A stretch of 64,000 nucleotides of DNA, from NCBI RefSeq assembly GCF_000010525.1, contig NC_009937.1, positions 4,159,501 through 4,223,500 of the forward strand. The letters run 5' to 3'. The stretch is from Azorhizobium caulinodans ORS 571 (GTDB lineage Bacteria; Pseudomonadota; Alphaproteobacteria; Rhizobiales; Xanthobacteraceae). Position numbers and translations under genes: made by a program. The first letter of the stretch is position 1. The number at the start of each line of letters is the position of its first letter. Under the pieces are notes generated by a model. The model saw only the letters and a program-made list of their open reading frames with translations, did not search any database and was not told where the DNA came from. Below are positions 1-64,000 of the stretch, in pieces.

Positions 1-82
1 AGGTGGCACCGGCCGCACCGACGAGGAGCGCCAGCGTGCCGAGAGCAAACAGGAAGCCGAAGAACCTCAACACCAGCCGCAT
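1..82 (-). CDS. mrcA: Penicillin-binding protein 1A, N-terminal fragment (runs off the left edge)
   Basis: Only the first 27 codons are present. Read leftwards from an ATG at 82 they give MRLVLRFFGFLFALGTLALL followed by a small-residue stretch, the single membrane anchor with which alphaproteobacterial class A penicillin-binding proteins (glycosyltransferase plus transpeptidase, peptidoglycan synthesis) begin. The gene lies downstream of the amidase on the same strand, the order commonly found in alphaproteobacteria, and the roughly 245 bp gap could hold its own promoter. No catalytic domain is inside the window, so the call rests on the anchor sequence and the neighbour. Confidence 0.6.
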   Translation of the reverse strand, partial: MRLVLRFFGFLFALGTLALLVGAAGAT

Positions 83-327
83 TTCGCCGGCTCCCTCCCC
101 GACAGCCGGCCCCTGTGGGAGGCGGCCGAACAGACCAATGGCGACAAGATACCCACGGGCACGCCTGTTCCAGGCGGCGCCGCGCGGGCCATCCTTAACG
201 CAATGCGTATCCCTAGGCTATGTTGGCGAACTGTGGCTGCTTCACGGCCAATCGCGGCCGGACGAAGCCACAGCCGGATTAAAAGACGGTAACGCTGTCG
301 GGACCGTGTGCCGGCAATCCACTGCTT

Positions 328-1737
328 TCACTGGGGCACGGCGGCCGGTGCGGCACCGGCGACACGGCTGGCGAAGAAGTCGTTGATGGCGGTCTGCATG
401 GCGTCGGCCATCTTGTCGCGCCACGCCCCCGAGGTCATGTGCTTCAGGTCTTCCGGACTCGACATGTAGCCGAGTTCCACCAGCACGGACGGGACATCGT
501 GGGCCTTCAGCACCCGGAAGCCCGCCGACTTGATGGGCGACTTGTGGAGGCGCGCCGCCGTCTTCATGGTCCCGACGAGGGTTTTCGCGAACAGCATGGA
601 AAAGCTCTTGGTTTCGCGCTGGGCGAGGTCGAAGAGGATGTCCGCGACCTGGCTACTCTCGTCGGAGGAATCGATGCCCGCGATGGCGTCGGCCTTGTTC
701 TCCTTCTCCGCCAGATGCGCCGCGTCCGCATCGCTCGCCTGATCGGACAGGGTATAGACGCTGGCGCCCCGCGCCTGCCCATCCCCCTGCGCCAGCGCAT
801 CCGCATGGATCGAGACGAACAGGGCCGCGCGATTGTTGCGTGCGATCCGCACGCGCTCACCCAGCGGCACGAAGACGTCGGTGGAACGGGTCAGCACCAC
901 CCGGTAGCGGCCCGTACGCTCCAGCTTGTCCCGCAGCGCCAGCGCCACATCGAGCACGATGGTCTTCTCGGTGAAGGCGGAATAGCCCGTCGTGCCCGAA
1001 TCGAGCCCGCCGTGGCCGGGGTCGATCACCACCACCGGTCGGCGGTCGTCGGGCGCAGCCGGGGTGCTGTCGGCGGCCGGGGGCGGCGCCAGTTCGGCGG
1101 CGGTCGCGACCGAGCGGGCAAAGGTGTCGGCGTCGGTCTTCACCAGTTCCACCACCAGACGGGCCGGCTGGTCGTCCTGAGCGGGAAGCACGAAGGCCTT
1201 GTCCACCAGCACCGGATCGGAGGCGTCCAGCACCATGCGCGCCTTGCCGGGGGCGAAGACGCCGAAGCGATAGGCGGAAACGAGGCCTCGCCGCAGGTCG
1301 CGATTGTCCGCCCTGAACGCAAAGGTCACGTCGGTGAGATCGACGATGACGCGGGTGGGATTGGCCAGCGTGAAAGCGCGGAACTCCACCGGCCGGCTCA
1401 GATCCACCACAAGGCGCGTGCGCTGGTCGTCGCCCGCGAGACGCACCTCCTGCGCGGTGGCCGGACCCGAGGTCGGGGCGCCGGATGTGGCGGCACGGGC
1501 GGCGACCTTCAACGGATCGGGCTTGGCCTCGACCTTGGCCGGAGCGGCGCCCGCCGACGCCTCGCCCGCCCATGCGGCCGGGGCGGACCAGGCGAAGGCC
1601 GCTGCAAAAAATATCGCCAGCACAGAACCGGAACGAAACGTCGGGATCTTGATACCGGAGGACGAGATCGCCGCTCCCGCGCGACGCAGGGCGCCGCAGG
1701 CCAGAACGGGAAGAGGAGAACGCTGGAGCGTCGGCAC
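328..1737 (-). CDS. amiC: N-acetylmuramoyl-L-alanine amidase, AmiC type (AMIN + Amidase_3)
   Basis: Zinc amidase that cleaves the bond between MurNAc and L-Ala in peptidoglycan, used for daughter-cell separation in the periplasm. The 469-residue product has a hydrophobic export signal around residues 36-57 ending in AWA, an AMIN septum/peptidoglycan-targeting domain at about 95-200, a Pro/Ala-rich linker, and an Amidase_3 domain at about 235-455. Visible family residues are the zinc ligands H242 (DPGHGG), E257 (TEKTI) and H311 (SIHAD), and the catalytic E421 (VELGYMSS). The start is a GTG; GGAAGG lies about six bases upstream, which supports it. It is followed by the mrcA fragment on the same strand. 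Confidence 0.95.
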   Translation of the reverse strand: MPTLQRSPLPVLACGALRRAGAAISSSGIKIPTFRSGSVLAIFFAAAFAWSAPAAWAGEASAGAAPAKVEAKPDPLKVAARAATSGAPTSGPATAQEVRLAGDDQRTRLVVDLSRPVEFRAFTLANPTRVIVDLTDVTFAFRADNRDLRRGLVSAYRFGVFAPGKARMVLDASDPVLVDKAFVLPAQDDQPARLVVELVKTDADTFARSVATAAELAPPPAADSTPAAPDDRRPVVVIDPGHGGLDSGTTGYSAFTEKTIVLDVALALRDKLERTGRYRVVLTRSTDVFVPLGERVRIARNNRAALFVSIHADALAQGDGQARGASVYTLSDQASDADAAHLAEKENKADAIAGIDSSDESSQVADILFDLAQRETKSFSMLFAKTLVGTMKTAARLHKSPIKSAGFRVLKAHDVPSVLVELGYMSSPEDLKHMTSGAWRDKMADAMQTAINDFFASRVAGAAPAAVPQ

Positions 1738-2493
1738 TTCGACCTTCCGTATCCGCTGCGATAGTCCTACTCGATACGGGCGCCGGCGTTAACTCACCGT
1801 TGATCCCGCGCCCGTTCCCGGCAGGAAGCTGTGGCGCCGCTACCACACAACCGCCATGCGACAAGTCGTGGCGGACAAAGCCGTCGCGAGGCTGTTCACG
1901 GCGTCTCTGCCTAACAAGCTGGCAGCCCACGGCGCGTGCATCATCCTTGCCAAAGATGGCGCGGGGCGAGTATGAAGAAAACGCATATGGTTTGCGCTCC
2001 GGAATTCGCCTCTGGCCTTCCTGAAACCGCAGCTTCCCATGGGCGCGGCCCTTCCCCGGGACGCGACCCTTCCAGCGCAGGCGCTCCGCGGGAGGCCGTC
2101 TGCGGCGAAGGCGTGAAAGCGCGCTTCGCGGCCCACCGGCCCCACGCAAGCGCGGGCACGGTGCCGGTTCGAGGGATGGGCTGTTAGGTCGCACGGATGC
2201 CGAGGACTGCCCCGATCACAAGGGGACAAGCAGCCATGTGCTTGGGTCGGACACGGGTCCGTCCCCATGTTTCGCTGAGGGACGAGTAGCCGAGGGCATG
2301 GACGTTCTATCGCACGAACAGCACGCCGAGCGTGCTCCCGTGTGGCCCGATGCCGAAGGTGTCGTGAGGACGCCTGCGCGCTGCCGATCCTCTGTCCTTT
2401 TCCGCCATCACATCCGGTGTCTGAACGGGTCGCGGGCCTTGCCCCGGCGCCCATGGAAGCGCACGCGCTCCGACGCCGCGAAGAGAGATTTCC
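1738..2493. other. Intergenic region between amiC and rne (long rne leader)
   Basis: About 750 bp separate the divergent amiC and rne genes. Short open frames exist here on both strands (for example 1936-2187 plus), but none has a convincing ribosome site or recognisable product. In other bacteria rne mRNA has a long 5' untranslated leader used for autoregulation by RNase E, so I infer that much of this stretch is rne leader plus the amiC promoter. I cannot place a transcription start. Confidence 0.45.
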
Positions 2494-5400
2494 ATGGCAA
2501 ACAAGATGCTTATCGATGCCACCCACCCGGAGGAGACCCGGGTGGTGGTCGTGCGCGGCAACCGGGTTGAGGAATTCGACTACGAGTCCGCATCCCGCAA
2601 GCAGCTGCGCGGCAACATCTATCTCGCCAAGGTCACGCGCGTGGAGCCCTCGCTCCAGGCGGCCTTCATCGAATATGGCGGCAACCGCCACGGCTTCCTC
2701 GCCTTCAGCGAGATCCATCCCGACTATTACCAGATCCCCGTCGCCGACCGTCAGGCGCTGATCGAGGAAGAGGAGCGCGCCGCCCGCGCCGCCGAGGACG
2801 AGGAGGAGCGCCGCGAGCGCCGCCGCGAGCGATCCCGCCACAAGCGCGCCGCCGCCCCCGAGGTCGAGGCCGCCGACGAGGAAGCCGAGGACAGCGACGT
2901 CGAGGAAGTCGAGGACGAGGAGGTCATCGACACCATCGAGGACGGCACCATCATCTCCTCCTTCTCCGACGAGGAGGACGACGAGGACGAGGATGAGGAC
3001 GCCGAGGTCGAGCCGCTCGACCCGGAGACGCTGCCCCGCGAGACCGACGTCGCCCACATCGCTGCCGCCGAGGATGGCGTCGAGGCCGATGCGCCGGTGG
3101 TGAGCCACGCCGTGGTGGCCGAGGCCGAGCCTGAGGCCGCTGCCCCCGAGGCGCCGGCTGAAGCCCTGCCTGCGCCCGCCGAGCAGCCCGTCCAGCCGGA
3201 AGCCGAGCCCCAGGTTCAGGCCGAGCAGGCCGCCGCCGCCGAAGTCGAATCGAAGCCCATGCTGGCCTCGGGCGACGCCGTGCTGAGCGAGCCGGCCGAG
3301 CCGGCGCCCGCCACCGGGTCCGAAGCGCCGGAAGCCTCTGCGGCCAACGACGCCGGTGAAGAGGCCGCGGAAGCCGGCGCCTCCGAGGCGGACGCTGCCG
3401 AGGGCGAAGCCGCCGAAGTCGAGGCGGAAGCCGAGCCCGTGCGTGCCCCGCGCGAGGATCGCCGCCGCCGCCGCTCCCGCCACCGCAACCGCAAGCCCGT
3501 CGAGGATGAGACGGACGGCGAGAGCGAGGACGGCGAAGAGGAAGACGAGGGCGTCGAGCAGATGGGCTCCGACGACGCGCTGGAGGAGGTGCCCGAGCGC
3601 GCACCCCAGCGTCGTGCCCGCACCTACAAGATCCAGGAAGTCATCCGCCGCCGCCAGGTGATGCTGGTGCAGGTGGTCAAGGAGGAGCGCGGCAACAAGG
3701 GCGCCGCCCTCACCACCTATCTCTCGCTCGCCGGCCGCTACTCGGTGCTCATGCCGAACACCGCCCGGGGTGGCGGCATCTCGCGCAAGATCACCAATGC
3801 GGTCGACCGCAAGCGCCTGAAGGAAGTGGTGCAGGAGCTGGAGGTGCCCGAAGGGATGGGCATCATCCTGCGCACCGCCGGCGCCAACCGCACCAAGGTG
3901 GAGATCAAGCGCGACTTCGAATATCTCCTGCGCCTGTGGGAGACGGTGCGCGAGCTGACGCTGACCTCCAGCGCGCCGAACCTCGTCTATGAGGAAGGCT
4001 CCCTCATCAAGCGCGCGATCCGCGATCTCTACAGCAAGGAGATCGACGAGATTCACGTGGCCGGCGAGGAGGGCTTCCAGGAAGCCCGCGACTTCATGCG
4101 CATGCTCATGCCGAGCCATGCGAAGAACGTCATTGCCTATCGTGAGCCGCAGCCGATCTTCGCCAAGTATGGCGTGGAGCATCAGCTCGACGCGATGTTC
4201 TCGCCCGTCGTGCAGCTCAAGAGCGGCGGCTACATCGTCATCAACCCGACCGAGGCCCTGGTCTCCATCGACGTGAACTCCGGCCGCGCCACGCGCGAGC
4301 ACCACATCGAGGACACCGCGCTCAAGACGAACATGGAAGCCGCCGAGGAAATCGCCCGGCAGCTCCGCCTGCGCGATCTCGCGGGCCTGATCGTCATCGA
4401 CTTCATCGACATGGAGGAGAAGCGCAACAACCGGTCGGTGGAGCGCAAGCTCAAGGATTGCCTGAAGAACGACCGCGCCCGCATCCAGGTGGGCCGCATC
4501 TCGCACTTCGGTCTCATGGAGATGTCCCGCCAGCGCATCCGCACCGGCGTGCTCGAAAGCTCCATCGAGGTGTGCCCCGTCTGCGGCGGCACCGGCCATG
4601 TCCGCTCCGCCGCCTCGGTGGCGCTCCAGCTGCTGCGCGCGCTGGAAGAGCAGCTCCTGCGCTCGGCCAGCCACAATCTCATCGCCCGCACCCGCGGCGA
4701 GGTGGCGCTCTACGTGCTCAACCACAAGCGCGCGCACCTGCGCGAGCTGGAAGACCGCTTCTCCGTCACCCTCATCGTCCAGGCGGACGAGAGCGTGACC
4801 GGACACCAGCCCTTCCTGATCGAGAAGGGCGAGATCGCCGCCCCGCCCGCCCCGGCCCCGCGCCTCAGCTCCGCCGTCCACCCCGATTCCATCCTGCCGG
4901 ATGAGGATTATGAGGACGATGAGGAGGAACTGGAGGAGAGCGCCGAGGCCGAAGCCGAGGACGAAAGCGAGGGCGAGGCCGTCGCGTCCGAGCGCGGCGA
5001 CGACCAGCCGCGCAAGCGTCGCCGCCGCCGCCGTCGGCGTGGGGGCGAGCGCGAATCGCGCGCCGATGACGCCAACGGCTCCGACGAGGACGGCGCCGAG
5101 GGCGATGACGAGACCGAATCCGCATCCGGCGAGGGCGACGACGAAGCCCGCGCCGAGGGCGAGGACCGGTCAGAGGCCGACAGCGCCGAGCGCCGCCGCC
5201 GCCGCCGCGGCCGCCGGGGCGGTCGCCGCAATCGCCGCGAAGGCGAGGCCGGTTCCGGTGACGAGACCTCCGCAGACGCCGAAGCCGATGGCGAGAGCGC
5301 GGAAGGCGAGGGCCTCGAGAGCGACGGCCAAGAGCCGGCGCGCGCGCTGAGCTTCCCCGGCCAGGAGACCTTCGCGGAGATCGAGGCCACCTCGAGCGAA

Positions 5401-5775
5401 TCCCCCTCCCACGAAGCGAGCTCCAACGAGCCCCCTGTCACCGCCGATCCCCCGCTGCCGGAGCCGGTCGTAGTTCCCGAGGTTCTGGCGCCGGCGCCCG
5501 CTGCCGAGCCCGAGGCGCCTGCCGCCCCGGCCCCCCGTCGCCGGTCCACGGTGCGCGAGAAGGCACCCGTGAGCGGCGCCGCAAGCTCCGCGCCCACCGA
5601 GGCCGCTCCGGCGCCGCAGGCTCCCACGGAACCCGCGTCCGAGCCGGTGGAGGCCGCCCCCGAATCCCCGGTCGAGCCGGCGGTGGCGCAGGCGGAAGAG
5701 GCGCCTGCAGCGCCAGCCGCCCCGCCCGCTAAGCCGCGCACCGGCTGGTGGCAGCGCAAGCTGTTCGGCGAGTGA
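2494..5775 (+). CDS. rne: Ribonuclease E (Rne/Rng family)
   Basis: Endoribonuclease that starts mRNA decay and processes rRNA and tRNA precursors; scaffold of the degradosome. The product has 1093 residues. The S1 RNA-binding domain begins near residue 38 but is split by a very acidic, Ala/Glu/Arg-rich insert (about residues 88-378), an arrangement known in alphaproteobacteria. The catalytic DNase-I-like region follows, with D593 in DVNSG and the DFIDM motif (D636/D639) as magnesium ligands, then the zinc-link CPVC (C694, C697). Residues about 800-1093 are low-complexity acidic and Arg-rich sequence with RRRRRRRR-like blocks, expected to bind RNA and partner proteins, and end in GWWQRKLFGE, a typical alphaproteobacterial end. 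GAAGAGAG lies 6-8 bases before the ATG. Confidence 0.97.
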   Translation: MANKMLIDATHPEETRVVVVRGNRVEEFDYESASRKQLRGNIYLAKVTRVEPSLQAAFIEYGGNRHGFLAFSEIHPDYYQIPVADRQALIEEEERAARAAEDEEERRERRRERSRHKRAAAPEVEAADEEAEDSDVEEVEDEEVIDTIEDGTIISSFSDEEDDEDEDEDAEVEPLDPETLPRETDVAHIAAAEDGVEADAPVVSHAVVAEAEPEAAAPEAPAEALPAPAEQPVQPEAEPQVQAEQAAAAEVESKPMLASGDAVLSEPAEPAPATGSEAPEASAANDAGEEAAEAGASEADAAEGEAAEVEAEAEPVRAPREDRRRRRSRHRNRKPVEDETDGESEDGEEEDEGVEQMGSDDALEEVPERAPQRRARTYKIQEVIRRRQVMLVQVVKEERGNKGAALTTYLSLAGRYSVLMPNTARGGGISRKITNAVDRKRLKEVVQELEVPEGMGIILRTAGANRTKVEIKRDFEYLLRLWETVRELTLTSSAPNLVYEEGSLIKRAIRDLYSKEIDEIHVAGEEGFQEARDFMRMLMPSHAKNVIAYREPQPIFAKYGVEHQLDAMFSPVVQLKSGGYIVINPTEALVSIDVNSGRATREHHIEDTALKTNMEAAEEIARQLRLRDLAGLIVIDFIDMEEKRNNRSVERKLKDCLKNDRARIQVGRISHFGLMEMSRQRIRTGVLESSIEVCPVCGGTGHVRSAASVALQLLRALEEQLLRSASHNLIARTRGEVALYVLNHKRAHLRELEDRFSVTLIVQADESVTGHQPFLIEKGEIAAPPAPAPRLSSAVHPDSILPDEDYEDDEEELEESAEAEAEDESEGEAVASERGDDQPRKRRRRRRRRGGERESRADDANGSDEDGAEGDDETESASGEGDDEARAEGEDRSEADSAERRRRRRGRRGGRRNRREGEAGSGDETSADAEADGESAEGEGLESDGQEPARALSFPGQETFAEIEATSSESPSHEASSNEPPVTADPPLPEPVVVPEVLAPAPAAEPEAPAAPAPRRRSTVREKAPVSGAASSAPTEAAPAPQAPTEPASEPVEAAPESPVEPAVAQAEEAPAAPAAPPAKPRTGWWQRKLFGE

Positions 5776-5797
5776 GCCTTTTTCTGAACAATCACGG

Positions 5798-5826
5798 AAC
5801 GGCGCCTTCGGGCGCCGTTCTGCTTT
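5798..5826 (+). terminator. Rho-independent terminator of rne
   Basis: Perfect hairpin AACGGCGCC-TTCG-GGCGCCGTT followed by a short T-rich tail, starting 22 bases after the rne stop. The UUCG tetraloop is typical of stable terminators. Confidence 0.85.
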
Positions 5827-6089
5827 CCAGGCCATGGATAGCGGCCGAGTCCCCCGTCCCTCCGGATGGGAAGGGGAGGTCAGCCGGTCAACAGCCGGCA
5901 ATGCAATGCTGCGCCTCGAAAGTGTGATCGGATTCTCTGCCGCCACAGGTGGACAAGGCAGGCGTGCCCTGATATGGAAGCGCTCCTTCGGGAGATTGGC
6001 CCCGGGCGCTGAAGCGTTTGCGGACCAAGGCTTTCGATCCCAGATTTTATTGACGCTCGCTCGGCGCAACAGCTCGAAGAGGGATACAC
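5827..6089. other. Intergenic region upstream of rpsU
   Basis: Between the rne terminator and rpsU I see no gene. The stretch must hold the rpsU promoter; a TTGACG hexamer at about 6049 is the best -35 candidate, but I find no convincing -10 at standard spacing. Confidence 0.35.
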
Positions 6090-6323
6090 GTGCAAGTTCT
6101 CGTCCGCGATAACAATGTCGATCAGGCCCTCAAGGCGCTCAAGAAGAAGATGCAGCGCGAGGGGATCTTCCGCGAGATGAAGCTGCGTGGCCACTACGAG
6201 AAGCCGTCCGAGAAGCGCGCCCGCGAGGAAGCGGAAGCCGTTCGCCGCGCTCGCAAGCTCGCCCGCAAGCGCGCCCAGCGTGAAGGCCTGCTGCCCTCCA
6301 AGCCGCGTCCCGCCGGCCGCTGA
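6090..6323 (+). CDS. rpsU: 30S ribosomal protein S21
   Basis: Small-subunit ribosomal protein involved in translation initiation. The 77 residues fit the family closely: [20 protein letters not shown] at the start, the [17 protein letters not shown] core, then a basic [10 protein letters not shown] tail. Translation starts at a GTG preceded by GAAGAGGGA; there is no in-frame ATG that would keep the conserved N-terminus. It is a single-gene unit bounded by terminators on both sides. Confidence 0.97.
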
Positions 6324-6368
6324 GGCTGAGGGCCGACCCGTCGGCCCATAGAATTCGAGTTGAGCCAG

Positions 6369-6402
6369 ACACCCGCGTGGCCGCTGCCGCGCGGGTGTTT
6401 TG
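6369..6402 (+). terminator. Terminator downstream of rpsU
   Basis: Inverted repeat ACACCCGCG ... CGCGGGTGT with a 12-base loop, followed by TTTGCG, 45 bases after the rpsU stop. Confidence 0.75.
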
Positions 6403-6571
6403 CGTTGTACGGCGCACGGGGGCAGATGGTCAGCCATCCTCTGGAGCCGGCGTGGAACTTCACCGCGGCCTTAACGTTCCCGCCCGATGGTCGCATCATC
6501 GACGCGAAGGATTTGCTAGAAGGGTCCTTTGACGACGGTGTTCGGCCTTGGGCCGGGTCTGGAGAGTTGAG

Positions 6572-8044
6572 ATGGTTGCTCGCGTCATAACCGTGGATCC
6601 GTTTGACATCGTGGTGTTCGGCGCCACTGGGGATCTGGCGAAACGCAAGCTGCTGCCGGCCCTCTATGAGCGCGACCTCGCCGGGCAGATCCCGCCCGAC
6701 GCGCGCATCATCGGCGTCTCCCGTCGTCCCATGTCGCGGGGCGAGTTCCAGGAACTGGCCCGCGATTCGGTGGAGGATCGCGACGGCATCGACACCATCG
6801 AGGCCCAGCGCCTCGCCCGCTTCCTCGACCGCGTGGACTACGTGGCGGTAGATGCGGTCTCCGACGAAGGCTGGACCGACCTGAAGGCGCGCCTCTCCGA
6901 AGGCGGCGACCGGGTGCGCGTGTTCTATCTCGCGGTGGGGCCGGACCTCTTCGACGACATCTGCAGCCGCATCGGCGCCCATGGCCTCGTCACGCCCCAG
7001 AGCCGCGTGGTGGTGGAAAAGCCGGTGGGCAAGAATCTCGCCTCGGCCCGCAAGGTCAATGAGGCGGTGGGCCGGGTCTTCCCGGAAGACTCGATCTTCC
7101 GCATCGACCACTATCTCGGCAAGGAGACGGTGCAGAACCTGATGGCGCTGCGCTTCGCCAATGCCCTGTTCGAGCCGGTGTGGAACAACGCCCATATCGA
7201 CCATGTGCAGATCACGGTAGCCGAGAGCATCGGCACCGCCGGACGCGCGGGCTATTACGACACCGCCGGCGCCCTGCGCGACATGGTGCAGAACCACATC
7301 CTCCAGCTGCTCTGCCTTGTGGCCATGGAGCCGCCCGTCTCCATGGATGCGGACGCGGTGCGCGACGAGAAGCTGAAGGTGCTGAAGGCCCTCGTGCCCA
7401 TCGACGAGCGCAGCGCCCCGCATCTCACCGTGCGCGGCCAGTATCGCTCCGGCGCCTCGGCCGGTGGAGCGGTGCCGGGCTATCTCGAAGAACTCGGATC
7501 GCCCGAGAGCGACACCGAGACCTTCGTCGCCCTGCGCGCGGAAATCGCCAACTGGCGCTGGGCCGGCGTGCCCTTCTATCTGCGCACCGGCAAGCGCCTG
7601 CCCTCCCGCGTCTCGGAAATCGTCGTTGCCTTCCGGCCCATTCCGCATTCCGTCTTCGACGGGCAGGCGGGGCCGATCATGGCGAACCGCCTCGTCATCC
7701 GCCTCCAGCCGGACGAGGGCGTGAAGCTGTGGCTGATGATCAAGGATCCCGGCCCGGGCGGCATGCGCCTCCAGCACGTGCCGCTCGACATGAGCTTCGC
7801 CGAGGCCTTCGGCGTGCGCAATCCGGACGCCTACGAGCGGCTGCTGATGGATGTGGTGCGCGGCAACCAGACCCTGTTCATGCGCCGCGACGAAGTGGAA
7901 GCGGCGTGGAAATGGATCGATCCGATCCTTGAGGCCTGGCGCAATTCCCACGAGCCGCCCAAGCCCTATACGGCCGGCACCTGGGGGCCCTCCGCCTCCA
8001 TCGCGCTGATCGAGCGCGACGGCCGCACCTGGATGGACGACTGA
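6572..8044 (+). CDS. zwf: Glucose-6-phosphate 1-dehydrogenase
   Basis: Oxidises glucose 6-phosphate to 6-phosphogluconolactone with NADP+, the entry step of the oxidative pentose phosphate and Entner-Doudoroff routes in the cytosol. The N-terminal nucleotide-binding motif is GATGDLAKRKLLPAL, and the family signature RIDHYLGKE (H180) lies in the substrate site. The chosen ATG gives 490 residues, matching the usual ~490; an in-frame TTG at 6548 would add eight residues and is less likely. It opens a zwf-pgl-pgi operon, with 69 bases to pgl. Confidence 0.97.
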   Translation: MVARVITVDPFDIVVFGATGDLAKRKLLPALYERDLAGQIPPDARIIGVSRRPMSRGEFQELARDSVEDRDGIDTIEAQRLARFLDRVDYVAVDAVSDEGWTDLKARLSEGGDRVRVFYLAVGPDLFDDICSRIGAHGLVTPQSRVVVEKPVGKNLASARKVNEAVGRVFPEDSIFRIDHYLGKETVQNLMALRFANALFEPVWNNAHIDHVQITVAESIGTAGRAGYYDTAGALRDMVQNHILQLLCLVAMEPPVSMDADAVRDEKLKVLKALVPIDERSAPHLTVRGQYRSGASAGGAVPGYLEELGSPESDTETFVALRAEIANWRWAGVPFYLRTGKRLPSRVSEIVVAFRPIPHSVFDGQAGPIMANRLVIRLQPDEGVKLWLMIKDPGPGGMRLQHVPLDMSFAEAFGVRNPDAYERLLMDVVRGNQTLFMRRDEVEAAWKWIDPILEAWRNSHEPPKPYTAGTWGPSASIALIERDGRTWMDD

Positions 8045-8113
8045 CGCCTGCCGCGTGACCCCGGCTCCGGCCGGGGACCGCCCTGCCCTTCCGGCCCCGC
8101 ACTGGAGCCCGCC

Positions 8114-8839
8114 ATGACCGAAACCGCACCGGGCGAGCTGCTGCCCGTCGCCTTCACGGCCTATGAGGATCGCGCGGCGCTCGCCCGCGCCCTCGCAGCC
8201 CACGTGGCCGAGGCCCTACGCCGGCGCCTCGCCACCGATGGCCGCGCCGCGCTCGCCGTCTCCGGCGGGCGCACGCCCACCCTCTTCTTCGAGACGCTCT
8301 CCGGCGCTCCGCTCGACTGGGCGAAGGTGAGCGTGACGCTGGTGGACGAGCGCTGGGTGCCTGAGACTTCGGACCGCTCCAACGCCGCTCTCGTGCGCGC
8401 CCACTTGCTGCGTGGCCCCGCCACCGCCGCCCGCTTTGTGCCGCTCTATACCGGGGCCCCCACCCCTGAGGAGGGGCTCACCGCCGCCCATGCGGCCATC
8501 GCCGATCTCCCCCAGCCCTTCGCCGCCGTGGTGCTGGGCATGGGCGACGACGCCCACACCGCCTCCTTCTTTCCCGGCGCGGACACGCTGGCCACCGCTA
8601 TCGATCCGCGCACCGATGCCAAGCTCATCACCGCCCGCGCGCCGGCGGCGGGGGAGCCGCGCATCACCTTCACCATCGGCCCGCTGATCGGCGCGGACGC
8701 CCTGTTCCTGCACATCGAGGGGGCCGGCAAGAAAGCCGTGCTCGATGCGGCGCGGGAACCCGGCGACCCCATGGAGCGTCCGATCCGCGCCATCCTGCTG
8801 CACAGCCCACGCCCGCTCGACGTGCTGTGGTGCCCCTGA
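8114..8839 (+). CDS. pgl: 6-phosphogluconolactonase
   Basis: Hydrolyses the lactone made by Zwf to 6-phosphogluconate. The 241 residues carry the NagB/RpiA-like fold signatures of bacterial Pgl: [12 protein letters not shown] near residue 50, VDERWVP, and a [14 protein letters not shown] block near 150. It sits between zwf and pgi on the same strand; pgi starts only 13 bases after its stop, so the three are almost certainly co-transcribed. Confidence 0.95.
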
Positions 8840-8852
8840 CGGAGATCCTTCC

Positions 8853-10535
8853 ATGACCGACGTGACCACCGAGATCGCGGACCCGCAGGCGCGTGCCGAG
8901 GCGGTCTCCGCGGCCTGGGAGCGCCTCGCCGCCCTGCGCGCCGCGACGAGCGATACCCCCATCGCCCGGCTTTTCGACGCGCCGAACCGCTTCGAGCATT
9001 TCTCGCTCAGCCTCGGCGACCTGCTGCTCGATGCCTCCAAGACCTCGCTGACCGAGGAGGCGCTGGCTGGCCTCTACGCACTCATGCGCGCGGCTGGCGT
9101 GGAGGCGCGGCGGGACGCCATGTTCGCCGGCGCCCACATCAACATCACCGAGGACCGGGCCGTGCTCCACACGGCGCTGCGCGACACCACCGCCGCGCCG
9201 CTGCTGGTGGACGGGCAGGATGTGAAGCCGGAAATCCGCGAGACGCTGGGCCGCCTCGCCGCCTTCGCCGAGGGCGTGCGCAAGGGCACCATCGCCGGGG
9301 CCCGCGGCCAGGCCTTCACGGACGTGGTCAATATCGGCATCGGCGGCTCCGACCTCGGCCCGGTGATGGCGACGCTGGCGCTCGCCCCCTATCACGATGG
9401 CCCGCGCCTGCACTTCGTCTCGAACGTCGACGGCGCGCACATCCATGACGTGCTGAAGCCGCTCAATCCCGCCACCACGCTCATCATCATCGCCTCCAAG
9501 ACCTTCACCACCATCGAGACCATGACCAACGCCCGCACGGCGCGGGCCTGGATCGCCGATGCGCAGGGCGAGGCGGCGGTGGGCGCGCATTTTGCCGCCG
9601 TCTCCACCGCCCTCGACAAGGTGGCCGCCTTCGGCATCGACACCGCCCGCGCCTTTGGCTTCTGGGATTGGGTGGGCGGGCGCTATTCGGTGTGGTCGGC
9701 GGTGGGGCTCCCGCTCATGGTCGCCATCGGCCCGGCCCTGTTCGCGGATTTCCTCGCCGGCGGCGCGGCCATCGACGAGCACTTCCGCAATGCGCCGCTG
9801 GAGGAGAATCTCCCTGCCCTGCTGGCCGCTGTCGGCCTGTGGCACCGGAACGTGTGCGGCTATCCGACCCGCGCCGTCATTCCCTATGACCAGCGCCTCG
9901 CCCGCCTGCCCGCCTATCTCCAGCAGCTCGACATGGAGAGCAACGGCAAGTCGGTGACCCTCGACGGCACGCCGGTGGCGCGACCCACGGGGCCTGTGGT
10001 CTGGGGCGAGCCGGGCACCAATTCCCAGCACGCCTTCTTCCAGCTCATCCACCAGGGCACGGACATCATCCCGGTGGAGTTCCTGATTGCCGCTCAGGGC
10101 CACGAGCCGAAGCTGCGCCACCAGCACGATCTGCTGATCGCCAACTGCCTTGCCCAGTCGGAAGCCCTGCTGAGGGGTCGCTCGCTGGAGGCGGCAACCG
10201 CGCAGCTCCGCGCCAAGGGCATGGGTGAGGCGGAGGCACAACGTATTGCACCGCACCGTGTTTTCTCCGGCAGCCGGCCGTCCCTCACCCTCGCTTATAC
10301 GCTCCTCGACCCCTTCACCCTGGGTCGCCTCATCGCGCTCTATGAGCACCGCGTCTTCATAGAGGCCGCAGTGTGGGGCATAGACGCCTTCGATCAATGG
10401 GGTGTGGAACTCGGCAAGGAGCTGGCGACGGACTTCCTGCCCGCCGTGACAGAGGGCGCCGTGCCTCCCGGAACGTCCGGATCGACGCGCGGCACTCTTT
10501 CGCACCTGCGAAATCTTGCCGCTGACGCAAAGTAA
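8853..10535 (+). CDS. pgi: Glucose-6-phosphate isomerase
   Basis: Interconverts glucose 6-phosphate and fructose 6-phosphate, returning fructose 6-phosphate to the Zwf/Pgl route or feeding glycolysis. The 560-residue product has the phosphoglucose isomerase landmarks: [11 protein letters not shown], the SIS-domain segment [13 protein letters not shown], and [16 protein letters not shown] near the C-terminus. The ATG at 8853 has GGAG about eight bases upstream. The open frame extends upstream into pgl, but that part is not conserved sequence. It is the last clear gene of the zwf operon. Confidence 0.97.
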
Positions 10536-10679
10536 TTGGTATGCGCAAACGCGGGAGCGTCCTGCGTTATTTTGTATACCACGGATCCTGAAACTGGGTC
10601 AGTATGTCTTCCGTGAACGACGGCCGCCGACGTGGCGGCCGGCAGACGGTGCGGGAAGGGCCCGCACCTGGAGGCAGAC

Positions 10680-10880
10680 ATGACCACGAACGAATCCACC
10701 CTCTCGCGTCTCCTTGGCACCCTCGGCGCGATGCTGCGGTCGGCCGTTCCTGTGCAGGCTCCCGCGCTCGCCGGCGCGCCGGCTGCCACGCTGACCGATA
10801 CCGCCCCGCGCGCCAGCTTCGGCGGCCGCAAGGACGAAGAGCACGAGCCCGCCTGGGCATCCTTCCCCCGCGCGCTCTGA
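10680..10880 (+). CDS. Small hypothetical protein (66 aa)
   Basis: A 66-codon frame with a strong GGAGG site five bases before its ATG. The product starts MTTNESTLSRLLGTLGAMLR, has an Ala/Pro-rich middle, and ends in a charged GRKDEEHEPAWASFP segment. I do not recognise a family and predict no catalytic motif; a short amphipathic helix at residues 8-24 is possible. It lies 144 bases after pgi; that gap contains a perfect hairpin (CGGCCGCC-GACGT-GGCGGCCG at 10621-10641) without a T-tract. It could be a read-through member of the pgi unit or separately transcribed. Confidence 0.5.
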   Translation: MTTNESTLSRLLGTLGAMLRSAVPVQAPALAGAPAATLTDTAPRASFGGRKDEEHEPAWASFPRAL

Positions 10881-10905
10881 GACGACGTTTTCCCTTTCCC
10901 AAATG

Positions 10906-10933
10906 AAAACGGCCCCCGGACGGACCGGGGACC
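10906..10933 (-). terminator. Terminator of the downstream oxlT-like gene
   Basis: On the minus strand a stem (GGTCCCCGG / CCGGGGGCC, one mismatch) is followed by GTTTTCATTT, 43 bases past the stop of the oxalate carrier gene. It may also stop transcription arriving from the plus-strand small gene. Confidence 0.65.
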
Positions 10934-10975
10934 GCAGTCTCGATGTCCGGCGGGGCTCGGCCCCGCCTCTCGTCA

Positions 10976-12286
10976 TCAGTTGGCGATCTTCGCCTGAACC
11001 TTGCCGATCTCTTCCGATTCGATCTTGGCCTGGGCCACGAAGCGGGAGCGCATGGGCTTCAGAACGAACAGCGCCATCAGGGCCGCAATGGCGTTCACCG
11101 CCGCGGTGACGAGGAACACCATGTCCCAGTTGCCCATCTGCGCCACGGCGATGCTGGCGAAGGGGACCACCAGCGAGGCCGTGCCCTTGGCCGTGTAGAG
11201 CAGGCCGGCATTGGTGGTGGCGAACTTCGAGCCGAAGGTATCGCCGCAGGTGGCCGGGAAGAGCGAGTAGATCTCGCCCCAGGCGAAGAAGACGAGGCCG
11301 GTGAGCAGAACGAAGGCCACCGGGTTGGAGCCGAACTTGGCGAGGGCCAGAACGCCGACCGCCTCGAGGGCGAAGGCGATGAACATGGTGTTCTCGCGGC
11401 CGATGTTATCCGACACCCAGCCGAAGAACGGGCGGGTGAGGCCGTTCAGCACGCGGTCGATGGACAGCGCGAAGGTCAGCGCCGGCATGGTGATGCCCAT
11501 CAGGCTCACCGGCACATCGCCGATGTGGAAGTCCTTGGCGATGGAGCCGAGCTGCGCCGTGGCCATCAGGCCGCCCGCGGCCACCAGCACGAACATCAGG
11601 TACATGACCCAGAACACCGGAGCCTTGGCCATCTCGCCGGGGCCGTAGTTGCGGCGGCTCTGCACGATCCCCTTGGAGACCGTCTTCGGCAGTTGGCCTT
11701 CCTTCGGGCTCTGGAGCAGCAGCGAGAGCAGCAGCACCACGCCGCCCTGCAGCAGGCCGAACACGAGGAAGGTCTGCTCATAGCCCGCATTGTGGATCAT
11801 GTCCGCGATGGGGACGATAGTGATGGCCGAGCCGGCACCGAAGCCCGCGGCGGTGAGGCCGGCGGCGAGACCGCGACGATCCGGGAACCACTTGAGCGCC
11901 GCACCCACGCAGGTGCCGTACACCGCGCCGGCGCCGATGCCGCCGATGGCCGCGGAGACGTAGAGGAGCGCCAGAGAGCTCGCGACCGAGTTCATGGCCC
12001 AGGCGGCGGCGCACAGGATGCCGCCGATGAAGACGACGATGCGAGGACCGAACTTGTCGACGAACCAGCCCTCGATCGGGACCAGCCAGGTCTCGGTGAG
12101 CACGAAGATGGTGAACGCCACCTGAATCGCCGGACGACCCCAGTGATACTTGTCATTGATCGGCTCGACGAAGAGCGTCCAGCCATATTGCAGGTTGGCG
12201 ATCATCGACATGCAGACCACGCCGATGAGCAGCTGCAGCCAACGCCCTCCGACGGGCCCCTGGCTTGCGGTTTGGACTGACGACAT
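10976..12286 (-). CDS. oxlT: Oxalate/formate antiporter-type MFS carrier, copy 1
   Basis: Predicted inner-membrane major-facilitator carrier that exchanges external oxalate for formate. The 436 residues form about 12 membrane helices. Residues known to line the oxalate site of Oxalobacter OxlT are recognisable: the QY pair in ANLQYGWTLF (Q33, Y34), R278 in IDRVLNG (OxlT R272), W336/Y340 in AWGEIYSL (W324/Y328) and K367 in LYTAKG (K355); OxlT W352 is Tyr here (Y364). The start was set at the ATG with GGGAAGGAA upstream rather than six codons earlier. The second carrier and formyl-CoA transferase lie upstream on the same strand. Substrate is inferred from residues and context; related dicarboxylate carriers remain possible. 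Confidence 0.85.
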   Translation of the reverse strand: MSSVQTASQGPVGGRWLQLLIGVVCMSMIANLQYGWTLFVEPINDKYHWGRPAIQVAFTIFVLTETWLVPIEGWFVDKFGPRIVVFIGGILCAAAWAMNSVASSLALLYVSAAIGGIGAGAVYGTCVGAALKWFPDRRGLAAGLTAAGFGAGSAITIVPIADMIHNAGYEQTFLVFGLLQGGVVLLLSLLLQSPKEGQLPKTVSKGIVQSRRNYGPGEMAKAPVFWVMYLMFVLVAAGGLMATAQLGSIAKDFHIGDVPVSLMGITMPALTFALSIDRVLNGLTRPFFGWVSDNIGRENTMFIAFALEAVGVLALAKFGSNPVAFVLLTGLVFFAWGEIYSLFPATCGDTFGSKFATTNAGLLYTAKGTASLVVPFASIAVAQMGNWDMVFLVTAAVNAIAALMALFVLKPMRSRFVAQAKIESEEIGKVQAKIAN

Positions 12287-12686
12287 TTCCTTCCCTTCCC
12301 ACACGTTGGTGTCATCGAAGACTGGTCGATGAAGGCCCGTGACGGTCGCCGTTCTTCTAGGCCGTGCCCGCTTGGCGTCGGGTCGGCTTGCGTACCGTCA
12401 CTGTGATCCCATGAAGAAGGTTCGTCTTGCATGCTAATTACTGTAATGTAACAGCTACATCCGCTTGATTTATCAATGATTTTCGCCGAACAAGGCAGAT
12501 TTTGCGGAAGGTGAATTTCACATGCAGACGTGGATATAATCGAAACTACATCTCATGATGTCGATTGGAAAATTCCGCCTGGACATATGTATTTACGAAT
12601 ACGCCAATTTACTCAAAATCTCCCGCCTGCACGAGACTATTGCGCTGCGCAGCGGCGGGCAACAGCGCCCGGATCGCGCGCGAAAA
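12287..12686. promoter_or_regulatory. Promoter region of oxlT copy 1 with inverted repeats
   Basis: A markedly AT-rich gap between the terminator of copy 2 and the start of copy 1. It contains two perfect inverted repeats: ATGTA-N5-TACAT at 12446-12460 and GTATT-TACG-AATAC at 12589-12602. Either could bind a dimeric regulator such as the nearby GntR protein. A separate promoter for copy 1 is implied because copy 2 ends in a strong terminator. Confidence 0.5.
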
Positions 12687-12718
12687 CAAAAAAAAAAGGC
12701 CCCGGCAAAGCCGGGGCC
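12687..12718 (-). terminator. Strong terminator after oxlT copy 2
   Basis: Minus-strand hairpin GGCCCCGGC-TTT-GCCGGGGCC followed by a run of ten T residues, 37 bases beyond the stop of the second carrier gene: a textbook intrinsic terminator separating the two carrier genes. Confidence 0.93.
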
Positions 12719-12755
12719 GCGAGGGGTCGCCCGAGGGCGACAGAGGGCTCTTTGT

Positions 12756-14057
12756 TCAAGCGCGGACGATACCGTCGCGCTCGCGCAGGGCTTGGGCCGC
12801 CGCTTCGTTCTGCCGGTGATGGCGCGCCAGCATCGGACGCAGAACGAAAAGCGCGGCAAAGGCAGCGGTCAGATCCATGGCCGCGACGATGTAAAGAACC
12901 GTCGCCCAGCTGCCCGATGCTTCCATGATCAGGTTCGCCACGGGAACAAGCAGAGCCGCAACACCCTTGGCGCAGTAAAGAACGCCGTAGATCTTGCCCA
13001 CATGCTTGGAACCGAACGTATCGGCCGCGGTTGCACTGAACAGAGAGTAGACTTCACCCCAGGCGAGGAAGACCACGCCGGACAGGATGATGAAGGCCCA
13101 GGGATTGTGACCGAACGTGCCGAGGGCGACGATGCCGATGCCTTCCATGGCGAAAGCAAAGAACATGGTCTTCTCACGGCCGATATGGTCGGAGATCCAG
13201 CCGAACAGCGGACGCGAAATACCGTTGAGGATACGGTCCAGCATCAGCGCGAACGGCAGGGCGGCCATGGCGAAGAAGTAGAGGTTCACTTCCACCTTCT
13301 TCACACCGAGGTCTTCCGCGATGACGCCGAGCTGCGCCACAGCCATCAGACCGCCGGTAACGGTGCAGATGAACATGCCGAGCATGACGTAGAAGACCGG
13401 AGTGCGCAGCGCTTCGCCGAGCGTGTAGTCACGCCGGGACTGGGCGACGCTCGCCGAATACACCACTTCACCGGAGCCCGGCTGCCGCAGGAAGCCCGCC
13501 GCGAGAAGGATGATGGCGCCCTGGATGAGGCCGAACAGGAAGAAGGTGTCCTGATAGCCGGAGGTCTTGAGCATGTTGGCGATCGGCATGATCGTCAGAA
13601 CCGTGCCCGAGCCGTAGCCCGCCGCGGTGAGACCGACCGCAAGACCGCGCTTGTCCGGGAACCACTTCAGCGCGCTGTTGACGCAGGTGGCATACACGCA
13701 GCCGACGCCGATGCCGCCGATGACCGCGCCCACGTAGAAGCCCGTCAGCGTGGTGGCATAGGAGTTGACGATCCAGGACAGGCCGGTGAAGAGACCACCC
13801 ACGAACACCACGGCGCGCGGGCCGTACTTGTCGATGAAGTAGCCCTCGATCGGCGTCAGCCAAGTCTGCACCACGACGAAGATGGTGAAGGCCACCTGAA
13901 TGGACGCACGCGTCCAGCCGTGGGCGTTCTGGATCTCCGGAACGAAGAGTGTCCAAGAATATTGAATGTTGGCAGCCGCGACCATGCAGACGATGCCGGC
14001 CACCAACTGCAGCCAGCGCGTAGACGGCGCGGGGCTGCTCCCAGCTTGAGCGACCAT
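12756..14057 (-). CDS. oxlT: Oxalate/formate antiporter-type MFS carrier, copy 2
   Basis: A second 12-helix major-facilitator carrier of 433 residues, clearly paralogous to copy 1 but well diverged. It keeps the same predicted oxalate-site residues: Q32/Y33 (NIQYSWTLF), R275 (LDRILNG), W333/Y337 (AWGEVYSL) and K364 (LYCAKG). It follows the formyl-CoA transferase gene by 179 bases on the same strand and ends in a strong terminator, so the two are probably co-transcribed. The pair may differ in affinity or in preferred counter-ion (formate versus another carboxylate), but the sequence does not say which. The ATG has AGGGGTAGG about six bases upstream. Confidence 0.85.
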   Translation of the reverse strand: MVAQAGSSPAPSTRWLQLVAGIVCMVAAANIQYSWTLFVPEIQNAHGWTRASIQVAFTIFVVVQTWLTPIEGYFIDKYGPRAVVFVGGLFTGLSWIVNSYATTLTGFYVGAVIGGIGVGCVYATCVNSALKWFPDKRGLAVGLTAAGYGSGTVLTIMPIANMLKTSGYQDTFFLFGLIQGAIILLAAGFLRQPGSGEVVYSASVAQSRRDYTLGEALRTPVFYVMLGMFICTVTGGLMAVAQLGVIAEDLGVKKVEVNLYFFAMAALPFALMLDRILNGISRPLFGWISDHIGREKTMFFAFAMEGIGIVALGTFGHNPWAFIILSGVVFLAWGEVYSLFSATAADTFGSKHVGKIYGVLYCAKGVAALLVPVANLIMEASGSWATVLYIVAAMDLTAAFAALFVLRPMLARHHRQNEAAAQALRERDGIVRA

Positions 14058-14236
14058 GTTTCCTACCCCTGATGAAGATGATTTTTCTTCTATTGATATG
14101 AGGACCGCCCGACCCTCTGTCCCTCTTTGGGCGGCTGTTGCGAACGCGTAGAACTTGTCCTTTCCTGATCACGCAGATGCCGGACGGGCTCTTTCTGGCC
14201 CGGCCGGATCCGGCTCCTTCTTTCGATCCCGACGAT

Positions 14237-15466
14237 TCACGCGGCCCCGGAGGCCCGCATGTTGGCGATATCGTCGGCACCGAAACCGATCCAGGCGAGC
14301 ACCTGTTCGGTGTGCTCGCCAAGCAGGGGCGCCCTTTCCACCTCTACCGGACTGTCCGAGAGCTGGATGGGCGAAGCAACGGTCACGTAATTGCCCCGCT
14401 CGGGATGGGGCACTTCCACGAGGAAGCCGCGCTCGTAGAGGCTGCGGTCCTCGATGATGTCCTTGGTGGAGAGGATGGGGCCGCATGGCACGTCAATGGC
14501 CGAGAGCGCCTTCATCACCTCGAACTTGGTGCGCTTGCGCGTCCAGGCCTCGATCACTTCGAAGCAGGCCTCGAGCCGCTCCGCCCGCGCCTCGTGGGAG
14601 GCGAAGCGCGCATCCTCGATCAGGTCCTTGCGGCCGATGAGGCGCATGAGCGGCGCCCAGCCCTGCGGCTGGATGATGACGTAGCAATAGTCATTCTCGC
14701 CGCCCGGCGCGCAGCGCAGGGCCGCGCCCGGCTGGCCGCCGCCGGAAGCATTGCCGGCCCGCGGCACCGAATCCCCGCGCGGCGCGCCGGGATATTCGGT
14801 CAGCGGCCCGGAGGCGAGGCGCTGCTGGTCCCGCAGCTTCACCCGCAGCATGTTCATCACGCAGTCCTGCATGGCCACGTCCACCCGCTGGCCGCGGCCG
14901 GTGACCGTGCGCTGGTAGAGGGCCGCAAGGATGCCCGCCACACAGTGGATGCCGGTGCCCGTGTCGCCCACCTGGGCGCTGGAGGCGGTGGGCGGGCCGG
15001 ACTGCCAGCCGGTGGTGCTCATGGCCCCGCCCATCGCCTGGGCGATGGTCTCATAGGCCTTGGCATCCTGATCGTCCGTGCCGGCGAAGCCCTTGATCGA
15101 GGCGTAGACGATCCGGGGATTGATGGCGCTGATGCGCTCGTAGGAGAAGCCCTGCCGCTCGAGCACGCCGGGGCCGAAATTCTCCACGAGCACGTCGCAG
15201 CGCTCGATGAGGCGCGTCAGGGCGTCCTGGCCCTGCTGCGACTTGATGTTCAGCGTGACGCTGCGCTTGTTGCCGTTCAGCATCGCAAAATACAGGCTGT
15301 CGACGTTGGAGCGGTCGCGCAGCTGGCTCCGGGTAATATCGCCCCGGCGCGGCATCTCGATCTTGATGACGTCCGCGCCCATCCAAGCGAGCATCTGCGT
15401 CGCGGACGGTCCGGACTGAACGTGCGTCATATCGAGAATCCGCACGCCTTCGAGCGCCTTGGCCAT
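14237..15466 (-). CDS. frc: Formyl-CoA:oxalate CoA-transferase (CaiB/BaiF, class III)
   Basis: Transfers CoA from formyl-CoA to oxalate, giving oxalyl-CoA for decarboxylation. The 409-residue protein is a class III CoA-transferase. It has the catalytic Asp of the family at D168 (VGDTGTG, equivalent to D169 of Oxalobacter Frc), the AMQDCVMNMLRVKLRDQQR segment characteristic of Frc, and a glycine loop (NASGGGQPG, near residue 240) like the one that closes over the active site. The start chosen (MAKALEGVRILD) has AGAAGG upstream; the 25 codons before it do not look conserved. Neighbouring carriers support an oxalate role. No oxalyl-CoA decarboxylase gene lies in this window. Confidence 0.9.
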   Translation of the reverse strand: MAKALEGVRILDMTHVQSGPSATQMLAWMGADVIKIEMPRRGDITRSQLRDRSNVDSLYFAMLNGNKRSVTLNIKSQQGQDALTRLIERCDVLVENFGPGVLERQGFSYERISAINPRIVYASIKGFAGTDDQDAKAYETIAQAMGGAMSTTGWQSGPPTASSAQVGDTGTGIHCVAGILAALYQRTVTGRGQRVDVAMQDCVMNMLRVKLRDQQRLASGPLTEYPGAPRGDSVPRAGNASGGGQPGAALRCAPGGENDYCYVIIQPQGWAPLMRLIGRKDLIEDARFASHEARAERLEACFEVIEAWTRKRTKFEVMKALSAIDVPCGPILSTKDIIEDRSLYERGFLVEVPHPERGNYVTVASPIQLSDSPVEVERAPLLGEHTEQVLAWIGFGADDIANMRASGAA

Positions 15467-15573
15467 GCCTTCTAACCCCTGGATCCTGCCCTCTTTTTTC
15501 CGATGCCGGTCTTCCGCCGACCCTGGAAACCGCCCGCCCAAGCCGCGGGTTGAAGCTCGTTGGCTCCGCTATT

Positions 15574-15586
15574 GTATCCCGTATAC
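15574..15586. promoter_or_regulatory. Candidate GntR operator upstream of frc (GTAT-N5-ATAC)
   Basis: Inverted repeat GTAT-CCCGT-ATAC, extended as TTGTAT...ATACCA, about 110 bases upstream of the frc start. The same half-sites and spacing recur at 16243-16255 beside the divergent regulator gene. Short palindromes of this kind are typical FCD-GntR operators. Binding is inferred, not shown. Confidence 0.5.
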
Positions 15587-15617
15587 CAAGTACATTTGAG
15601 CGTACCATTCATCCCGA

Positions 15618-15648
15618 ACGGCTGCAAATGTTTTGCAGCCGTTTTCTT
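15618..15648 (+). terminator. Terminator-like hairpin with its T-tract on the plus strand
   Basis: Perfect 11-bp stem ACGGCTGCAAA-TGT-TTTGCAGCCGT followed by TTTCTT when read on the plus strand. The genes on either side are on the minus strand, so it would end a plus-strand transcript that has no annotated gene. On the minus strand the same stem forms 25 bases after the CBS gene stop but lacks a T-run. Confidence 0.5.
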
Positions 15649-15666
15649 GCTGCAACTGCGCGAGAA

Positions 15667-16137
15667 CTACCGCAATGCAGCAAGAGCGACATTCATGCCG
15701 CTGTGGGCCTGTTCAGCGAAAGTCGCGACCTCGGATTCATGCAAGTAATGGCGCATGAGATCGGTGGCGCTGATCACGCCCACGAGCGCATGCTCCTGCA
15801 TCACCGGCAGGTGGCGCACCTGATGTTCGTCCATCAGCCGCAGCACGGTGACGATGCTGTCCGTCAGCGCGCAGGAGATGACCTGACGCTTCAGGAAGGC
15901 GCCGACCGTCAGGCTCGGCGTGTTTGCGCCGTGCTCCACCAGGGCGCGGGTGACGTCGCGCTCGGAGAACACGCCCACCACCGTATTGCCCTCGGTCCGG
16001 CACACGTCCTTCACCACCACGGAGGAGACGTTCTCCCGCCGCATGATCATCGCCGCCGTGGCGATGGTCTCGTTCATCCGCACCGTCACGATGCGGGTGT
16101 CGCGCTTCTCGCGCAGAATATCGTCGACCGAGATCAT
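15667..16137 (-). CDS. CBS-domain pair protein
   Basis: The 156-residue protein consists almost entirely of two CBS motifs (about residues 8-65 and 72-130), the module that binds adenine nucleotides or S-adenosylmethionine and acts as an energy or metabolite sensor. Visible signatures are GVFSERDVTRAL in the first motif and VRHLPVMQEH...GVISATDLMRH in the second. The ATG chosen has GAGGA six bases upstream; an ATG four codons earlier is possible. It lies between the divergent GntR gene and frc, so it may be the first gene of the oxalate unit; a direct link to oxalate metabolism is conjecture. No membrane or catalytic domain is attached. Confidence 0.88.
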   Translation of the reverse strand: MISVDDILREKRDTRIVTVRMNETIATAAMIMRRENVSSVVVKDVCRTEGNTVVGVFSERDVTRALVEHGANTPSLTVGAFLKRQVISCALTDSIVTVLRLMDEHQVRHLPVMQEHALVGVISATDLMRHYLHESEVATFAEQAHSGMNVALAALR

Positions 16138-16484
16138 GGCAGTCCTCATTCAGCTGGAACGCCGCGGAAGCCCGCGGAGGAAGCGCAGCGCCTGAGGCAG
16201 GCCGCGTCGGAGGATGACACCTCCTTCATTGGAACCATGCTGGTATGCAGAATACGTGATGTCAATAAGCAGTGCCGCAGCCCGAACGGGACTTTTACGC
16301 TGCACTGCAACCGGATGTTCTGGAATTTTGTCGGCCAGAGCTTGCTTGCTCTCGCCGCCCAGAGATGACACAGAGTATGTTGTATGCGAAAAGCCGGAAG
16401 CGCCGCGCCGCCCGATCCTTCGGGCCTGCGCACCGGCCCGATCATACGCAACGGCTTGCAACGGCTGGGTCAGGCAAGGGCGAG
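16138..16484. promoter_or_regulatory. Divergent promoter region between the CBS gene and gntR
   Basis: About 350 bp. It contains a GTAT-GCAGA-ATAC inverted repeat at 16243-16255, matching the spacing of the site upstream of frc, and a degenerate copy GTAT-GTTGT-ATGC at 16375-16387, closer to gntR. The plus-strand frame of gntR is open through the second half of this stretch, but the sequence there does not look like protein. I read it as a shared control region with regulator autoregulation. Confidence 0.5.
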
Positions 16485-17174
16485 ATGACTTACCAGGATA
16501 TCAACGTGAAGCCGATCGAGACCGAATCGAGCTTCCGGATGAAAGCCTATAAGGCACTCAAGGCTGCCATCATGGAGATGGACATCTACAGCCATGAGGA
16601 AGAGATCCGGCTGGAGGAGCGACAGCTCTCCGAGAAGCTCGGCGTCTCCCGCACCCCGATCCGCGAGGCGATGACGCTTCTGGAGCAGGAAGGCTTCGTG
16701 CGCTCGGTGCCGCGTCGGGGCATCTTCGTGGTGCGCAAGACCAAGCGGGAAGTGCTGGAGATGATCACCGTCTGGGCGGCGCTCGAGAGCATGGCCGCCC
16801 GCCTCGCCTGCCAGCGCGCCACGGACGCCGACATCAAACTGCTGCGCGAGAACATCCGCGCCTTCGCCGACCGCGATCCGGAGGCCTTCGTCTCGGAATA
16901 TTCGGAGGCCAATCTCGCCTTCCACCGCCTCATCATCCGGCTTTCGGGCAGCGAACTCCTGGTGGAGACGACGGACAACCTGTTCCCGCACATGCGCGGC
17001 GTGCGCAAGGTGACCATCGGGCAGGACCACCGCGCCCAGCGCTCCATCATCGACCACACAAAGATCGTTGAGGCCATCGAGAAGCGCGATGCCGACCTCG
17101 CCGAACGCCTCGTGCGCGAGCACACGCTCGGCCTTGCCAAGCACGTGGAAGCCCACGGCGACTTCCTCGACTGA
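16485..17174 (+). CDS. GntR-family transcriptional regulator, FCD subfamily
   Basis: DNA-binding repressor or activator, probably of the adjacent oxalate genes. The 229 residues comprise a winged helix at about 20-90, with the GntR recognition segment LSEKLGVSRTPIREAMTLLE, and an all-helical FCD ligand domain at about 95-225. The FCD metal/ligand histidines are suggested by NLAFHRLI, DHTKIVEAI and REHTLGLAKHV. The start at 16485 has AAGGGCGAG immediately upstream and gives the usual length. It is transcribed away from the CBS/frc genes and has its own terminator. The ligand (oxalate, oxalyl-CoA or another carboxylate) is inferred only from location. Confidence 0.9.
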   Translation: MTYQDINVKPIETESSFRMKAYKALKAAIMEMDIYSHEEEIRLEERQLSEKLGVSRTPIREAMTLLEQEGFVRSVPRRGIFVVRKTKREVLEMITVWAALESMAARLACQRATDADIKLLRENIRAFADRDPEAFVSEYSEANLAFHRLIIRLSGSELLVETTDNLFPHMRGVRKVTIGQDHRAQRSIIDHTKIVEAIEKRDADLAERLVREHTLGLAKHVEAHGDFLD

Positions 17175-17219
17175 GACCAGCCGCCCTAGCGGGCAACCTG
17201 CAGAGTGAGGTCCCAAAAG

Positions 17220-17257
17220 AAAAGCGCCCGGACCGTCTGGCCGGGCGCTTTCTTATG
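17220..17257. terminator. Bidirectional terminator between gntR and carA
   Basis: Stem AAAGCGCCCGG / CCGGGCGCTTT with a nine-base loop. T-rich tails follow on both strands (CTTTCTT on plus, TTTTCTTTT on minus), so it serves the converging gntR and carA genes. Confidence 0.9.
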
Positions 17258-17275
17258 TTCGGACCTTCGGATGCC

Positions 17276-18481
17276 TCAGGCGGCGGTCTTGTGCTTGGCC
17301 ATCAGTTCCACGAAACGCGTGAAGAGATAGTGGCTGTCGCGCGGGCCGGGGCTCGCCTCGGGGTGATACTGCACCGAGAACACCGGCTTGTCGGCCAGCG
17401 CGATGCCGGCGTTGGAGCCGTCGAACAGGGAGACATGGGTCTCCTGCGCATTGGCCGGCAGGCTGTCGCGATCCACGGCAAAGCCGTGGTTCATGGAGGT
17501 GATCTCCACCTTGCCGGTGGTCAGATCCTTCACCGGATGGTTCGCGCCGTGGTGGCCCTGGTGCATCTTCAGGGTGCGGCCACCGACCGCGAGGCCGATC
17601 ATCTGGTGGCCGAGGCAGATGCCGAACGTGGGGATCTCCTTGGCGATCAGCTCGCGGATCACCGGCACCGCATATTCGCCTGTCGCCGCCGGATCACCGG
17701 GCCCGTTGGACAGGAACACGCCGTCCGGCTGGAGCGCCAGCACATCCGCCGCCGAGGTGGTGGCGGGAACCACGGTCACCTTGCAGCCGGCGGTGGCGAG
17801 CAGGCGCAGGATGTTGCGCTTCACGCCATAGTCGATGGCGACCACGTGATACTTGGGCGCGCCCTGGTGGCCATAGCCGCCATTCCACTGCCACTCGGTC
17901 TCGTCCCAGTTGAAGCGCTGGACCGAGGTGACGCCCGGCACGAGGTCCATGCCGACGAGGCCCGGCCATTCCTTGGCCTTGGCCTTGAGCGCCTCGATGT
18001 CGAACACGCCGGCCGGATTGTGGGCGAGCACCGCATTCGGCATGCCGCCTTCGCGGATGAGGGCGGTGAGCGCGCGGGTGTCGATGCCGCTGATGGCGGG
18101 AATGTCCCGCGCCTTCAGCCAGGCGTCGAGATGGCGGGTGGCCCGGTAGTTGGACGGATCGGTCACCGATCCGCGCACCACCACCCCGCGCACGCCGGAC
18201 ACGGCGGCGGCGGACACCGTCTCGATGTCCTCCTCATTCGTGCCCACATTGCCAATGTGCGGGAAGGTGAAGGTGATGATCTGCCCGGCATAGGAGGGAT
18301 CGGTGAGAATCTCCTCATAGCCGGTGATGGCGGTGTTGAAGCACACCTCCCCTACGCCCTCGGTGGCCGCGCCGAAGCCGAAGCCTTCCAGCACGGTGCC
18401 ATCAGCGAGAACCAGAAGGGCGGTCGGCTTCGGTTCGGTCCAGCCCTCGGCGGAGCCGGGTGCGTCTTGTTCCTGCGTCAT
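17276..18481 (-). CDS. carA: Carbamoyl-phosphate synthase small subunit
   Basis: Glutaminase subunit that delivers ammonia to CarB for carbamoyl phosphate, feeding arginine and pyrimidine synthesis. The 401-residue product has the CPSase small-chain N-terminal domain (about residues 20-155) and a class I glutamine amidotransferase domain (about 212-395) with nucleophile C289 (FGICLGHQM) and the H373/E375 pair ([10 protein letters not shown]). The start MTQEQDAPG was chosen because the 50 codons upstream are not protein-like. It is divergent from yqeY, the order common in alphaproteobacteria; carB is not in the window. Confidence 0.97.
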
Positions 18482-18662
18482 GGATCGCCTAGATAAGGGA
18501 CTGCGCGCGGCGTTGCCAGCCATGCGCGCGAATTTGTGCGCCGAATGCCCGGCTACCTGAGGATGCCGCTGGTGACAAGGGCCGCGCTCATACCCCTGAT
18601 CTGCGCCCAGAGCGGAGCCGGGCACCGGCACCGGCGCGGATGCTGTTATTCAAGAGGACGCC

Positions 18663-19121
18663 GTGCTGCGTGACGAGATCAATACAGCCCTCAAAGAGGC
18701 GCTGAAAGCCCAGGACAAGTGCCGCGTGTCCACGCTGCGGCTGATCAATGCCGCTGTGAAGGACCGCGATATCGACGCCCGGGGCCTGGGCAAGGACCCG
18801 CTCTCCGACGACGACCTGCGCGCCCTGCTCGCCAAGATGGTGAAGCAGCGCGAGGAGAGCGCGAAGATCTATGAGGAGAACGGACGGCCGGAGCTTGCCG
18901 CGCAGGAGCGCGACGAGATCAAGGTCATCCAGGACTTCATGCCCAAGCAGCTCTCCGAGGACGAAACCCGCGCGGCCATCGCCGCCGTGGTCGCCGAGAT
19001 CGAGGCCAAGGGCATCAAGGACATGGGCCGGGTCATGGGCGTGCTGAAGGAGCGCCACGCCGGCGCCATCGACTTCGGCAAGGCCTCCGCCTGGGTGAAG
19101 GACGCCTTGACGGCGGCCTGA
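18663..19121 (+). CDS. yqeY: GatB/YqeY domain protein
   Basis: A 152-residue YqeY-type protein, related to the tail domain of the GatB subunit of the tRNA-dependent amidotransferase, which contacts tRNA. The molecular role of stand-alone YqeY is poorly defined. Signatures: an N-terminal helical bundle (ALKAQDKCRVSTLRLINAAVKDR), QRDEIKVIQDFMPKQLSEDE, and a C-terminal KDMGRVMGVLKERHAG segment. Translation starts at GTG (18663) preceded by GAGGA. It normally sits next to dnaG in this class of bacteria; here a toxin-antitoxin pair separates them. Confidence 0.92.
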   Translation: MLRDEINTALKEALKAQDKCRVSTLRLINAAVKDRDIDARGLGKDPLSDDDLRALLAKMVKQREESAKIYEENGRPELAAQERDEIKVIQDFMPKQLSEDETRAAIAAVVAEIEAKGIKDMGRVMGVLKERHAGAIDFGKASAWVKDALTAA

Positions 19122-19129
19122 GCGCTCTC

Positions 19130-19151
19130 GGGGCGGGCTGTGTCCCGCCCC
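19130..19151. terminator. GC-rich hairpin between the yqeY and brnA ends
   Basis: Perfect stem GGGGCGGG-CTGTGT-CCCGCCCC just after the yqeY stop and before the convergent brnA end. No T-tract follows on either strand, so efficient intrinsic termination is uncertain. Confidence 0.4.
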
Positions 19152-19169
19152 TGTGGACAGCGGGGATGG

Positions 19170-19505
19170 CTAGGTCTTGGCCGCCCTCTTGCCGCGGGAA
19201 GCGGCCATTCGGGGCGCGCGATCCGACTGCTGCACGAACGAGCGCAGAACGGCATTGATGCGCTTCTGGTAGCCCTCGCCTCCGGCTTTGAAGAAGGCCA
19301 GCACATCCTCGTCAATCCGGATGGAGATGGGGATTTTCTTCGGCGGCACGACCACTTCGGCCTGCGACCAGTCGAGGTCGAGCAGACCTTCCCAAGCGGG
19401 GTCGGCGTGCGCGGCCGTTTCGATCTCGGCCTCGCTCATGGCCTCGATGCCGGCCCAGTCGGTCTCGTCCGGAAGCCGGGCCAGCTCATCGGGCGAATAG
19501 CGCAC
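19170..19505 (-). CDS. brnA: BrnA-type antitoxin
   Basis: Antitoxin and autorepressor of a type II toxin-antitoxin pair. The protein begins with the BrnA-like IVRYSPDELARLPDETDW segment, has a DWSQAEVVVPPKKIPISIRID strand region, and ends in a ribbon-helix-helix-like domain (DVLAFFKAGGEGYQKRINAVLRSFVQ). A GTG at 19505 overlapping the end of brnT by 20 bases is the most plausible start and gives 111 residues; the frame is open further upstream inside brnT, and I could not find a better ATG. The order toxin then antitoxin is normal for BrnTA. Confidence 0.88.
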   Translation of the reverse strand: MRYSPDELARLPDETDWAGIEAMSEAEIETAAHADPAWEGLLDLDWSQAEVVVPPKKIPISIRIDEDVLAFFKAGGEGYQKRINAVLRSFVQQSDRAPRMAASRGKRAAKT

Positions 19506-19767
19506 GATATTGCTGCTCTTCGTCCTTTCGGGCGCGGCGGGCGGAGATGATGCGGATCGCTTCACCCCGCTGGACATGGATGACGGCGAAGAGCTTGCCT
19601 TGGATTTCGATGATGCTGACATGTCTTTCTTCGCCTCCCCGGTCGGAGCGCAGGCTCAGATAGGGCTTCTCGACCATCGCCCGTGCGACGGTCGGGAATG
19701 AAATGCGGTGCTTGGCAATGTTGGTTTCGTTCTTTGTCGCGTCCCACTCGAAACAGAGCTCGGGCAT
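19486..19767 (-). CDS. brnT: BrnT-type ribonuclease toxin
   Basis: Small RelE-fold ribonuclease that inhibits translation until neutralised by BrnA. The 93 residues match the family in length and pattern: the FEWDATKNETNIAKHRISF opening, a central DRGGEERHVSIIEIQGKLFAVIH strand pair, and the IRIISARRARKDEEQQY end. The ATG at 19767 has AGGAAT upstream; a TTG two codons earlier is less likely. The gene pair is read against the flanking yqeY and dnaG genes, pointing to insertion into a conserved block. Confidence 0.9.
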   Translation of the reverse strand: MPELCFEWDATKNETNIAKHRISFPTVARAMVEKPYLSLRSDRGGEERHVSIIEIQGKLFAVIHVQRGEAIRIISARRARKDEEQQYRALFAR

Positions 19768-19850
19768 GGGCAAATTCCTGAGGCTGAATTACCTGCTCAT
19801 TCCAAAACCTCCATCGTGACCGGCCCCAACGGGCTGTTCGGATGCCACGA

Positions 19851-19875
19851 TGTATATACAAACGTAATCTGTCAA
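19851..19875 (-). promoter_or_regulatory. Candidate brnTA promoter/operator
   Basis: The 10-bp palindrome TGTATATACA (19851-19860) lies upstream of brnT, next to a minus-strand TTGACA at 19875-19870. BrnA proteins repress their own operons, so a palindrome overlapping the promoter is expected. The exact -10 is unclear because the best hexamers are 13-15 bases from TTGACA. Confidence 0.5.
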
Positions 19876-19903
19876 GAATCCCGCACCCGTGCTAAATAGG
19901 CCC

Positions 19904-21835
19904 ATGCGCTTCCCGCCCTCTTTCCTCGACGAGATCCGAACCCGGCTGCCGGTTTCGGAAGTGGTGGGGCGACGGGTCAAGCTGAAGAAGCAGGGCCGCG
20001 AGTTCGCCGGCCTCTCGCCCTTCAATGCGGAAAAGACGCCCTCCTTCTTCGTCAATGACCAGAAGGGGTTCTATCACTGCTTCTCCTCGGGAAAGCACGG
20101 CGACGTGTTCGACTTCCTGATGGAGACCGAAGGCCTGCCCTTCGGTGAAGCGGTGGAACGGCTCGCGTCCATGGCCGGCCTGCCGCTGCCGGACGTCACG
20201 CCGGAGGCCGCCGCCAAGGAGGCCCGCCGCCGCACGCTGCATGAGGTCATGGAGATGGCCGCCGCCTTCTTCGAGGCGGAACTTCAGGCACGGGCCGGCG
20301 CCAAGGCACGGGGCTATCTCTCCGATCGCGGGCTCGGCCCCTCCACGCAGAAGCGCTTCCGCCTCGGCTACGCGCCGGGCGACCGCTTCGCGCTGAAGGA
20401 GGCGCTCGGCAAGGCGGGCGTCCCGGTCTCCGACATGGTCGAGACCGGCCTTCTCATCGCCGGTGACGACATTCCCGTGCCCTACGACAGGTTCCGGGAC
20501 CGGGTGATGTTCCCCATCACCGATCTGAAGGGCCGCGTCGTGGCCTTCGGGGGCCGGGCGCTGGAGAAGGACGTTCCGGCCAAATACCTGAACTCGCCGG
20601 AGACGCCGCTCTTCCACAAGGGCTCTCTGCTCTACAACGCTTATTCCGCCCGTGCCGCCGTCCAGAAGGGCGCACCCGTCATCGCGGTGGAAGGTTATGT
20701 GGACGTGATCGCGCTGGTGGAGGCAGGCTTCGAGGGTGCCGTCGCCCCGCTCGGCACCGCCCTCACCGAGGAGCAGCTCCAGTTGCTCTGGCGTATGGCG
20801 GACGAGCCGGTGCTGCTGTTCGACGGCGACAAGGCCGGCCGCCGCGCCGCCTTCCGCGCGGTGGGGCTTGCCTTGCCCCACATCAAGCCGGGCAAGAGCC
20901 TCTCCTTCGGCGCGCTGCCGGACGGGCAGGACCCGGACGACCTCATCCGTGCCAGCGGACGCGAGGCCATGGAAGGCGTGCTGGCGCAGGCGCAGCCGCT
21001 CTCCGCCATGCTGTGGGCGCGGGAGACCGAGGGCAGCAACCTCGAGACGCCGGAGCGCCGGGCGGCGCTGGAAGCGCGCATCGGCGAGGCGGTGGCCGCC
21101 ATTCAGGACGAGAACGTCCGCCGCCATTACAAGCAGGATCTGCAGGATCGCCTGCGCCGCCTGCTCTCCCCCGGCAGCGAGAACCGGCCGCGCCGATTCG
21201 AGGGCGGCTGGAGCGCTGCGCCCGGTCGCTCGGGCAATTTCCGGCCCCAGAACGGCCGTTTCATGCGCGAGCCGCCGCTGGTGCCGGGCACGGAGCTGGC
21301 ACGATCTGCGGTGGTGCGGGGGCCTCTCGCCAGCCTGCCGCGCAACGAGGCGCTGCTGCTCTTCTGCCTCATCAACCATCCCTGGCTGATGGACGAATAT
21401 GCCGAGGAGGTCGCCGGCCTGCCCTTTGCCAACAAGGACGCGGACCGGCTCCGGCGCGCGCTTCTGGAGGCGCATCTGGAAGGCGCCCATGAGGGCGAGG
21501 CGCTCACCGAACATCTGACGCGCGAGGATCTCGACGCCCTCGCGCAGCGCGTGCGGGCCTTCGCCAATCCGAAGATGGACTGGCCGGCCTATCCCGACAC
21601 CGCTCCGGAGGACGCAAGGCTCTGGTGGTTGCAGCGCGCGGCCTTGCATCAAAAGGCTTACGCGCTATCTAAGGAACTGAGGGAAGCTGAACGTTCCCTG
21701 GGCTCCGATCCGAGCGAGGCGAACTTCGCGTGGCTGCGCGATGTGCGCGAGCGCCTTTCGGCAGCCGAGGGAACGGAGGCCCTGGTGGAAGGTTTCGGCG
21801 CCTCGTCCGGCCGCGGATCGCACAAATCCGTCTAG
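19904..21835 (+). CDS. dnaG: DNA primase
   Basis: Makes RNA primers for lagging-strand replication with DnaB helicase. The 643-residue protein has the CHC2-like N-terminal domain (about 1-100), the primase core with a TOPRIM domain near 260-345 (AVEGYVDVIALVEAGFEG, LFDGDKAG), and a C-terminal helicase-binding region. Three of the four usual zinc ligands are replaced: the CPFH position reads SPFN (S38, N41) and the HCFGC position reads HCFSS (C59 kept, S62). The ATG at 19904 gives the normal N-terminus. rpoD follows after 178 bases, the classic macromolecular-synthesis order. Confidence 0.97.
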   Translation: MRFPPSFLDEIRTRLPVSEVVGRRVKLKKQGREFAGLSPFNAEKTPSFFVNDQKGFYHCFSSGKHGDVFDFLMETEGLPFGEAVERLASMAGLPLPDVTPEAAAKEARRRTLHEVMEMAAAFFEAELQARAGAKARGYLSDRGLGPSTQKRFRLGYAPGDRFALKEALGKAGVPVSDMVETGLLIAGDDIPVPYDRFRDRVMFPITDLKGRVVAFGGRALEKDVPAKYLNSPETPLFHKGSLLYNAYSARAAVQKGAPVIAVEGYVDVIALVEAGFEGAVAPLGTALTEEQLQLLWRMADEPVLLFDGDKAGRRAAFRAVGLALPHIKPGKSLSFGALPDGQDPDDLIRASGREAMEGVLAQAQPLSAMLWARETEGSNLETPERRAALEARIGEAVAAIQDENVRRHYKQDLQDRLRRLLSPGSENRPRRFEGGWSAAPGRSGNFRPQNGRFMREPPLVPGTELARSAVVRGPLASLPRNEALLLFCLINHPWLMDEYAEEVAGLPFANKDADRLRRALLEAHLEGAHEGEALTEHLTREDLDALAQRVRAFANPKMDWPAYPDTAPEDARLWWLQRAALHQKAYALSKELREAERSLGSDPSEANFAWLRDVRERLSAAEGTEALVEGFGASSGRGSHKSV

Positions 21836-22013
21836 CCGCTCTGCGCTTTTTGAAGGGCCAAGGGGGCCTGCCGCCTCTTTTTGGGGTTGGAGCGGCCTTC
21901 AGGCTGGTTTAACGGGATCGCCATAGGGTGGCCCGCGTTTGAATTGGGATGAGCGGTGGCGCGCAGGCGGCACACCGCTTTCGCCGCCGCGCGGCGATGT
22001 GCAGGAGATGTCC

Positions 22014-24007
<1,994 letters not shown>

Positions 24008-24011
<4 letters not shown>

Positions 24012-24904
24012 GGCGTCGCGGCGATCTCAAGGGCAAGGGAGCGAAGTCGTTGGCAAGCGGCCACGACTTCGCTCACCACATCCATCTGCTCCGAGAGCGG
24101 CCTGTCCCAAGAGGCGCTGCTGACGGGGATGCCGAGCATTCCCGTACTTTCCGTGGAATGGTCGATGATGCCCACCAATTTTTCGGCATCTTTGATTCGC
24201 CCGCGCAGACCATTCATGATTTGAAGATCAACAATATTTTTGTTCAGTTTCCAGAATATCGAAAATCCGTTCGGCCTATTTTCAAATTTAATCGATATCC
24301 CATAGCGATCGCCCGTCGGATCATGAGAGAAACCGGTATAATTATTTTTCAAATAATCTGAAAATTCCTCCACAAACGCATTCCGCTCGGGATCAGTTGC
24401 GAACAGCATTCTGTTTACATTTCGCAGACATTCGTGAATCGCAGCCGCGCGCCAAGCCGAGTGAGCCCCCTCTCTGCCCGCAAACCACTCTTTTATCTGT
24501 TGAAGAGAGAGCCGAACGCACCATTCCTCGGTCGTCGGCACGCCATCGATATAGGACTTGGGCGCAATCAGAATTGTCCGGTATTTTGTAGCCTTCCCGA
24601 GAGCGATTATGTCTTTTCCCCTCTCGTGATAGCGCTGGCACTGATTTTCAGTGAATGCAGCACTGATCTTATCCTCGATCAGGACGGCAATGATATCTTC
24701 CCCCTGGTTGAAATAAGCGAGAACGTCGGTCTCTCCCCATTTTGCATTTACCTTCGCCGAAACGGAATGCTCCGCTCCTAAGAATTTCGCTTCCGCAATG
24801 CCGATCTGCTCGGCAAACCAGTCCGCGAAGCCGCTATTGGCGTGAAGTTCTTCGAGAATGAACAGATCCAGGTCACGTTCCTGCATTTTGAACGGCGCGG
24901 CCAT
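24008..24904 (-). CDS. PD-(D/E)XK nuclease superfamily protein
   Basis: Predicted nuclease of unknown target. In the 298-residue product the N-terminal third has the core pattern: a conserved acid in [11 protein letters not shown] (D60), then EDK (E77-x-K79) on the next strand, fitting D...(D/E)xK with magnesium-binding acids. It resembles stand-alone PD-(D/E)XK proteins often found singly in accessory regions. The C-terminal half ([15 protein letters not shown]) has no motif I recognise. The gene is much more AT-rich than its neighbours, especially 24200-24750, which points to recent acquisition. The ATG has GAGGAGAG upstream. It converges on rpoD, and both stop codons come from one CTAG. 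A role in defence is conjecture. Confidence 0.75.
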
Positions 24905-25155
24905 GGCAACTCTCCTCTAACAAACGGCTGCGGGTAAAATCGAATCGGCGGTACGATGATATAAGTCAGAATACAGCTGCTGCGGTTTCAACGGCGAGCG
25001 GTGGCCGTCAGTTAAGGCTGGCGACAGGAAGCAAGGCATTGCGCAAGCTCAGCCGCCCGCCCATCGAACCCGAAGGCCCGTCGCCCCCGCGACGGGCCTT
25101 TTTCGTTGCGAAGCAACAACAGTTCCGCGCCAGCCTGTGGGCGCAGCATGGCGGT
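24905..25155. other. Gap upstream of the nuclease gene, with a plus-strand terminator
   Basis: Holds the presumed nuclease promoter (minus strand) and the intrinsic terminator at 25075-25103. A TTCGA-like element on the minus strand near 25070 was checked as a tRNA T-arm and rejected. I find no other gene. Confidence 0.4.
25073..25104 (+). terminator. Plus-strand intrinsic terminator
   Basis: Stem GGCCCGTCG / CGACGGGCC with a six-base loop, followed by TTTTT. The nearest upstream plus-strand gene is rpoD, almost 1.1 kb away; the nuclease gene lies between them on the other strand. It may be the original rpoD terminator displaced by the insertion, or end an unseen small RNA. Confidence 0.8.
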
Positions 25156-25254
25156 ATGAATGATCGTCCCGCGCCATTTCCGCAAGCCGGCCTGATCTGC
25201 GCCACGCTGATCGCCGCCTGCGCGGCCGTCATCTACGCCATGCTCAGCCTCTGA
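25156..25254 (+). CDS. Possible 32-residue membrane peptide
   Basis: Short frame beginning MNDRPAPFPQAGLICATLIA and ending in a second hydrophobic stretch, compatible with one transmembrane helix. The ribosome site is weak, and it sits between a terminator and the next gene's leader. It could be a real small membrane protein or chance; I know no family for it. Confidence 0.25.
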   Translation: MNDRPAPFPQAGLICATLIAACAAVIYAMLSL

Positions 25255-25342
25255 GGGGCTGGCCAGCCCTCCGAGCGGCAGGCACAAGCCTTGCTTACCT
25301 CTGCGGCAACGGTACGAAACCGTGCCGCCGAGGAGGAACAGG

Positions 25343-26962
25343 ATGCCGTTTGAACTGCCGCTCGACCGCCGCACGCTGCTGAAGGGTTCCGGAACTTTGG
25401 GCCTGTCGCTGCTTCTGGGCGGCACCGCTTCCGCGCAGGCCCGCAACGAGACCCTGCTGGTGGTGCAGGAGCTTGGCCCCAACAGCCTCGACATGCATGG
25501 CGTCGGCTCCAACCAGACCGTCAACGGCCTTTCCTGGAACACGTACGACCGCCTGCTCACTTATGCCCCCAAGACGCTGCCCGACGGCACGCTCTCCTAT
25601 GACCGGGCGACGCTGGCGCCGGAGCTGGCGGAGCGCTGGGAAGAGGCGGCGGACGGCATGTCCTGCACCTTCCACCTGCGCAAGGACGCCGTCTTTCATG
25701 ACGGCACGCCCGTCACCGCCAAGGACGTGAAGTGGTCCTTTGACCGCGCGGTGAGCGTCGGCGGCTTCCCCACCTTCCAGATGTCGGCGGGCTCGCTGGA
25801 GAAGAAGGAGCAGTTCGTGGTCGTGGACGACCACACCTTCCGCATCGACTATCTGCGCAAGGACAAGATGCTGCTGTTCAACGTGGCGGTGGTGGTGCCC
25901 TTCGTCATCAACTCCGCCCTCGCCCAGAAAAACGCCATGGCGGACGATCCGTGGGCAATGAACTGGCTGAAGACGAACACGGCCGGCGGCGGCGCCTACA
26001 AGGTGGAGAGCTGGAAGCCGGGCTCGGAGACGATCCTCACCCGCTTCGACGGCTGGAAGAGCGGCAAGCTCCCCTCCATCCGCCGCATCATCATCCGCGA
26101 CGTGCCCTCCGCCGGCACCCGCCGGGCCATGCTGGAGCGGGGCGATGCGGACCTCTCCGCCGGCTTCCCGCCCAAGGATTTCGAGCAGCTCATCAAGGAG
26201 GCCAAGGTGAAGGTGGTCGGCGTGCCGATCCCCAATTGCCTCTGGTACATCGCCCTCAACACGTCGAAGCCGCCCTTCGACAACGTGAAGCTGCGCCAGG
26301 CCATCGCCTGGGCGATGCCTTACCAGCAGATCCAGGACAACGCCTTCTTCGGCCGCGCCATTCCCATGTATGGCGCCAAGAGCACGACGCCCGCCGAGCC
26401 GGTGTGGCCGCAGCCCTTCCCCTATGCCACCGACCTTGAGAAGGCGAAGGCGCTGATGGTGGAGGCCGGCTTCCCGAACGGGCTGGAAACGACGCTCTCG
26501 CTGGATGTGGGCACCGCGACTGTGGGCGAGCCCACGGCCCTGCTCATTCAGGAAAACCTCGCCAAGATCGGCATCAAGGCCGCAGTGGAGAAGATCCCCG
26601 GCGCCAACTGGCGCACGACGCTGAACAAGAAGGAGCTCCCCATGGTGCTCAACAGGTTCAGCGGCTGGCTGGATTATCCGGAATACTATTTCTACTGGAA
26701 CCTGCACGGCAACAATTCGATCTTCAACATCTCCGCCTACAAGAATGCGGAGATGGACAAGCTGATCGATAAGGCCCGCTTCAGCGCCGACAAGGCGGAA
26801 TACGCCGAGACGGTGAAGCAGTTCATCGCCATGTGCATGGCCGAGGTGCCCATCGTGCCCCTCAACCAGCCCATGCATGACGTCGCCATGCAGAAGAGCG
26901 TCTCGGGCTACGAGTTCTGGTTCCACCGTGAGCCGGACTATCGCCAGTTCACCAAGGGGTAA
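25343..26962 (+). CDS. ABC transporter substrate-binding protein, family 5 (peptide/nickel/opine type)
   Basis: Periplasmic binding protein of an oligopeptide-type ABC importer. The 539 residues start with a Tat-like signal (DRRTLLKGSGTLGLSLLLGG, cleavage near TASA), followed by the SBP_bac_5 domain to the C-terminus: LAERWEEAADGMSCTFHLRKD, FHDGTPVTAKDVKWSF, and AWAMPYQQI motifs. GAGGAGGAACAGG precedes the ATG; a GTG seven codons earlier is disfavoured. No permease or ATPase gene is adjacent inside the window: the next gene is convergent. It may therefore act with subunits encoded elsewhere. The substrate cannot be told from sequence alone. Confidence 0.9.
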   Translation: MPFELPLDRRTLLKGSGTLGLSLLLGGTASAQARNETLLVVQELGPNSLDMHGVGSNQTVNGLSWNTYDRLLTYAPKTLPDGTLSYDRATLAPELAERWEEAADGMSCTFHLRKDAVFHDGTPVTAKDVKWSFDRAVSVGGFPTFQMSAGSLEKKEQFVVVDDHTFRIDYLRKDKMLLFNVAVVVPFVINSALAQKNAMADDPWAMNWLKTNTAGGGAYKVESWKPGSETILTRFDGWKSGKLPSIRRIIIRDVPSAGTRRAMLERGDADLSAGFPPKDFEQLIKEAKVKVVGVPIPNCLWYIALNTSKPPFDNVKLRQAIAWAMPYQQIQDNAFFGRAIPMYGAKSTTPAEPVWPQPFPYATDLEKAKALMVEAGFPNGLETTLSLDVGTATVGEPTALLIQENLAKIGIKAAVEKIPGANWRTTLNKKELPMVLNRFSGWLDYPEYYFYWNLHGNNSIFNISAYKNAEMDKLIDKARFSADKAEYAETVKQFIAMCMAEVPIVPLNQPMHDVAMQKSVSGYEFWFHREPDYRQFTKG

Positions 26963-27038
26963 TGCGCTTCGGGGCGGCGTTTGGGGGCTCGTGGGCTCCC
27001 AGCGCCCCTCTCAGCGGCCGGCGTCGCGCCCGGCCGTG

Positions 27039-27193
27039 CCCCCTCCCAACCCTCCCCCCGCAAGCGGGAGAGGGCTTCCCGCTCGATCAGAGAGCGGTCC
27101 GCAATGGGGCTCAACGCCCCTGTGAAAGCACCCGCTCCCCGCTGGCACCACAGGTCCCCTCTCCCGCCTGCGGGGGAGGGATAGGGAGGGGGC
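27039..27193. repeat. Inverted pair of GC-rich intergenic repeats (REP/BIME-like)
   Basis: Two copies of a roughly 36-bp element (27038-27074 and, inverted, 27156-27193) share CCCCCTCCC..CCCTCCCCCGCA.GCGGGAGAGGG. Each copy contains an internal hairpin (CCCGC..GCGGG). The pair lies between converging genes and could also help stop transcription from both sides. Confidence 0.75.
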
Positions 27194-27237
27194 AAGGCCG
27201 GGCGCCCACAAGCAGCGCCAGGCCCCTACCCCAGCCC

Positions 27238-30200
27238 TCAGAAGCGCCAGGAGAGGATCCCCTTCACGGCCGTCTCCGTGAAGCCGGAGGCGATCTGGCC
27301 GTTATAGGCGAGCGACAGGTCGAGATTGTCCGCGAGCTTCGCGCCTGCGCCGAGGCCCAGCAACAGAGCGTCGGTGGCGAGCGGCGCCCCCGCCACGGTA
27401 AAGGGCAGCGAGCCGGCCGCAAACGTGAAGGTGGTGGTGGGCGTCACATCGCCGAAGGCGTGCTGCCAGCCGACGCTGCCCGTCAGCGCCACGGGCACGG
27501 CCCCCACCTGCACCGTCGTGCGCGCCCGCAGGCCCAGCGTCGTGCTCAGCGTGTCGAAGCTCGCGCTTTGTGCCCGGAGCGCCGCCGGCCCGAAGGGCTC
27601 GGTGAAGCCGTTGGTAGACAGCGCCGTGTAGGTGAGACCGGCGAAGGGCTCAAGGCTCACCGGCAGTCCCTCGGTCCTGGGCGCGTAGGTATAGGCGAGT
27701 TCGCCGAACACCTGCGCCGTTCCCGCCGAATAGCCGGTGCCATAGCCGGCCACGAGACCTGGCGCCGTGACGGTGCGGCTCACCGAGAGATCGTGCCAGC
27801 CATAGGCCGCACCCGCCCGCAGCGCGAAGGCCCCGTTGGCATCGCCCCCGAAGGTGCGGCCGGCATAGAGGGCCAGATCGTAATTGTCGCTGGTGCCGCT
27901 GCCCGGCAGGCTGTCCGTGCTGAAGTCCGACTGGCTGTAGCCGCCGGCCACGCCCACCCGCCAGTCCGACAGACGCCCGTCGAGACCGATGAGGAAGCCG
28001 GTGAGGGACCGCGTCACGGCGGAGGCATTGCCGTCGCTGGCCGTGCTGCCCCACCCGCCGTAGGCCTGCCCCCAGAGCGTCGTTCCGAAGCCATCGACGG
28101 GCGCGAGCTGCGCCGTGCCCGGCGCGCCTTCCGCCTGCGCGAGACGGCCGGTCACGGCGTTGCGCACGTAAGAGGACTGAACCTGGAGCACGCCTTGCGC
28201 GGAGGCATAGATCTCGCCGGAGAGGCTGGCCAGCGCCGCCGGCGCCGCAGCCCCCGGCATGACCGCGAGTGCCTGCCCCAGCGGCTGCGCGAGCGCCACC
28301 GTATCGGCGGCACGCCCGACGGCGGCGGCATTGGCGGTGGGGGCGAGGGCCGCATAGGAGACGGCGCTGCGGTTCAGCGTCAGGAGGCCGCTGTCGGCGC
28401 CGGAGCCGAGGCTCGCCGAGAGGAAGGGATAGACCGCCCCTGCCGTGCCGAAATAGGGACCGCCGACCGTGAAGTTGGAGGCCGTCGTGCCGGCCGAGAA
28501 GACGCGGTAGCCGGCCCCGAGCGCCGGCGCGAAACCCTCGCCGGGAATGGGCACGAGCACGGCGCCACCCGCCGTCAGCGTGCCGCCCACGATCAGCCGG
28601 TCGGATGTGCCCGGCGTGCCGAGTTCGGCCAGCAGCACGGCTCCGGGCTCGAACGTGGCATTCTCCCGGACGACGTGGGTGCCGATGGAATTGCCCGGCG
28701 ACAGAGCGCCGCCGGTGCGCACCAGCAGATGGCCCACGGTGCCGTTGCCGCCGAAGGTGCCGGTGTTCTCGACGGTGCCGGTGATGGTGCCGTTGTTGGT
28801 GAACTGGCCGGCATTGGACACATTGCCGGTGATGCCGCCGGCGTTCACGAAGACTCCGGTGTTCGCGACGATGGCCGGGGGCGTGGCCGCACCGGGCCCG
28901 ATGCTGCCGTTGTTGGTGAAGCGGCCGGAGTTCTGCACCGTCCCGGCGATGGTGCCGGTGGCAGCGCTGGTAAACTGTCCGGTGTTCGTCACGTTGCCGG
29001 CGATGGAGCCGGCATTCAGGAAGACGCCGGAGTTCGCGATGTTCGCCGTAAAGGCGCCCGTCGCGGTGTTGGTCGCCGTACCGGAATTGCTGAAGCTCAC
29101 CGCGAAGGTGCCGCTGTTCACCACGGTGCCGGCATTGCTCACGCTCACCGAGGACGGCCCGGTAAAGGTTCCGGCGTTCGAGAGGGTGCGCCCCGCAGCG
29201 ACAGTGTAGCCGCCGCTGGCATCAAGGAAGGTGGCCCCCGCCAGTACGGAGAGGGAGCCGATGAGCGTGCCGCCGAGCTGGGTGGTGCCGCTCGCCACCA
29301 CGGTGCCGCCCGAATGGGTGAGCTGGCCGTTCAACGTGACGCTACCGCCTTGCAGGGTGAGCTGGCCGGTGCCGGTGAAGTCGCTATTGAAAGTGGCGGT
29401 CGAGCCGGAAGCCGTCGCGACGGTCGCATTCGCAATCAGCAGCACCGGCAGGTTGGTGGCGAAGTCCGATGTGAGATTGAGGGTGCCCTGCGCGGCGATC
29501 ATCTGCGTGACCTGCGCCGTGCTGCCCGGATAATTGTTCAGCGCGAGGCCGATGAAGCCGCCGTCCGCATCATACAGCACGTTGTAGCCGGCATAGGTGT
29601 GCAGGCCGGAATTGATGAAGCCGGAGGATGAATCGAAGAAGCTCACCCGGGTCGGCGTCTGCGGATTGGTGCTGGCGGGGCTCGTGCTGCTCGGCACCGT
29701 GAAGCTGTAGGTGCCGATGCCGTTTCCGAGCTGCAGCGTCACCACGGTGTTCGAGGCCGGCGTGATGGACCCGCCATTGGGAATGCCGATGAAGGCGTCT
29801 TCCACGCCCGTGTCCATGAGCAGCGTGCCCTTGCCCGAGGCGCTGCTGGCCGGCGTGCTGGCCCCGGCGGGGGTTGTCACCGTCACGGTCACCGTCGTCG
29901 CCAGCCACTGGGGCGCGCCGGCGGTCTGCTTCGGAGCCAGCGCGAGCTGGGCATAGCTGTAGGCCTGCGCCGAGGTGTTGGCCTCGGTCAGCCCCAGATA
30001 AACGCCCGTGGGCGTGATGATGTAGCCGTTGCGATAGGCGCCCGAGCCGCTGGTGACCACATTGAGGAAGGGATTGTAGATCTGCGGCGTGGTCGGCGCC
30101 GCGTCGAGCCGGGCCGCCGCCGCCGTGGGATTGGACGTGTTCACCACGCCCGTGCCCATCGTGTTGCGATCGAAGCCGATGCCCATCATCTGCACGCCGT

Positions 30201-30708
30201 TGACCGAGGTTGCGGCATCGCAGGTGGACGAGTTGGCACCGACGCCGAGGCACTGGGCCTGCGTGACCACCAGCACCGGCACGTTCGAGACCACGGGCGT
30301 CGCCGCGCCGTTGGCGTCCTTGCCGGAGAACTGGACATTCTGCTGGCTGAAATAGCCGGTCAGCAGCAGGCCCGAGCTGTTGTAGAAGACCCAGCCCGCC
30401 TGCGCATTCACCGGTGCGGTCGTGCTGAGGCCGAGAACGTTCGCGGAGATGACGAGGCCGGTCGAGCCGGTATCCATGGTGGGATAGAGCGTGTGACCGG
30501 CCACGGACACGTTGAAATTCATCGTCGTCGCATTGGAGAGCGCGCCCGAAAGGCCCCGCGCATACTCGATGAAGTAGGACTGGCTGTAGCTGTTGTACAT
30601 CGACCAGGTCAGGGCGTCGGCCGCATGGGCCGCCGGCGGCAGCGCCACCGATGCCAGCATCACCGCCAGCCATGCGCGCCGCATCGCGCGCCGGCTGCCG
30701 CGCGACAT
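27238..30708 (-). CDS. Autotransporter with a pepsin-like aspartic protease passenger
   Basis: Predicted type V secreted surface protein of 1156 residues. Order of parts: signal peptide (1-29, cut after AHA); a bilobed aspartic-protease-like domain (about 35-425); an Asn/Gly/Thr-rich beta-helix stalk of NSG/NTGQFT repeats (about 430-730); a linker; and an autotransporter barrel (about 873-1156) starting GFGTTLWGQAYGG and ending in the required aromatic residue (GILSWRF). The protease signs are D79 in MDTGSTGLVIS, D299 in LLMDTGVEDAFIG, a flap-like FYNSSGLLLTGYF (Y109), GIGF after strand pairs, and a terminal NVLYDADGGFIGLAL like the lobe-closing strand of pepsins. Other starts are an ATG at 30753 and a GTG at 30768, which would lengthen the signal. 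A DUF3443-like fold is the main alternative. Activity is unproven. Confidence 0.8.
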   Translation of the reverse strand: MSRGSRRAMRRAWLAVMLASVALPPAAHAADALTWSMYNSYSQSYFIEYARGLSGALSNATTMNFNVSVAGHTLYPTMDTGSTGLVISANVLGLSTTAPVNAQAGWVFYNSSGLLLTGYFSQQNVQFSGKDANGAATPVVSNVPVLVVTQAQCLGVGANSSTCDAATSVNGVQMMGIGFDRNTMGTGVVNTSNPTAAAARLDAAPTTPQIYNPFLNVVTSGSGAYRNGYIITPTGVYLGLTEANTSAQAYSYAQLALAPKQTAGAPQWLATTVTVTVTTPAGASTPASSASGKGTLLMDTGVEDAFIGIPNGGSITPASNTVVTLQLGNGIGTYSFTVPSSTSPASTNPQTPTRVSFFDSSSGFINSGLHTYAGYNVLYDADGGFIGLALNNYPGSTAQVTQMIAAQGTLNLTSDFATNLPVLLIANATVATASGSTATFNSDFTGTGQLTLQGGSVTLNGQLTHSGGTVVASGTTQLGGTLIGSLSVLAGATFLDASGGYTVAAGRTLSNAGTFTGPSSVSVSNAGTVVNSGTFAVSFSNSGTATNTATGAFTANIANSGVFLNAGSIAGNVTNTGQFTSAATGTIAGTVQNSGRFTNNGSIGPGAATPPAIVANTGVFVNAGGITGNVSNAGQFTNNGTITGTVENTGTFGGNGTVGHLLVRTGGALSPGNSIGTHVVRENATFEPGAVLLAELGTPGTSDRLIVGGTLTAGGAVLVPIPGEGFAPALGAGYRVFSAGTTASNFTVGGPYFGTAGAVYPFLSASLGSGADSGLLTLNRSAVSYAALAPTANAAAVGRAADTVALAQPLGQALAVMPGAAAPAALASLSGEIYASAQGVLQVQSSYVRNAVTGRLAQAEGAPGTAQLAPVDGFGTTLWGQAYGGWGSTASDGNASAVTRSLTGFLIGLDGRLSDWRVGVAGGYSQSDFSTDSLPGSGTSDNYDLALYAGRTFGGDANGAFALRAGAAYGWHDLSVSRTVTAPGLVAGYGTGYSAGTAQVFGELAYTYAPRTEGLPVSLEPFAGLTYTALSTNGFTEPFGPAALRAQSASFDTLSTTLGLRARTTVQVGAVPVALTGSVGWQHAFGDVTPTTTFTFAAGSLPFTVAGAPLATDALLLGLGAGAKLADNLDLSLAYNGQIASGFTETAVKGILSWRF

Positions 30709-30890
30709 CGCTCCACCGTGCGCCGTTCCAGCGCTCCGCCCCACCGCATTCATCACGATCGCCCCCACCAGGATGGGGCGACGGTGACGGGCACCTGCGG
30801 TTAGGTCAATGCGGTAGACCGCTACGACGGCGCGGGGCGAACCGGGCGTGCCCGGAATGCCACAACCGGACCCCTCTTTTTGCGGCTAAG

Positions 30891-32273
30891 CTACAGATAA
30901 GTCTCATATTCCAGCGGCAGGATGGCGCGGGTGAAGGCCCCGCATTCCTCCTGCTTCATCACCCCATAGATGCGCTGGTAGTCCGCGCCGAAGGTGCGGG
31001 TGATGAAGTCGGAAGCGAGGAAGCCCTCCACCGCCGCGGCCATGGAGGGCGACAGCCGCTCCGTCTCGCCCTCGAAGGCGTTGCCACTAAGCGGCGGCGG
31101 CGGCTCCATTTCCCGCTCGATGCCTTCCAGCATGCCGGCGAGAATGCCCGCCATGACCAGATGCGGATGGGCCTCGGCCCCGGCGATGCGGTGTTCCAGC
31201 CGGCGGGCGGCCGGCGGTCCGTTGGGCACGCGCACGGCCACGGAGCGATTGTCATAGCCCCAGCTGATGCCGGTGGGCGCATAGCTCGCGGGCACGAGGC
31301 GTCGATAGCCGTTGAAGCTCGGCACGAAGAACAGCAGCGTGTCCTTCATGGTGGCGAGCAGGCCGGCCGCCGCATAGCGCAACAGGCGCTCGCCCACGCC
31401 GTCGGGCCGGGCGAAGGCATTCGTGCCGTCCACACCGCCAAGGCTGATGTGCACATGCATGCCATTGCCCGCGAACTCGGCGAAGGGCTTGGCCATGAAG
31501 GTGGCCCGCATGCCGTTCCGGCGGGCCACGCCATCGATGAGGCGCCGCAGCAGGATGGCTTCGTCCGCCGCCGCCAGCGCATCGGGGCGGTGATAGAGAT
31601 TGATCTCGAACTGCCCCGGCGCGGCTTCCGAAATCACCGTGTCCGCCGGCAGGCCCTGCACCTTGGCCGCCTCGCGCATCTCGTGCAGCACGCCGGCGCA
31701 GGCATCGAGATCGGACATGGAATACATGTTCTGCCGGGCTTCGCCCGTGTGCGGGAAGATCGGCACCGGCGCCTCGCCGGGGCCCCAGGGCTTGAGCAGA
31801 TAGAATTCGAGCTCGAACGCCACCGTGGGCTCGAAGCCCAGCGCCCGCGCCCGCTCCACCTGCCGCACCAGTTGCTGGCGCGGGTCCAGCATCCAGGGCG
31901 CGCCGTCGTCCTGATGCATGGTGAGCAGCACCTGCGCCGCCGGACGCGGTGACCAGGGCACCGGCTTCAGCGTGCCGGGGATGGGCCGGCACAGGCCGTC
32001 ACGGTCGCCGGTCTCAATATGGATGCCGGTGGAATTGACTTCCCGGCCCCAGATATCCAGGCCGAACAGTGAGCGGGGCATCGGCACGCCGTCGCGCCAG
32101 ATCTTGCCCATGCTGGTGCCGGGCACCCACTTGCCGCGCAGCACGCCGCTGGTATCGGGCAGCAGCACCTCGACGATGTCCGGCTGTCCGAAACGGGCTA
32201 TGAAATCGGCCGCTTCGTCCCCCGACGGAGCAGCTTCGGCGCCCGCGGCGGGGTCGCATTCGGCAGCTTGCAT
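30891..32273 (-). CDS. Glutamine synthetase family protein (gamma-glutamyl-polyamine/amine ligase type)
   Basis: ATP-dependent ligase of the glutamine synthetase fold, most like gamma-glutamylputrescine synthetase rather than GlnA. In the 460 residues the beta-grasp N-terminal domain (about 20-120) precedes the catalytic domain with metal-binding acids in FELEFYLL and SEAAPGQFEINL, the GNGMHVHISL motif, and RRLVPASYAPTGISWGYDNRS. The GlnA adenylylation tyrosine motif is not evident. The ATG chosen has GGAAG upstream. No puuBCD-like genes are near, so the amine substrate is open. It lies downstream of nothing on its own strand and about 180 bp before the autotransporter, which could be co-transcribed. 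Confidence 0.88.
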   Translation of the reverse strand: MQAAECDPAAGAEAAPSGDEAADFIARFGQPDIVEVLLPDTSGVLRGKWVPGTSMGKIWRDGVPMPRSLFGLDIWGREVNSTGIHIETGDRDGLCRPIPGTLKPVPWSPRPAAQVLLTMHQDDGAPWMLDPRQQLVRQVERARALGFEPTVAFELEFYLLKPWGPGEAPVPIFPHTGEARQNMYSMSDLDACAGVLHEMREAAKVQGLPADTVISEAAPGQFEINLYHRPDALAAADEAILLRRLIDGVARRNGMRATFMAKPFAEFAGNGMHVHISLGGVDGTNAFARPDGVGERLLRYAAAGLLATMKDTLLFFVPSFNGYRRLVPASYAPTGISWGYDNRSVAVRVPNGPPAARRLEHRIAGAEAHPHLVMAGILAGMLEGIEREMEPPPPLSGNAFEGETERLSPSMAAAVEGFLASDFITRTFGADYQRIYGVMKQEECGAFTRAILPLEYETYL

Positions 32274-32527
32274 GTGACTTCCGTAAAAAAATGCGATTTT
32301 TCCATCATCCAAGCGCGACTCGATGGAACCGACAAGCTTCAGCGGAGCTTATTGCCTCCGTTGATGCGTGTCGGGAGTTTGGTCTTGGACAAGGGGCTGC
32401 CAGTCGCGATGGCCGCGGCGTGGGGGTGCAGGCATGCGCCCCTGCGCGCTTTTGTCATGCGCGGATGGGCGCATCGTCGGGCCTGCGGCCTTGAAAGGCA
32501 AGGGCCGGCTGTGGACCGGAGCCGCCC

Positions 32528-34033
32528 GTGAGCACACCCACCCTCCCCGCTCGGTCCGGCCGCCAGGTGCTCCTCCAAGCCACCATGATGGGCTGTGGCC
32601 TGGCCGTGCTCGTCGTGATCAGCGTCGCGTCGCTCTTCCTCATCAACCGCACACGCGAGGACGCGAACCAGGTCACCCAGACCCTGCTCATGGAGAATGA
32701 CCTTTCCACCCTGCGCAACCAGGTGCTGCGCGCGGAAAGCTCCCAGCGCGGCTTCCTGCTGACGGGCGACACCGATTATCTGGGCGCCTTCGATTCGTCG
32801 GTCGCCGAAATGGGGCCGCTCCTCGACCAGATCAGAGAGCGCCTGCGGGGCGACACGCGCCGCCTCGCCGCGGCTGAGCAACTCACCGATCTGGTGCGCG
32901 CCAAGCAGGATGAACTGCGCCACACCGTGCTTCTCAAGCGGTCCGGAAACGACACCGGCGCCCTCGCCGTGGTGCGCACCGATCGCGGCGAGCGACTGAC
33001 GCGCGACATCAGCGCCATCATCGCCACCATGCAGAAGACCGAGCAGGCGCTGCTGGCGGAGCGCTCGGAGACCTCCAGCCGCTCCAGCTTCCTGCTGCTG
33101 ATCGTCAACCTCGTGGGCGTCGCTGCCCTCATCATCATCGCCGTCATCGGCCTGCGGCTCGCCCAGAAGACCGCCGACGCCCTGCGGCGCGCCCATCACG
33201 AGGTGGAAGGCGCCAACCAGATCCTCGAGCAGCGGGTGGCCGAGCGCACCGCCGACCTCCAGGAAGCCAATAACGAGATCCAGAGCTTCGCCTACATCGT
33301 CAGCCATGACCTGCGCGCGCCGCTGGTCAACATCATGGGCTTCACCAGCGAACTGGAAGCGCTGCGCACCGACCTGTTCGACCGTCTTGCCGACCTGCGC
33401 CGCCGCGTGGGCGAGGAGGCCTCCGACTCGGACGAGGACCTCGACAAGGACTTCAGCGAGGCCTTCGGCTTCATCAAGGCGTCCATCACCAAGATGGACC
33501 GCCTCATCAACGCCATCCTCGATCTCTCTCGCCAGGGGCGGAAGGAATTCGCCCCCGCCGCCATCAACGTCACCGAGCTGATGCAGGCCATCACCGCCAC
33601 CATGGCGCACCAGCTGATGGACCGCGAAGCCAAGGTCAGCATCACGCCCCTGCCCTCGATCATCTCCGACCGGCTCGCCCTCGAACAGGTGTTCACGAAC
33701 CTGATCGACAATGCGGTGAAGTACCTGCGCCCGGAAGTCCCCGGCCTGATCGAGATCTCGGCGCGCGAGACGCCCGGCTACATCACCTACATGATCCGCG
33801 ACAACGGCCGCGGCATCGATCCCAACGACCGCGCGCGGGTGTTCGAGCTGTTCCGGCGCTCGGGTCCGCAGGACCGGCCGGGGGAAGGCATCGGGCTCGC
33901 CCATGTGCGGGCCCTCGTCCGGCGCCTTGGGGGAGGCATCACGCTGGACTCGGAACTGGGGCAAGGCACCGTCTTCAAGGTGACGCTGCCCCGCAAGCTC
34001 GTTGTCGACACTCATGGGGGAAAGAATGCCTGA
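32528..34033 (+). CDS. Membrane sensor histidine kinase with CHASE3 domain
   Basis: First member of a three-gene signalling unit. The 501 residues contain a TM helix at about 18-40, a periplasmic CHASE3 domain (LRAESSQRGFLLTGDTDYL, about 42-185), a second TM helix at about 188-208, a coiled linker (LEQRVAERTADLQEANNE), a HisKA dimerisation domain with phosphoacceptor H260 (YIVSHDLRAPL), an acidic insert (EEASDSDEDLDKD), and a HATPase_c domain with DNAVKY, DNGRGI and GEGIGLAHV boxes. The architecture resembles kinases of the phytochrome-like group. It starts at GTG and overlaps the next gene by eight bases. Confidence 0.9.
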   Translation: MSTPTLPARSGRQVLLQATMMGCGLAVLVVISVASLFLINRTREDANQVTQTLLMENDLSTLRNQVLRAESSQRGFLLTGDTDYLGAFDSSVAEMGPLLDQIRERLRGDTRRLAAAEQLTDLVRAKQDELRHTVLLKRSGNDTGALAVVRTDRGERLTRDISAIIATMQKTEQALLAERSETSSRSSFLLLIVNLVGVAALIIIAVIGLRLAQKTADALRRAHHEVEGANQILEQRVAERTADLQEANNEIQSFAYIVSHDLRAPLVNIMGFTSELEALRTDLFDRLADLRRRVGEEASDSDEDLDKDFSEAFGFIKASITKMDRLINAILDLSRQGRKEFAPAAINVTELMQAITATMAHQLMDREAKVSITPLPSIISDRLALEQVFTNLIDNAVKYLRPEVPGLIEISARETPGYITYMIRDNGRGIDPNDRARVFELFRRSGPQDRPGEGIGLAHVRALVRRLGGGITLDSELGQGTVFKVTLPRKLVVDTHGGKNA

Positions 34034-34463
34034 GCATGTGACCATCGTCATGATCGAGGACGATCCGGGCCACGCGCGGCTGATCGAGAAGAACATCCGC
34101 CGCGCCGGCGTGCTCAACGAGATCATGCCCTTCACCGACGGCACCAGCGCCATCTCCTTCCTGTTCGGACCGGACGGAACGGGCGCGGTGAACGCGGGGC
34201 GTGCTTTACTGATCCTGCTCGACCTCAACCTGCCCGACACCACCGGGGTCAACATCCTGAAGCGCATCAAGGAAAACGAGCACCTCAAGCGCTCGCCCGT
34301 GGTGGTGCTCACCACCACCGACGACAAGGTGGAAATCCAGCGCTGCTATGACCTCGGCGCCAATGTGTACGTGACAAAGCCGGTCAATTACGAGAACTTC
34401 TCCAATGCCGTGCGTCAGCTCGGCCTGTTCTTCTCGGTCATCCAGGTGCCAGAGGCAAAGTAA
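34026..34463 (+). CDS. Single-domain response regulator (Rcp1-like)
   Basis: A 145-residue receiver with no output domain, so it should pass phosphate on or act by binding a partner. Conserved residues are E11/D12/D13 (MIEDDPGHARL), phosphoacceptor D66 (LLDLNLPDTTG), the Thr in VLTTT and Lys in VTKPVN. The length and the RLIEKNIRRAG/RIKENEHLKRSPVVVLTT segments fit the Rcp1 type paired with CHASE3/phytochrome-like kinases. GGGGGAAAG precedes its ATG. Its stop overlaps the ATG of the next gene (TAATG), so the three genes are translationally coupled. Confidence 0.93.
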   Translation: MPEHVTIVMIEDDPGHARLIEKNIRRAGVLNEIMPFTDGTSAISFLFGPDGTGAVNAGRALLILLDLNLPDTTGVNILKRIKENEHLKRSPVVVLTTTDDKVEIQRCYDLGANVYVTKPVNYENFSNAVRQLGLFFSVIQVPEAK

Positions 34464-35581
34464 TGGGCGAAGCGGCGCGCAAGGACGCCCCCCCGGACAT
34501 GGCGGGGGCGACCGAGATCCGGATGCTCTATATTGACGATGATCCGGGGCTCGCGCGTCTTGTGCAGCGCCAGCTCGGTCGCCGCGGCTATGCGGTGGAG
34601 ACCGCCGCCTCAGGGGTGGAAGGGCTGGAGCGTATCCGCGCCGGCGGCATCGACGTGGTGGCGCTCGACCATTACATGCCCGGCCAGGACGGGCTCCAGA
34701 CGCTGGAGGCCATCCGCGCCCTGCCCGCCCCGCCGCCCGTGGTCTATGTCACCGGCACACAGGAAAGCCGCGTCGCCGTCGCGGCCCTGAAGGCCGGGGC
34801 GGCGGACTATGTGGTCAAGGAAGTCCAGGGCGACTTCATCGAACTCCTCACCTCCGCCATCAACGCCGCCCTTGAACAGGTGAAGATGCGCCGCGCCCAC
34901 GAGGCGGCGGAGGCCGAGATCCGCGCCGCCCGCGACCGCTTCGAGGCGCTGGCGGCCGAACGGGCGATGCTGCTGCGGGAGATGAACCACCGCGTCGGCA
35001 ATTCGTTGCAGATCATCATGTCGCTGCTGCACCTCCAGGCGGGCGCCACCGACAATGAGGAGGTGCAGACGGCGCTCAGCAACGCGCGCGGGCGCGTCGC
35101 CGCCGTCGCGCAGGTGCACCGCCGGCTCTATACGTCCGAGCAGGTGGGCAGCGTGTCGGTGGACCAGTATCTGGGCGCGCTGCTGGATGACCTCCAGATC
35201 TCCGCCCAGCATGGCGATGTGGGCATCACCATCGACACCGACATCGCACCGCTGGAGATCGATCCGGATCGGGCAGTGGCGCTCGGCGTGGTGGTCACCG
35301 AACTCGTCATCAACGCCTCGAAATATGCCTATCCCGGCAGCAAGGGGCCGGTGCGCGTCACGCTGGCGGTGGACGGGCCGCAGGCGCGTCTCAGTGTCGA
35401 GGACGACGGCATCGGTCTCGGCGGCGAGACGGCGGCCAAGGGCAACGGCCTTGGCAACCGCATCGTCACCGCCATGGCCTCCAAGCTGGGGGCGTCGCTG
35501 GCCTTCCTGCCGAAGGACAAGGGCACGTCCGTGCGCATGGAGTTTCCGCTCCAGCCGCAGGACGGCCGGAGCGCCCACTGA
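34463..35581 (+). CDS. Receiver-HisKA_2/HWE-type hybrid histidine kinase
   Basis: A soluble 372-residue protein with an N-terminal receiver domain (about 18-135, phosphoacceptor D69 in VALDHYMPGQDG) and a C-terminal kinase of the HisKA_2/HWE class (H175 in LLREMNHRVGNSLQ, then an HATPase_c domain with ELVINASKYAYP and EDDGIGLGG). In this layout the receiver probably controls the attached kinase, making the protein the exit of the preceding kinase-receiver pair. HWE/HisKA_2 kinases often feed general-stress PhyR-type regulators in alphaproteobacteria, but none is encoded here. It is the last gene of the operon. Confidence 0.9.
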   Translation: MGEAARKDAPPDMAGATEIRMLYIDDDPGLARLVQRQLGRRGYAVETAASGVEGLERIRAGGIDVVALDHYMPGQDGLQTLEAIRALPAPPPVVYVTGTQESRVAVAALKAGAADYVVKEVQGDFIELLTSAINAALEQVKMRRAHEAAEAEIRAARDRFEALAAERAMLLREMNHRVGNSLQIIMSLLHLQAGATDNEEVQTALSNARGRVAAVAQVHRRLYTSEQVGSVSVDQYLGALLDDLQISAQHGDVGITIDTDIAPLEIDPDRAVALGVVVTELVINASKYAYPGSKGPVRVTLAVDGPQARLSVEDDGIGLGGETAAKGNGLGNRIVTAMASKLGASLAFLPKDKGTSVRMEFPLQPQDGRSAH

Positions 35582-35598
35582 TAAACGGCGCTGGCCGC

Positions 35599-35940
35599 TC
35601 AGCCGACGTCGGTGGGGAAGCCCGCTTCCTTCCAGCCGAGAATGCCGCCCTGCATATGCTCCTCATAGGGCAGGCCCGCCGCCTGCGCGAGGGCGAGCGC
35701 CTTCTGGGAGCGCTGGCCGGAGCGGCAGGAAAAGACGAGCCTCTTGCCCTGCGGGTCCGGCAAGGCTGACGCATCGAACGTCTGCAGGGGGAAAAGGACG
35801 GAACCGGGAATGCGCTCGGCCGTCGTCTCATTGGGTTCGCGCACGTCCACCAGCAGGATGGTGCCATCCTCCAGACCGGCCTTCACGTCCGCCGGCGTGA
35901 GATGCACGACGCGGCCGCCGAAGGGATTGATTTCACTCAT
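35599..35940 (-). CDS. Single-domain rhodanese (sulfurtransferase)
   Basis: A 113-residue rhodanese-like protein with active-site C72 in VFSCRSGQRSQ and the opening DVREPNETTAERIPGS motif. Such single-domain proteins carry sulfane sulfur in the cytosol, for example in thiosulfate detoxification or sulfur delivery. The start MSEINPFGG has GGAG eight bases upstream. It converges on the kinase operon, with only 17 bases between the stops, and appears to be monocistronic. Confidence 0.93.
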   Translation of the reverse strand: MSEINPFGGRVVHLTPADVKAGLEDGTILLVDVREPNETTAERIPGSVLFPLQTFDASALPDPQGKRLVFSCRSGQRSQKALALAQAAGLPYEEHMQGGILGWKEAGFPTDVG

Positions 35941-36248
35941 CTGGCGATCTCCATTTCGGCGTCCAAACTGCCCCATGCGGGCGCGGGCTGGCAAGCGCTT
36001 CGCGACGCGCCCGCTCCCCGCATGTCCCTCGCGTCGTCACAGCTCGCGCGCATCTCCGCAGGATAATCGCATGCGTTGAATACAACGTACCAAAGCACCT
36101 CTTTGCGCCATTTGGATACCTTACACAACGTAAGATTGTACCAAAATTTCCTCCCGAACCGGCGCCGCTCATCTGCCGTTCATGTTCGATTTGATAGGTG
36201 GATGGCGTTATCGCGTTGCCGCCGAGCGGCGGTTCGGAGAGAGGATCG
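35941..36248. promoter_or_regulatory. Divergent region between the rhodanese and glycine-zipper genes
   Basis: About 300 bp, AT-rich in its middle (36060-36160). Holds a perfect inverted repeat CGTTG-AATA-CAACG (36074-36087) and repeated GTACCAAA/TTTGGATAC elements (36087-36145), arranged like regulator half-sites near the presumed promoter of the plus-strand gene. No coding frame is evident. Confidence 0.4.
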
Positions 36249-36578
36249 ATGCACGGGCGTCCGTGGATGATCGCGCTGGTCGCAGGAGCCATCGGGCTCA
36301 TGGGCGTGTCGGGTGAGGCGAAAGCCCAGAACGACGCGGTGCCGGGCGCGATCTTCGGCGGCGTGGCCGGCGCGCTGATCGGCGGTGCCGTAAGCGGCAA
36401 GGCCGGCGGCGCCGTAGCCGGAGCCCTCATCGGCGGTACGACCGGCGCCATTGTCGGCTCGCAGGTCAACCGCCCCCCGCCGCCGCCTCCGGCGTACTAT
36501 TTCTGGAATGGGAACCGGTGCTTCTACCGGTACCCCAACGGGCAGGTGATCCGCGTGTCGCGCGGATATTGCCAGTAG
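36249..36578 (+). CDS. Glycine-zipper exported protein
   Basis: A 109-residue protein with an N-terminal signal (cleavage near GEAKA), followed by small-residue repeats of glycine-zipper form (GAIFGGVAGALIGGAVSG, AGALIGGTTGAIVG, about residues 33-72), a run of seven prolines, and a Cys-containing tail (YYFWNGNRCFYRYPNGQ ... GYCQ). Glycine-zipper proteins of this type associate with the outer membrane or envelope; no enzymatic role is expected. There is no lipobox cysteine after the signal, so it is not an obvious lipoprotein. GAGAGGATCG precedes the ATG at 36249. Confidence 0.8.
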   Translation: MHGRPWMIALVAGAIGLMGVSGEAKAQNDAVPGAIFGGVAGALIGGAVSGKAGGAVAGALIGGTTGAIVGSQVNRPPPPPPAYYFWNGNRCFYRYPNGQVIRVSRGYCQ

Positions 36579-36786
36579 AGCTATTGGTCGGTTTCGTTCC
36601 CCCGCACGGTTCCGATCAGTGGAAAGGCGTCGGCTTCGGCCGGCGCCTTTTTACTTTCTGCGTCCGGTTTCATTTCTGCGGCGGCGACGCGCTCCGGAGC
36701 CGGATCCGTCTCGTTTTCAGGAGTTGGAGGGCGATTCACTGCTCAGATTGATGCAATCCGAGCGGATCGCGCTCTAGAGTGCGGCC

Positions 36787-37722
36787 ATGACGCGCACCCG
36801 CTTTGCACTGCCCTCCCTTGATGACCTCACCACCGGCGGCAAGCGTGCCGTCGCCGCAGCGCTCGCGGGCGTCGAGACGGCGCGCGGCACACCCGCCCTC
36901 ACCGCCTTGCTCGATGCCGCTGCCGCCAACGCCCGCGCGCAGGTTCTCGGGCTCACCGGCCCGCCGGGGGTCGGCAAGTCCACCCTGACGAACGTGCTCG
37001 TGCAGCGCGCCCGCGTCGCGGGCCGCACCGTGGCGGTGCTGGCGGTGGACCCCTCCTCCCGGCGCACCGGCGGCGCCCTGCTGGGCGACCGCGCGCGCAT
37101 CCAGACCGATCCGGAGGACCGGGGCGTGTTCGTGCGCTCCATGGCGGCGCGGGACCGGCTGGGCGGCCTCTCGGACGATGCGGTGGCCGCCGCCGTGCTG
37201 CTGCGCGCGGTCTATGATCTCGTGATCGTGGAGACAGTCGGCGTCGGCCAGTCGGAAGCGGACATCGACCTCATCGCGGATACGGTGGTGCTGTGCATCC
37301 AGCCCGCCTCCGGCGACAGCCTCCAGTTCATGAAGGCGGGCGTCATGGAACTGCCCGACGTCATCGTGGTGACCAAGGCCGACATGGCCGAGATGTCCCG
37401 CCGCGCAGCCGCCGACGTGAGCGGCGCGCTGGCGCTTGCAGGCGAAGACGGCGCCTGGCGCGTGCCGGTGATTCGCCTCTCCGCCGCGACGGGGGAAGGC
37501 ATCGACGCCTTTGCCGAGGCCGTCGCCAACCACCGCGCCTTCCTCGACGCGGACGATCGCCTCTCCGACCGGCGGTCCACGCAGGAAAAGCGCTGGGTCG
37601 AGGAGGCGGTCAAGGTGCGGTTCGGCACCGACGGGCTGCGCCGAGCCCGGGCGCTCGCCGTGCCCGAGAGCGGTCCCTTCACCCGAGAGGCCTTTCTCGC
37701 GACATGCTTAACCGGCGGGTAA
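36787..37722 (+). CDS. meaB: Methylmalonyl-CoA mutase-associated GTPase MeaB (ArgK family)
   Basis: G3E-family GTPase chaperone that protects and loads cobalamin enzymes such as methylmalonyl-CoA mutase. The 311 residues carry the P-loop GPPGVGKST, the LAVDPSSRRTGGALLGDR switch segment, ETVGVGQSE, the VVTKADM guanine-specificity motif, and a C-terminal dimerisation arm. It is slightly shorter than the usual ~330 residues, mainly at the N-terminus. No mutase gene is adjacent, so it must serve a cobalamin mutase encoded elsewhere. Confidence 0.93.
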   Translation: MTRTRFALPSLDDLTTGGKRAVAAALAGVETARGTPALTALLDAAAANARAQVLGLTGPPGVGKSTLTNVLVQRARVAGRTVAVLAVDPSSRRTGGALLGDRARIQTDPEDRGVFVRSMAARDRLGGLSDDAVAAAVLLRAVYDLVIVETVGVGQSEADIDLIADTVVLCIQPASGDSLQFMKAGVMELPDVIVVTKADMAEMSRRAAADVSGALALAGEDGAWRVPVIRLSAATGEGIDAFAEAVANHRAFLDADDRLSDRRSTQEKRWVEEAVKVRFGTDGLRRARALAVPESGPFTREAFLATCLTGG

Positions 37723-37841
37723 GGTTGATAAATCATTCTAGCCGCGTGTCCGGCGCTGCGCCGGGTGCGCGGGTGCGTTCCTGCCCGCCGGTCCCGCCGG
37801 CAGGCCCGTGGAGCCCCGCCTGACAGTTCGGGGCATCAGGG

Positions 37842-39500
37842 ATGGCGGAACGGCCGAAGGGCGCGCAACGCGATGGCGTCGCGCGTGGTGAGGACTTGCG
37901 TGCGCGCGACGGCCGCGAGCCGGAGCGGCCCCGCGGCCGGCGGAACGGCATGCTGCGCCAGGCTGCCTATGGGCTCGCCGCGCTGGCTGCCTCCACCGTC
38001 GCGGCGGGCCCCGCCGCCCAGCGGGCGCTGGCGCAGTCGCTGCCGTCCGACGCCATGCTCTCGCGCAGCTTCTCCGACCGCACGCCCAACATGCTGTTGA
38101 GCAGCCCGCTGAAGGCGCTGAAGGTGGCGACCCTCGATCTGCCGCCGGCCATCGGCAGCGGCCTCGGTTTCACCGTGCCTGACAGTCCCGCCGCCACCGA
38201 CCCCGCCCGCGTCACCAGCCGCGCGGCGCCGAAGATCCCCGCCCGCGCCGAGGAGGATGGCTATGCCTATCCCCCGCCGCTTGTGCTCGATGCACCGGTG
38301 AAGCCGGCGGAAACCGAAGCCTCTGCGCCCGCTGCGGCTCCGCCCTCTGCCGATCCCTCCGCAGCAGAGGATCCGGCACGGGCCTCCGCCCTCGCCCCCG
38401 CCGCCGATGCCCTGGCGCCAGTTGTGCAGGCACCCCGCGCACCGGAAGCCGGCGCTGCGGCCGAGGCCGTCATCGCGGCCCCCACATCGCCCGTCATCGT
38501 GGCCGCGCTCCCCGATGCCGCGAGTGCCGTTCCCTCGGTCCCGGCACCGGCCCTCGCGGCCGCGACGCCGGATGCGGACGACGCGGCCCCCGCGGACGCC
38601 GAGACGCCCGCCCTCTTCGGCCCCGCTCCCGTGGCCACGAACGGCTATCTGGAAATTGCCCTCGACAGCCTGCTCTCGCTGCCCGGCATCGAGGACCAGA
38701 TGGTGGCGAGCGACGATGCGAGCCCGGAGCTTTTCGGGCCGGACATCAGCGGCGCCGACGTGGACCCGAATGCGCTCGCCGCGCCCGAGCGGCACGGCGG
38801 CATCGGCAGCGACGCCCTTTTCCCCACACTGCCCGACGATCAGGGCTGGGCGGATGTCGGCACCGGCGCGGACGGTGAGGAGAGCCCTCTCTATCGCGAC
38901 CGCTCGGTGGTGTTCGGCGTCAATCCCGATGTCTTCCCGGCGCAGCCCTTCGAGCATTCGCTGGTGAGCATTCCGGCGAGCCTCGTGCCCATGCCGCTCT
39001 CGCCGCCGCCGGAGCGGGGCGAGCCGCTGTTCGGCCGCACGGGACCGGCCGGCGCCACATTCGCCGAGCGTCTCGGCCTCACCGGCCCGGATCGGGCCCG
39101 CGCCGAAAAGTGCCTCGCCGAAGCCATCTATTTCGAGAGCCGGGGTGAACCCAAGCGCGGCCAGATCGCCGTTGCGCAGGTGGTCATGAACCGCGTCTTC
39201 TCGGGCTATTATCCCAATGACGTCTGCAAGACCGTCTATCAGAACGCCCACCGGCACCTCGCCTGCCAGTTCACCTTCGCCTGCGACGATGTGAAGGACG
39301 TGGTGCGCGAGCCGGACATGTGGGTGCAGGCCAAGGAGATCGCCGCCGACATGCTGGACGGCAAGCTCTGGCTCGACAGCGTCGGACCCGCGACCCACTA
39401 CCACGCCTACTGGGTCCACCCCTCCTGGGTACGGGAGATGCGCAAGCTGGACCGCATCGGGGTGCACACCTTCTACCGGCCCAAGCGCTGGGCGAGCTGA
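37842..39500 (+). CDS. SleB-type cell wall hydrolase with long linker
   Basis: Predicted exported peptidoglycan hydrolase (Hydrolase_2). Only the last ~140 of the 552 residues form the enzyme domain: EKCLAEAIYFESRGEP, with the likely catalytic Glu in FESRG, then QVVMNRVFSGYYPNDVC and ATHYHAYWVHPSW. The rest is an Arg-rich start, a hydrophobic anchor/signal near residues 40-66, and a ~330-residue Ala/Pro/Glu-rich disordered linker that could span the periplasm. An alternative ATG at 37950 gives a cleaner signal peptide. In spores SleB is a germination enzyme; in alphaproteobacteria such proteins act in wall remodelling. It stands alone between meaB and a bidirectional terminator. Confidence 0.85.
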   Translation: MAERPKGAQRDGVARGEDLRARDGREPERPRGRRNGMLRQAAYGLAALAASTVAAGPAAQRALAQSLPSDAMLSRSFSDRTPNMLLSSPLKALKVATLDLPPAIGSGLGFTVPDSPAATDPARVTSRAAPKIPARAEEDGYAYPPPLVLDAPVKPAETEASAPAAAPPSADPSAAEDPARASALAPAADALAPVVQAPRAPEAGAAAEAVIAAPTSPVIVAALPDAASAVPSVPAPALAAATPDADDAAPADAETPALFGPAPVATNGYLEIALDSLLSLPGIEDQMVASDDASPELFGPDISGADVDPNALAAPERHGGIGSDALFPTLPDDQGWADVGTGADGEESPLYRDRSVVFGVNPDVFPAQPFEHSLVSIPASLVPMPLSPPPERGEPLFGRTGPAGATFAERLGLTGPDRARAEKCLAEAIYFESRGEPKRGQIAVAQVVMNRVFSGYYPNDVCKTVYQNAHRHLACQFTFACDDVKDVVREPDMWVQAKEIAADMLDGKLWLDSVGPATHYHAYWVHPSWVREMRKLDRIGVHTFYRPKRWAS

Positions 39501-39524
39501 CCGGCTCGGCACCTTCCCGAATCA

Positions 39525-39563
39525 AAAAGGCCCCGGCGCCAGAAGCGCCGGGGCCTTTTGTTT
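39525..39563. terminator. Bidirectional terminator between the hydrolase and malic enzyme genes
   Basis: Perfect 15-bp stem AAAAGGCCCCGGCGC / GCGCCGGGGCCTTTT with a five-base loop, T-rich on both strands, between two converging genes. Confidence 0.95.
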
Positions 39564-39595
39564 GTGCCGGGCCGCCGGAAGGCAGCCCTTGCGGA

Positions 39596-41887
39596 TCAGG
39601 CTTCGCTCTGGGCTTCCACCACGGCGACGGCGGTCATGTTGACGATGCCGCGGGCGGTCACCGTCGGGCCGAGGATGTGCGCCGGCTTGGCGGTGCCCAT
39701 GAGGATGGGGCCGACCGGGAGCGCGTCGCCCAGCACCTTGATCATGTTGTAGGCGATGTCCGCCGCATCGAGGTCGGGCATCACCAGCACGTTGGCCACG
39801 CCCTGGAGGCGCGAGTGCGGGAGAATGCGCTCGCGGGCATCCGGCAGCAGCGCGAGTTCCGCCTGCATCTCGCCATCCACCTCAAGCTCCGGCGCGCGGT
39901 CCTTGAGGATGTCGAGGGCCGCACGGACCCGGCGGGCGCAGACGGTGTCGTTGCTGCCGAAATTGGAGTGCGACAGCAGGGCCACCTTCGGCTCGATGCC
40001 GAAGCGCCGCACGTGCGCGGCGGCGAGGATGGTCATCTCCGCAAGGTCGGCGGCGTTCGGCTCGGTCTGCACCTGCGTGTCGCACAGGAACAAATTGCCC
40101 TTCGGAGTGATGAGCAGCGAGAGCGCGGCCAGTTCGCGCACGCCCGGAGCCAGGCCGATGATGTCGCGCACATGACGCAGATGGCGGGAGAAGCGGCCTT
40201 CGATGCCGCACAGCATGGCATCCGCCTCGCCCTTCTTCACGGCCAGCGCCGAGATGACGGTCGAGGAGGTGCGCACCAGCGTGCGGGCGGCATCCGGCGT
40301 CACGCCGCGACGGCCGGCGATCTCGATGTAGGAGCGCACGAAGTCGCGGTAGCGCGGATCGTCTTCGGGGTTGATGACCTCGAAGTCCTTGCCGGGACGG
40401 ATCGAGAGACCGAAGCGCTGGAGGCGGGCTTCGAGCACGCTCGGGCGGGCGACGAGGATGGGATGGGCAATGCCCTCCTCGATCACCGCCTGCGCGGCGC
40501 GCAGCACGCGCTCGTCCTCGCCCTCGGCGTAGATGACGCGCTTCTTGTCCTGCTTCGCGCGCTGGAACAGCGGACGCATGATGAAGCCGGAGCGGAAGAC
40601 GAACTCGTCGAGCTTCTCGTTATAGGCGTCGAAATCGGCGATGGGCCGGGTGGCGACGCCGGTGTCCATGGCCGCCTTGGCCACCGCCGGGGCGATGCGC
40701 AGGATGAGGCGCGGATCGAACGGCGAAGGAATGATGCTGTCCGCACCGAAGGCGCGGGTCTCGCCGCCATAGGCGCGGGCCACCACGTCGGAGGGCGTCT
40801 CGCGGGCGAGCGCGGCGATGGCTTCCACCGCCGCCATCTTCATCTCGGCATTGATGTCGGTGGCACCCACATCCAGCGCGCCGCGGAAGATGTAGGGGAA
40901 GCAGAGGACGTTGTTCACCTGGTTCGGGAAGTCCGAACGGCCGGTGCAGATCATGGCGTCGGGCCGCACGGCGCGGGCCTCTTCCGGCATGATCTCGGGA
41001 TTGGGGTTGGCGAGCGCGAGGATGAGCGGACGATCCGCCATGCGCTGGACCATCTCCGGCTTCAGCACGCCGCCGGCGGAGAGGCCGAGGAAGATGTGCG
41101 CGCCGTCGATCACCTCGGCGAGCGTGCGGGCGTCGGTCTTCTGGGCATAGACAGACTTGTAGGGGTCCATGAGGGTCTCGCGGCCTTCATAGACCACGCC
41201 CTCGATGTCGCAGACCCAGATGTTCTCGCGCTTGGCGCCGAGGGTCACCAGCAGGTTGAGGCAGGCGATGGCCGCCGCGCCCGCACCGGAGGTGACGATC
41301 TTGAGGTCTTCGATCTTGCGGTTGCCGATCTCCAGCGCGTTGCGGACGGCAGCGCCGACGATGATGGCGGTGCCATGCTGGTCGTCGTGGAAGACCGGAA
41401 TCTTCATGCGCTCGCGCAGGCGCTTCTCCACCTCGAAGCACTCGGGCGCCTTGATGTCCTCAAGGTTGATTCCGCCGAAGGTGGGCTCCAGCGCGGCCAC
41501 CGTCTCGACCAGATGGTCGATCTCGGTGGCGGCGAGCTCGATGTCGAACACGTCGATGCCGGCGAACTTCTTGAACAGGACCGCCTTGCCCTCCATCACG
41601 GGCTTGGAGGCGAGCGGGCCGATGTTTCCGAGGCCGAGCACGGCGGTGCCGTTGGACACCACCGCCACAAGATTGGCGCGGGTGGTCAGTTCTGCGGCCT
41701 GGAGCGGGTCAGCCTTGATGGCCTCGCAGGCCGCGGCGACGCCGGGAGAATAGGCCAGAGCGAGATCGCGCTGATTGCCGAGGGGCTTGGTCGCCTGGAT
41801 TTCCAGTTTCCCAGGCTTGGGGCTGCGATGGTAGACAAGCGCGCCGGATTTCAGATCCTCGGAAATGTTCGACATGTTTGACGCCAT
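39596..41887 (-). CDS. maeB: NADP-dependent malic enzyme with phosphotransacetylase-like domain
   Basis: Oxidative decarboxylation of malate to pyruvate with NADP+, supplying NADPH and pyruvate during growth on organic acids. The 763 residues comprise the malic N-terminal domain (about 20-155, [14 protein letters not shown]), the NAD(P)-binding domain (about 165-420, [31 protein letters not shown]), and a C-terminal phosphotransacetylase-like domain (about 435-755) that in rhizobial MaeB proteins has no shown Pta activity and may regulate assembly. The first ATG is preceded by GGGGGAGGAC. A very long open frame upstream on the same strand runs antisense to the next gene and is not coding. Confidence 0.96.
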
Positions 41888-42037
41888 GTCCTCCCCCAAG
41901 CCTCTCTTACAGATGTCCACCGAACGGGCGGGCAACCTATCCCCCGCGGCGGGGGATGTCACGGTCTGGCATGGCGATTTCGCGGCGAATAGCGCCAAGC
42001 TCGGTGGATTCGGTTCCACGTGGAGGAAAAAGCACGC

Positions 42038-44074
42038 ATGAAAAAGGTCATCATCACTGTCGCAGTGATCGCCGTACTGGGTGTCGGCGGCTATTTCGGC
42101 TTCGACCGGTTCGTGCAGATGCGCGCCCGCAACGACGTGGAGACTGTCTTTGCGTCCCTGCGCCAGAAGGGCGCCCAGGCGAGCTACAAGGATGTCGCCT
42201 TCACCCTCTCCGGCCGCCGCCTCACGGTGACCGGCATCGAGATCACCGGCCCCGCTGCCGGCCAGCAGGTGAAGCTTGAGCGGCTGGACGCCCAGGAGGT
42301 GACCTCGCCCTCCGGCGGCACGGTGCAGGCCAAGTCGGTCGAGCTCACGGGCCTCAGCGTCGCCGTGACGGACCCGCTGGCCGCCCAGACCAAGGTCACC
42401 TATTCCGCGCCGCAGGTCAGCCTCGTCGGCTACTCCGGCCCGGACCGCATGCCCGCCGTGCCCCCGGGCAGCAAGGCGACGCAGGCCCTGCGCGACGGCC
42501 TCGTGCTGTTCGGCGCGGTGCGCATCGACAGCGTGAGCATTCCCAAGCTCAGCGGCGATGTGACGCCCCCGCCGGCGCAGGGCGACAAGCCGGCGGCGGC
42601 GCCCTCCAGCTTCACCTATGAGGCCCTCACGGCCTCCGGCATCGGCGAGGGACGCATCGCCGAGCTGAAGGTCGGCAAGATGCTCGTGTCCACCACCACC
42701 GTCATCGAAGCCACGACGGTGCCCGTCGTGGTGGACGTGGCCGACCTGCGCGCCTCCGGCATCGACACCGGGCCGATCCGCATGCTGACCGACGCCGAGC
42801 CCAAGGCCTCCAGCCCGCTGCCCATCTACGAGAAGATCAGCACCGGCGCCTATCGCCTGCGGCACAAGGAGACCAACCTCTTCTCCGCCGGCAGCCTGAG
42901 CGCGCAGCGCGTGGCCATCAATCCCGAGAAGCTGTCCATCGAGCGGCTCCAGCAGCTTTCGGCCCTCGCCCAGCAGCCCCCTTCGGACGACCCCAAGCAG
43001 GTGGTCGCCATCGTGGAGCGCACCCTGCCGGTGATCGACGGCTTCGCGGTCGGCCAGATCTCCGTGAACGACATCGCGCTGGCCGAGAAGGACGCCGCGG
43101 TGAAGATCGCGGCCATGAACATGAAGGGCTTCGTGGACGGCCGTCTGGAGACGCTGGAGGTTCTCGGCCTCACCAGCCAGCTCCCCGGCGAGAAGCCCTC
43201 CACGGTGAAGCGCGCCGCCATCCTGGGCCTGTCGCTCAAGAGCATTCTTGAGCAGAGCGCGGCCATGGCCAGCAAGGACGACAAGAACGAACTGATCGCC
43301 CTCAATGCCAGCGCCGCCGTGCTGAAGAGCTTCTCCGGCTTCGAGCTGGAGGGCCTCGAGGCGCCCTATGACGCCAACGGCAAGATGGTGAGCATCGAGA
43401 AGATGTCGCTCTCCTGGGGCGATTTCACCGGCCTCCTGCCCACCCGCGTCGCCTTCCGCCTCGACAAGGTGAGCGGCCCGATCTCGGCGGAGGACGGCGA
43501 GCCCTTCAGCTATCTCGCCGCCGCCGGCATGGACCGCACGAGCATCTCGTCCGTGCTCAACCTGAGCTACGACGCCAATGCCCGGAGCCTTGCCCTCGCG
43601 CCGGCCTCGCTGGAGTTGGAGAAGGCCTTCTCCGCCAAGATCGAGGCGCGGCTGGAGAACGTGCCGAAGGACGTGTTCGACGCGGCACCCCAGGACGTGA
43701 TGAACAATCCCACCGCCATCCTCGCCAAGCTGCAGAACGTGACCGCCGGCGCGCTGTCGGTCACCGTGACCGATCTCGGCCTCGCCAATCTGATGCTGAA
43801 GCAGCAAGCGGAACTCGCCGGCGTCGAGCCGGAGGATCTGCGGTCCGAGCTTATCTCGGGCATCCAGATGGGGACGCAGGATGCCGCGACCGTCAATCCG
43901 GACGCGGCTGCGGTGGGCGAGGCGATCGCCGCCTTCGTGAAGGCGCCGGGCACCATCACCGTCACCCTCACGCCGAAGCGGCCCCTCCCGGTCGCGTCCC
44001 TGCTGAGCCTGGACGATCCCTTCGACGCCCTCGCCGCCTTCAAGATGACGGCGACGGCCGGCCCGCGTCCCTGA
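42038..44074 (+). CDS. Large membrane-anchored protein of unknown function
   Basis: The 678-residue product starts MKKVIITVAVIAVLGVGGYF, a single N-terminal anchor, and the remaining ~650 residues should lie in the periplasm. The sequence alternates short beta-type segments with the recurring pattern ...LSLKSI..., ...LELEKAF..., somewhat like long beta-rich proteins that bridge the envelope (AsmA/DUF945-like layout), but I cannot assign a family. No catalytic motif is apparent. GGAGG lies eleven bases upstream of the ATG. The gene is divergent from maeB and followed by a hairpin with a T-tract. Confidence 0.7.
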   Translation: MKKVIITVAVIAVLGVGGYFGFDRFVQMRARNDVETVFASLRQKGAQASYKDVAFTLSGRRLTVTGIEITGPAAGQQVKLERLDAQEVTSPSGGTVQAKSVELTGLSVAVTDPLAAQTKVTYSAPQVSLVGYSGPDRMPAVPPGSKATQALRDGLVLFGAVRIDSVSIPKLSGDVTPPPAQGDKPAAAPSSFTYEALTASGIGEGRIAELKVGKMLVSTTTVIEATTVPVVVDVADLRASGIDTGPIRMLTDAEPKASSPLPIYEKISTGAYRLRHKETNLFSAGSLSAQRVAINPEKLSIERLQQLSALAQQPPSDDPKQVVAIVERTLPVIDGFAVGQISVNDIALAEKDAAVKIAAMNMKGFVDGRLETLEVLGLTSQLPGEKPSTVKRAAILGLSLKSILEQSAAMASKDDKNELIALNASAAVLKSFSGFELEGLEAPYDANGKMVSIEKMSLSWGDFTGLLPTRVAFRLDKVSGPISAEDGEPFSYLAAAGMDRTSISSVLNLSYDANARSLALAPASLELEKAFSAKIEARLENVPKDVFDAAPQDVMNNPTAILAKLQNVTAGALSVTVTDLGLANLMLKQQAELAGVEPEDLRSELISGIQMGTQDAATVNPDAAAVGEAIAAFVKAPGTITVTLTPKRPLPVASLLSLDDPFDALAAFKMTATAGPRP

Positions 44075-44093
44075 CGGACCGACCGGCGTAGTT

Positions 44094-46031
44094 TCAAGAG
44101 GAGAGCGGCGCGCCGGATCCAGGCGCGCCGTTTTCGTAAGGACCGGATGCCCGGAGCGCTGCCTCCAGCGCCTCATTCGCCGCAGCGAGGTCAGCCGTTG
44201 CGGTTTCGCCGTCCGCAGGCGCTGTAAGGCAAGCTTCCGCCCGCGCAAGACGGGCTGCCCCATCCGCCGTCAGAGCGAGGCTGCCGCTCTCCGCCTGACC
44301 GGCCACTTGCCGTGCCCAATGGACTGACGCCAGAAGGGTCCGCGGCAGCGGATCGGGCTCCGCTCCAACCACCAGACGGCGCGCGGCCTCCAGGCTCGCC
44401 AGCGCGCCCGCCGCCTCGCGGAAGCTGCGGTCCACCGCCCGCATGGCGCGCACCGGCTGCGCCGACACATCACCAGCGAGGCGCTGCCGCGACAGACGGA
44501 CCACCTCGGCCAGCCCCGCCATGACGGCCCGCACCTGCCGCGCCAGCAGCGGCCGCGTCGGCACGGGGAAGATGACAAGCGCGCAGAGCATGGCGATGAG
44601 ACAGCCGGCGCTCACCTCGGCCAGCCGGATCTCCAGCAGCTCGGACATGGTGGCGCCGAGACTGCCGTAGACCAGGCCCACCAGCACGGTGAGGAAGAAG
44701 ATCGCCTTGGCATAGGCATGCAGGATGAAGAAGGCCCAGCCAGCGACGCAGACGAGCATCAGGGCGACCTCGGCCGCCGGATGTCCCCGGAGGGCGTAGG
44801 TCGCCGCCGCGCCGGCCACGACTCCGGCCAGCGTCCCGATGATGCGCTGGGCGCTGCGGTGGATCATCTCGGCGCGCGAGCGCATGCCGAGCAGCACGAG
44901 GAAGACGGAGAAGACGCCCCAGAACCAGCGCTCGGGCGAGATGGCGAGCCCCACCCAGAGGGTGAGCGTGCCGGCGAGAGCCACGCGCACCGCCGCCCGC
45001 CACGCGAGCCCCACCGGGCCGGCGGCAGGGGCGCCGGGCGCGGGGCGGAAGCCCGTGGCCGCTGCCCCCGCGATCTCCGACATGCGGGCGGCGGCCACCT
45101 CGATGTCGCGCACAGTGCGGCGGGTCGGGCCGCAGGGCACGTCCACACCGCGGGGCGGAGCGAAGGCCCCCTCTTCCAGCCGGGCGGCGCAGGCGAGCAG
45201 CAGGCGGGCGCATTCGCGGGGTGGCGGGCGCAGACGCAGCGCCCCCACTGCCTGCTCGAAGGCCAGAACCGCCTCGGCCATGCTTGCGGCATAAGCAGCA
45301 CCAGCACCGACGCGACCGGCGGCGAGCGCCAGATGGTCCTCCACCAGCAGCGCCACCTCGTTCAGGCGGGCCAAAGCGAGGTCCGGCTCGCGGCCCTCGG
45401 CCATCCGCCGCAGCACCGCCGCGCCCCGGCAGGCAAGCGCCTGCACCGCCCGGCGCAGCACGGCGGCGGGCGCGGAAGGCAGGAGGACGCGGCAGACCAG
45501 CACCACCACCGCCAGCGCCACCGGCACGATGGCGAGGGCAGCGCCGAGGTCCGCGGGTCCGGGATGGAGGTAGAGCCCAACATAATAGAGCACGCCTGCC
45601 ACCATGCCCGCCGCGGTCGGGCCGAGACCGAGGGGATGCACGGCGACCGCCAGCGTCAGCACGAGGATGAAGCCCGCCTGCACCAGCGCCGGCCAGGGGG
45701 CGAGCAGCGCGCCGCACAGGTAGGTGGAGAGCGCGCAGGCCACGACGAGGCCCAGCGCACGGGCATAGTCCCGCCAGCCCGTCTGACGCACCAGAACCGG
45801 GAGCACCATGGCCAGCACCAACGCGGGCGCCGCGACGGTCAGCGGCAGGCCGGTGAGCTTGAGGCCGGGCAACAGGAGACCACCCGTGAGGATGACGCAG
45901 GCCAACACCCGCAGGGCGATGAAGGTGCGCAGCAGGCCGGGATCGGACTGCTGGAGCGCCGCCAGCGCACGCCGGCACCACGCCAGGGCCGGAAACCGGC
46001 GCAGGGGCAGGACGAGCGGGGCAACCGGCAT
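44094..46031 (-). CDS. FUSC-family membrane transporter (fusaric acid resistance/AaeB-like)
   Basis: Predicted inner-membrane efflux component for aromatic or other carboxylic acids. The 645 residues contain two blocks of about five to six membrane helices (about 25-180 and 345-500), each followed by a soluble helical region, the usual FUSC layout. The segment RRTVRDIEVAAARM and the helix-rich C-terminal RSFREAAGALASLEAARRLV fit the family. No periplasmic adaptor gene is adjacent, unlike classic aaeAB. AGGAG sits seven bases before the ATG, and a perfect palindrome overlaps that region, so a dimeric repressor probably controls it. Confidence 0.85.
   Translation of the reverse strand: MPVAPLVLPLRRFPALAWCRRALAALQQSDPGLLRTFIALRVLACVILTGGLLLPGLKLTGLPLTVAAPALVLAMVLPVLVRQTGWRDYARALGLVVACALSTYLCGALLAPWPALVQAGFILVLTLAVAVHPLGLGPTAAGMVAGVLYYVGLYLHPGPADLGAALAIVPVALAVVVLVCRVLLPSAPAAVLRRAVQALACRGAAVLRRMAEGREPDLALARLNEVALLVEDHLALAAGRVGAGAAYAASMAEAVLAFEQAVGALRLRPPPRECARLLLACAARLEEGAFAPPRGVDVPCGPTRRTVRDIEVAAARMSEIAGAAATGFRPAPGAPAAGPVGLAWRAAVRVALAGTLTLWVGLAISPERWFWGVFSVFLVLLGMRSRAEMIHRSAQRIIGTLAGVVAGAAATYALRGHPAAEVALMLVCVAGWAFFILHAYAKAIFFLTVLVGLVYGSLGATMSELLEIRLAEVSAGCLIAMLCALVIFPVPTRPLLARQVRAVMAGLAEVVRLSRQRLAGDVSAQPVRAMRAVDRSFREAAGALASLEAARRLVVGAEPDPLPRTLLASVHWARQVAGQAESGSLALTADGAARLARAEACLTAPADGETATADLAAANEALEAALRASGPYENGAPGSGAPLSS
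44106..44135 (+). terminator. Terminator of the unknown membrane protein gene
   Basis: Perfect stem CGGCGCGCC-GGATCCA-GGCGCGCCG followed by TTTTC. It lies inside the last codons of the converging FUSC gene, so the same DNA both codes and terminates. Confidence 0.75.
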
Positions 46032-46040
46032 GGGCGCTCC

Positions 46041-46065
46041 TTTAGGTCAGCATTATTGACCTAAA
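46041..46065. promoter_or_regulatory. 25-bp palindromic operator upstream of the FUSC gene
   Basis: TTTAGGTCA-GCATTAT-TGACCTAAA: perfect 9-bp arms around a 7-bp spacer, ending ten bases before the FUSC start codon and touching its ribosome site. Size and symmetry fit a MarR-type or similar dimeric repressor. No regulator gene is adjacent. Confidence 0.7.
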
Positions 46066-46114
46066 CTAACGCACCCCGCTGCGCTGCACAAGCGGTCCGG
46101 CCCGATCCGCAAAA

Positions 46115-46148
46115 CGCCAAAGGCCCGCCGGGTGACGGGCCTTTGGTA
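46115..46148 (-). terminator. Terminator downstream of aspS
   Basis: Stem CCAAAGGCCCG / CGGGCCTTTGG with an eight-base loop; on the minus strand it is followed by CGTTTTGC, about 95 bases past the aspS stop. Confidence 0.75.
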
Positions 46149-46241
46149 TGTGCCTTCGGATGGGAGGACTGGCAGGGGCAGCGGCGGTTCGGGCAGGAGC
46201 AATCCGCCCGGGGACCCAGCCGATGCCCGCCCCCGTTCGCC

Positions 46242-48014
46242 TCACTTCGCCGGCAAGGCCGGACGGATGTGCAGTTCCTTCATCTGCTTGGGCGTCGCCT
46301 CGTTCGGCGCGCCCATGAGCAGGTCGAGGGCCTGCTGGTTCATGGGGAAGAGCGATATCTCGCGCAGGTTCGAGACGCCGCACAGGAGCATCACGATGCG
46401 GTCGATGCCCGCCGCCATGCCTCCGTGGGGCGGCGCGCCATACTGGAAGGCGCGGTACATGCCGCCGAAGCGCTCGATGACGGTCGCCTCGTCATAGCCG
46501 GCCAGCTCGAACGCCTTCACCATCGCCTCGGGGCGGTGGTTGCGGATGCCGCCGGAGGCGATCTCGTAGCCGTTGCAGGCGATGTCGTACTGGAAGGCCT
46601 TGATGGTGAGCGGGTCCTGCCCGTTCAGCGCCTCAAGCCCGCCCTGCGGCATGGAGAAGGGGTTGTGGGAGAAGTCGATCTTCTTCTCCTCGTCCGACCA
46701 TTCGTAGAAGGGGAAGTCCACGATCCAGGCCAGCTCGAACCGCTCGGTGTCGATGAGCTTCAGCTCCTCGCCCACCTTGGTGCGGGCAAGACCGGCGAAC
46801 TTGTAGAACTTCTCCGGATTGCCGGCGACGAAGAAGGCGGCATCGCCGTCCTTGAGGCCGAGCTGCTCGCGGATGGCAGCGGTGCGCTCGGGGCCGATGT
46901 TGTTGGCGAGCGGGCCTGCGCCCTCTCCGCCTTCACGCCACATGATGTAGCCGAGGCCCGGCTGGCCCTCGCCCTGCGCCCACGAGTTCATGCGGTCGCA
47001 GAACGCACGCGAACCGCCGGTCGGGCCGGGGATCGCCCACACCTCGTTCTTCGGGTCTTCGAGCAGGCGCGCGAACACCTTGAAATTCGAGCCACGGAAG
47101 TGCTCGGAGACGTTCTGCATCACCAGCGGGTTGCGCAGGTCCGGCTTGTCGGAGCCGTACTTGCGCAGGGCTTCCGCATATGGAATGCGCGGCCAGTTCT
47201 GGGTGACGGGCTTGCCGCCGCCGAACTCCTCGAACACGCCCCGGATCACCGGCTCCACCGCCGCGAACACGTCGTCCTGCGTGACGAAGCTCATTTCGAG
47301 GTCGAGCTGGTAGAACTCGCCCGGCAGGCGGTCGGCACGCGGGTCCTCGTCGCGGAAACAGGGGGCGATCTGGAAGTAGCGGTCGAAGCCGCTCATCATG
47401 ATGAGCTGCTTGTACTGCTGGGGCGCCTGGGGCAGGGCGTAGAACTTGCCGGGATGGATGCGCGAGGGCACGAGGAAGTCGCGCGCGCCTTCCGGCGAGG
47501 AGGCGGTCAGGATCGGCGTCTGGAACTCGAAGAAGCCCTGCCCCTTCATGCGCTGGCGCAGGCTGTCGATGATCTGGCCGCGCTTCATGATGTTGCCGTG
47601 GATGCGCTCGCGGCGCAGGTCCAGGAAGCGGTAGCGCAGGCGGATATCTTCCGGATAATCCTGATCGCCGAACACCGGCAGCGGCAGCTCGGCGGCCGGG
47701 CCGAGCACCTCAAGGTCGGTGGCGTAGATCTCCACCTTGCCGGTGGCGAGCTCTGAATTCTCCGTGCCCTCGGGGCGCAGGCGCACGCGGCCATCGACGC
47801 GGATCACCCATTCCGCGCGCACCTTCTCGGCGGCGGCGAAGGCGGCGCTGTCGGGATCGAACACCACCTGGGTCAAGCCGTAATGGTCGCGCAGGTCCAC
47901 GAACAGCACGCCGCCATGGTCGCGGATACGGTGGCACCAGCCGGAGACGCGGACGGTGTCGCCCACCTGGGCTTCGGTGAGCGCGCCGCAGGTGTGGGTG
48001 CGGTAGCGGTGCAT
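46242..48014 (-). CDS. aspS: Aspartyl-tRNA synthetase, bacterial type (probably non-discriminating)
   Basis: Charges tRNA-Asp with aspartate. The 590-residue protein has the OB-fold anticodon domain (about 1-105), the class II catalytic core with motifs [21 protein letters not shown] (motif 2 region) and [13 protein letters not shown] (motif 3), and the inserted GAD domain typical of bacterial AspRS. The anticodon-binding segment reads [10 protein letters not shown], with His (H33) at the position that, as I recall, distinguishes non-discriminating enzymes, which also charge tRNA-Asn for later amidation by GatCAB. The start [10 protein letters not shown] has AAGG upstream. It is divergent from the GGDEF-EAL gene. 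Confidence 0.96.
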
Positions 48015-48207
48015 GGCGGACCTTTCGGGGAACACGGTAAACGAAACGGGAGTTTGGCGCCAAAGGCTCACGCCGGGCCGGCGGGGAAGGTGCATGCGCA
48101 CCCTGCCTTGTCAAGGGAGCACAGGTGGGGCAGCAACGTGCTACGGTATTGGCGCTGGTGCCAAGCTGTGTATCTTGCGGGGGAATTGCGCTGAAGCGGG
48201 GGTGCAA

Positions 48208-50514
48208 ATGAGTGTTCGGGCCGTCGGTCGGACGGATCATCCCGAAGAACGCATGCACCGGATCGGCGCACGCAGCGGCGTGCTGTTCGCGGCGCTCGGC
48301 GCGGTTCTGGCCCTCGCGGTGATCGCGGGCACGGTCTTCCTCTGCTACAGCATCCGCAAGCAGACCTTCGCCGATCGTCGGCGCGAGCTGGAGAACCTCT
48401 CCCTCACGCTGGCCGAGCAGAGCGACCGCGCCTTCCAGTCCCTGCAACTGGTGCAGAAAAGCATCATCGAGCGCATCGCCGCCGCCAACATCGAGTCCCA
48501 GACGGCGCTCGGCGCCCTCATGTCGACCTTCGACATCAATGAGACGCTGCGGGAAAAGATCAGCGGCCTGCCCTTCGTCGATGCCGTGACCATCATCGAC
48601 CAGCAGGGCAACCTGCTGAATTTCTCCCGCTACTGGCCCGTGCCGTCCGTCAATGTCTCGGACCGGGACTATTTCATCGCGCTGCGGGACAGCCGGAACA
48701 AGACCATCTACGTGAGCCAGCCCGTGCCCAACCGCGGCACCGGCACCATGACCATCTATCTCGCCAACCGCTTCAACACGCCCTCCGGCGCCTTCTTCGG
48801 TCTCGTGCTCGGCGCCATGGAGCAGAGCTATTTCGAGCAGTTCTACGGCGCCATCAAGCTCGGCCGCGACGGCAACATCACCCTCTTCCGCGAGGATGGG
48901 GCGCATCTGGCCTCCTTCCCCCACAGGAGCCTGTCGCAGGTCCAGCTGCCACAGTCCGCCACCCGCATCGCCCGCGAACTCATCGCGGAGGAGCCAGAGG
49001 ACGGCATCGTCCCCGCCGGCCTGATCGACGAGCACGCCCGTCTGGTGGCCGTGCAGCAGCTGGCCAACTATCCGCTGGTCGTCGCGGTCAGCGACACCAC
49101 CGATGCCATCGAGGCGCGGCTGCGGCTCCAGATCCTGCCCATCGGCATCGCCGCCGGGCTCATCTGCATCGCCATCGGCGTCGCGGTGGCCCTCGCCATC
49201 CGCCAGTCGCAGGCGCAGGCGCGCTTTGCCGCCGCCGCCCATCACACCGCCCGGCATGACGACCTCACGGGCCTGCCGAACCGCCTCCTCTTCACCGAGC
49301 GCCTGACCGCCCTGCTTGCCACCACGCGCTCACCGCTGGCGGTGCTGTTCCTCGATCTCGACTACTTCAAGACGGTCAACGACACGCTCGGCCATGTGGT
49401 GGGCGACCAGTTGCTGCGGGCGGTCGCGACCCGCGTCGCCGAGGAGGCGCAGCCGAGCGAGCTGGTGGCCCGGCTCGGCGGCGACGAATTCGCCATCATC
49501 AGCAGCCAGGCCGACCAGCCGGAAGCCGCGCTGGCGCTGGCCGAGCGGATCATCGCCCGCATCAGCCGGCCCATCAGCGTGGAGGATCACCGGGTGATCG
49601 CCGGCGGCTCGGTGGGCATCGCCATGGCCCCCGCGGACGGCACGTCGGTGATCGAGCTCCTGAAGAATGCGGACCTCGCTCTCTATCGCGCCAAGGCGGA
49701 AGGGCGGGGACAGGCGCGCCTGTTCGAGCCGGAGATGGAGCACACCGCGCTGTCCCGCCGCTCGCTGGAGCTCGACCTGCGCAGCGCCTGGGAGAACGGA
49801 CAGTTCTTTCTCGTCTTCCAGCCCTTCTTCCGCGTCGGAGACCGCAAGCTCTGCGGTTTCGAGGCGCTGCTGCGCTGGCGCCATCCGACGCGGGGCATCG
49901 TCGCCCCCGCCACCTTCATCGCCTGCGCGGAAGAGACCGGCCTCATCCTGCCGCTCGGCGCCTGGGTGCTCACGGAAGCCTGCCGCGCGGCGGCCGACTG
50001 GCCGGACGACGTGCGCCTCGCGGTCAATCTCTCGCCGCTCCAGTTCCGCTCCGGCCACATGCCGGACCAGATCCGCGAGGCGCTTCGCGTCTCCGGCCTG
50101 AAACCCAGCCGGCTGGAGCTGGAGCTGACCGAATCGACCCTCCTTGAGGAAGGCTCGGGCATCCACGGCGCCCTGCAGGGGCTGCGCAGCCAGGGGATCA
50201 CCATCGCGCTCGACGATTTCGGCACCGGCTACTCGTCGCTGAGCTATCTGCGCTCGCTGCCCATCGACCGAATCAAGATCGACCGCGGCTTCATCTCCCG
50301 CATCTGCGAAGACGACCCCAGCCGCGCCATCGTGCGGGCGGTCCTGCAATTGTCCGCAGCGCTGAAGCTGGAGACGACGGCCGAGGGGATCGAGACCGAG
50401 GAGCAGCTGGAAACCCTGCGGGCCGAAGGCTGCGGCTATGTCCAGGGCTATCTGCTGGGGCGGCCCATGCGCGCCACCGAGGCGCGGGACATGTCCTTCC
50501 AGGCCGTAAGCTGA
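48208..50514 (+). CDS. Membrane-bound GGDEF-EAL protein (cyclic-di-GMP turnover)
   Basis: Makes and/or degrades the second messenger c-di-GMP. The 768 residues start with a TM helix (about 28-50), a periplasmic double-Cache sensor (about 55-300, [32 protein letters not shown]), a second TM helix (about 310-335), a GGDEF domain with an intact [10 protein letters not shown] motif, and an EAL domain with FEALLRW and [13 protein letters not shown]. Both active-site motifs are complete, so either activity is possible. The usual RxxD inhibitory site before GGDEF is absent (SELVARLGG). The ATG at 48208 has GCGGGGG upstream; the frame is open earlier but not conserved. Confidence 0.93.
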
Positions 50515-50558
50515 GCGGCACATCATTCAGGCTCTTTCGCGGCAAGCTAGGCTTCTTT

Positions 50559-51722
50559 ATGGTGGCCGCCATGGACCCGATCACCTCCACGGAGGCCCTG
50601 GCAGCCGCCTGCGAGCGCCTCTCCCGCCACGACTTCGTCACTGTCGACACCGAGTTCCTGCGTGAGACGACCTTCTGGCCGAAGCTCTGCGTGATTCAGG
50701 TGGCCAGCGTCGACGAGGCCATCATCATCGATGCCCTCGCGGAAGGGCTGGACCTCGCGCCTTTCTTCGCCCTGATGGGCAATGAGAAGGTGAAGAAGGT
50801 GTTCCATGCCGGCCGGCAGGACATCGAGATCGTCTGGCATCTGGCGGAGATCATCCCCCATCCGGTGTTCGACACCCAAGTGGCGGCCATGGTGCTCGGC
50901 TATGGCGACAGCATCTCCTATGACCAGCTGGTGCAGCGGATCACCGGCCACGCCATCGACAAGTCCTCCCGCTTCACCGACTGGTCGCGCCGGCCGCTCT
51001 CGCAGGCCCAGCTTACCTATGCGGTCGCCGACGTCACGCACCTGCGCGATGTCTACAAGAAGCTGATGGAGGATCTGGAGAGCCGCGGCCGGGCCGACTG
51101 GATGGGCGAGGAGATGAACATCCTCACCTCTCCCAGCACCTATCGCCAAGACCCCGAGACCGCCTACGAGCGGCTGAAATCCCGGGTGCGCAAGCCGCGT
51201 GAACTGGCAGTCCTCGCCGAGGTCGCCGCCTGGCGCGAGCGCGAGGCGCAGGCCCGCGACCTGCCGCGCGGGCGCATCATCAAGGACGAGGTGATCGGCG
51301 AGATCGCCGTTCAGCAGCCGCAGACCGCCGAGAAGCTGGCCGAACTGCGCTCGCTGCCCAAGGGCTTCGAGCGCTCGCGCTATGGCGAGGCGGTGCTGGA
51401 AGCGGTCAAGAAGGGCGTGGCCCGCGATCCCAAGACCCTGCCCCGCATCGAGCGCGACAAGCCGCTGCCGAACGGCGCTGCCGCCACCGTCGAACTGCTC
51501 AAGGTGCTGCTGCGCATGACTGCCGAGCAGAATGCGGTGGCCGCCAAGGTGATCGCCACCACCGACGACCTCGAGCGGATCGCCGTCGACGACGAGGCTC
51601 CCGTCCCCGCCCTCTCCGGCTGGCGGCGGGAACTGTTCGGTGAACGGGCGCTAGCCCTCAAGGCCGGTCGCCTTGCCCTCGCCGTCGACCGCGGCAAGGT
51701 CATCGCCGTCGAGCGGGATTGA
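50559..51722 (+). CDS. rnd: Ribonuclease D
   Basis: 3'-to-5' exoribonuclease in tRNA 3' maturation. The 387 residues have the DEDDy exonuclease domain (about 5-175) with the Exo motifs VDTEFLRE (D, E), [19 protein letters not shown] and [11 protein letters not shown] (Tyr and Asp), followed by an HRDC domain (about 210-290). A second ATG four codons in (50571) is an equally good start. It lies 44 bases after the GGDEF-EAL gene on the same strand and converges on the Rieske gene. Confidence 0.95.
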
Positions 51723-51744
51723 GTCCCGACGGCCGACCCAGCCA

Positions 51745-52173
51745 TCAGTCGCTCGTGATCATCACCTCGGGAAAGGTGTCGGGCTCTTCCAGATCGAGCC
51801 CGTCCTCTTCCGCCAGCGGAACGTCCACCAGGCAGACGTCGCCGTCGTCGATCACCAGCGTCACGGGTGTCAGCGCCTTGCCCTGGCAGGGGCCGATGAA
51901 GCACTGGCCGCTGTCGAGATCGAATTGGGCATGGTGCACGCCGCAGGTGAGGAAGTTGCCCTCCTCGTCGAGAAACTCCCCCGGCACGGTGTCGAGCCGC
52001 TTGCCCTGATGCGGGCAGGCATTCTCGAAGCCGAAAAACGAATTGGACTTGCGGGTAACGATGATCGGCCAGGGCTTGGCCGCCCCGCTCTCGTCGAGCC
52101 GCGCCAGCACGAAGCCGCGCGCACCGCCGTCGTCGATCTCATAGGTGGAGCAGATGGCAAAGAGTTCGCTCAT
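51745..52173 (-). CDS. Rieske [2Fe-2S] ferredoxin-like protein
   Basis: A small soluble Rieske protein of 142 residues. The cluster ligands are clear: C53 and H55 in ACPHQGKRLD, C77 and H80 in LTCGVHHAQFD. Proteins of this type act as ferredoxins for oxygenases or nitrite reductases, but no oxygenase is encoded nearby, so the partner is unknown. The tail is acidic (EEDGLDLEEPDTFPE). GGAGG is found seven bases upstream of the ATG. The next upstream gene on this strand is an unknown protein 66 bases away, so the two may form an operon. Confidence 0.92.
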   Translation of the reverse strand: MSELFAICSTYEIDDGGARGFVLARLDESGAAKPWPIIVTRKSNSFFGFENACPHQGKRLDTVPGEFLDEEGNFLTCGVHHAQFDLDSGQCFIGPCQGKALTPVTLVIDDGDVCLVDVPLAEEDGLDLEEPDTFPEVMITSD

Positions 52174-52239
52174 GGGCCGCCTCCGGCGGTTCGGGGTCTC
52201 GCGCGGGCGGGCCACCCGCGCAGGGAACGCGGATGGGGG

Positions 52240-52989
52240 TCAGCGCCGGGCGAGCGAACGCAGGAAGCCTTCGTATTCGTCGGTCAGTTCCATATCCACC
52301 GCCGGGGCCGCCTTCAGCAGCAAGTTGGCGATGAAGGCCTGATCGTTGCGCGGATCATCCAGCGCCTCGCGCAGGATGGGCAGGTTGTCCTCGATATGGT
52401 GGAGAAAGGCGGGCTCCTTCTCGACGATCACCGTCCAGCGCTCCCGCGTCCATCTGGCGAGCGGATAGAGCACCTCGTGGATGAAGTTGGATTTGCGGGC
52501 CTTCTCGAAGAAGCGCAGGCCCGCGTTCCAGTCCTCCTTGGCGCGCAGCGGCGGCGGCGGCCTGTCGCCTTTCAGCCATTTGCGCCCCGCCTGTCCGACA
52601 AAATCCTCAAGCAGGATGGGATTGTCGTTCACGGCCCGGAAATAGCCGACCGCGAGCTTGCCGGGATAGTCGTCGCCGAAGCGGGCAATCAGCCCGGCAT
52701 CCACCGCATCCACGGCGGCGACGTCGCCCTTCAGGGCGGCCGTCATGCAGAAGGCGAAGAGCGCGTCATTGGCCACCGCCTGAACGCCCGGCGTTGCAAG
52801 GTCCTGCGCGGACAAGGCCGGCGTCACGCCATCTGCGGGGACGGCCGCCGTTCCTGCGCGCTGGGCGGTGATGAAGGCGGTGATCTCCAGCCAGCCCATG
52901 AAGCTGGCGAGGAAGGCGTCCGGGTCCACATGCACGATCGAAAGGTTGATCGGCAGCTTGCGCTTCTGCAGTTCGGCCATGTCCGTCAT
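52240..52989 (-). CDS. Conserved-looking protein of unknown function (249 aa)
   Basis: No family recognised. The product begins MTDMAELQKRKLPINLSIVH, has an Ala-rich middle, and a C-terminal half with many aromatic and charged residues (KEDWNAGLRFFEKARKSNF, LARWTRERWTVIVEKEP). It appears soluble, mainly helical, without signal peptide or known motif. An earlier start at 53028 would add 13 residues. It precedes the Rieske gene on the same strand, so the two could function together; this is inference from position only. Confidence 0.7.
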   Translation of the reverse strand: MTDMAELQKRKLPINLSIVHVDPDAFLASFMGWLEITAFITAQRAGTAAVPADGVTPALSAQDLATPGVQAVANDALFAFCMTAALKGDVAAVDAVDAGLIARFGDDYPGKLAVGYFRAVNDNPILLEDFVGQAGRKWLKGDRPPPPLRAKEDWNAGLRFFEKARKSNFIHEVLYPLARWTRERWTVIVEKEPAFLHHIEDNLPILREALDDPRNDQAFIANLLLKAAPAVDMELTDEYEGFLRSLARR

Positions 52990-53077
52990 GTCGACGCCCC
53001 CGAGGCTGGGGATCGGGCCCGTGCCCAATCCGACAATCAGGACAGTCGTTGCAAGCGGTGTGCCGGGCGCAGGTGGA

Positions 53078-53395
53078 TCAGCGGACGGGCCGCAGGCGGC
53101 GCCAGAGCCAGCGGACGATGACGCCCACCCACAGCACGATCGTCAGCAGCATGAAGGGGGCCGTGATCAGCATGAACCAGCCGCCCGTGAAGAGGGTGTA
53201 GAGCAGGCCGCCGATGTCGGTGCCGCCGAACAGGCAGGGCTGGGGCTGCCCCTCATTGACCTTGCAGCCGAGCGTGGATGCGATTTCGGTGGCCGCGAAG
53301 ACGCCAAGCAGCGGGAACCAGGCCACCAGCGTCCCGAGCACCAGCCAGATCAGGCGGCGGGACCGGCGGGGCGGAGGGGGCTGCGTGTGGGGCAT
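53078..53395 (-). CDS. Small membrane protein (105 aa)
   Basis: Two transmembrane helices (about residues 17-38 and 72-95) separated by a loop with two cysteines (TLGCKVNEGQPQPCLFGG), then a basic C-terminal tail (RWLWRRLRPVR). A Pro/Arg-rich start precedes the first helix. No functional motif is visible. AAGAGG lies before the ATG. It may be co-transcribed with the ppk-ppx genes upstream on the same strand. Confidence 0.7.
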   Translation of the reverse strand: MPHTQPPPPRRSRRLIWLVLGTLVAWFPLLGVFAATEIASTLGCKVNEGQPQPCLFGGTDIGGLLYTLFTGGWFMLITAPFMLLTIVLWVGVIVRWLWRRLRPVR

Positions 53396-53485
53396 CGGCG
53401 CCTCTTGCTCGTGAGCCCCCGGGCGAGAACGCGCCGGGGTGCGGATGCAGGAGCATCGCCACACCCTGGCTCAAGGTTCCCGCCC

Positions 53486-54973
53486 TCAGCTCATGACGAT
53501 GGAGGGCTCGCGGCCGATGAGGCGTGCCAGTTGCTTCAGGCGGTTCTGCACCCGGTCGTTCACGAGGCTCGCGAGATCGGACGGAACGGTGAGCTTCAGG
53601 TGGGTCTCGTCGGCGATGAGCGGCACCCGCGGCAGGATGCCGGGCATGGCGGCCGACATCACATAGGCCACCCGCATGGCGGCACCGAGGATGCGCGCCC
53701 GGTCGAGCATGCCGGAGGTCACGAGCTCAAGGAGGCGCGGCGCATACTCGTCCTCGCCGAGGCCCATGTGCCGGTAATAGACCGACAGGGCGAGGAAGGC
53801 GCGGCCGGGATGGTCGATGCCCACCAGCGCCGCATGGGCGATGACGTTGAGGCTCTGCTCGCCGCGATAGTCGGGATGCGCCCGCCAGGCGATGTCGGAG
53901 AGAAGGCACGCCGCCTCGCGCAGGCGCCGTTCCTCCGTGCTCTCCTCCAGCACCGGGCTGGAGGCGAAGAAATTGCCGGTCCAGGTGGCGAGCTCCTCGC
54001 CATGCTGCGGCGAGCGCGAGCGCAGGATGTTGAAGTCCTGTGCCTCGATGAGCAGCGGATCGTGCCGGCGCGTCTCGGCGTCGAGGAGCGCGTAGAGCAG
54101 ACCCTCGCGGACGCCCAGCGCGGAGATGACGACGTCCGCCGGACGGCCCGTGCGCACCAGATTCTCCAGCACCACCGCGCCATAGGCGAGCAGCGGGCGG
54201 CGGGCGCTGGACACCGCCTCGATATGAGCCAGCGCCTCGGGCTCGGCCCGGTGGACGATGCGCGTGAAGTCGAGCACTTCCTTCGCCGGCAGGCGGTAGC
54301 CATGCATCACATGCAGCGGATAGCCCCGCTGGAACATGTGCAGGCGCGCGAGCGCGCGCCAGGTGCCGCCCACCGCATAGAAGGTGCGCCCCGCCACTTC
54401 CGAGAGCACGGGGGCATCGCGCATGGCGTCTCGGACGATCTTCTCCGCCTTGTTCAGCGACTTGGACGAGCGGTCCTGCAAGGCGAGGCCGCCGATGGGC
54501 AGGGTTATGCCGTTGCCCACCACCTCGCGCTTGATGTCCACGAGTTCCAGAGAGCCGCCGCCGAGATCGCCGGCGACACCGTCCGGATCATGGATGCCGG
54601 AGATGACGCCATAAGCGGCCAGTTCCGCCTCGCGGCGACCCGACAGGATCTCGATGGAGACGCCGCAGATGGCCTCGCACTCGGCGATGAAGGCCGGGCC
54701 GTTCTGGGCATCGCGGGCGGCGGCGGTGGCGAGCGCATAGAGCTTGCCCACCCCCATGGCGTCGCACAGGCCGCGGAACCGGCGCAGGGCCGAGAAGGCC
54801 CGCTGCACCGCATCCTCCGCGAGCCGGCCGGTGGACAGCACGTCCCGGCCGAGCCCGCACAGGGCCTTCTCGTTGAACAGGGGAACCGGAGCACGGGTCA
54901 CCGCCTCATAGACCACGAGGCGGACGGAATTGGATCCGATGTCGATGACCGCGACCGGGGCCTCGCCGGCCAT
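53486..54973 (-). CDS. ppx: Exopolyphosphatase (Ppx/GppA family)
   Basis: Removes terminal phosphate from polyphosphate or pppGpp. The 495-residue product has the ASKHA-fold phosphate motifs AVIDIGSNSVRLVVYE near the start and GDLGGGSLELVDI near residue 150, a conserved YAVGGTWRALARL segment, and a helical C-terminal domain with HPDYRGEQSLNVIAHAALVG, the HD-like region of long Ppx proteins. The ATG used lies 22 bases after the ppk stop; a GTG at 55057, overlapping ppk, would add 28 residues. It is coupled to ppk, giving polyphosphate synthesis and breakdown in one unit. Confidence 0.93.
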   Translation of the reverse strand: MAGEAPVAVIDIGSNSVRLVVYEAVTRAPVPLFNEKALCGLGRDVLSTGRLAEDAVQRAFSALRRFRGLCDAMGVGKLYALATAAARDAQNGPAFIAECEAICGVSIEILSGRREAELAAYGVISGIHDPDGVAGDLGGGSLELVDIKREVVGNGITLPIGGLALQDRSSKSLNKAEKIVRDAMRDAPVLSEVAGRTFYAVGGTWRALARLHMFQRGYPLHVMHGYRLPAKEVLDFTRIVHRAEPEALAHIEAVSSARRPLLAYGAVVLENLVRTGRPADVVISALGVREGLLYALLDAETRRHDPLLIEAQDFNILRSRSPQHGEELATWTGNFFASSPVLEESTEERRLREAACLLSDIAWRAHPDYRGEQSLNVIAHAALVGIDHPGRAFLALSVYYRHMGLGEDEYAPRLLELVTSGMLDRARILGAAMRVAYVMSAAMPGILPRVPLIADETHLKLTVPSDLASLVNDRVQNRLKQLARLIGREPSIVMS

Positions 54974-54995
54974 CAGGGTGGAAAGGCCCCTGTGG

Positions 54996-57293
<2,298 letters not shown>

Positions 57294-57422
57294 CTAAAGG
57301 AAGCATCTTGCCCGCCCTTCATTCCATTGCGGTGCGAACAAGGACACGCTTCCGTCATCAAAGAGCTTAGAGTGGGAGCCAAGAACAAGCCGTGGCCTCC
57401 GCCACCGCGGCTGGAGGCGTTC

Positions 57423-58445
57423 ATGTTTCAGGGGTTCAACCGCCGCTTTTTCGGCGGCGAAGCACAGGCCGACATTCCGCTCGTGGCCGATGAGACCGTG
57501 GAGGCGCGCCCGGCCGCTCCTGCGAACACCCCGCGCATCGGACTGGCGCTTGGGGGCGGGGCGGCGCGCGGCTTTGCCCATATCGGCGTGCTGCGGACAC
57601 TGGAAAAGCACGGCATCCGCCCGGACGTGGTGGCCGGCACCTCCATCGGCGCGGTGGTCGGCGGGCTGTGGGCAGCGGGCAAGCTCGACCCGCTGGAGGG
57701 CTGGGCCCGCAGCCTCAAGAAGCGCGACGTGCTCGGCATGCTGGACTTCACCTTCGGCTCCGCCGGCCTCATCGGGGGGCGGCGGCTCGTCGATCTGATG
57801 CGCCGCCATGTGGAGCCGACCCGCATCGAGAGCCTGTCCACGGTCTTCGCCGCCATCGCCACGGAGCTGGGCAGCGGCCACGAGATCTGGCTCACCCGTG
57901 GCGACCTCATCGAGGCGATCCACGCCAGCTACTGCCTGCCGGGCATCTTCACGCCGGTGAAGGTGGGCGGGCGCTGGCTGATGGACGGCGCGCTGGTGAA
58001 CCCCATCCCCGTCTCCGCCGCCCGCGCCATGGGCGCGCGCATCGTGATCGCGGTGAACCTTAATTCGGATGTCTTCGGCAAGGGCGCGGTGATCCACGAT
58101 CACGGCAGCATGCTGGAGACAGCAGAGGCGGCGCTGGCGGAAAAGCGGGCGCGTTTCTCGGGAATCCTGCGGCCGGACCGGCTGTTGCGGCGGCAGTTCT
58201 TCTCCGGCGCGCCGGACGGACCGAAGGGCATCTCGTCGGTGATGATCGATGCCTTCAACATCACCCAGGACCGCATCGCCCGCTCGCGGCTGGCGGGAGA
58301 TCCGCCGGACGTCTCCATCTCGCCCAAGCTCGGCAAGATCGGCCTGTTCGAGTTCCAGCGCGCGGACGAGGCGATCGCCGCCGGCGCCGAGGCGGCGGAA
58401 AAGGTGATCGACGAACTCAAGGAAGTGATGGTCGCCCTCGCCTGA
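57423..58445 (+). CDS. Patatin-like phospholipase (RssA type)
   Basis: Predicted lipid acyl hydrolase. The 340 residues contain the patatin motifs in order: oxyanion loop GGGAARGFAHIGVL, nucleophile elbow GTSIG, and catalytic Asp in MDGALVNPIP, so the Ser/Asp dyad is complete. A short N-terminal extension (FQGFNRRFFGG...) precedes the domain, and there is no signal peptide, so it should act in the cytosol or at the inner membrane. GGAGG lies six bases before the ATG. The frame is open far upstream, antisense to ppk, but that part is not coding. Confidence 0.93.
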   Translation: MFQGFNRRFFGGEAQADIPLVADETVEARPAAPANTPRIGLALGGGAARGFAHIGVLRTLEKHGIRPDVVAGTSIGAVVGGLWAAGKLDPLEGWARSLKKRDVLGMLDFTFGSAGLIGGRRLVDLMRRHVEPTRIESLSTVFAAIATELGSGHEIWLTRGDLIEAIHASYCLPGIFTPVKVGGRWLMDGALVNPIPVSAARAMGARIVIAVNLNSDVFGKGAVIHDHGSMLETAEAALAEKRARFSGILRPDRLLRRQFFSGAPDGPKGISSVMIDAFNITQDRIARSRLAGDPPDVSISPKLGKIGLFEFQRADEAIAAGAEAAEKVIDELKEVMVALA

Positions 58446-58494
58446 GCTGTGCGCGGCCCAGGGGCATGGCGGCGGGAGCCCCGCCGCCGGCCGT

Positions 58495-58926
58495 TCAGGC
58501 GGTCATGATGTAATCGCGCAGTTGGGCGCTCTCGCGCTCCATCTCCTCGACGCGGAACTTCACCACGTCGCCGATGGAGATGATGCCGATGAGCCGCTCG
58601 CCCTCCACCACCGGGACGTGGCGGAAGCGGCCGCGCGTCATGCGCTCCATGATGCCCTGGATGGTCTCGTCGCGCGCGCAGGTCACGACCGCACGGGTCA
58701 TCACGGCGGACACCGGCTCGGAAAGAACCTCCGGCCCGCGCACGCCGAGAATGCGCACCACGTCGCGCTCCGACAGGATGCCTGCCAGCCGGCCGTTGTC
58801 ATCCACCGCGACGATGGCACCGATCCGATGCTCGGACAGGCTCTTGACCGCATCGGTCAGGGAGGCGTCCGGCGAGATGGTCACCATGGATGAGGGCTTG
58901 CTGTTCAGGATGGCGCTGACGGTCAT
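58495..58926 (-). CDS. CBS-domain pair protein (second)
   Basis: A 143-residue stand-alone pair of CBS motifs (about 8-62 and 73-130), with GILSERDVVRIL and RFRHVPVVEGERLIGIISIGDVVKFR. It resembles the CBS gene of the oxalate cluster in length and layout but differs in sequence. Such proteins bind adenylates and regulate partners; none can be named here. GGAGGAAGACAC precedes the ATG. It is a single gene between the patatin-like lipase and a rhomboid. Confidence 0.92.
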   Translation of the reverse strand: MTVSAILNSKPSSMVTISPDASLTDAVKSLSEHRIGAIVAVDDNGRLAGILSERDVVRILGVRGPEVLSEPVSAVMTRAVVTCARDETIQGIMERMTRGRFRHVPVVEGERLIGIISIGDVVKFRVEEMERESAQLRDYIMTA

Positions 58927-59064
58927 GTGTCTTCCTCCGCTCTGACTGCGCTGTCATGGGCCGGCGGAGGCTTGTTTCTTTTGTGGGCGCCGGCGCAGGC
59001 GCAGACGCAAGGATGATCCACCCGAAGCGCTCGGGGTGCAACCTCTGAATGCCGTCAGGGCAGT

Positions 59065-59793
59065 TCACGCGGCGGTTTTCTCGCGCGGCAGGCGCCGACC
59101 GACGGGATCGAAGAACGAAAAGAGCAGCAGGCCGGCGAAGAAGCCGCCCAGATGCGCCTGCCAGGCGACCTCGCCATCTTCCGCCCCCGGCATGGTCACG
59201 CCGACGCCGAAGAGGAGGTTGGCGGCGATCCAGACGCCCATGAAGCCGAGCACGCGGGGATCGCGGAAGGCCTCCCCCAGCCCCTGTGCCGGCATGTGAT
59301 CCGGCAGCGGGCCGCGCCGGCCGCTCAGGGAGCCGCCAGGCGCGAAGGCGAAACGCACCGCCGCCGCCATGAGGCCGGCGATGGCCGCCGAGGCGCCGAT
59401 CATGGGCACCATCGCGTCCCGGTGGGTGATGAGATGGGCGAAGGCCCCCACCGCCGCCGTGACGGCGAAGAAGGCAAGGAAGCGCGCCGGCCCGAAGCGC
59501 CGGGCCACCGGCGTCGCAAACGCCAGCATCCAGATCAGATTGACGCCGAGATGGATCCAGTTGGCGTGCAGCAGCGCGTAAGTGACGAAGGTCCAGATGT
59601 CGGCGCCGATGCCGCCGGGAAGTGCCAGCGCGGCCTCCGCATCATAGCGGCCGGGCACGAAAGAGAAGAGCGCGAGGATCTCCAGATCGGCGCCCTCGCT
59701 CAGCACATAGGTGCGGACGAGATGGATCACCGCCATCGCGGCGGCGAGGGCAGTCACGACGCCGGGCACGTTGAACACCGGCTGGCGGGGCAT
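59065..59793 (-). CDS. Rhomboid family intramembrane serine protease
   Basis: A 242-residue six-helix rhomboid. The motifs are NWIHLGVNLIWM (HxxxN loop), GASAAIAG containing the catalytic Ser, and WQAHLGGFFAG containing the catalytic His. The serine motif is GAS-A rather than the usual GxSG, but Ser and His are both present. The start MPRQPVFNVPGVVTAL has GGGGCG upstream; the frame is open for a further 64 codons that do not look conserved. It cleaves within or close to membranes; the substrate is unknown. Divergent from the BTLCP gene. Confidence 0.88.
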   Translation of the reverse strand: MPRQPVFNVPGVVTALAAAMAVIHLVRTYVLSEGADLEILALFSFVPGRYDAEAALALPGGIGADIWTFVTYALLHANWIHLGVNLIWMLAFATPVARRFGPARFLAFFAVTAAVGAFAHLITHRDAMVPMIGASAAIAGLMAAAVRFAFAPGGSLSGRRGPLPDHMPAQGLGEAFRDPRVLGFMGVWIAANLLFGVGVTMPGAEDGEVAWQAHLGGFFAGLLLFSFFDPVGRRLPREKTAA

Positions 59794-60020
59794 CGCCCCA
59801 GGGGATCGGGTGATATCGAGCACCCTTCGCACATAGGCGCGGGCCGGAAGGAGAGCAACCCAAAACACGGGGAGTGTCCGCCCCGGCCATCGATGATCGG
59901 GCGCACGAACGGCGGTATCATCCAGCGGAAACCGCGTTAAGGTTAAAAAAGGATTAAGAGCGCGCACAGACGCGGTTTGCGGCATTATCCTTTTGTTAAC
60001 CGCAAGGCGAACACCCGCTC

Positions 60021-60665
60021 ATGCCCTCTTCTCTCGCGCGACTGCTGCTCCTGGCCGGCCTGCTTCTCGGCAGCACGGCGGGCGCGTCCGCACAGAAGAT
60101 CCATACGGCAAGCCTTCCGCCCCAGCCGGCGCCGGTGGAGCATCTCGACGCCATCGGCAACACCAATCCGCCCATCGGCTATGTGGAGTTCTGCGGCGAC
60201 CACGCCAATGAATGCGTGCCGTCCGGCCCGATGGTCTATGAGGTCGCTCTCACCGAGCAGAAGCTCGCCGAGCTCCAGAAGGTGAACCGCTCGGTGAACG
60301 AGACGGTGGAGCCCATGACCGACCTCGAGCACTACGGCGTGGTCGAGAAATGGGCCTATCCCGATGACGGCAAGGGCGACTGCGAGGACTATGTGCTGGA
60401 AAAGCGCCGGGTCCTCATGAACCTCGGCTGGCCGGCGTCGGTGCTGCTCATCACGGTGGTGCGCGACAAGGCCGGCGACGGCCATGCGGTGCTGACCGTG
60501 GTGACCGACCGCGGCGACCTCGTCCTCGACAATCAGGAAGCCGAGATCCTGCGCTGGCGCCAGACCGGCTATCGCTATGTGAAGCGCCAGTCCCAGAACG
60601 ACCCTAGCCAGTGGGTGTCGCTGGGCGAGACCCGCTCCCCGCCGGTGGTGGGCGGCGGGCGCTGA
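60021..60665 (+). CDS. Transglutaminase-like cysteine proteinase (BTLCP)
   Basis: Periplasmic protease of the bacterial transglutaminase-like family. The 214 residues begin with a signal peptide (cleavage near GASA) and contain the catalytic triad C121 (GKGDCEDYVLEK), H155 (GDGHAVLTV) and D170 (LVLDNQ). In Pseudomonas the relative LapG cuts surface adhesins under c-di-GMP control. No LapD-like gene is beside it, though a GGDEF-EAL protein is encoded 10 kb away. Most Hyphomicrobiales genomes carry such a gene. Confidence 0.92.
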   Translation: MPSSLARLLLLAGLLLGSTAGASAQKIHTASLPPQPAPVEHLDAIGNTNPPIGYVEFCGDHANECVPSGPMVYEVALTEQKLAELQKVNRSVNETVEPMTDLEHYGVVEKWAYPDDGKGDCEDYVLEKRRVLMNLGWPASVLLITVVRDKAGDGHAVLTVVTDRGDLVLDNQEAEILRWRQTGYRYVKRQSQNDPSQWVSLGETRSPPVVGGGR

Positions 60666-60689
60666 GGCGCCCGTCCGTTCTCGGGCGGA

Positions 60690-61220
60690 TCAGTCGATGC
60701 GGGTAAGCCCGGCCGCGAAGCGCTTCCAGTTGTTCTGATAATGCTCCGCCGTACGCGAGAGGCGCGCCACCATCTCGTCGTCCAGTTCCCGGATGGCCTT
60801 GGCCGGCGCGCCGACGATCAGCGACCGCTCGGCAAAGGACTTGCCCTCGGTGACCAGCGCATTGCTGCCCACCAGCGAGTTCGGGGCGATCGTGGCGCCA
60901 TTGAGCAGGGTCGCGCCCATGCCGACGAGGCTGTTCTCGCCCACCACGCAGCCATGCAGCATGGCCATGTGGCCGACGGTGACACCCGCACCCAGCGTCA
61001 TGGGGAAGCCGGGGTCGGTGTGGAGGACGCAGTTTTCCTGGATGTTGGTGCCCCGCCCGATGGTGATGGGCTCGTTGTCGCCACGGATCACCGTGCCGAA
61101 CCAGATGCTCGCATCCTCCTCGATCTTCACCCGGCCGATGACGATGGCATTGGGCGCGATCCAATAGCGTCCGGAGGCCGGCAGTTCGGGGGCAACGCCG
61201 TCGATGGCATAGAGCGGCAT
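60690..61220 (-). CDS. Gamma-carbonic anhydrase-like hexapeptide-repeat protein
   Basis: A 176-residue left-handed beta-helix trimer protein of the gamma-carbonic anhydrase/YrdA type. The metal ligands H67 (ENCVLHTDPG), H84 and H89 (TVGHMAMLHGC) are all in place, and a C-terminal helix closes the fold. Activity as a carbonic anhydrase is possible but rarely shown for bacterial YrdA-like proteins. AGGAG lies before the ATG. The frame extends another 30 codons upstream without conserved sequence. It converges on the BTLCP gene. Confidence 0.93.
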   Translation of the reverse strand: MPLYAIDGVAPELPASGRYWIAPNAIVIGRVKIEEDASIWFGTVIRGDNEPITIGRGTNIQENCVLHTDPGFPMTLGAGVTVGHMAMLHGCVVGENSLVGMGATLLNGATIAPNSLVGSNALVTEGKSFAERSLIVGAPAKAIRELDDEMVARLSRTAEHYQNNWKRFAAGLTRID

Positions 61221-61369
61221 GGGCTTGGGGCTCCTTGGGGCATTTTCGCCCTGCCTACACCGCCCCGCCGCCGGCCGCCAGTTGGGAGGAGGCTCAGGGA
61301 ACCGGCGCAACGTCCGTTCGGCGGAAATGACAACCGACGCGTTCGCCTCTGCAACCGCCAGGGTGACGC

Positions 61370-61771
61370 CTAGCTCCGGAAGGCACAGCCTTCGGCGACG
61401 GCAGCCTGATGGAGAGCTTGGTCCATAGTCACCAGAGGCACGCCATCCCGCACCGCGAGCGCGAGATAAGCGGCGTCATAAGCGGTGAGCCCGTGCGCGC
61501 GGGCAAGCCTCATCAACCGTTCATGATCCGGTGCCGGATCAATTGCGATCGGCAGGTCCGCAAGCAGGGCCAAGGCCCGATCGGCCTGCTCGCGGGTCAC
61601 TCGGCCGCGCCGCACGTTGGTGAGGAAAATATTGCACATCTCGAACCACCAGAGCGATGGAACGATCGCATGGTCGGTCAACAGCCGTTCGTAAGCGGCG
61701 GATGCAACAAGATTTCCCTCGTCCGGCAGGAGCCATGTGGCACTGACGGAGGCGTCCACCACGAAGGGCAT
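61370..61771 (-). CDS. vapC: VapC-type PIN-domain toxin
   Basis: A 133-residue PIN ribonuclease. The four metal-binding acids are visible: D6 (FVVDASVSATW), E44 (WWFEMCNIF), D99 (TAYDAAYLALA) and D117 (LVTMDQAL). Such toxins cleave specific RNAs, often tRNA or rRNA, and are held inactive by the antitoxin. Its ATG shares one base with the antitoxin stop, giving tight translational coupling. Confidence 0.92.
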   Translation of the reverse strand: MPFVVDASVSATWLLPDEGNLVASAAYERLLTDHAIVPSLWWFEMCNIFLTNVRRGRVTREQADRALALLADLPIAIDPAPDHERLMRLARAHGLTAYDAAYLALAVRDGVPLVTMDQALHQAAVAEGCAFRS

Positions 61772-62016
61772 CAGCGCTGATGGCCTTCACGGCGGGCCGA
61801 CTGGATGTCGGCGAGCGAGAGCCGTGGCATTGTCTCGCGAAATGCCGCGATCGCCTCCATGGTCTTCCGCGTACCGGCCTCATCATGGTCGGGCTCAGGG
61901 ACCAGCCGGGCAACGGCGCGACCATCGCGTGTGATGACGACCGTTTCGCCCCGTTCCACGGCATCGACGAGTTGGGTCAGATGCGCCTCGGCGTCCGTGA
62001 TCTGCACATGCCGCAT
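61771..62016 (-). CDS. vapB: Phd/YefM-type antitoxin
   Basis: An 81-residue antitoxin with the Phd/YefM DNA-binding domain: AEAHLTQLVDAVERGETVVI and TRDGRAVARLVPE, followed by a C-terminal toxin-binding tail ending EGHQR. The pairing of a Phd-like antitoxin with a PIN toxin is common. GGGAGG lies before the ATG. It presumably represses its own operon. Confidence 0.9.
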   Translation of the reverse strand: MRHVQITDAEAHLTQLVDAVERGETVVITRDGRAVARLVPEPDHDEAGTRKTMEAIAAFRETMPRLSLADIQSARREGHQR

Positions 62017-62086
62017 CGGAGTTCCTCCCGATGATCGTTCCGCATGCTCAGAATGGGCTTCCCGCACGGTGAGCGCAACGCGCCCC

Positions 62087-62446
62087 TCAGAACGGCCCGC
62101 GCGCATAGATGGCCTGAAGGCCGGCGGTGAGCTGGGCGACATGCTGCTCATAGACCTTGCGGATGCAGGGCACGCGGCTGCCGCAGGTGGCGCGATAGGC
62201 GAGGAAGGCGCGCTGCTGGTCCTGGATGATGCCGCGTTCGCCCATGGCCACGAGATGGGTCAGCACGTCGTAGAGCGTTGCCGCACGCACATCGAGATCG
62301 GACAGGTCGCGGTTGACGCACACCGCCTTCTCGTCCGGCGAGCGGGCCTTGGTGCAGTCGAAGCTGGCTGCGGCGGCGGGCGCAGGTGAGAAGGCGAGAA
62401 CGAGACCCAGGAGGGCCAGGGCAGTGGACGCGCGGCGCAGTGTCAT
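62087..62446 (-). CDS. LprI/DUF1311-like exported protein
   Basis: A 119-residue protein with a signal peptide (cleavage near PAAAA) and a Cys-containing mature part: [24 protein letters not shown] near the start and [19 protein letters not shown] near the end, the LprI/DUF1311 pattern in which four cysteines form two disulfides. Members bind or inhibit lysozyme in some species. Its ATG overlaps the queC stop (ATGA), so it is the last gene of the bolA-queC unit. Confidence 0.85.
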
Positions 62447-63168
62447 TCGCTCACCCTCGCGGCCTCGTAGCGGGCAAAGCCCTCGGCGCGCAGCTGGCAC
62501 GCCGGGCAGGTCCCGCAGCCATGCCCCCACGGATGGCGCGGGCCGCGTTCGCCAAGATAGCAGGTATGGGTGTCCTCCACGATGAGGTCCACCAGCGCCC
62601 GGCCGCCGAGCCGCTCGGCGAGCCGCCAGGTCTCGGCCTTGTCGATCCACATGAGCGGTGTCTCGAGCACAAAGCGCCGGTCCATGCCGAGGTTGAGCGC
62701 CACCTGCAGGGCCTTGATGGTGTCGTCCCGGCAGTCCGGATAGCCGGAGAAGTCGGTCTCGCACATGCCGCCGACGATGTGCTTCAGCCCGCGCCGATAG
62801 GCGAGCGCGGCGGCGAAGGTGAGGAAGACGATGTTGCGGCCGGGCACGAAGGTGTTCGGCAGGCCGCCCTCGGTCATCTCGATGGCGACGTCGCGGGTGA
62901 GCGCCGTGTCGGAGACCGCGCCCAGCGCATCGAGCGCGAGGGTATGGTCCTCGCCCAGCTTCGCGGCCCAGGCCGGATTGAGCGCTGCCATGGCGGCGCG
63001 CACCTTCACCCGGCAGTCGAGTTCGATGCGGTGGCGCTGGCCATAGTCGAAGCCGAGCGTCTCCACCCGCTCGAAGCGGTCCAGCGCCCAGGCGAGCGTG
63101 GTGGTGGAATCCTGCCCGCCCGAGAACAGGACGAGCGCGCCCGAACCCGGGCCCGCGTCAGCACTCAT
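62443..63168 (-). CDS. queC: 7-cyano-7-deazaguanine synthase
   Basis: Converts 7-carboxy-7-deazaguanine to preQ0 in queuosine synthesis, using ATP and ammonia. The 241 residues have the PP-loop [11 protein letters not shown] and the zinc-binding [19 protein letters not shown] region in which four cysteines end in CPAC. Its ATG overlaps the bolA stop, and its stop overlaps the lprI-like start. No other que genes are in the window. Confidence 0.96.
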
Positions 63169-63446
63169 TCGCCGGGCGCTTTGGCGTCGATGGCGAGCGC
63201 GTGGAGACCGCCGGCGATCTCGCCCGCCAGCAGCCCGTTCACCAGACGGTGGCGGTCGATGCGGCTCTTGCCCCGGAAGGCCTCGGAGACCACCCGCACC
63301 CGCAGGTGGGTGATGCCGCCGTCGGGTCGGGCGCGGTTGTGCGCGTGGCCCGCGTGGCGGTGGCTCTCGTCCTCCACCTCCAGCGAGATGGGCGAAAGGC
63401 CGGCAGCGAGCGCCGTGCGGATCTGGTCGAGATGAGCGTCGGACAT
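63165..63446 (-). CDS. BolA-family protein
   Basis: A 93-residue BolA-like protein with the fold's conserved histidine segments ([12 protein letters not shown]) and the [21 protein letters not shown] motif. BolA proteins act with monothiol glutaredoxins in iron-sulfur trafficking. The clustering with queC by four-base overlap indicates one transcript. It is of the longer, bolA (not ibaG) type judged by the RHRLV segment. Confidence 0.92.
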
Positions 63447-63528
63447 GGCCTATCGGTACTGCCGCCGCGCGCCCGGCGTCAATGCGGCCGGCCAGCCCCG
63501 CGCGCTGCGCATGGGCGTCGCGGAGGGA

Positions 63529-64000
63529 TCAGGCGGGCAGCCACGAGAGCGCCAGCCCGGCAAGCGCGCAGACCCCGAGCGTCGCCATCATGCCGGCGCG
63601 GAAGCGGAGCATGGCGACCAGCGCGCCGACCGCAAGCACGGCCGCCCGCCAGTCGACGGACGCGAGCACCGGCACGTCGGGCGAGAGGCCGAGCACGCGC
63701 CATTCGCGCACCTCGCGAAACACCACATGCAAGGCGAACCAGACCGCGAGATTGAGGATGACGCCCACCACCGCCGCCGTGATGGCCGACATGGCGGCGG
63801 CGAGGCGCCGGTTGCCGCGCAGCGCCTCCATGTAGGGCGCGCCGAGGAAGATCCAAAGGAAACAGGGCGCGAACGTCACCCAGACGGTAAGCGCCCCGCC
63901 GAACAGCCCGGCGAGCCACGCCGGCAAGGCGCCGGGATCGCGATAGGCGGCGAGAATGCCCACGAACTGGAGGACGAGGATGAGCGGCCCCGGCGTCGTC
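63529..64000 (-). CDS. chrA: Chromate transporter ChrA, C-terminal part (runs off the right edge)
   Basis: The reading frame is open to the window end. The visible part begins inside TTPGPLILVLQFVG, a hallmark of the second half of ChrA, and continues with WVTFAPCFLWIFLGAPYMEALRG and SAITAAVVGVILNLAVW, membrane segments of the CHR domain. ChrA exports chromate across the inner membrane. The first half and the start lie beyond 64000. It is on the same strand as bolA, about 80 bases upstream of it. Confidence 0.9.
   Translation of the reverse strand, partial: TTPGPLILVLQFVGILAAYRDPGALPAWLAGLFGGALTVWVTFAPCFLWIFLGAPYMEALRGNRRLAAAMSAITAAVVGVILNLAVWFALHVVFREVREWRVLGLSPDVPVLASVDWRAAVLAVGALVAMLRFRAGMMATLGVCALAGLALSWLPA

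What the first reader, a model, noticed from the sequence alone, without database searches (positions are those of the whole stretch)
27238..30708. Autotransporter whose passenger looks like a two-lobed pepsin-type aspartic protease
Seen: two DTG motifs, each after hydrophobic residues, at D79 (MDTGSTGLVIS) and D299 (LLMDTGVEDAFIG), 220 residues apart, compared with about 183 in pepsin. Between them are a flap-like FYNSSGLLLTGYF and a GIGF element; after them, NVLYDADGGFIGLAL resembles the closing strand of pepsins. This is fused to a beta-helix stalk and a complete autotransporter barrel ending in Phe. Known: pepsin-like enzymes are rare in bacteria, and autotransporter passengers with enzyme activity are usually serine proteases or lipases. 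Inference: a self-exported surface aspartic protease, perhaps with DUF3443-like ancestry.
Basis: partly seen in the sequence, partly recalled or inferred. Interest (0 to 1): 0.88.

Follow-up and report, generated by a model that had tools for sequence, protein, structure and literature searches.

The report
Pepsin-like protease on autotransporter barrel
A nitrogen-fixing plant symbiont carries a pepsin-like enzyme domain fused to its own export barrel, so it probably displays the enzyme on its surface; its nearest studied relative sits on the surface of mycobacteria.

Summary
The window's head alone matches no family. Profiles of its relatives find PE_PGRS16's solved aspartic-protease domain (4ehc) first, at E 5.8e-5, 1.7e-5 and 9.9e-6, both catalytic Asps aligned in the last two. 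One autotransporter relative passes the PF00026 (pepsin) cut-off. In 46 aligned copies 11 of 357 columns never vary; six are the pepsin machinery: D79, G81, S82, flap Y109, D299, G301. Sixteen copies have a barrel in the same ORF. A single fusion is rejected (p-AU 2.9e-7), and one tandem locus shows a head swap: barrels 91% identical, heads 20%. DUF3443 is a more distant relative. Structure prediction was off; activity is untested. Best reading: a self-exported PecA-like surface aspartic protease, a new variant of known kinds.

The parts
27238..30708 (-). Autotransporter ORF, 1156 aa (ATG at 30708; an in-frame GTG at 30768 is possible)
30622..30708 (-). Signal peptide, residues 1-29, Arg-rich then hydrophobic, AHA|AD cleavage site
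   Evidence: read by eye from the sequence; no predictor was run
29539..30621 (-). Aspartic-protease-like head, residues about 30-390
30457..30474 (-). First catalytic motif DTGSTG, D79-G84
   Evidence: D79, G81, S82 in 46 of 46 copies, T80 in 38 of 46
30370..30384 (-). Flap-like YNSSG, Y109-G113 (Y109 = pepsin Tyr75 position, by inference)
   Evidence: Y109 in 46 of 46 copies
30220..30252 (-). C153 and C163, the only two cysteines; likely one small disulfide loop in the N-lobe
   Evidence: C163 46 of 46, C153 42 of 46
30172..30189 (-). MMGIGF, N-lobe hydrophobic-hydrophobic-Gly (psi-loop) element, G176
   Evidence: G176 46 of 46, G178 43 of 46
29806..29814 (-). Second catalytic motif DTG, D299-G301, followed by Val302
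   Evidence: D299 and G301 46 of 46, T300 43 of 46
29548..29619 (-). C-lobe closing element FINSGLHTYAGYNVLYDADGGFIG; N366 invariant; aligned with MNTG in 4ehc
28099..29538 (-). Repetitive Gly/Asn/Thr stalk, beta-helix-like by eye, residues about 391-870
   Evidence: sequence; from residue 631 it matches the EprS autotransporter model; residues 645-775 match solved 8e7f
27241..28077 (-). Autotransporter beta-barrel, residues 878-1156, ending in Phe
   Evidence: PF03797 E 5.2e-60

Best explanation
It is a type V (classical autotransporter) protein whose passenger head is a bilobed, pepsin-fold aspartic protease of the lineage of mycobacterial PecA / PE_PGRS16. The signal peptide takes it through the inner membrane, the C-terminal barrel inserts in the outer membrane and brings the passenger out, and the stalk holds the head at the cell surface. 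There D79 and D299, one from each lobe, would activate a water molecule under the flap carrying Y109 and cut peptide bonds. The likeliest substrates (perhaps 0.4 on their own) are proteins of its own surface, itself included, as for PecA and rickettsial APRc. Shown by computation: domain layout, homology, both Asps aligned with a solved aspartic protease, invariance, barrel, repeated fusion. Inferred: lobes and cleft, surface location, activity, substrates, and a less acidic pH optimum (Val where pepsin has Thr218).
For: Barrel PF03797; stalk and barrel align with the C-terminal part of the EprS model. Profile of the 16 fusions alone finds 4ehc first at E 9.9e-6, with DTGSTG, the second Asp and the NTG element aligned. 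With the 22-row profile, 59 of the 60 rows shown (78 matched at E up to 10) are aspartic proteases, the exception being 4onr. PE-PGRS_C is hit by 8 of 16 fusions (E up to 1, best 3.3e-9) and 13 of 18 mixed members (E up to 10, best 5.8e-9); PecA model NF038019 by 11 of 18 (E up to 0.01). Fusion L092 passes the cut-offs of PF00026 (22.4 over 19.9 bits) and DUF3443. Six of the 11 invariant columns are the catalytic machinery. Two other Azorhizobium species keep the gene between the same neighbours: solute-binding protein 91-92%, glutamine synthetase 87-89%, histidine kinase 66-71% identical. PecA is an active surface protease that cuts itself and PE_PGRS proteins and is dead as D293G (PMC6819658: abstract, passages, two sections). 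APRc, a retropepsin-like protease exposed on the rickettsial outer membrane, cuts autotransporters OmpB and OmpA in vitro (PMC4140852 abstract and passages).
Against: The window's own domain matches no aspartic-protease family alone; the link is by relatives, and most of their PE-PGRS_C matches lie under the curated cut-off (3 of 41 genomes over it); NF038019 hits only 1 of 16 fusions. No structure prediction was possible. In some searches the C-lobe stretch to 4ehc is weak by itself (E 19 and 0.18), and it does not reach the second Asp. Lobe-to-lobe similarity is negligible (E 0.065, reversed 0.3); comparison with four bacterial A1 pepsins is weak and out of register (best E 0.0025, reversed 0.69), and the pepsin match pairs our C-lobe motif with pepsin's N-lobe. 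The C-lobe lacks the classical hydrophobic-hydrophobic-Gly. L083 has DIG as second motif. PE_PGRS16, the structural anchor, showed no proteolytic activity (PMC6819658). No substrate or expression evidence.
Confidence: 0.8

Rival explanations
1. The head has the pepsin fold but is no longer a protease: a binding or adhesin module.
For: PE_PGRS16 showed no activity (PMC6819658); L083 departs from the second DTG consensus; the C-lobe psi-loop departs from pepsin.
Against: D79, G81, S82, Y109, D299 and G301 are unchanged in 46 of 46 copies while the other columns, bar five, vary, although heads are only 24-61% identical to the window's in the 22-row set; loss of catalysis normally lets these residues drift.
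Confidence: 0.14
2. A scavenging protease (a variant of the best explanation that differs in the substrate): it digests proteins outside the cell and the peptides are taken up, for example through the neighbouring family 5 solute-binding protein.
For: The SBP_bac_5 gene (25322-26962) is convergent with it, and this neighbour is kept in L020 and L021.
Against: Family 5 binding proteins have many ligands (general knowledge); no permease was among the neighbours scanned, though not every ORF was scanned; other copies of the head in the same genome sit beside unrelated genes.
Confidence: 0.2
3. Chance motifs in an ordinary adhesin-type autotransporter.
For: Two or more D[TS]G occur in 6356 of 200000 shuffles; the passenger matches no family by itself.
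Against: Invariance in 46 copies, stand-alone copies without barrel, and E about 1e-5 to a solved aspartic protease.
Confidence: 0.02

Closest known systems
PecA (PE_PGRS35) and PE_PGRS16 aspartic-protease domain of mycobacteria (PF20729, NF038019, PDB 4ehc)
   Same: DTG...D[TS]G, DTGSTG context, NTG closing element, surface display by fusion to an export module; Asp spacing 177 in PecA (293 to 470) against 220 here
   Different: There the export module is a PE domain and type VII secretion, with the catalytic domain C-terminal; here an autotransporter barrel, with the head N-terminal. The window head itself does not match PF20729 or NF038019
Subtilisin-like autotransporters (EprS, NalP, SphB1, SSP)
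   Same: N-terminal protease of ~400 aa, then beta-helix, then barrel (PMC9289746 section on group 15); C-terminal half matches the EprS model
   Different: Catalytic head is of aspartic type, not serine
Rickettsial APRc and Pseudomonas RloA (retropepsin-like)
   Same: Aspartic proteases outside the cytoplasm of Gram-negatives; APRc is surface-exposed and cuts autotransporters in vitro (PMC4140852 abstract and passages; PMC12239564 abstract)
   Different: Retropepsin-like, not two-lobed, and not fused to an autotransporter barrel; not compared with the window by sequence here
Bacterial A1 pepsins (Rawlings and Bateman 2009)
   Same: Asp-Tyr and Asp-Asp spacings of 30 and 220 here against 32 and 245 in Shewanella amazonensis (PMC2761423 table passage)
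   Different: Those lack signal peptides and are predicted intracellular (abstract); own genome has no PF00026 match
DUF3443 (PF11925)
   Same: Two D[TS]G motifs, N-lobe profile similarity; fusion L092 passes its cut-off
   Different: Separate family; own genome holds a genuine member, L022

Membership tests
Classical autotransporter (type Va) | Signal peptide, N-terminal passenger, C-terminal PF03797 barrel ending in an aromatic residue, one polypeptide | tested here: met
   PF03797 in 15 of 15 fusions scanned, the 16th (L092) by a local barrel profile; signal peptide read by eye only
Pepsin-fold aspartic protease | Two D[TS]G motifs, conserved in homologues | tested here: met
   D and G of both motifs 46 of 46; both D[TS]G in 15 of 16 fusions, DIG in L083
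Pepsin-fold aspartic protease | Flap tyrosine after the first Asp | tested here: met
   Y109 46 of 46; its place in a flap is inferred
Pepsin-fold aspartic protease | Hydrophobic-hydrophobic-Gly in each lobe | tested here: inconclusive
   Present in N-lobe (G176); in the C-lobe an N-[ST]-[GS] element stands there, as MNTG in 4ehc
Pepsin-fold aspartic protease | Two lobes with both Asps facing a cleft | not testable with these tools
   Structure prediction switched off
Peptidase family A1 (PF00026) | Match to PF00026 over cut-off | tested here: not met
   window protein no match; one of 16 fusions, L092, passes it
PecA family (NF038019 / PF20729) | Catalytic-domain profile match | tested here: not met
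   window domain no match; relatives match, mostly under cut-off, and family profiles find 4ehc
PecA family (NF038019 / PF20729) | PE domain and PGRS linker, type VII export | tested here: not met
   signal peptide and barrel instead; only the barrel matched Pfam
DUF3443 (PF11925) | Match over the curated cut-off | tested here: not met
   window domain no match; distant relation only
Active aspartic protease | Asp-dependent proteolysis | not testable with these tools
   needs a bench assay

The most novel reading that the evidence does not exclude
Autotransporters have an aspartic catalytic class besides the serine ones: PecA-like heads have been captured at least twice by the same stalk-barrel chassis and are exchanged as cassettes, and in Azorhizobium the enzyme matures or sheds other autotransporters on the cell surface, doing for Gram-negatives in one self-exporting protein what PecA does on mycobacteria.
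Probability: 0.35. Interest if true: 0.8.

Novelty: new variant of a known kind. Interest (0 to 1): 0.65.

Why it matters
Bacterial pepsin homologues were described as intracellular (PMC2761423 abstract) and PecA as unique for being bacterial and extracellular (PMC6819658 Discussion); surface or secreted aspartic proteases of Gram-negatives seen here in print are retropepsin-like (APRc, RloA). A pepsin-like family with its own export barrel, scattered in Hyphomicrobiales, widens that picture and can be tested in a non-pathogen. It would add a catalytic class to autotransporter proteases, show modular head exchange, and raise the question of surface remodelling or action on plant proteins in a legume symbiont.

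Tried and rejected
DUF3443 as the direct ancestor: fewer members match it than PE-PGRS_C and the profile likeness covers the N-lobe only. Gene neighbourhood as a clue to substrate: neighbours scanned are unrelated and differ between copies in the genome, so no clear clue. Internal lobe symmetry: nothing significant. Identity with AoaA, the A. caulinodans autotransporter needed in stem nodules: its paper was not seen (only passages about it in PMC9289746); I recall, from no call, that AoaA has an RGD motif, and the window protein has none, so identity is unlikely but not settled. A giant malic-enzyme fusion at 39596-44263: the first ~790 residues look like antisense reading and Met793 the likely start. 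Mobile origin: no match in phages, one distant stand-alone copy in a Methylobacterium bullatum plasmid record. Prior art: listings (20 of 129 papers shown; 20 of 74; 15 of 2408; 8 of 8; 1 of 1; 6 of 3466; 8 of 9; 3 of 3) showed no title or abstract start about an aspartic-protease autotransporter; only open-licence PubMed Central papers are held, so this is no proof of absence. The review PMC9289746 has no hit for 'aspartic', 'aspartyl' or 'pepsin'.
Full report
What is there. The minus-strand ORF 27238-30708 encodes 1156 residues. By eye it begins with a Sec signal peptide (residues 1-29). Pfam sees only the autotransporter barrel, residues 878-1136, E 5.2e-60. NCBIfam aligns residues 631-1156 with the C-terminal half of the serine-peptidase autotransporter EprS, far below that model's cut-off (276 against 1700 bits), so stalk and barrel are of that build while the head is not. 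The genome is one contig of 5,369,772 bases, the nearest named relatives are two Azorhizobium species, and the published A. caulinodans ORS571 genome is a single 5.37-Mb chromosome (PMC2443382, passages); I take it to be that strain.

Is the double DTG more than chance. On its own, barely: two or more D[TS]G in 6356 of 200000 shuffles of residues 30-430, 258 with hydrophobic residues in front, 90 with these also 150-260 apart. The test is conservation. A search of 61 genomes (own included) found the head in 11; in the order sample 21 of 397 genomes match and in the phylum sample 7 of 398, own included in both. In those two searches at most five candidates per genome were scored, so copies are undercounted. 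In the loci held, 56 distinct copies of at least 150 matched residues were found, 16 of them with a barrel in the same ORF. After dropping 10 by hand (L009, L015, L018 cut by contig ends; L011 second copy, L022, L059, L060, L067, L072, L073 partial or distant), 46 were aligned: 11 of 357 columns never vary, namely D79, G81, S82, Y109, G118, C163, G176, N212, D299, G301 and N366. Of the dropped rows, L018 is half a domain and L011's second copy and L067 show one D[TS]G only. One fusion, L083, reads DIG at the second motif.

What fold. No structure could be predicted, so the case rests on profiles, each searched at E up to 10. The 18-row profile A2 finds PDB 4ehc, the aspartic-protease domain of PE_PGRS16, at E 5.8e-5, then retropepsins from 0.025; of 23 rows an ATP-grasp protein and DbpA are not aspartic proteases, and its C-lobe stretch does not reach the second Asp. 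The 22-row profile A3 finds 4ehc at 1.7e-5, a pepsin at 2.6e-4 and tethered retropepsins from 0.006; of the 60 rows shown (78 matched) all but 4onr are aspartic proteases. Its C-lobe stretch aligns the second Asp but is worth nothing alone (E 19), and in the pepsin match our C-lobe motif pairs with pepsin's N-lobe. The profile of the 16 fusions alone finds 4ehc at 9.9e-6, collinear over both lobes: DTGSTG with DTGSTG, second DTG with DSG, and the FVN element with MNTG (stretches 0.0077 and 0.18 alone); the other two rows are CD177 at 0.02 and renin at 0.51. Among the 16 fusions (E up to 1), 8 hit PE-PGRS_C (best 3.3e-9), 7 Asp_protease_2 and 4 gag-asp_proteas, and unrelated families hit one member each at 0.078 or worse. 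L092 passes the curated cut-offs of PF00026 and DUF3443. The PecA model NF038019 hits 11 of 18 A2 members but 1 of 16 fusions. The window's own head hits none of these alone, and in the relatives' genomes only 3 of 41 pass the PE-PGRS_C cut-off.

Against it. Lobe-to-lobe similarity is not detectable, the comparison with four bacterial A1 pepsins is weak, and the C-lobe lacks the classical hydrophobic-hydrophobic-Gly. That last departure is shared with 4ehc, which suits kinship with that lineage rather than A1 proper.

How it arose. A maximum-likelihood tree of 46 heads clusters the 16 fusions (4 label changes, shuffled mean 13.6; several long branches, 21 of 43 inner branches well supported). 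Holding all 16 together is rejected (p-AU 2.9e-7); the 15 without L092, a set named after seeing the tree, are not rejected as one clade (p 0.383). L092 lies in genome G486 in tandem with another fusion (in L082) and a stand-alone copy (L082:5981-7093). Its barrel is 91.2% identical to its neighbour's but its head only 20.4%; its head is 42.7% identical to the stand-alone copy. The simplest reading is duplication of the chassis and replacement of the head.

How it works. Inferred: Sec export, barrel insertion, translocation, head displayed on the stalk, water activated between D79 and D299. The head holds the protein's only two cysteines ten residues apart, a loop small enough to pass an autotransporter pore (general knowledge). 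Pepsin's Thr218 corresponds to Val302 by position after the second DTG; in A1 bacterial homologues Asp stands there, a change that in renin confers activity at neutral pH (PMC2761423 abstract); whether Val does the same is a guess. PecA cuts itself and PE_PGRS proteins on the mycobacterial surface and is inactive as D293G (PMC6819658 abstract, passages, two sections). APRc, retropepsin-like and exposed on the rickettsial outer membrane, cuts two autotransporters in vitro (PMC4140852 abstract and passages). By analogy I favour processing of own surface proteins; the genome gives 14 PF03797 matches, one of them partial, two with this head. Neighbours give no clear substrate: a family 5 binding protein and a glutamine synthetase flank it, and both, with the histidine kinase beyond, are kept in A. 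doebereinerae and A. oxalatiphilum.

Distribution. Fusion-length frames (over 1000 aa) came from 10 of the 21 matching genomes in the order sample, 12 rows; with L020, L021, L088 and L092 the total is 16. The three matching genomes outside the order in the phylum sample gave only short frames of 333 to 427 aa. The trait looks scattered within Hyphomicrobiales, with the caps above.

Verdict. Observation confirmed, interpretation supported with a better-defined kinship: a new variant that joins two known kinds, PecA-like surface aspartic proteases and protease autotransporters. Literature listings showed nothing that describes it, within an open-licence library and capped lists.

Noticed in passing
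L082 (G486:C1:1330500-1339500) and L092 (G486:C1:1327500-1333500): Tandem of a stand-alone aspartic-protease-like gene and two autotransporter fusions; barrels 91% identical while heads are 20% identical, a head swap.
   Followed up: partly
L083:2788-6270: Autotransporter relative with DIG in place of the second DTG; a possible natural change of activity.
   Followed up: no
L090:5700-7835: 711-aa ORF without Pfam match directly after a stand-alone copy in the own genome, followed by a DUF3592 gene.
   Followed up: no
L022 (G000:C1:1544924-1546012): A genuine DUF3443 protein; in the class sample only the own genome of 142 has one.
   Followed up: no
24008-24904: PD-(D/E)XK nuclease-like gene with low third-position GC (0.58) beside the sigma-70 gene; may be acquired.
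   Followed up: no
44718-47756: Two adjacent plus-strand ORFs (448 and 537 aa) without Pfam match; the second has third-position GC of only 0.66.
   Followed up: no
55092-58445: 1117-aa ORF with a patatin domain only at residues 818-977; the long N-terminal part has no Pfam match.
   Followed up: no
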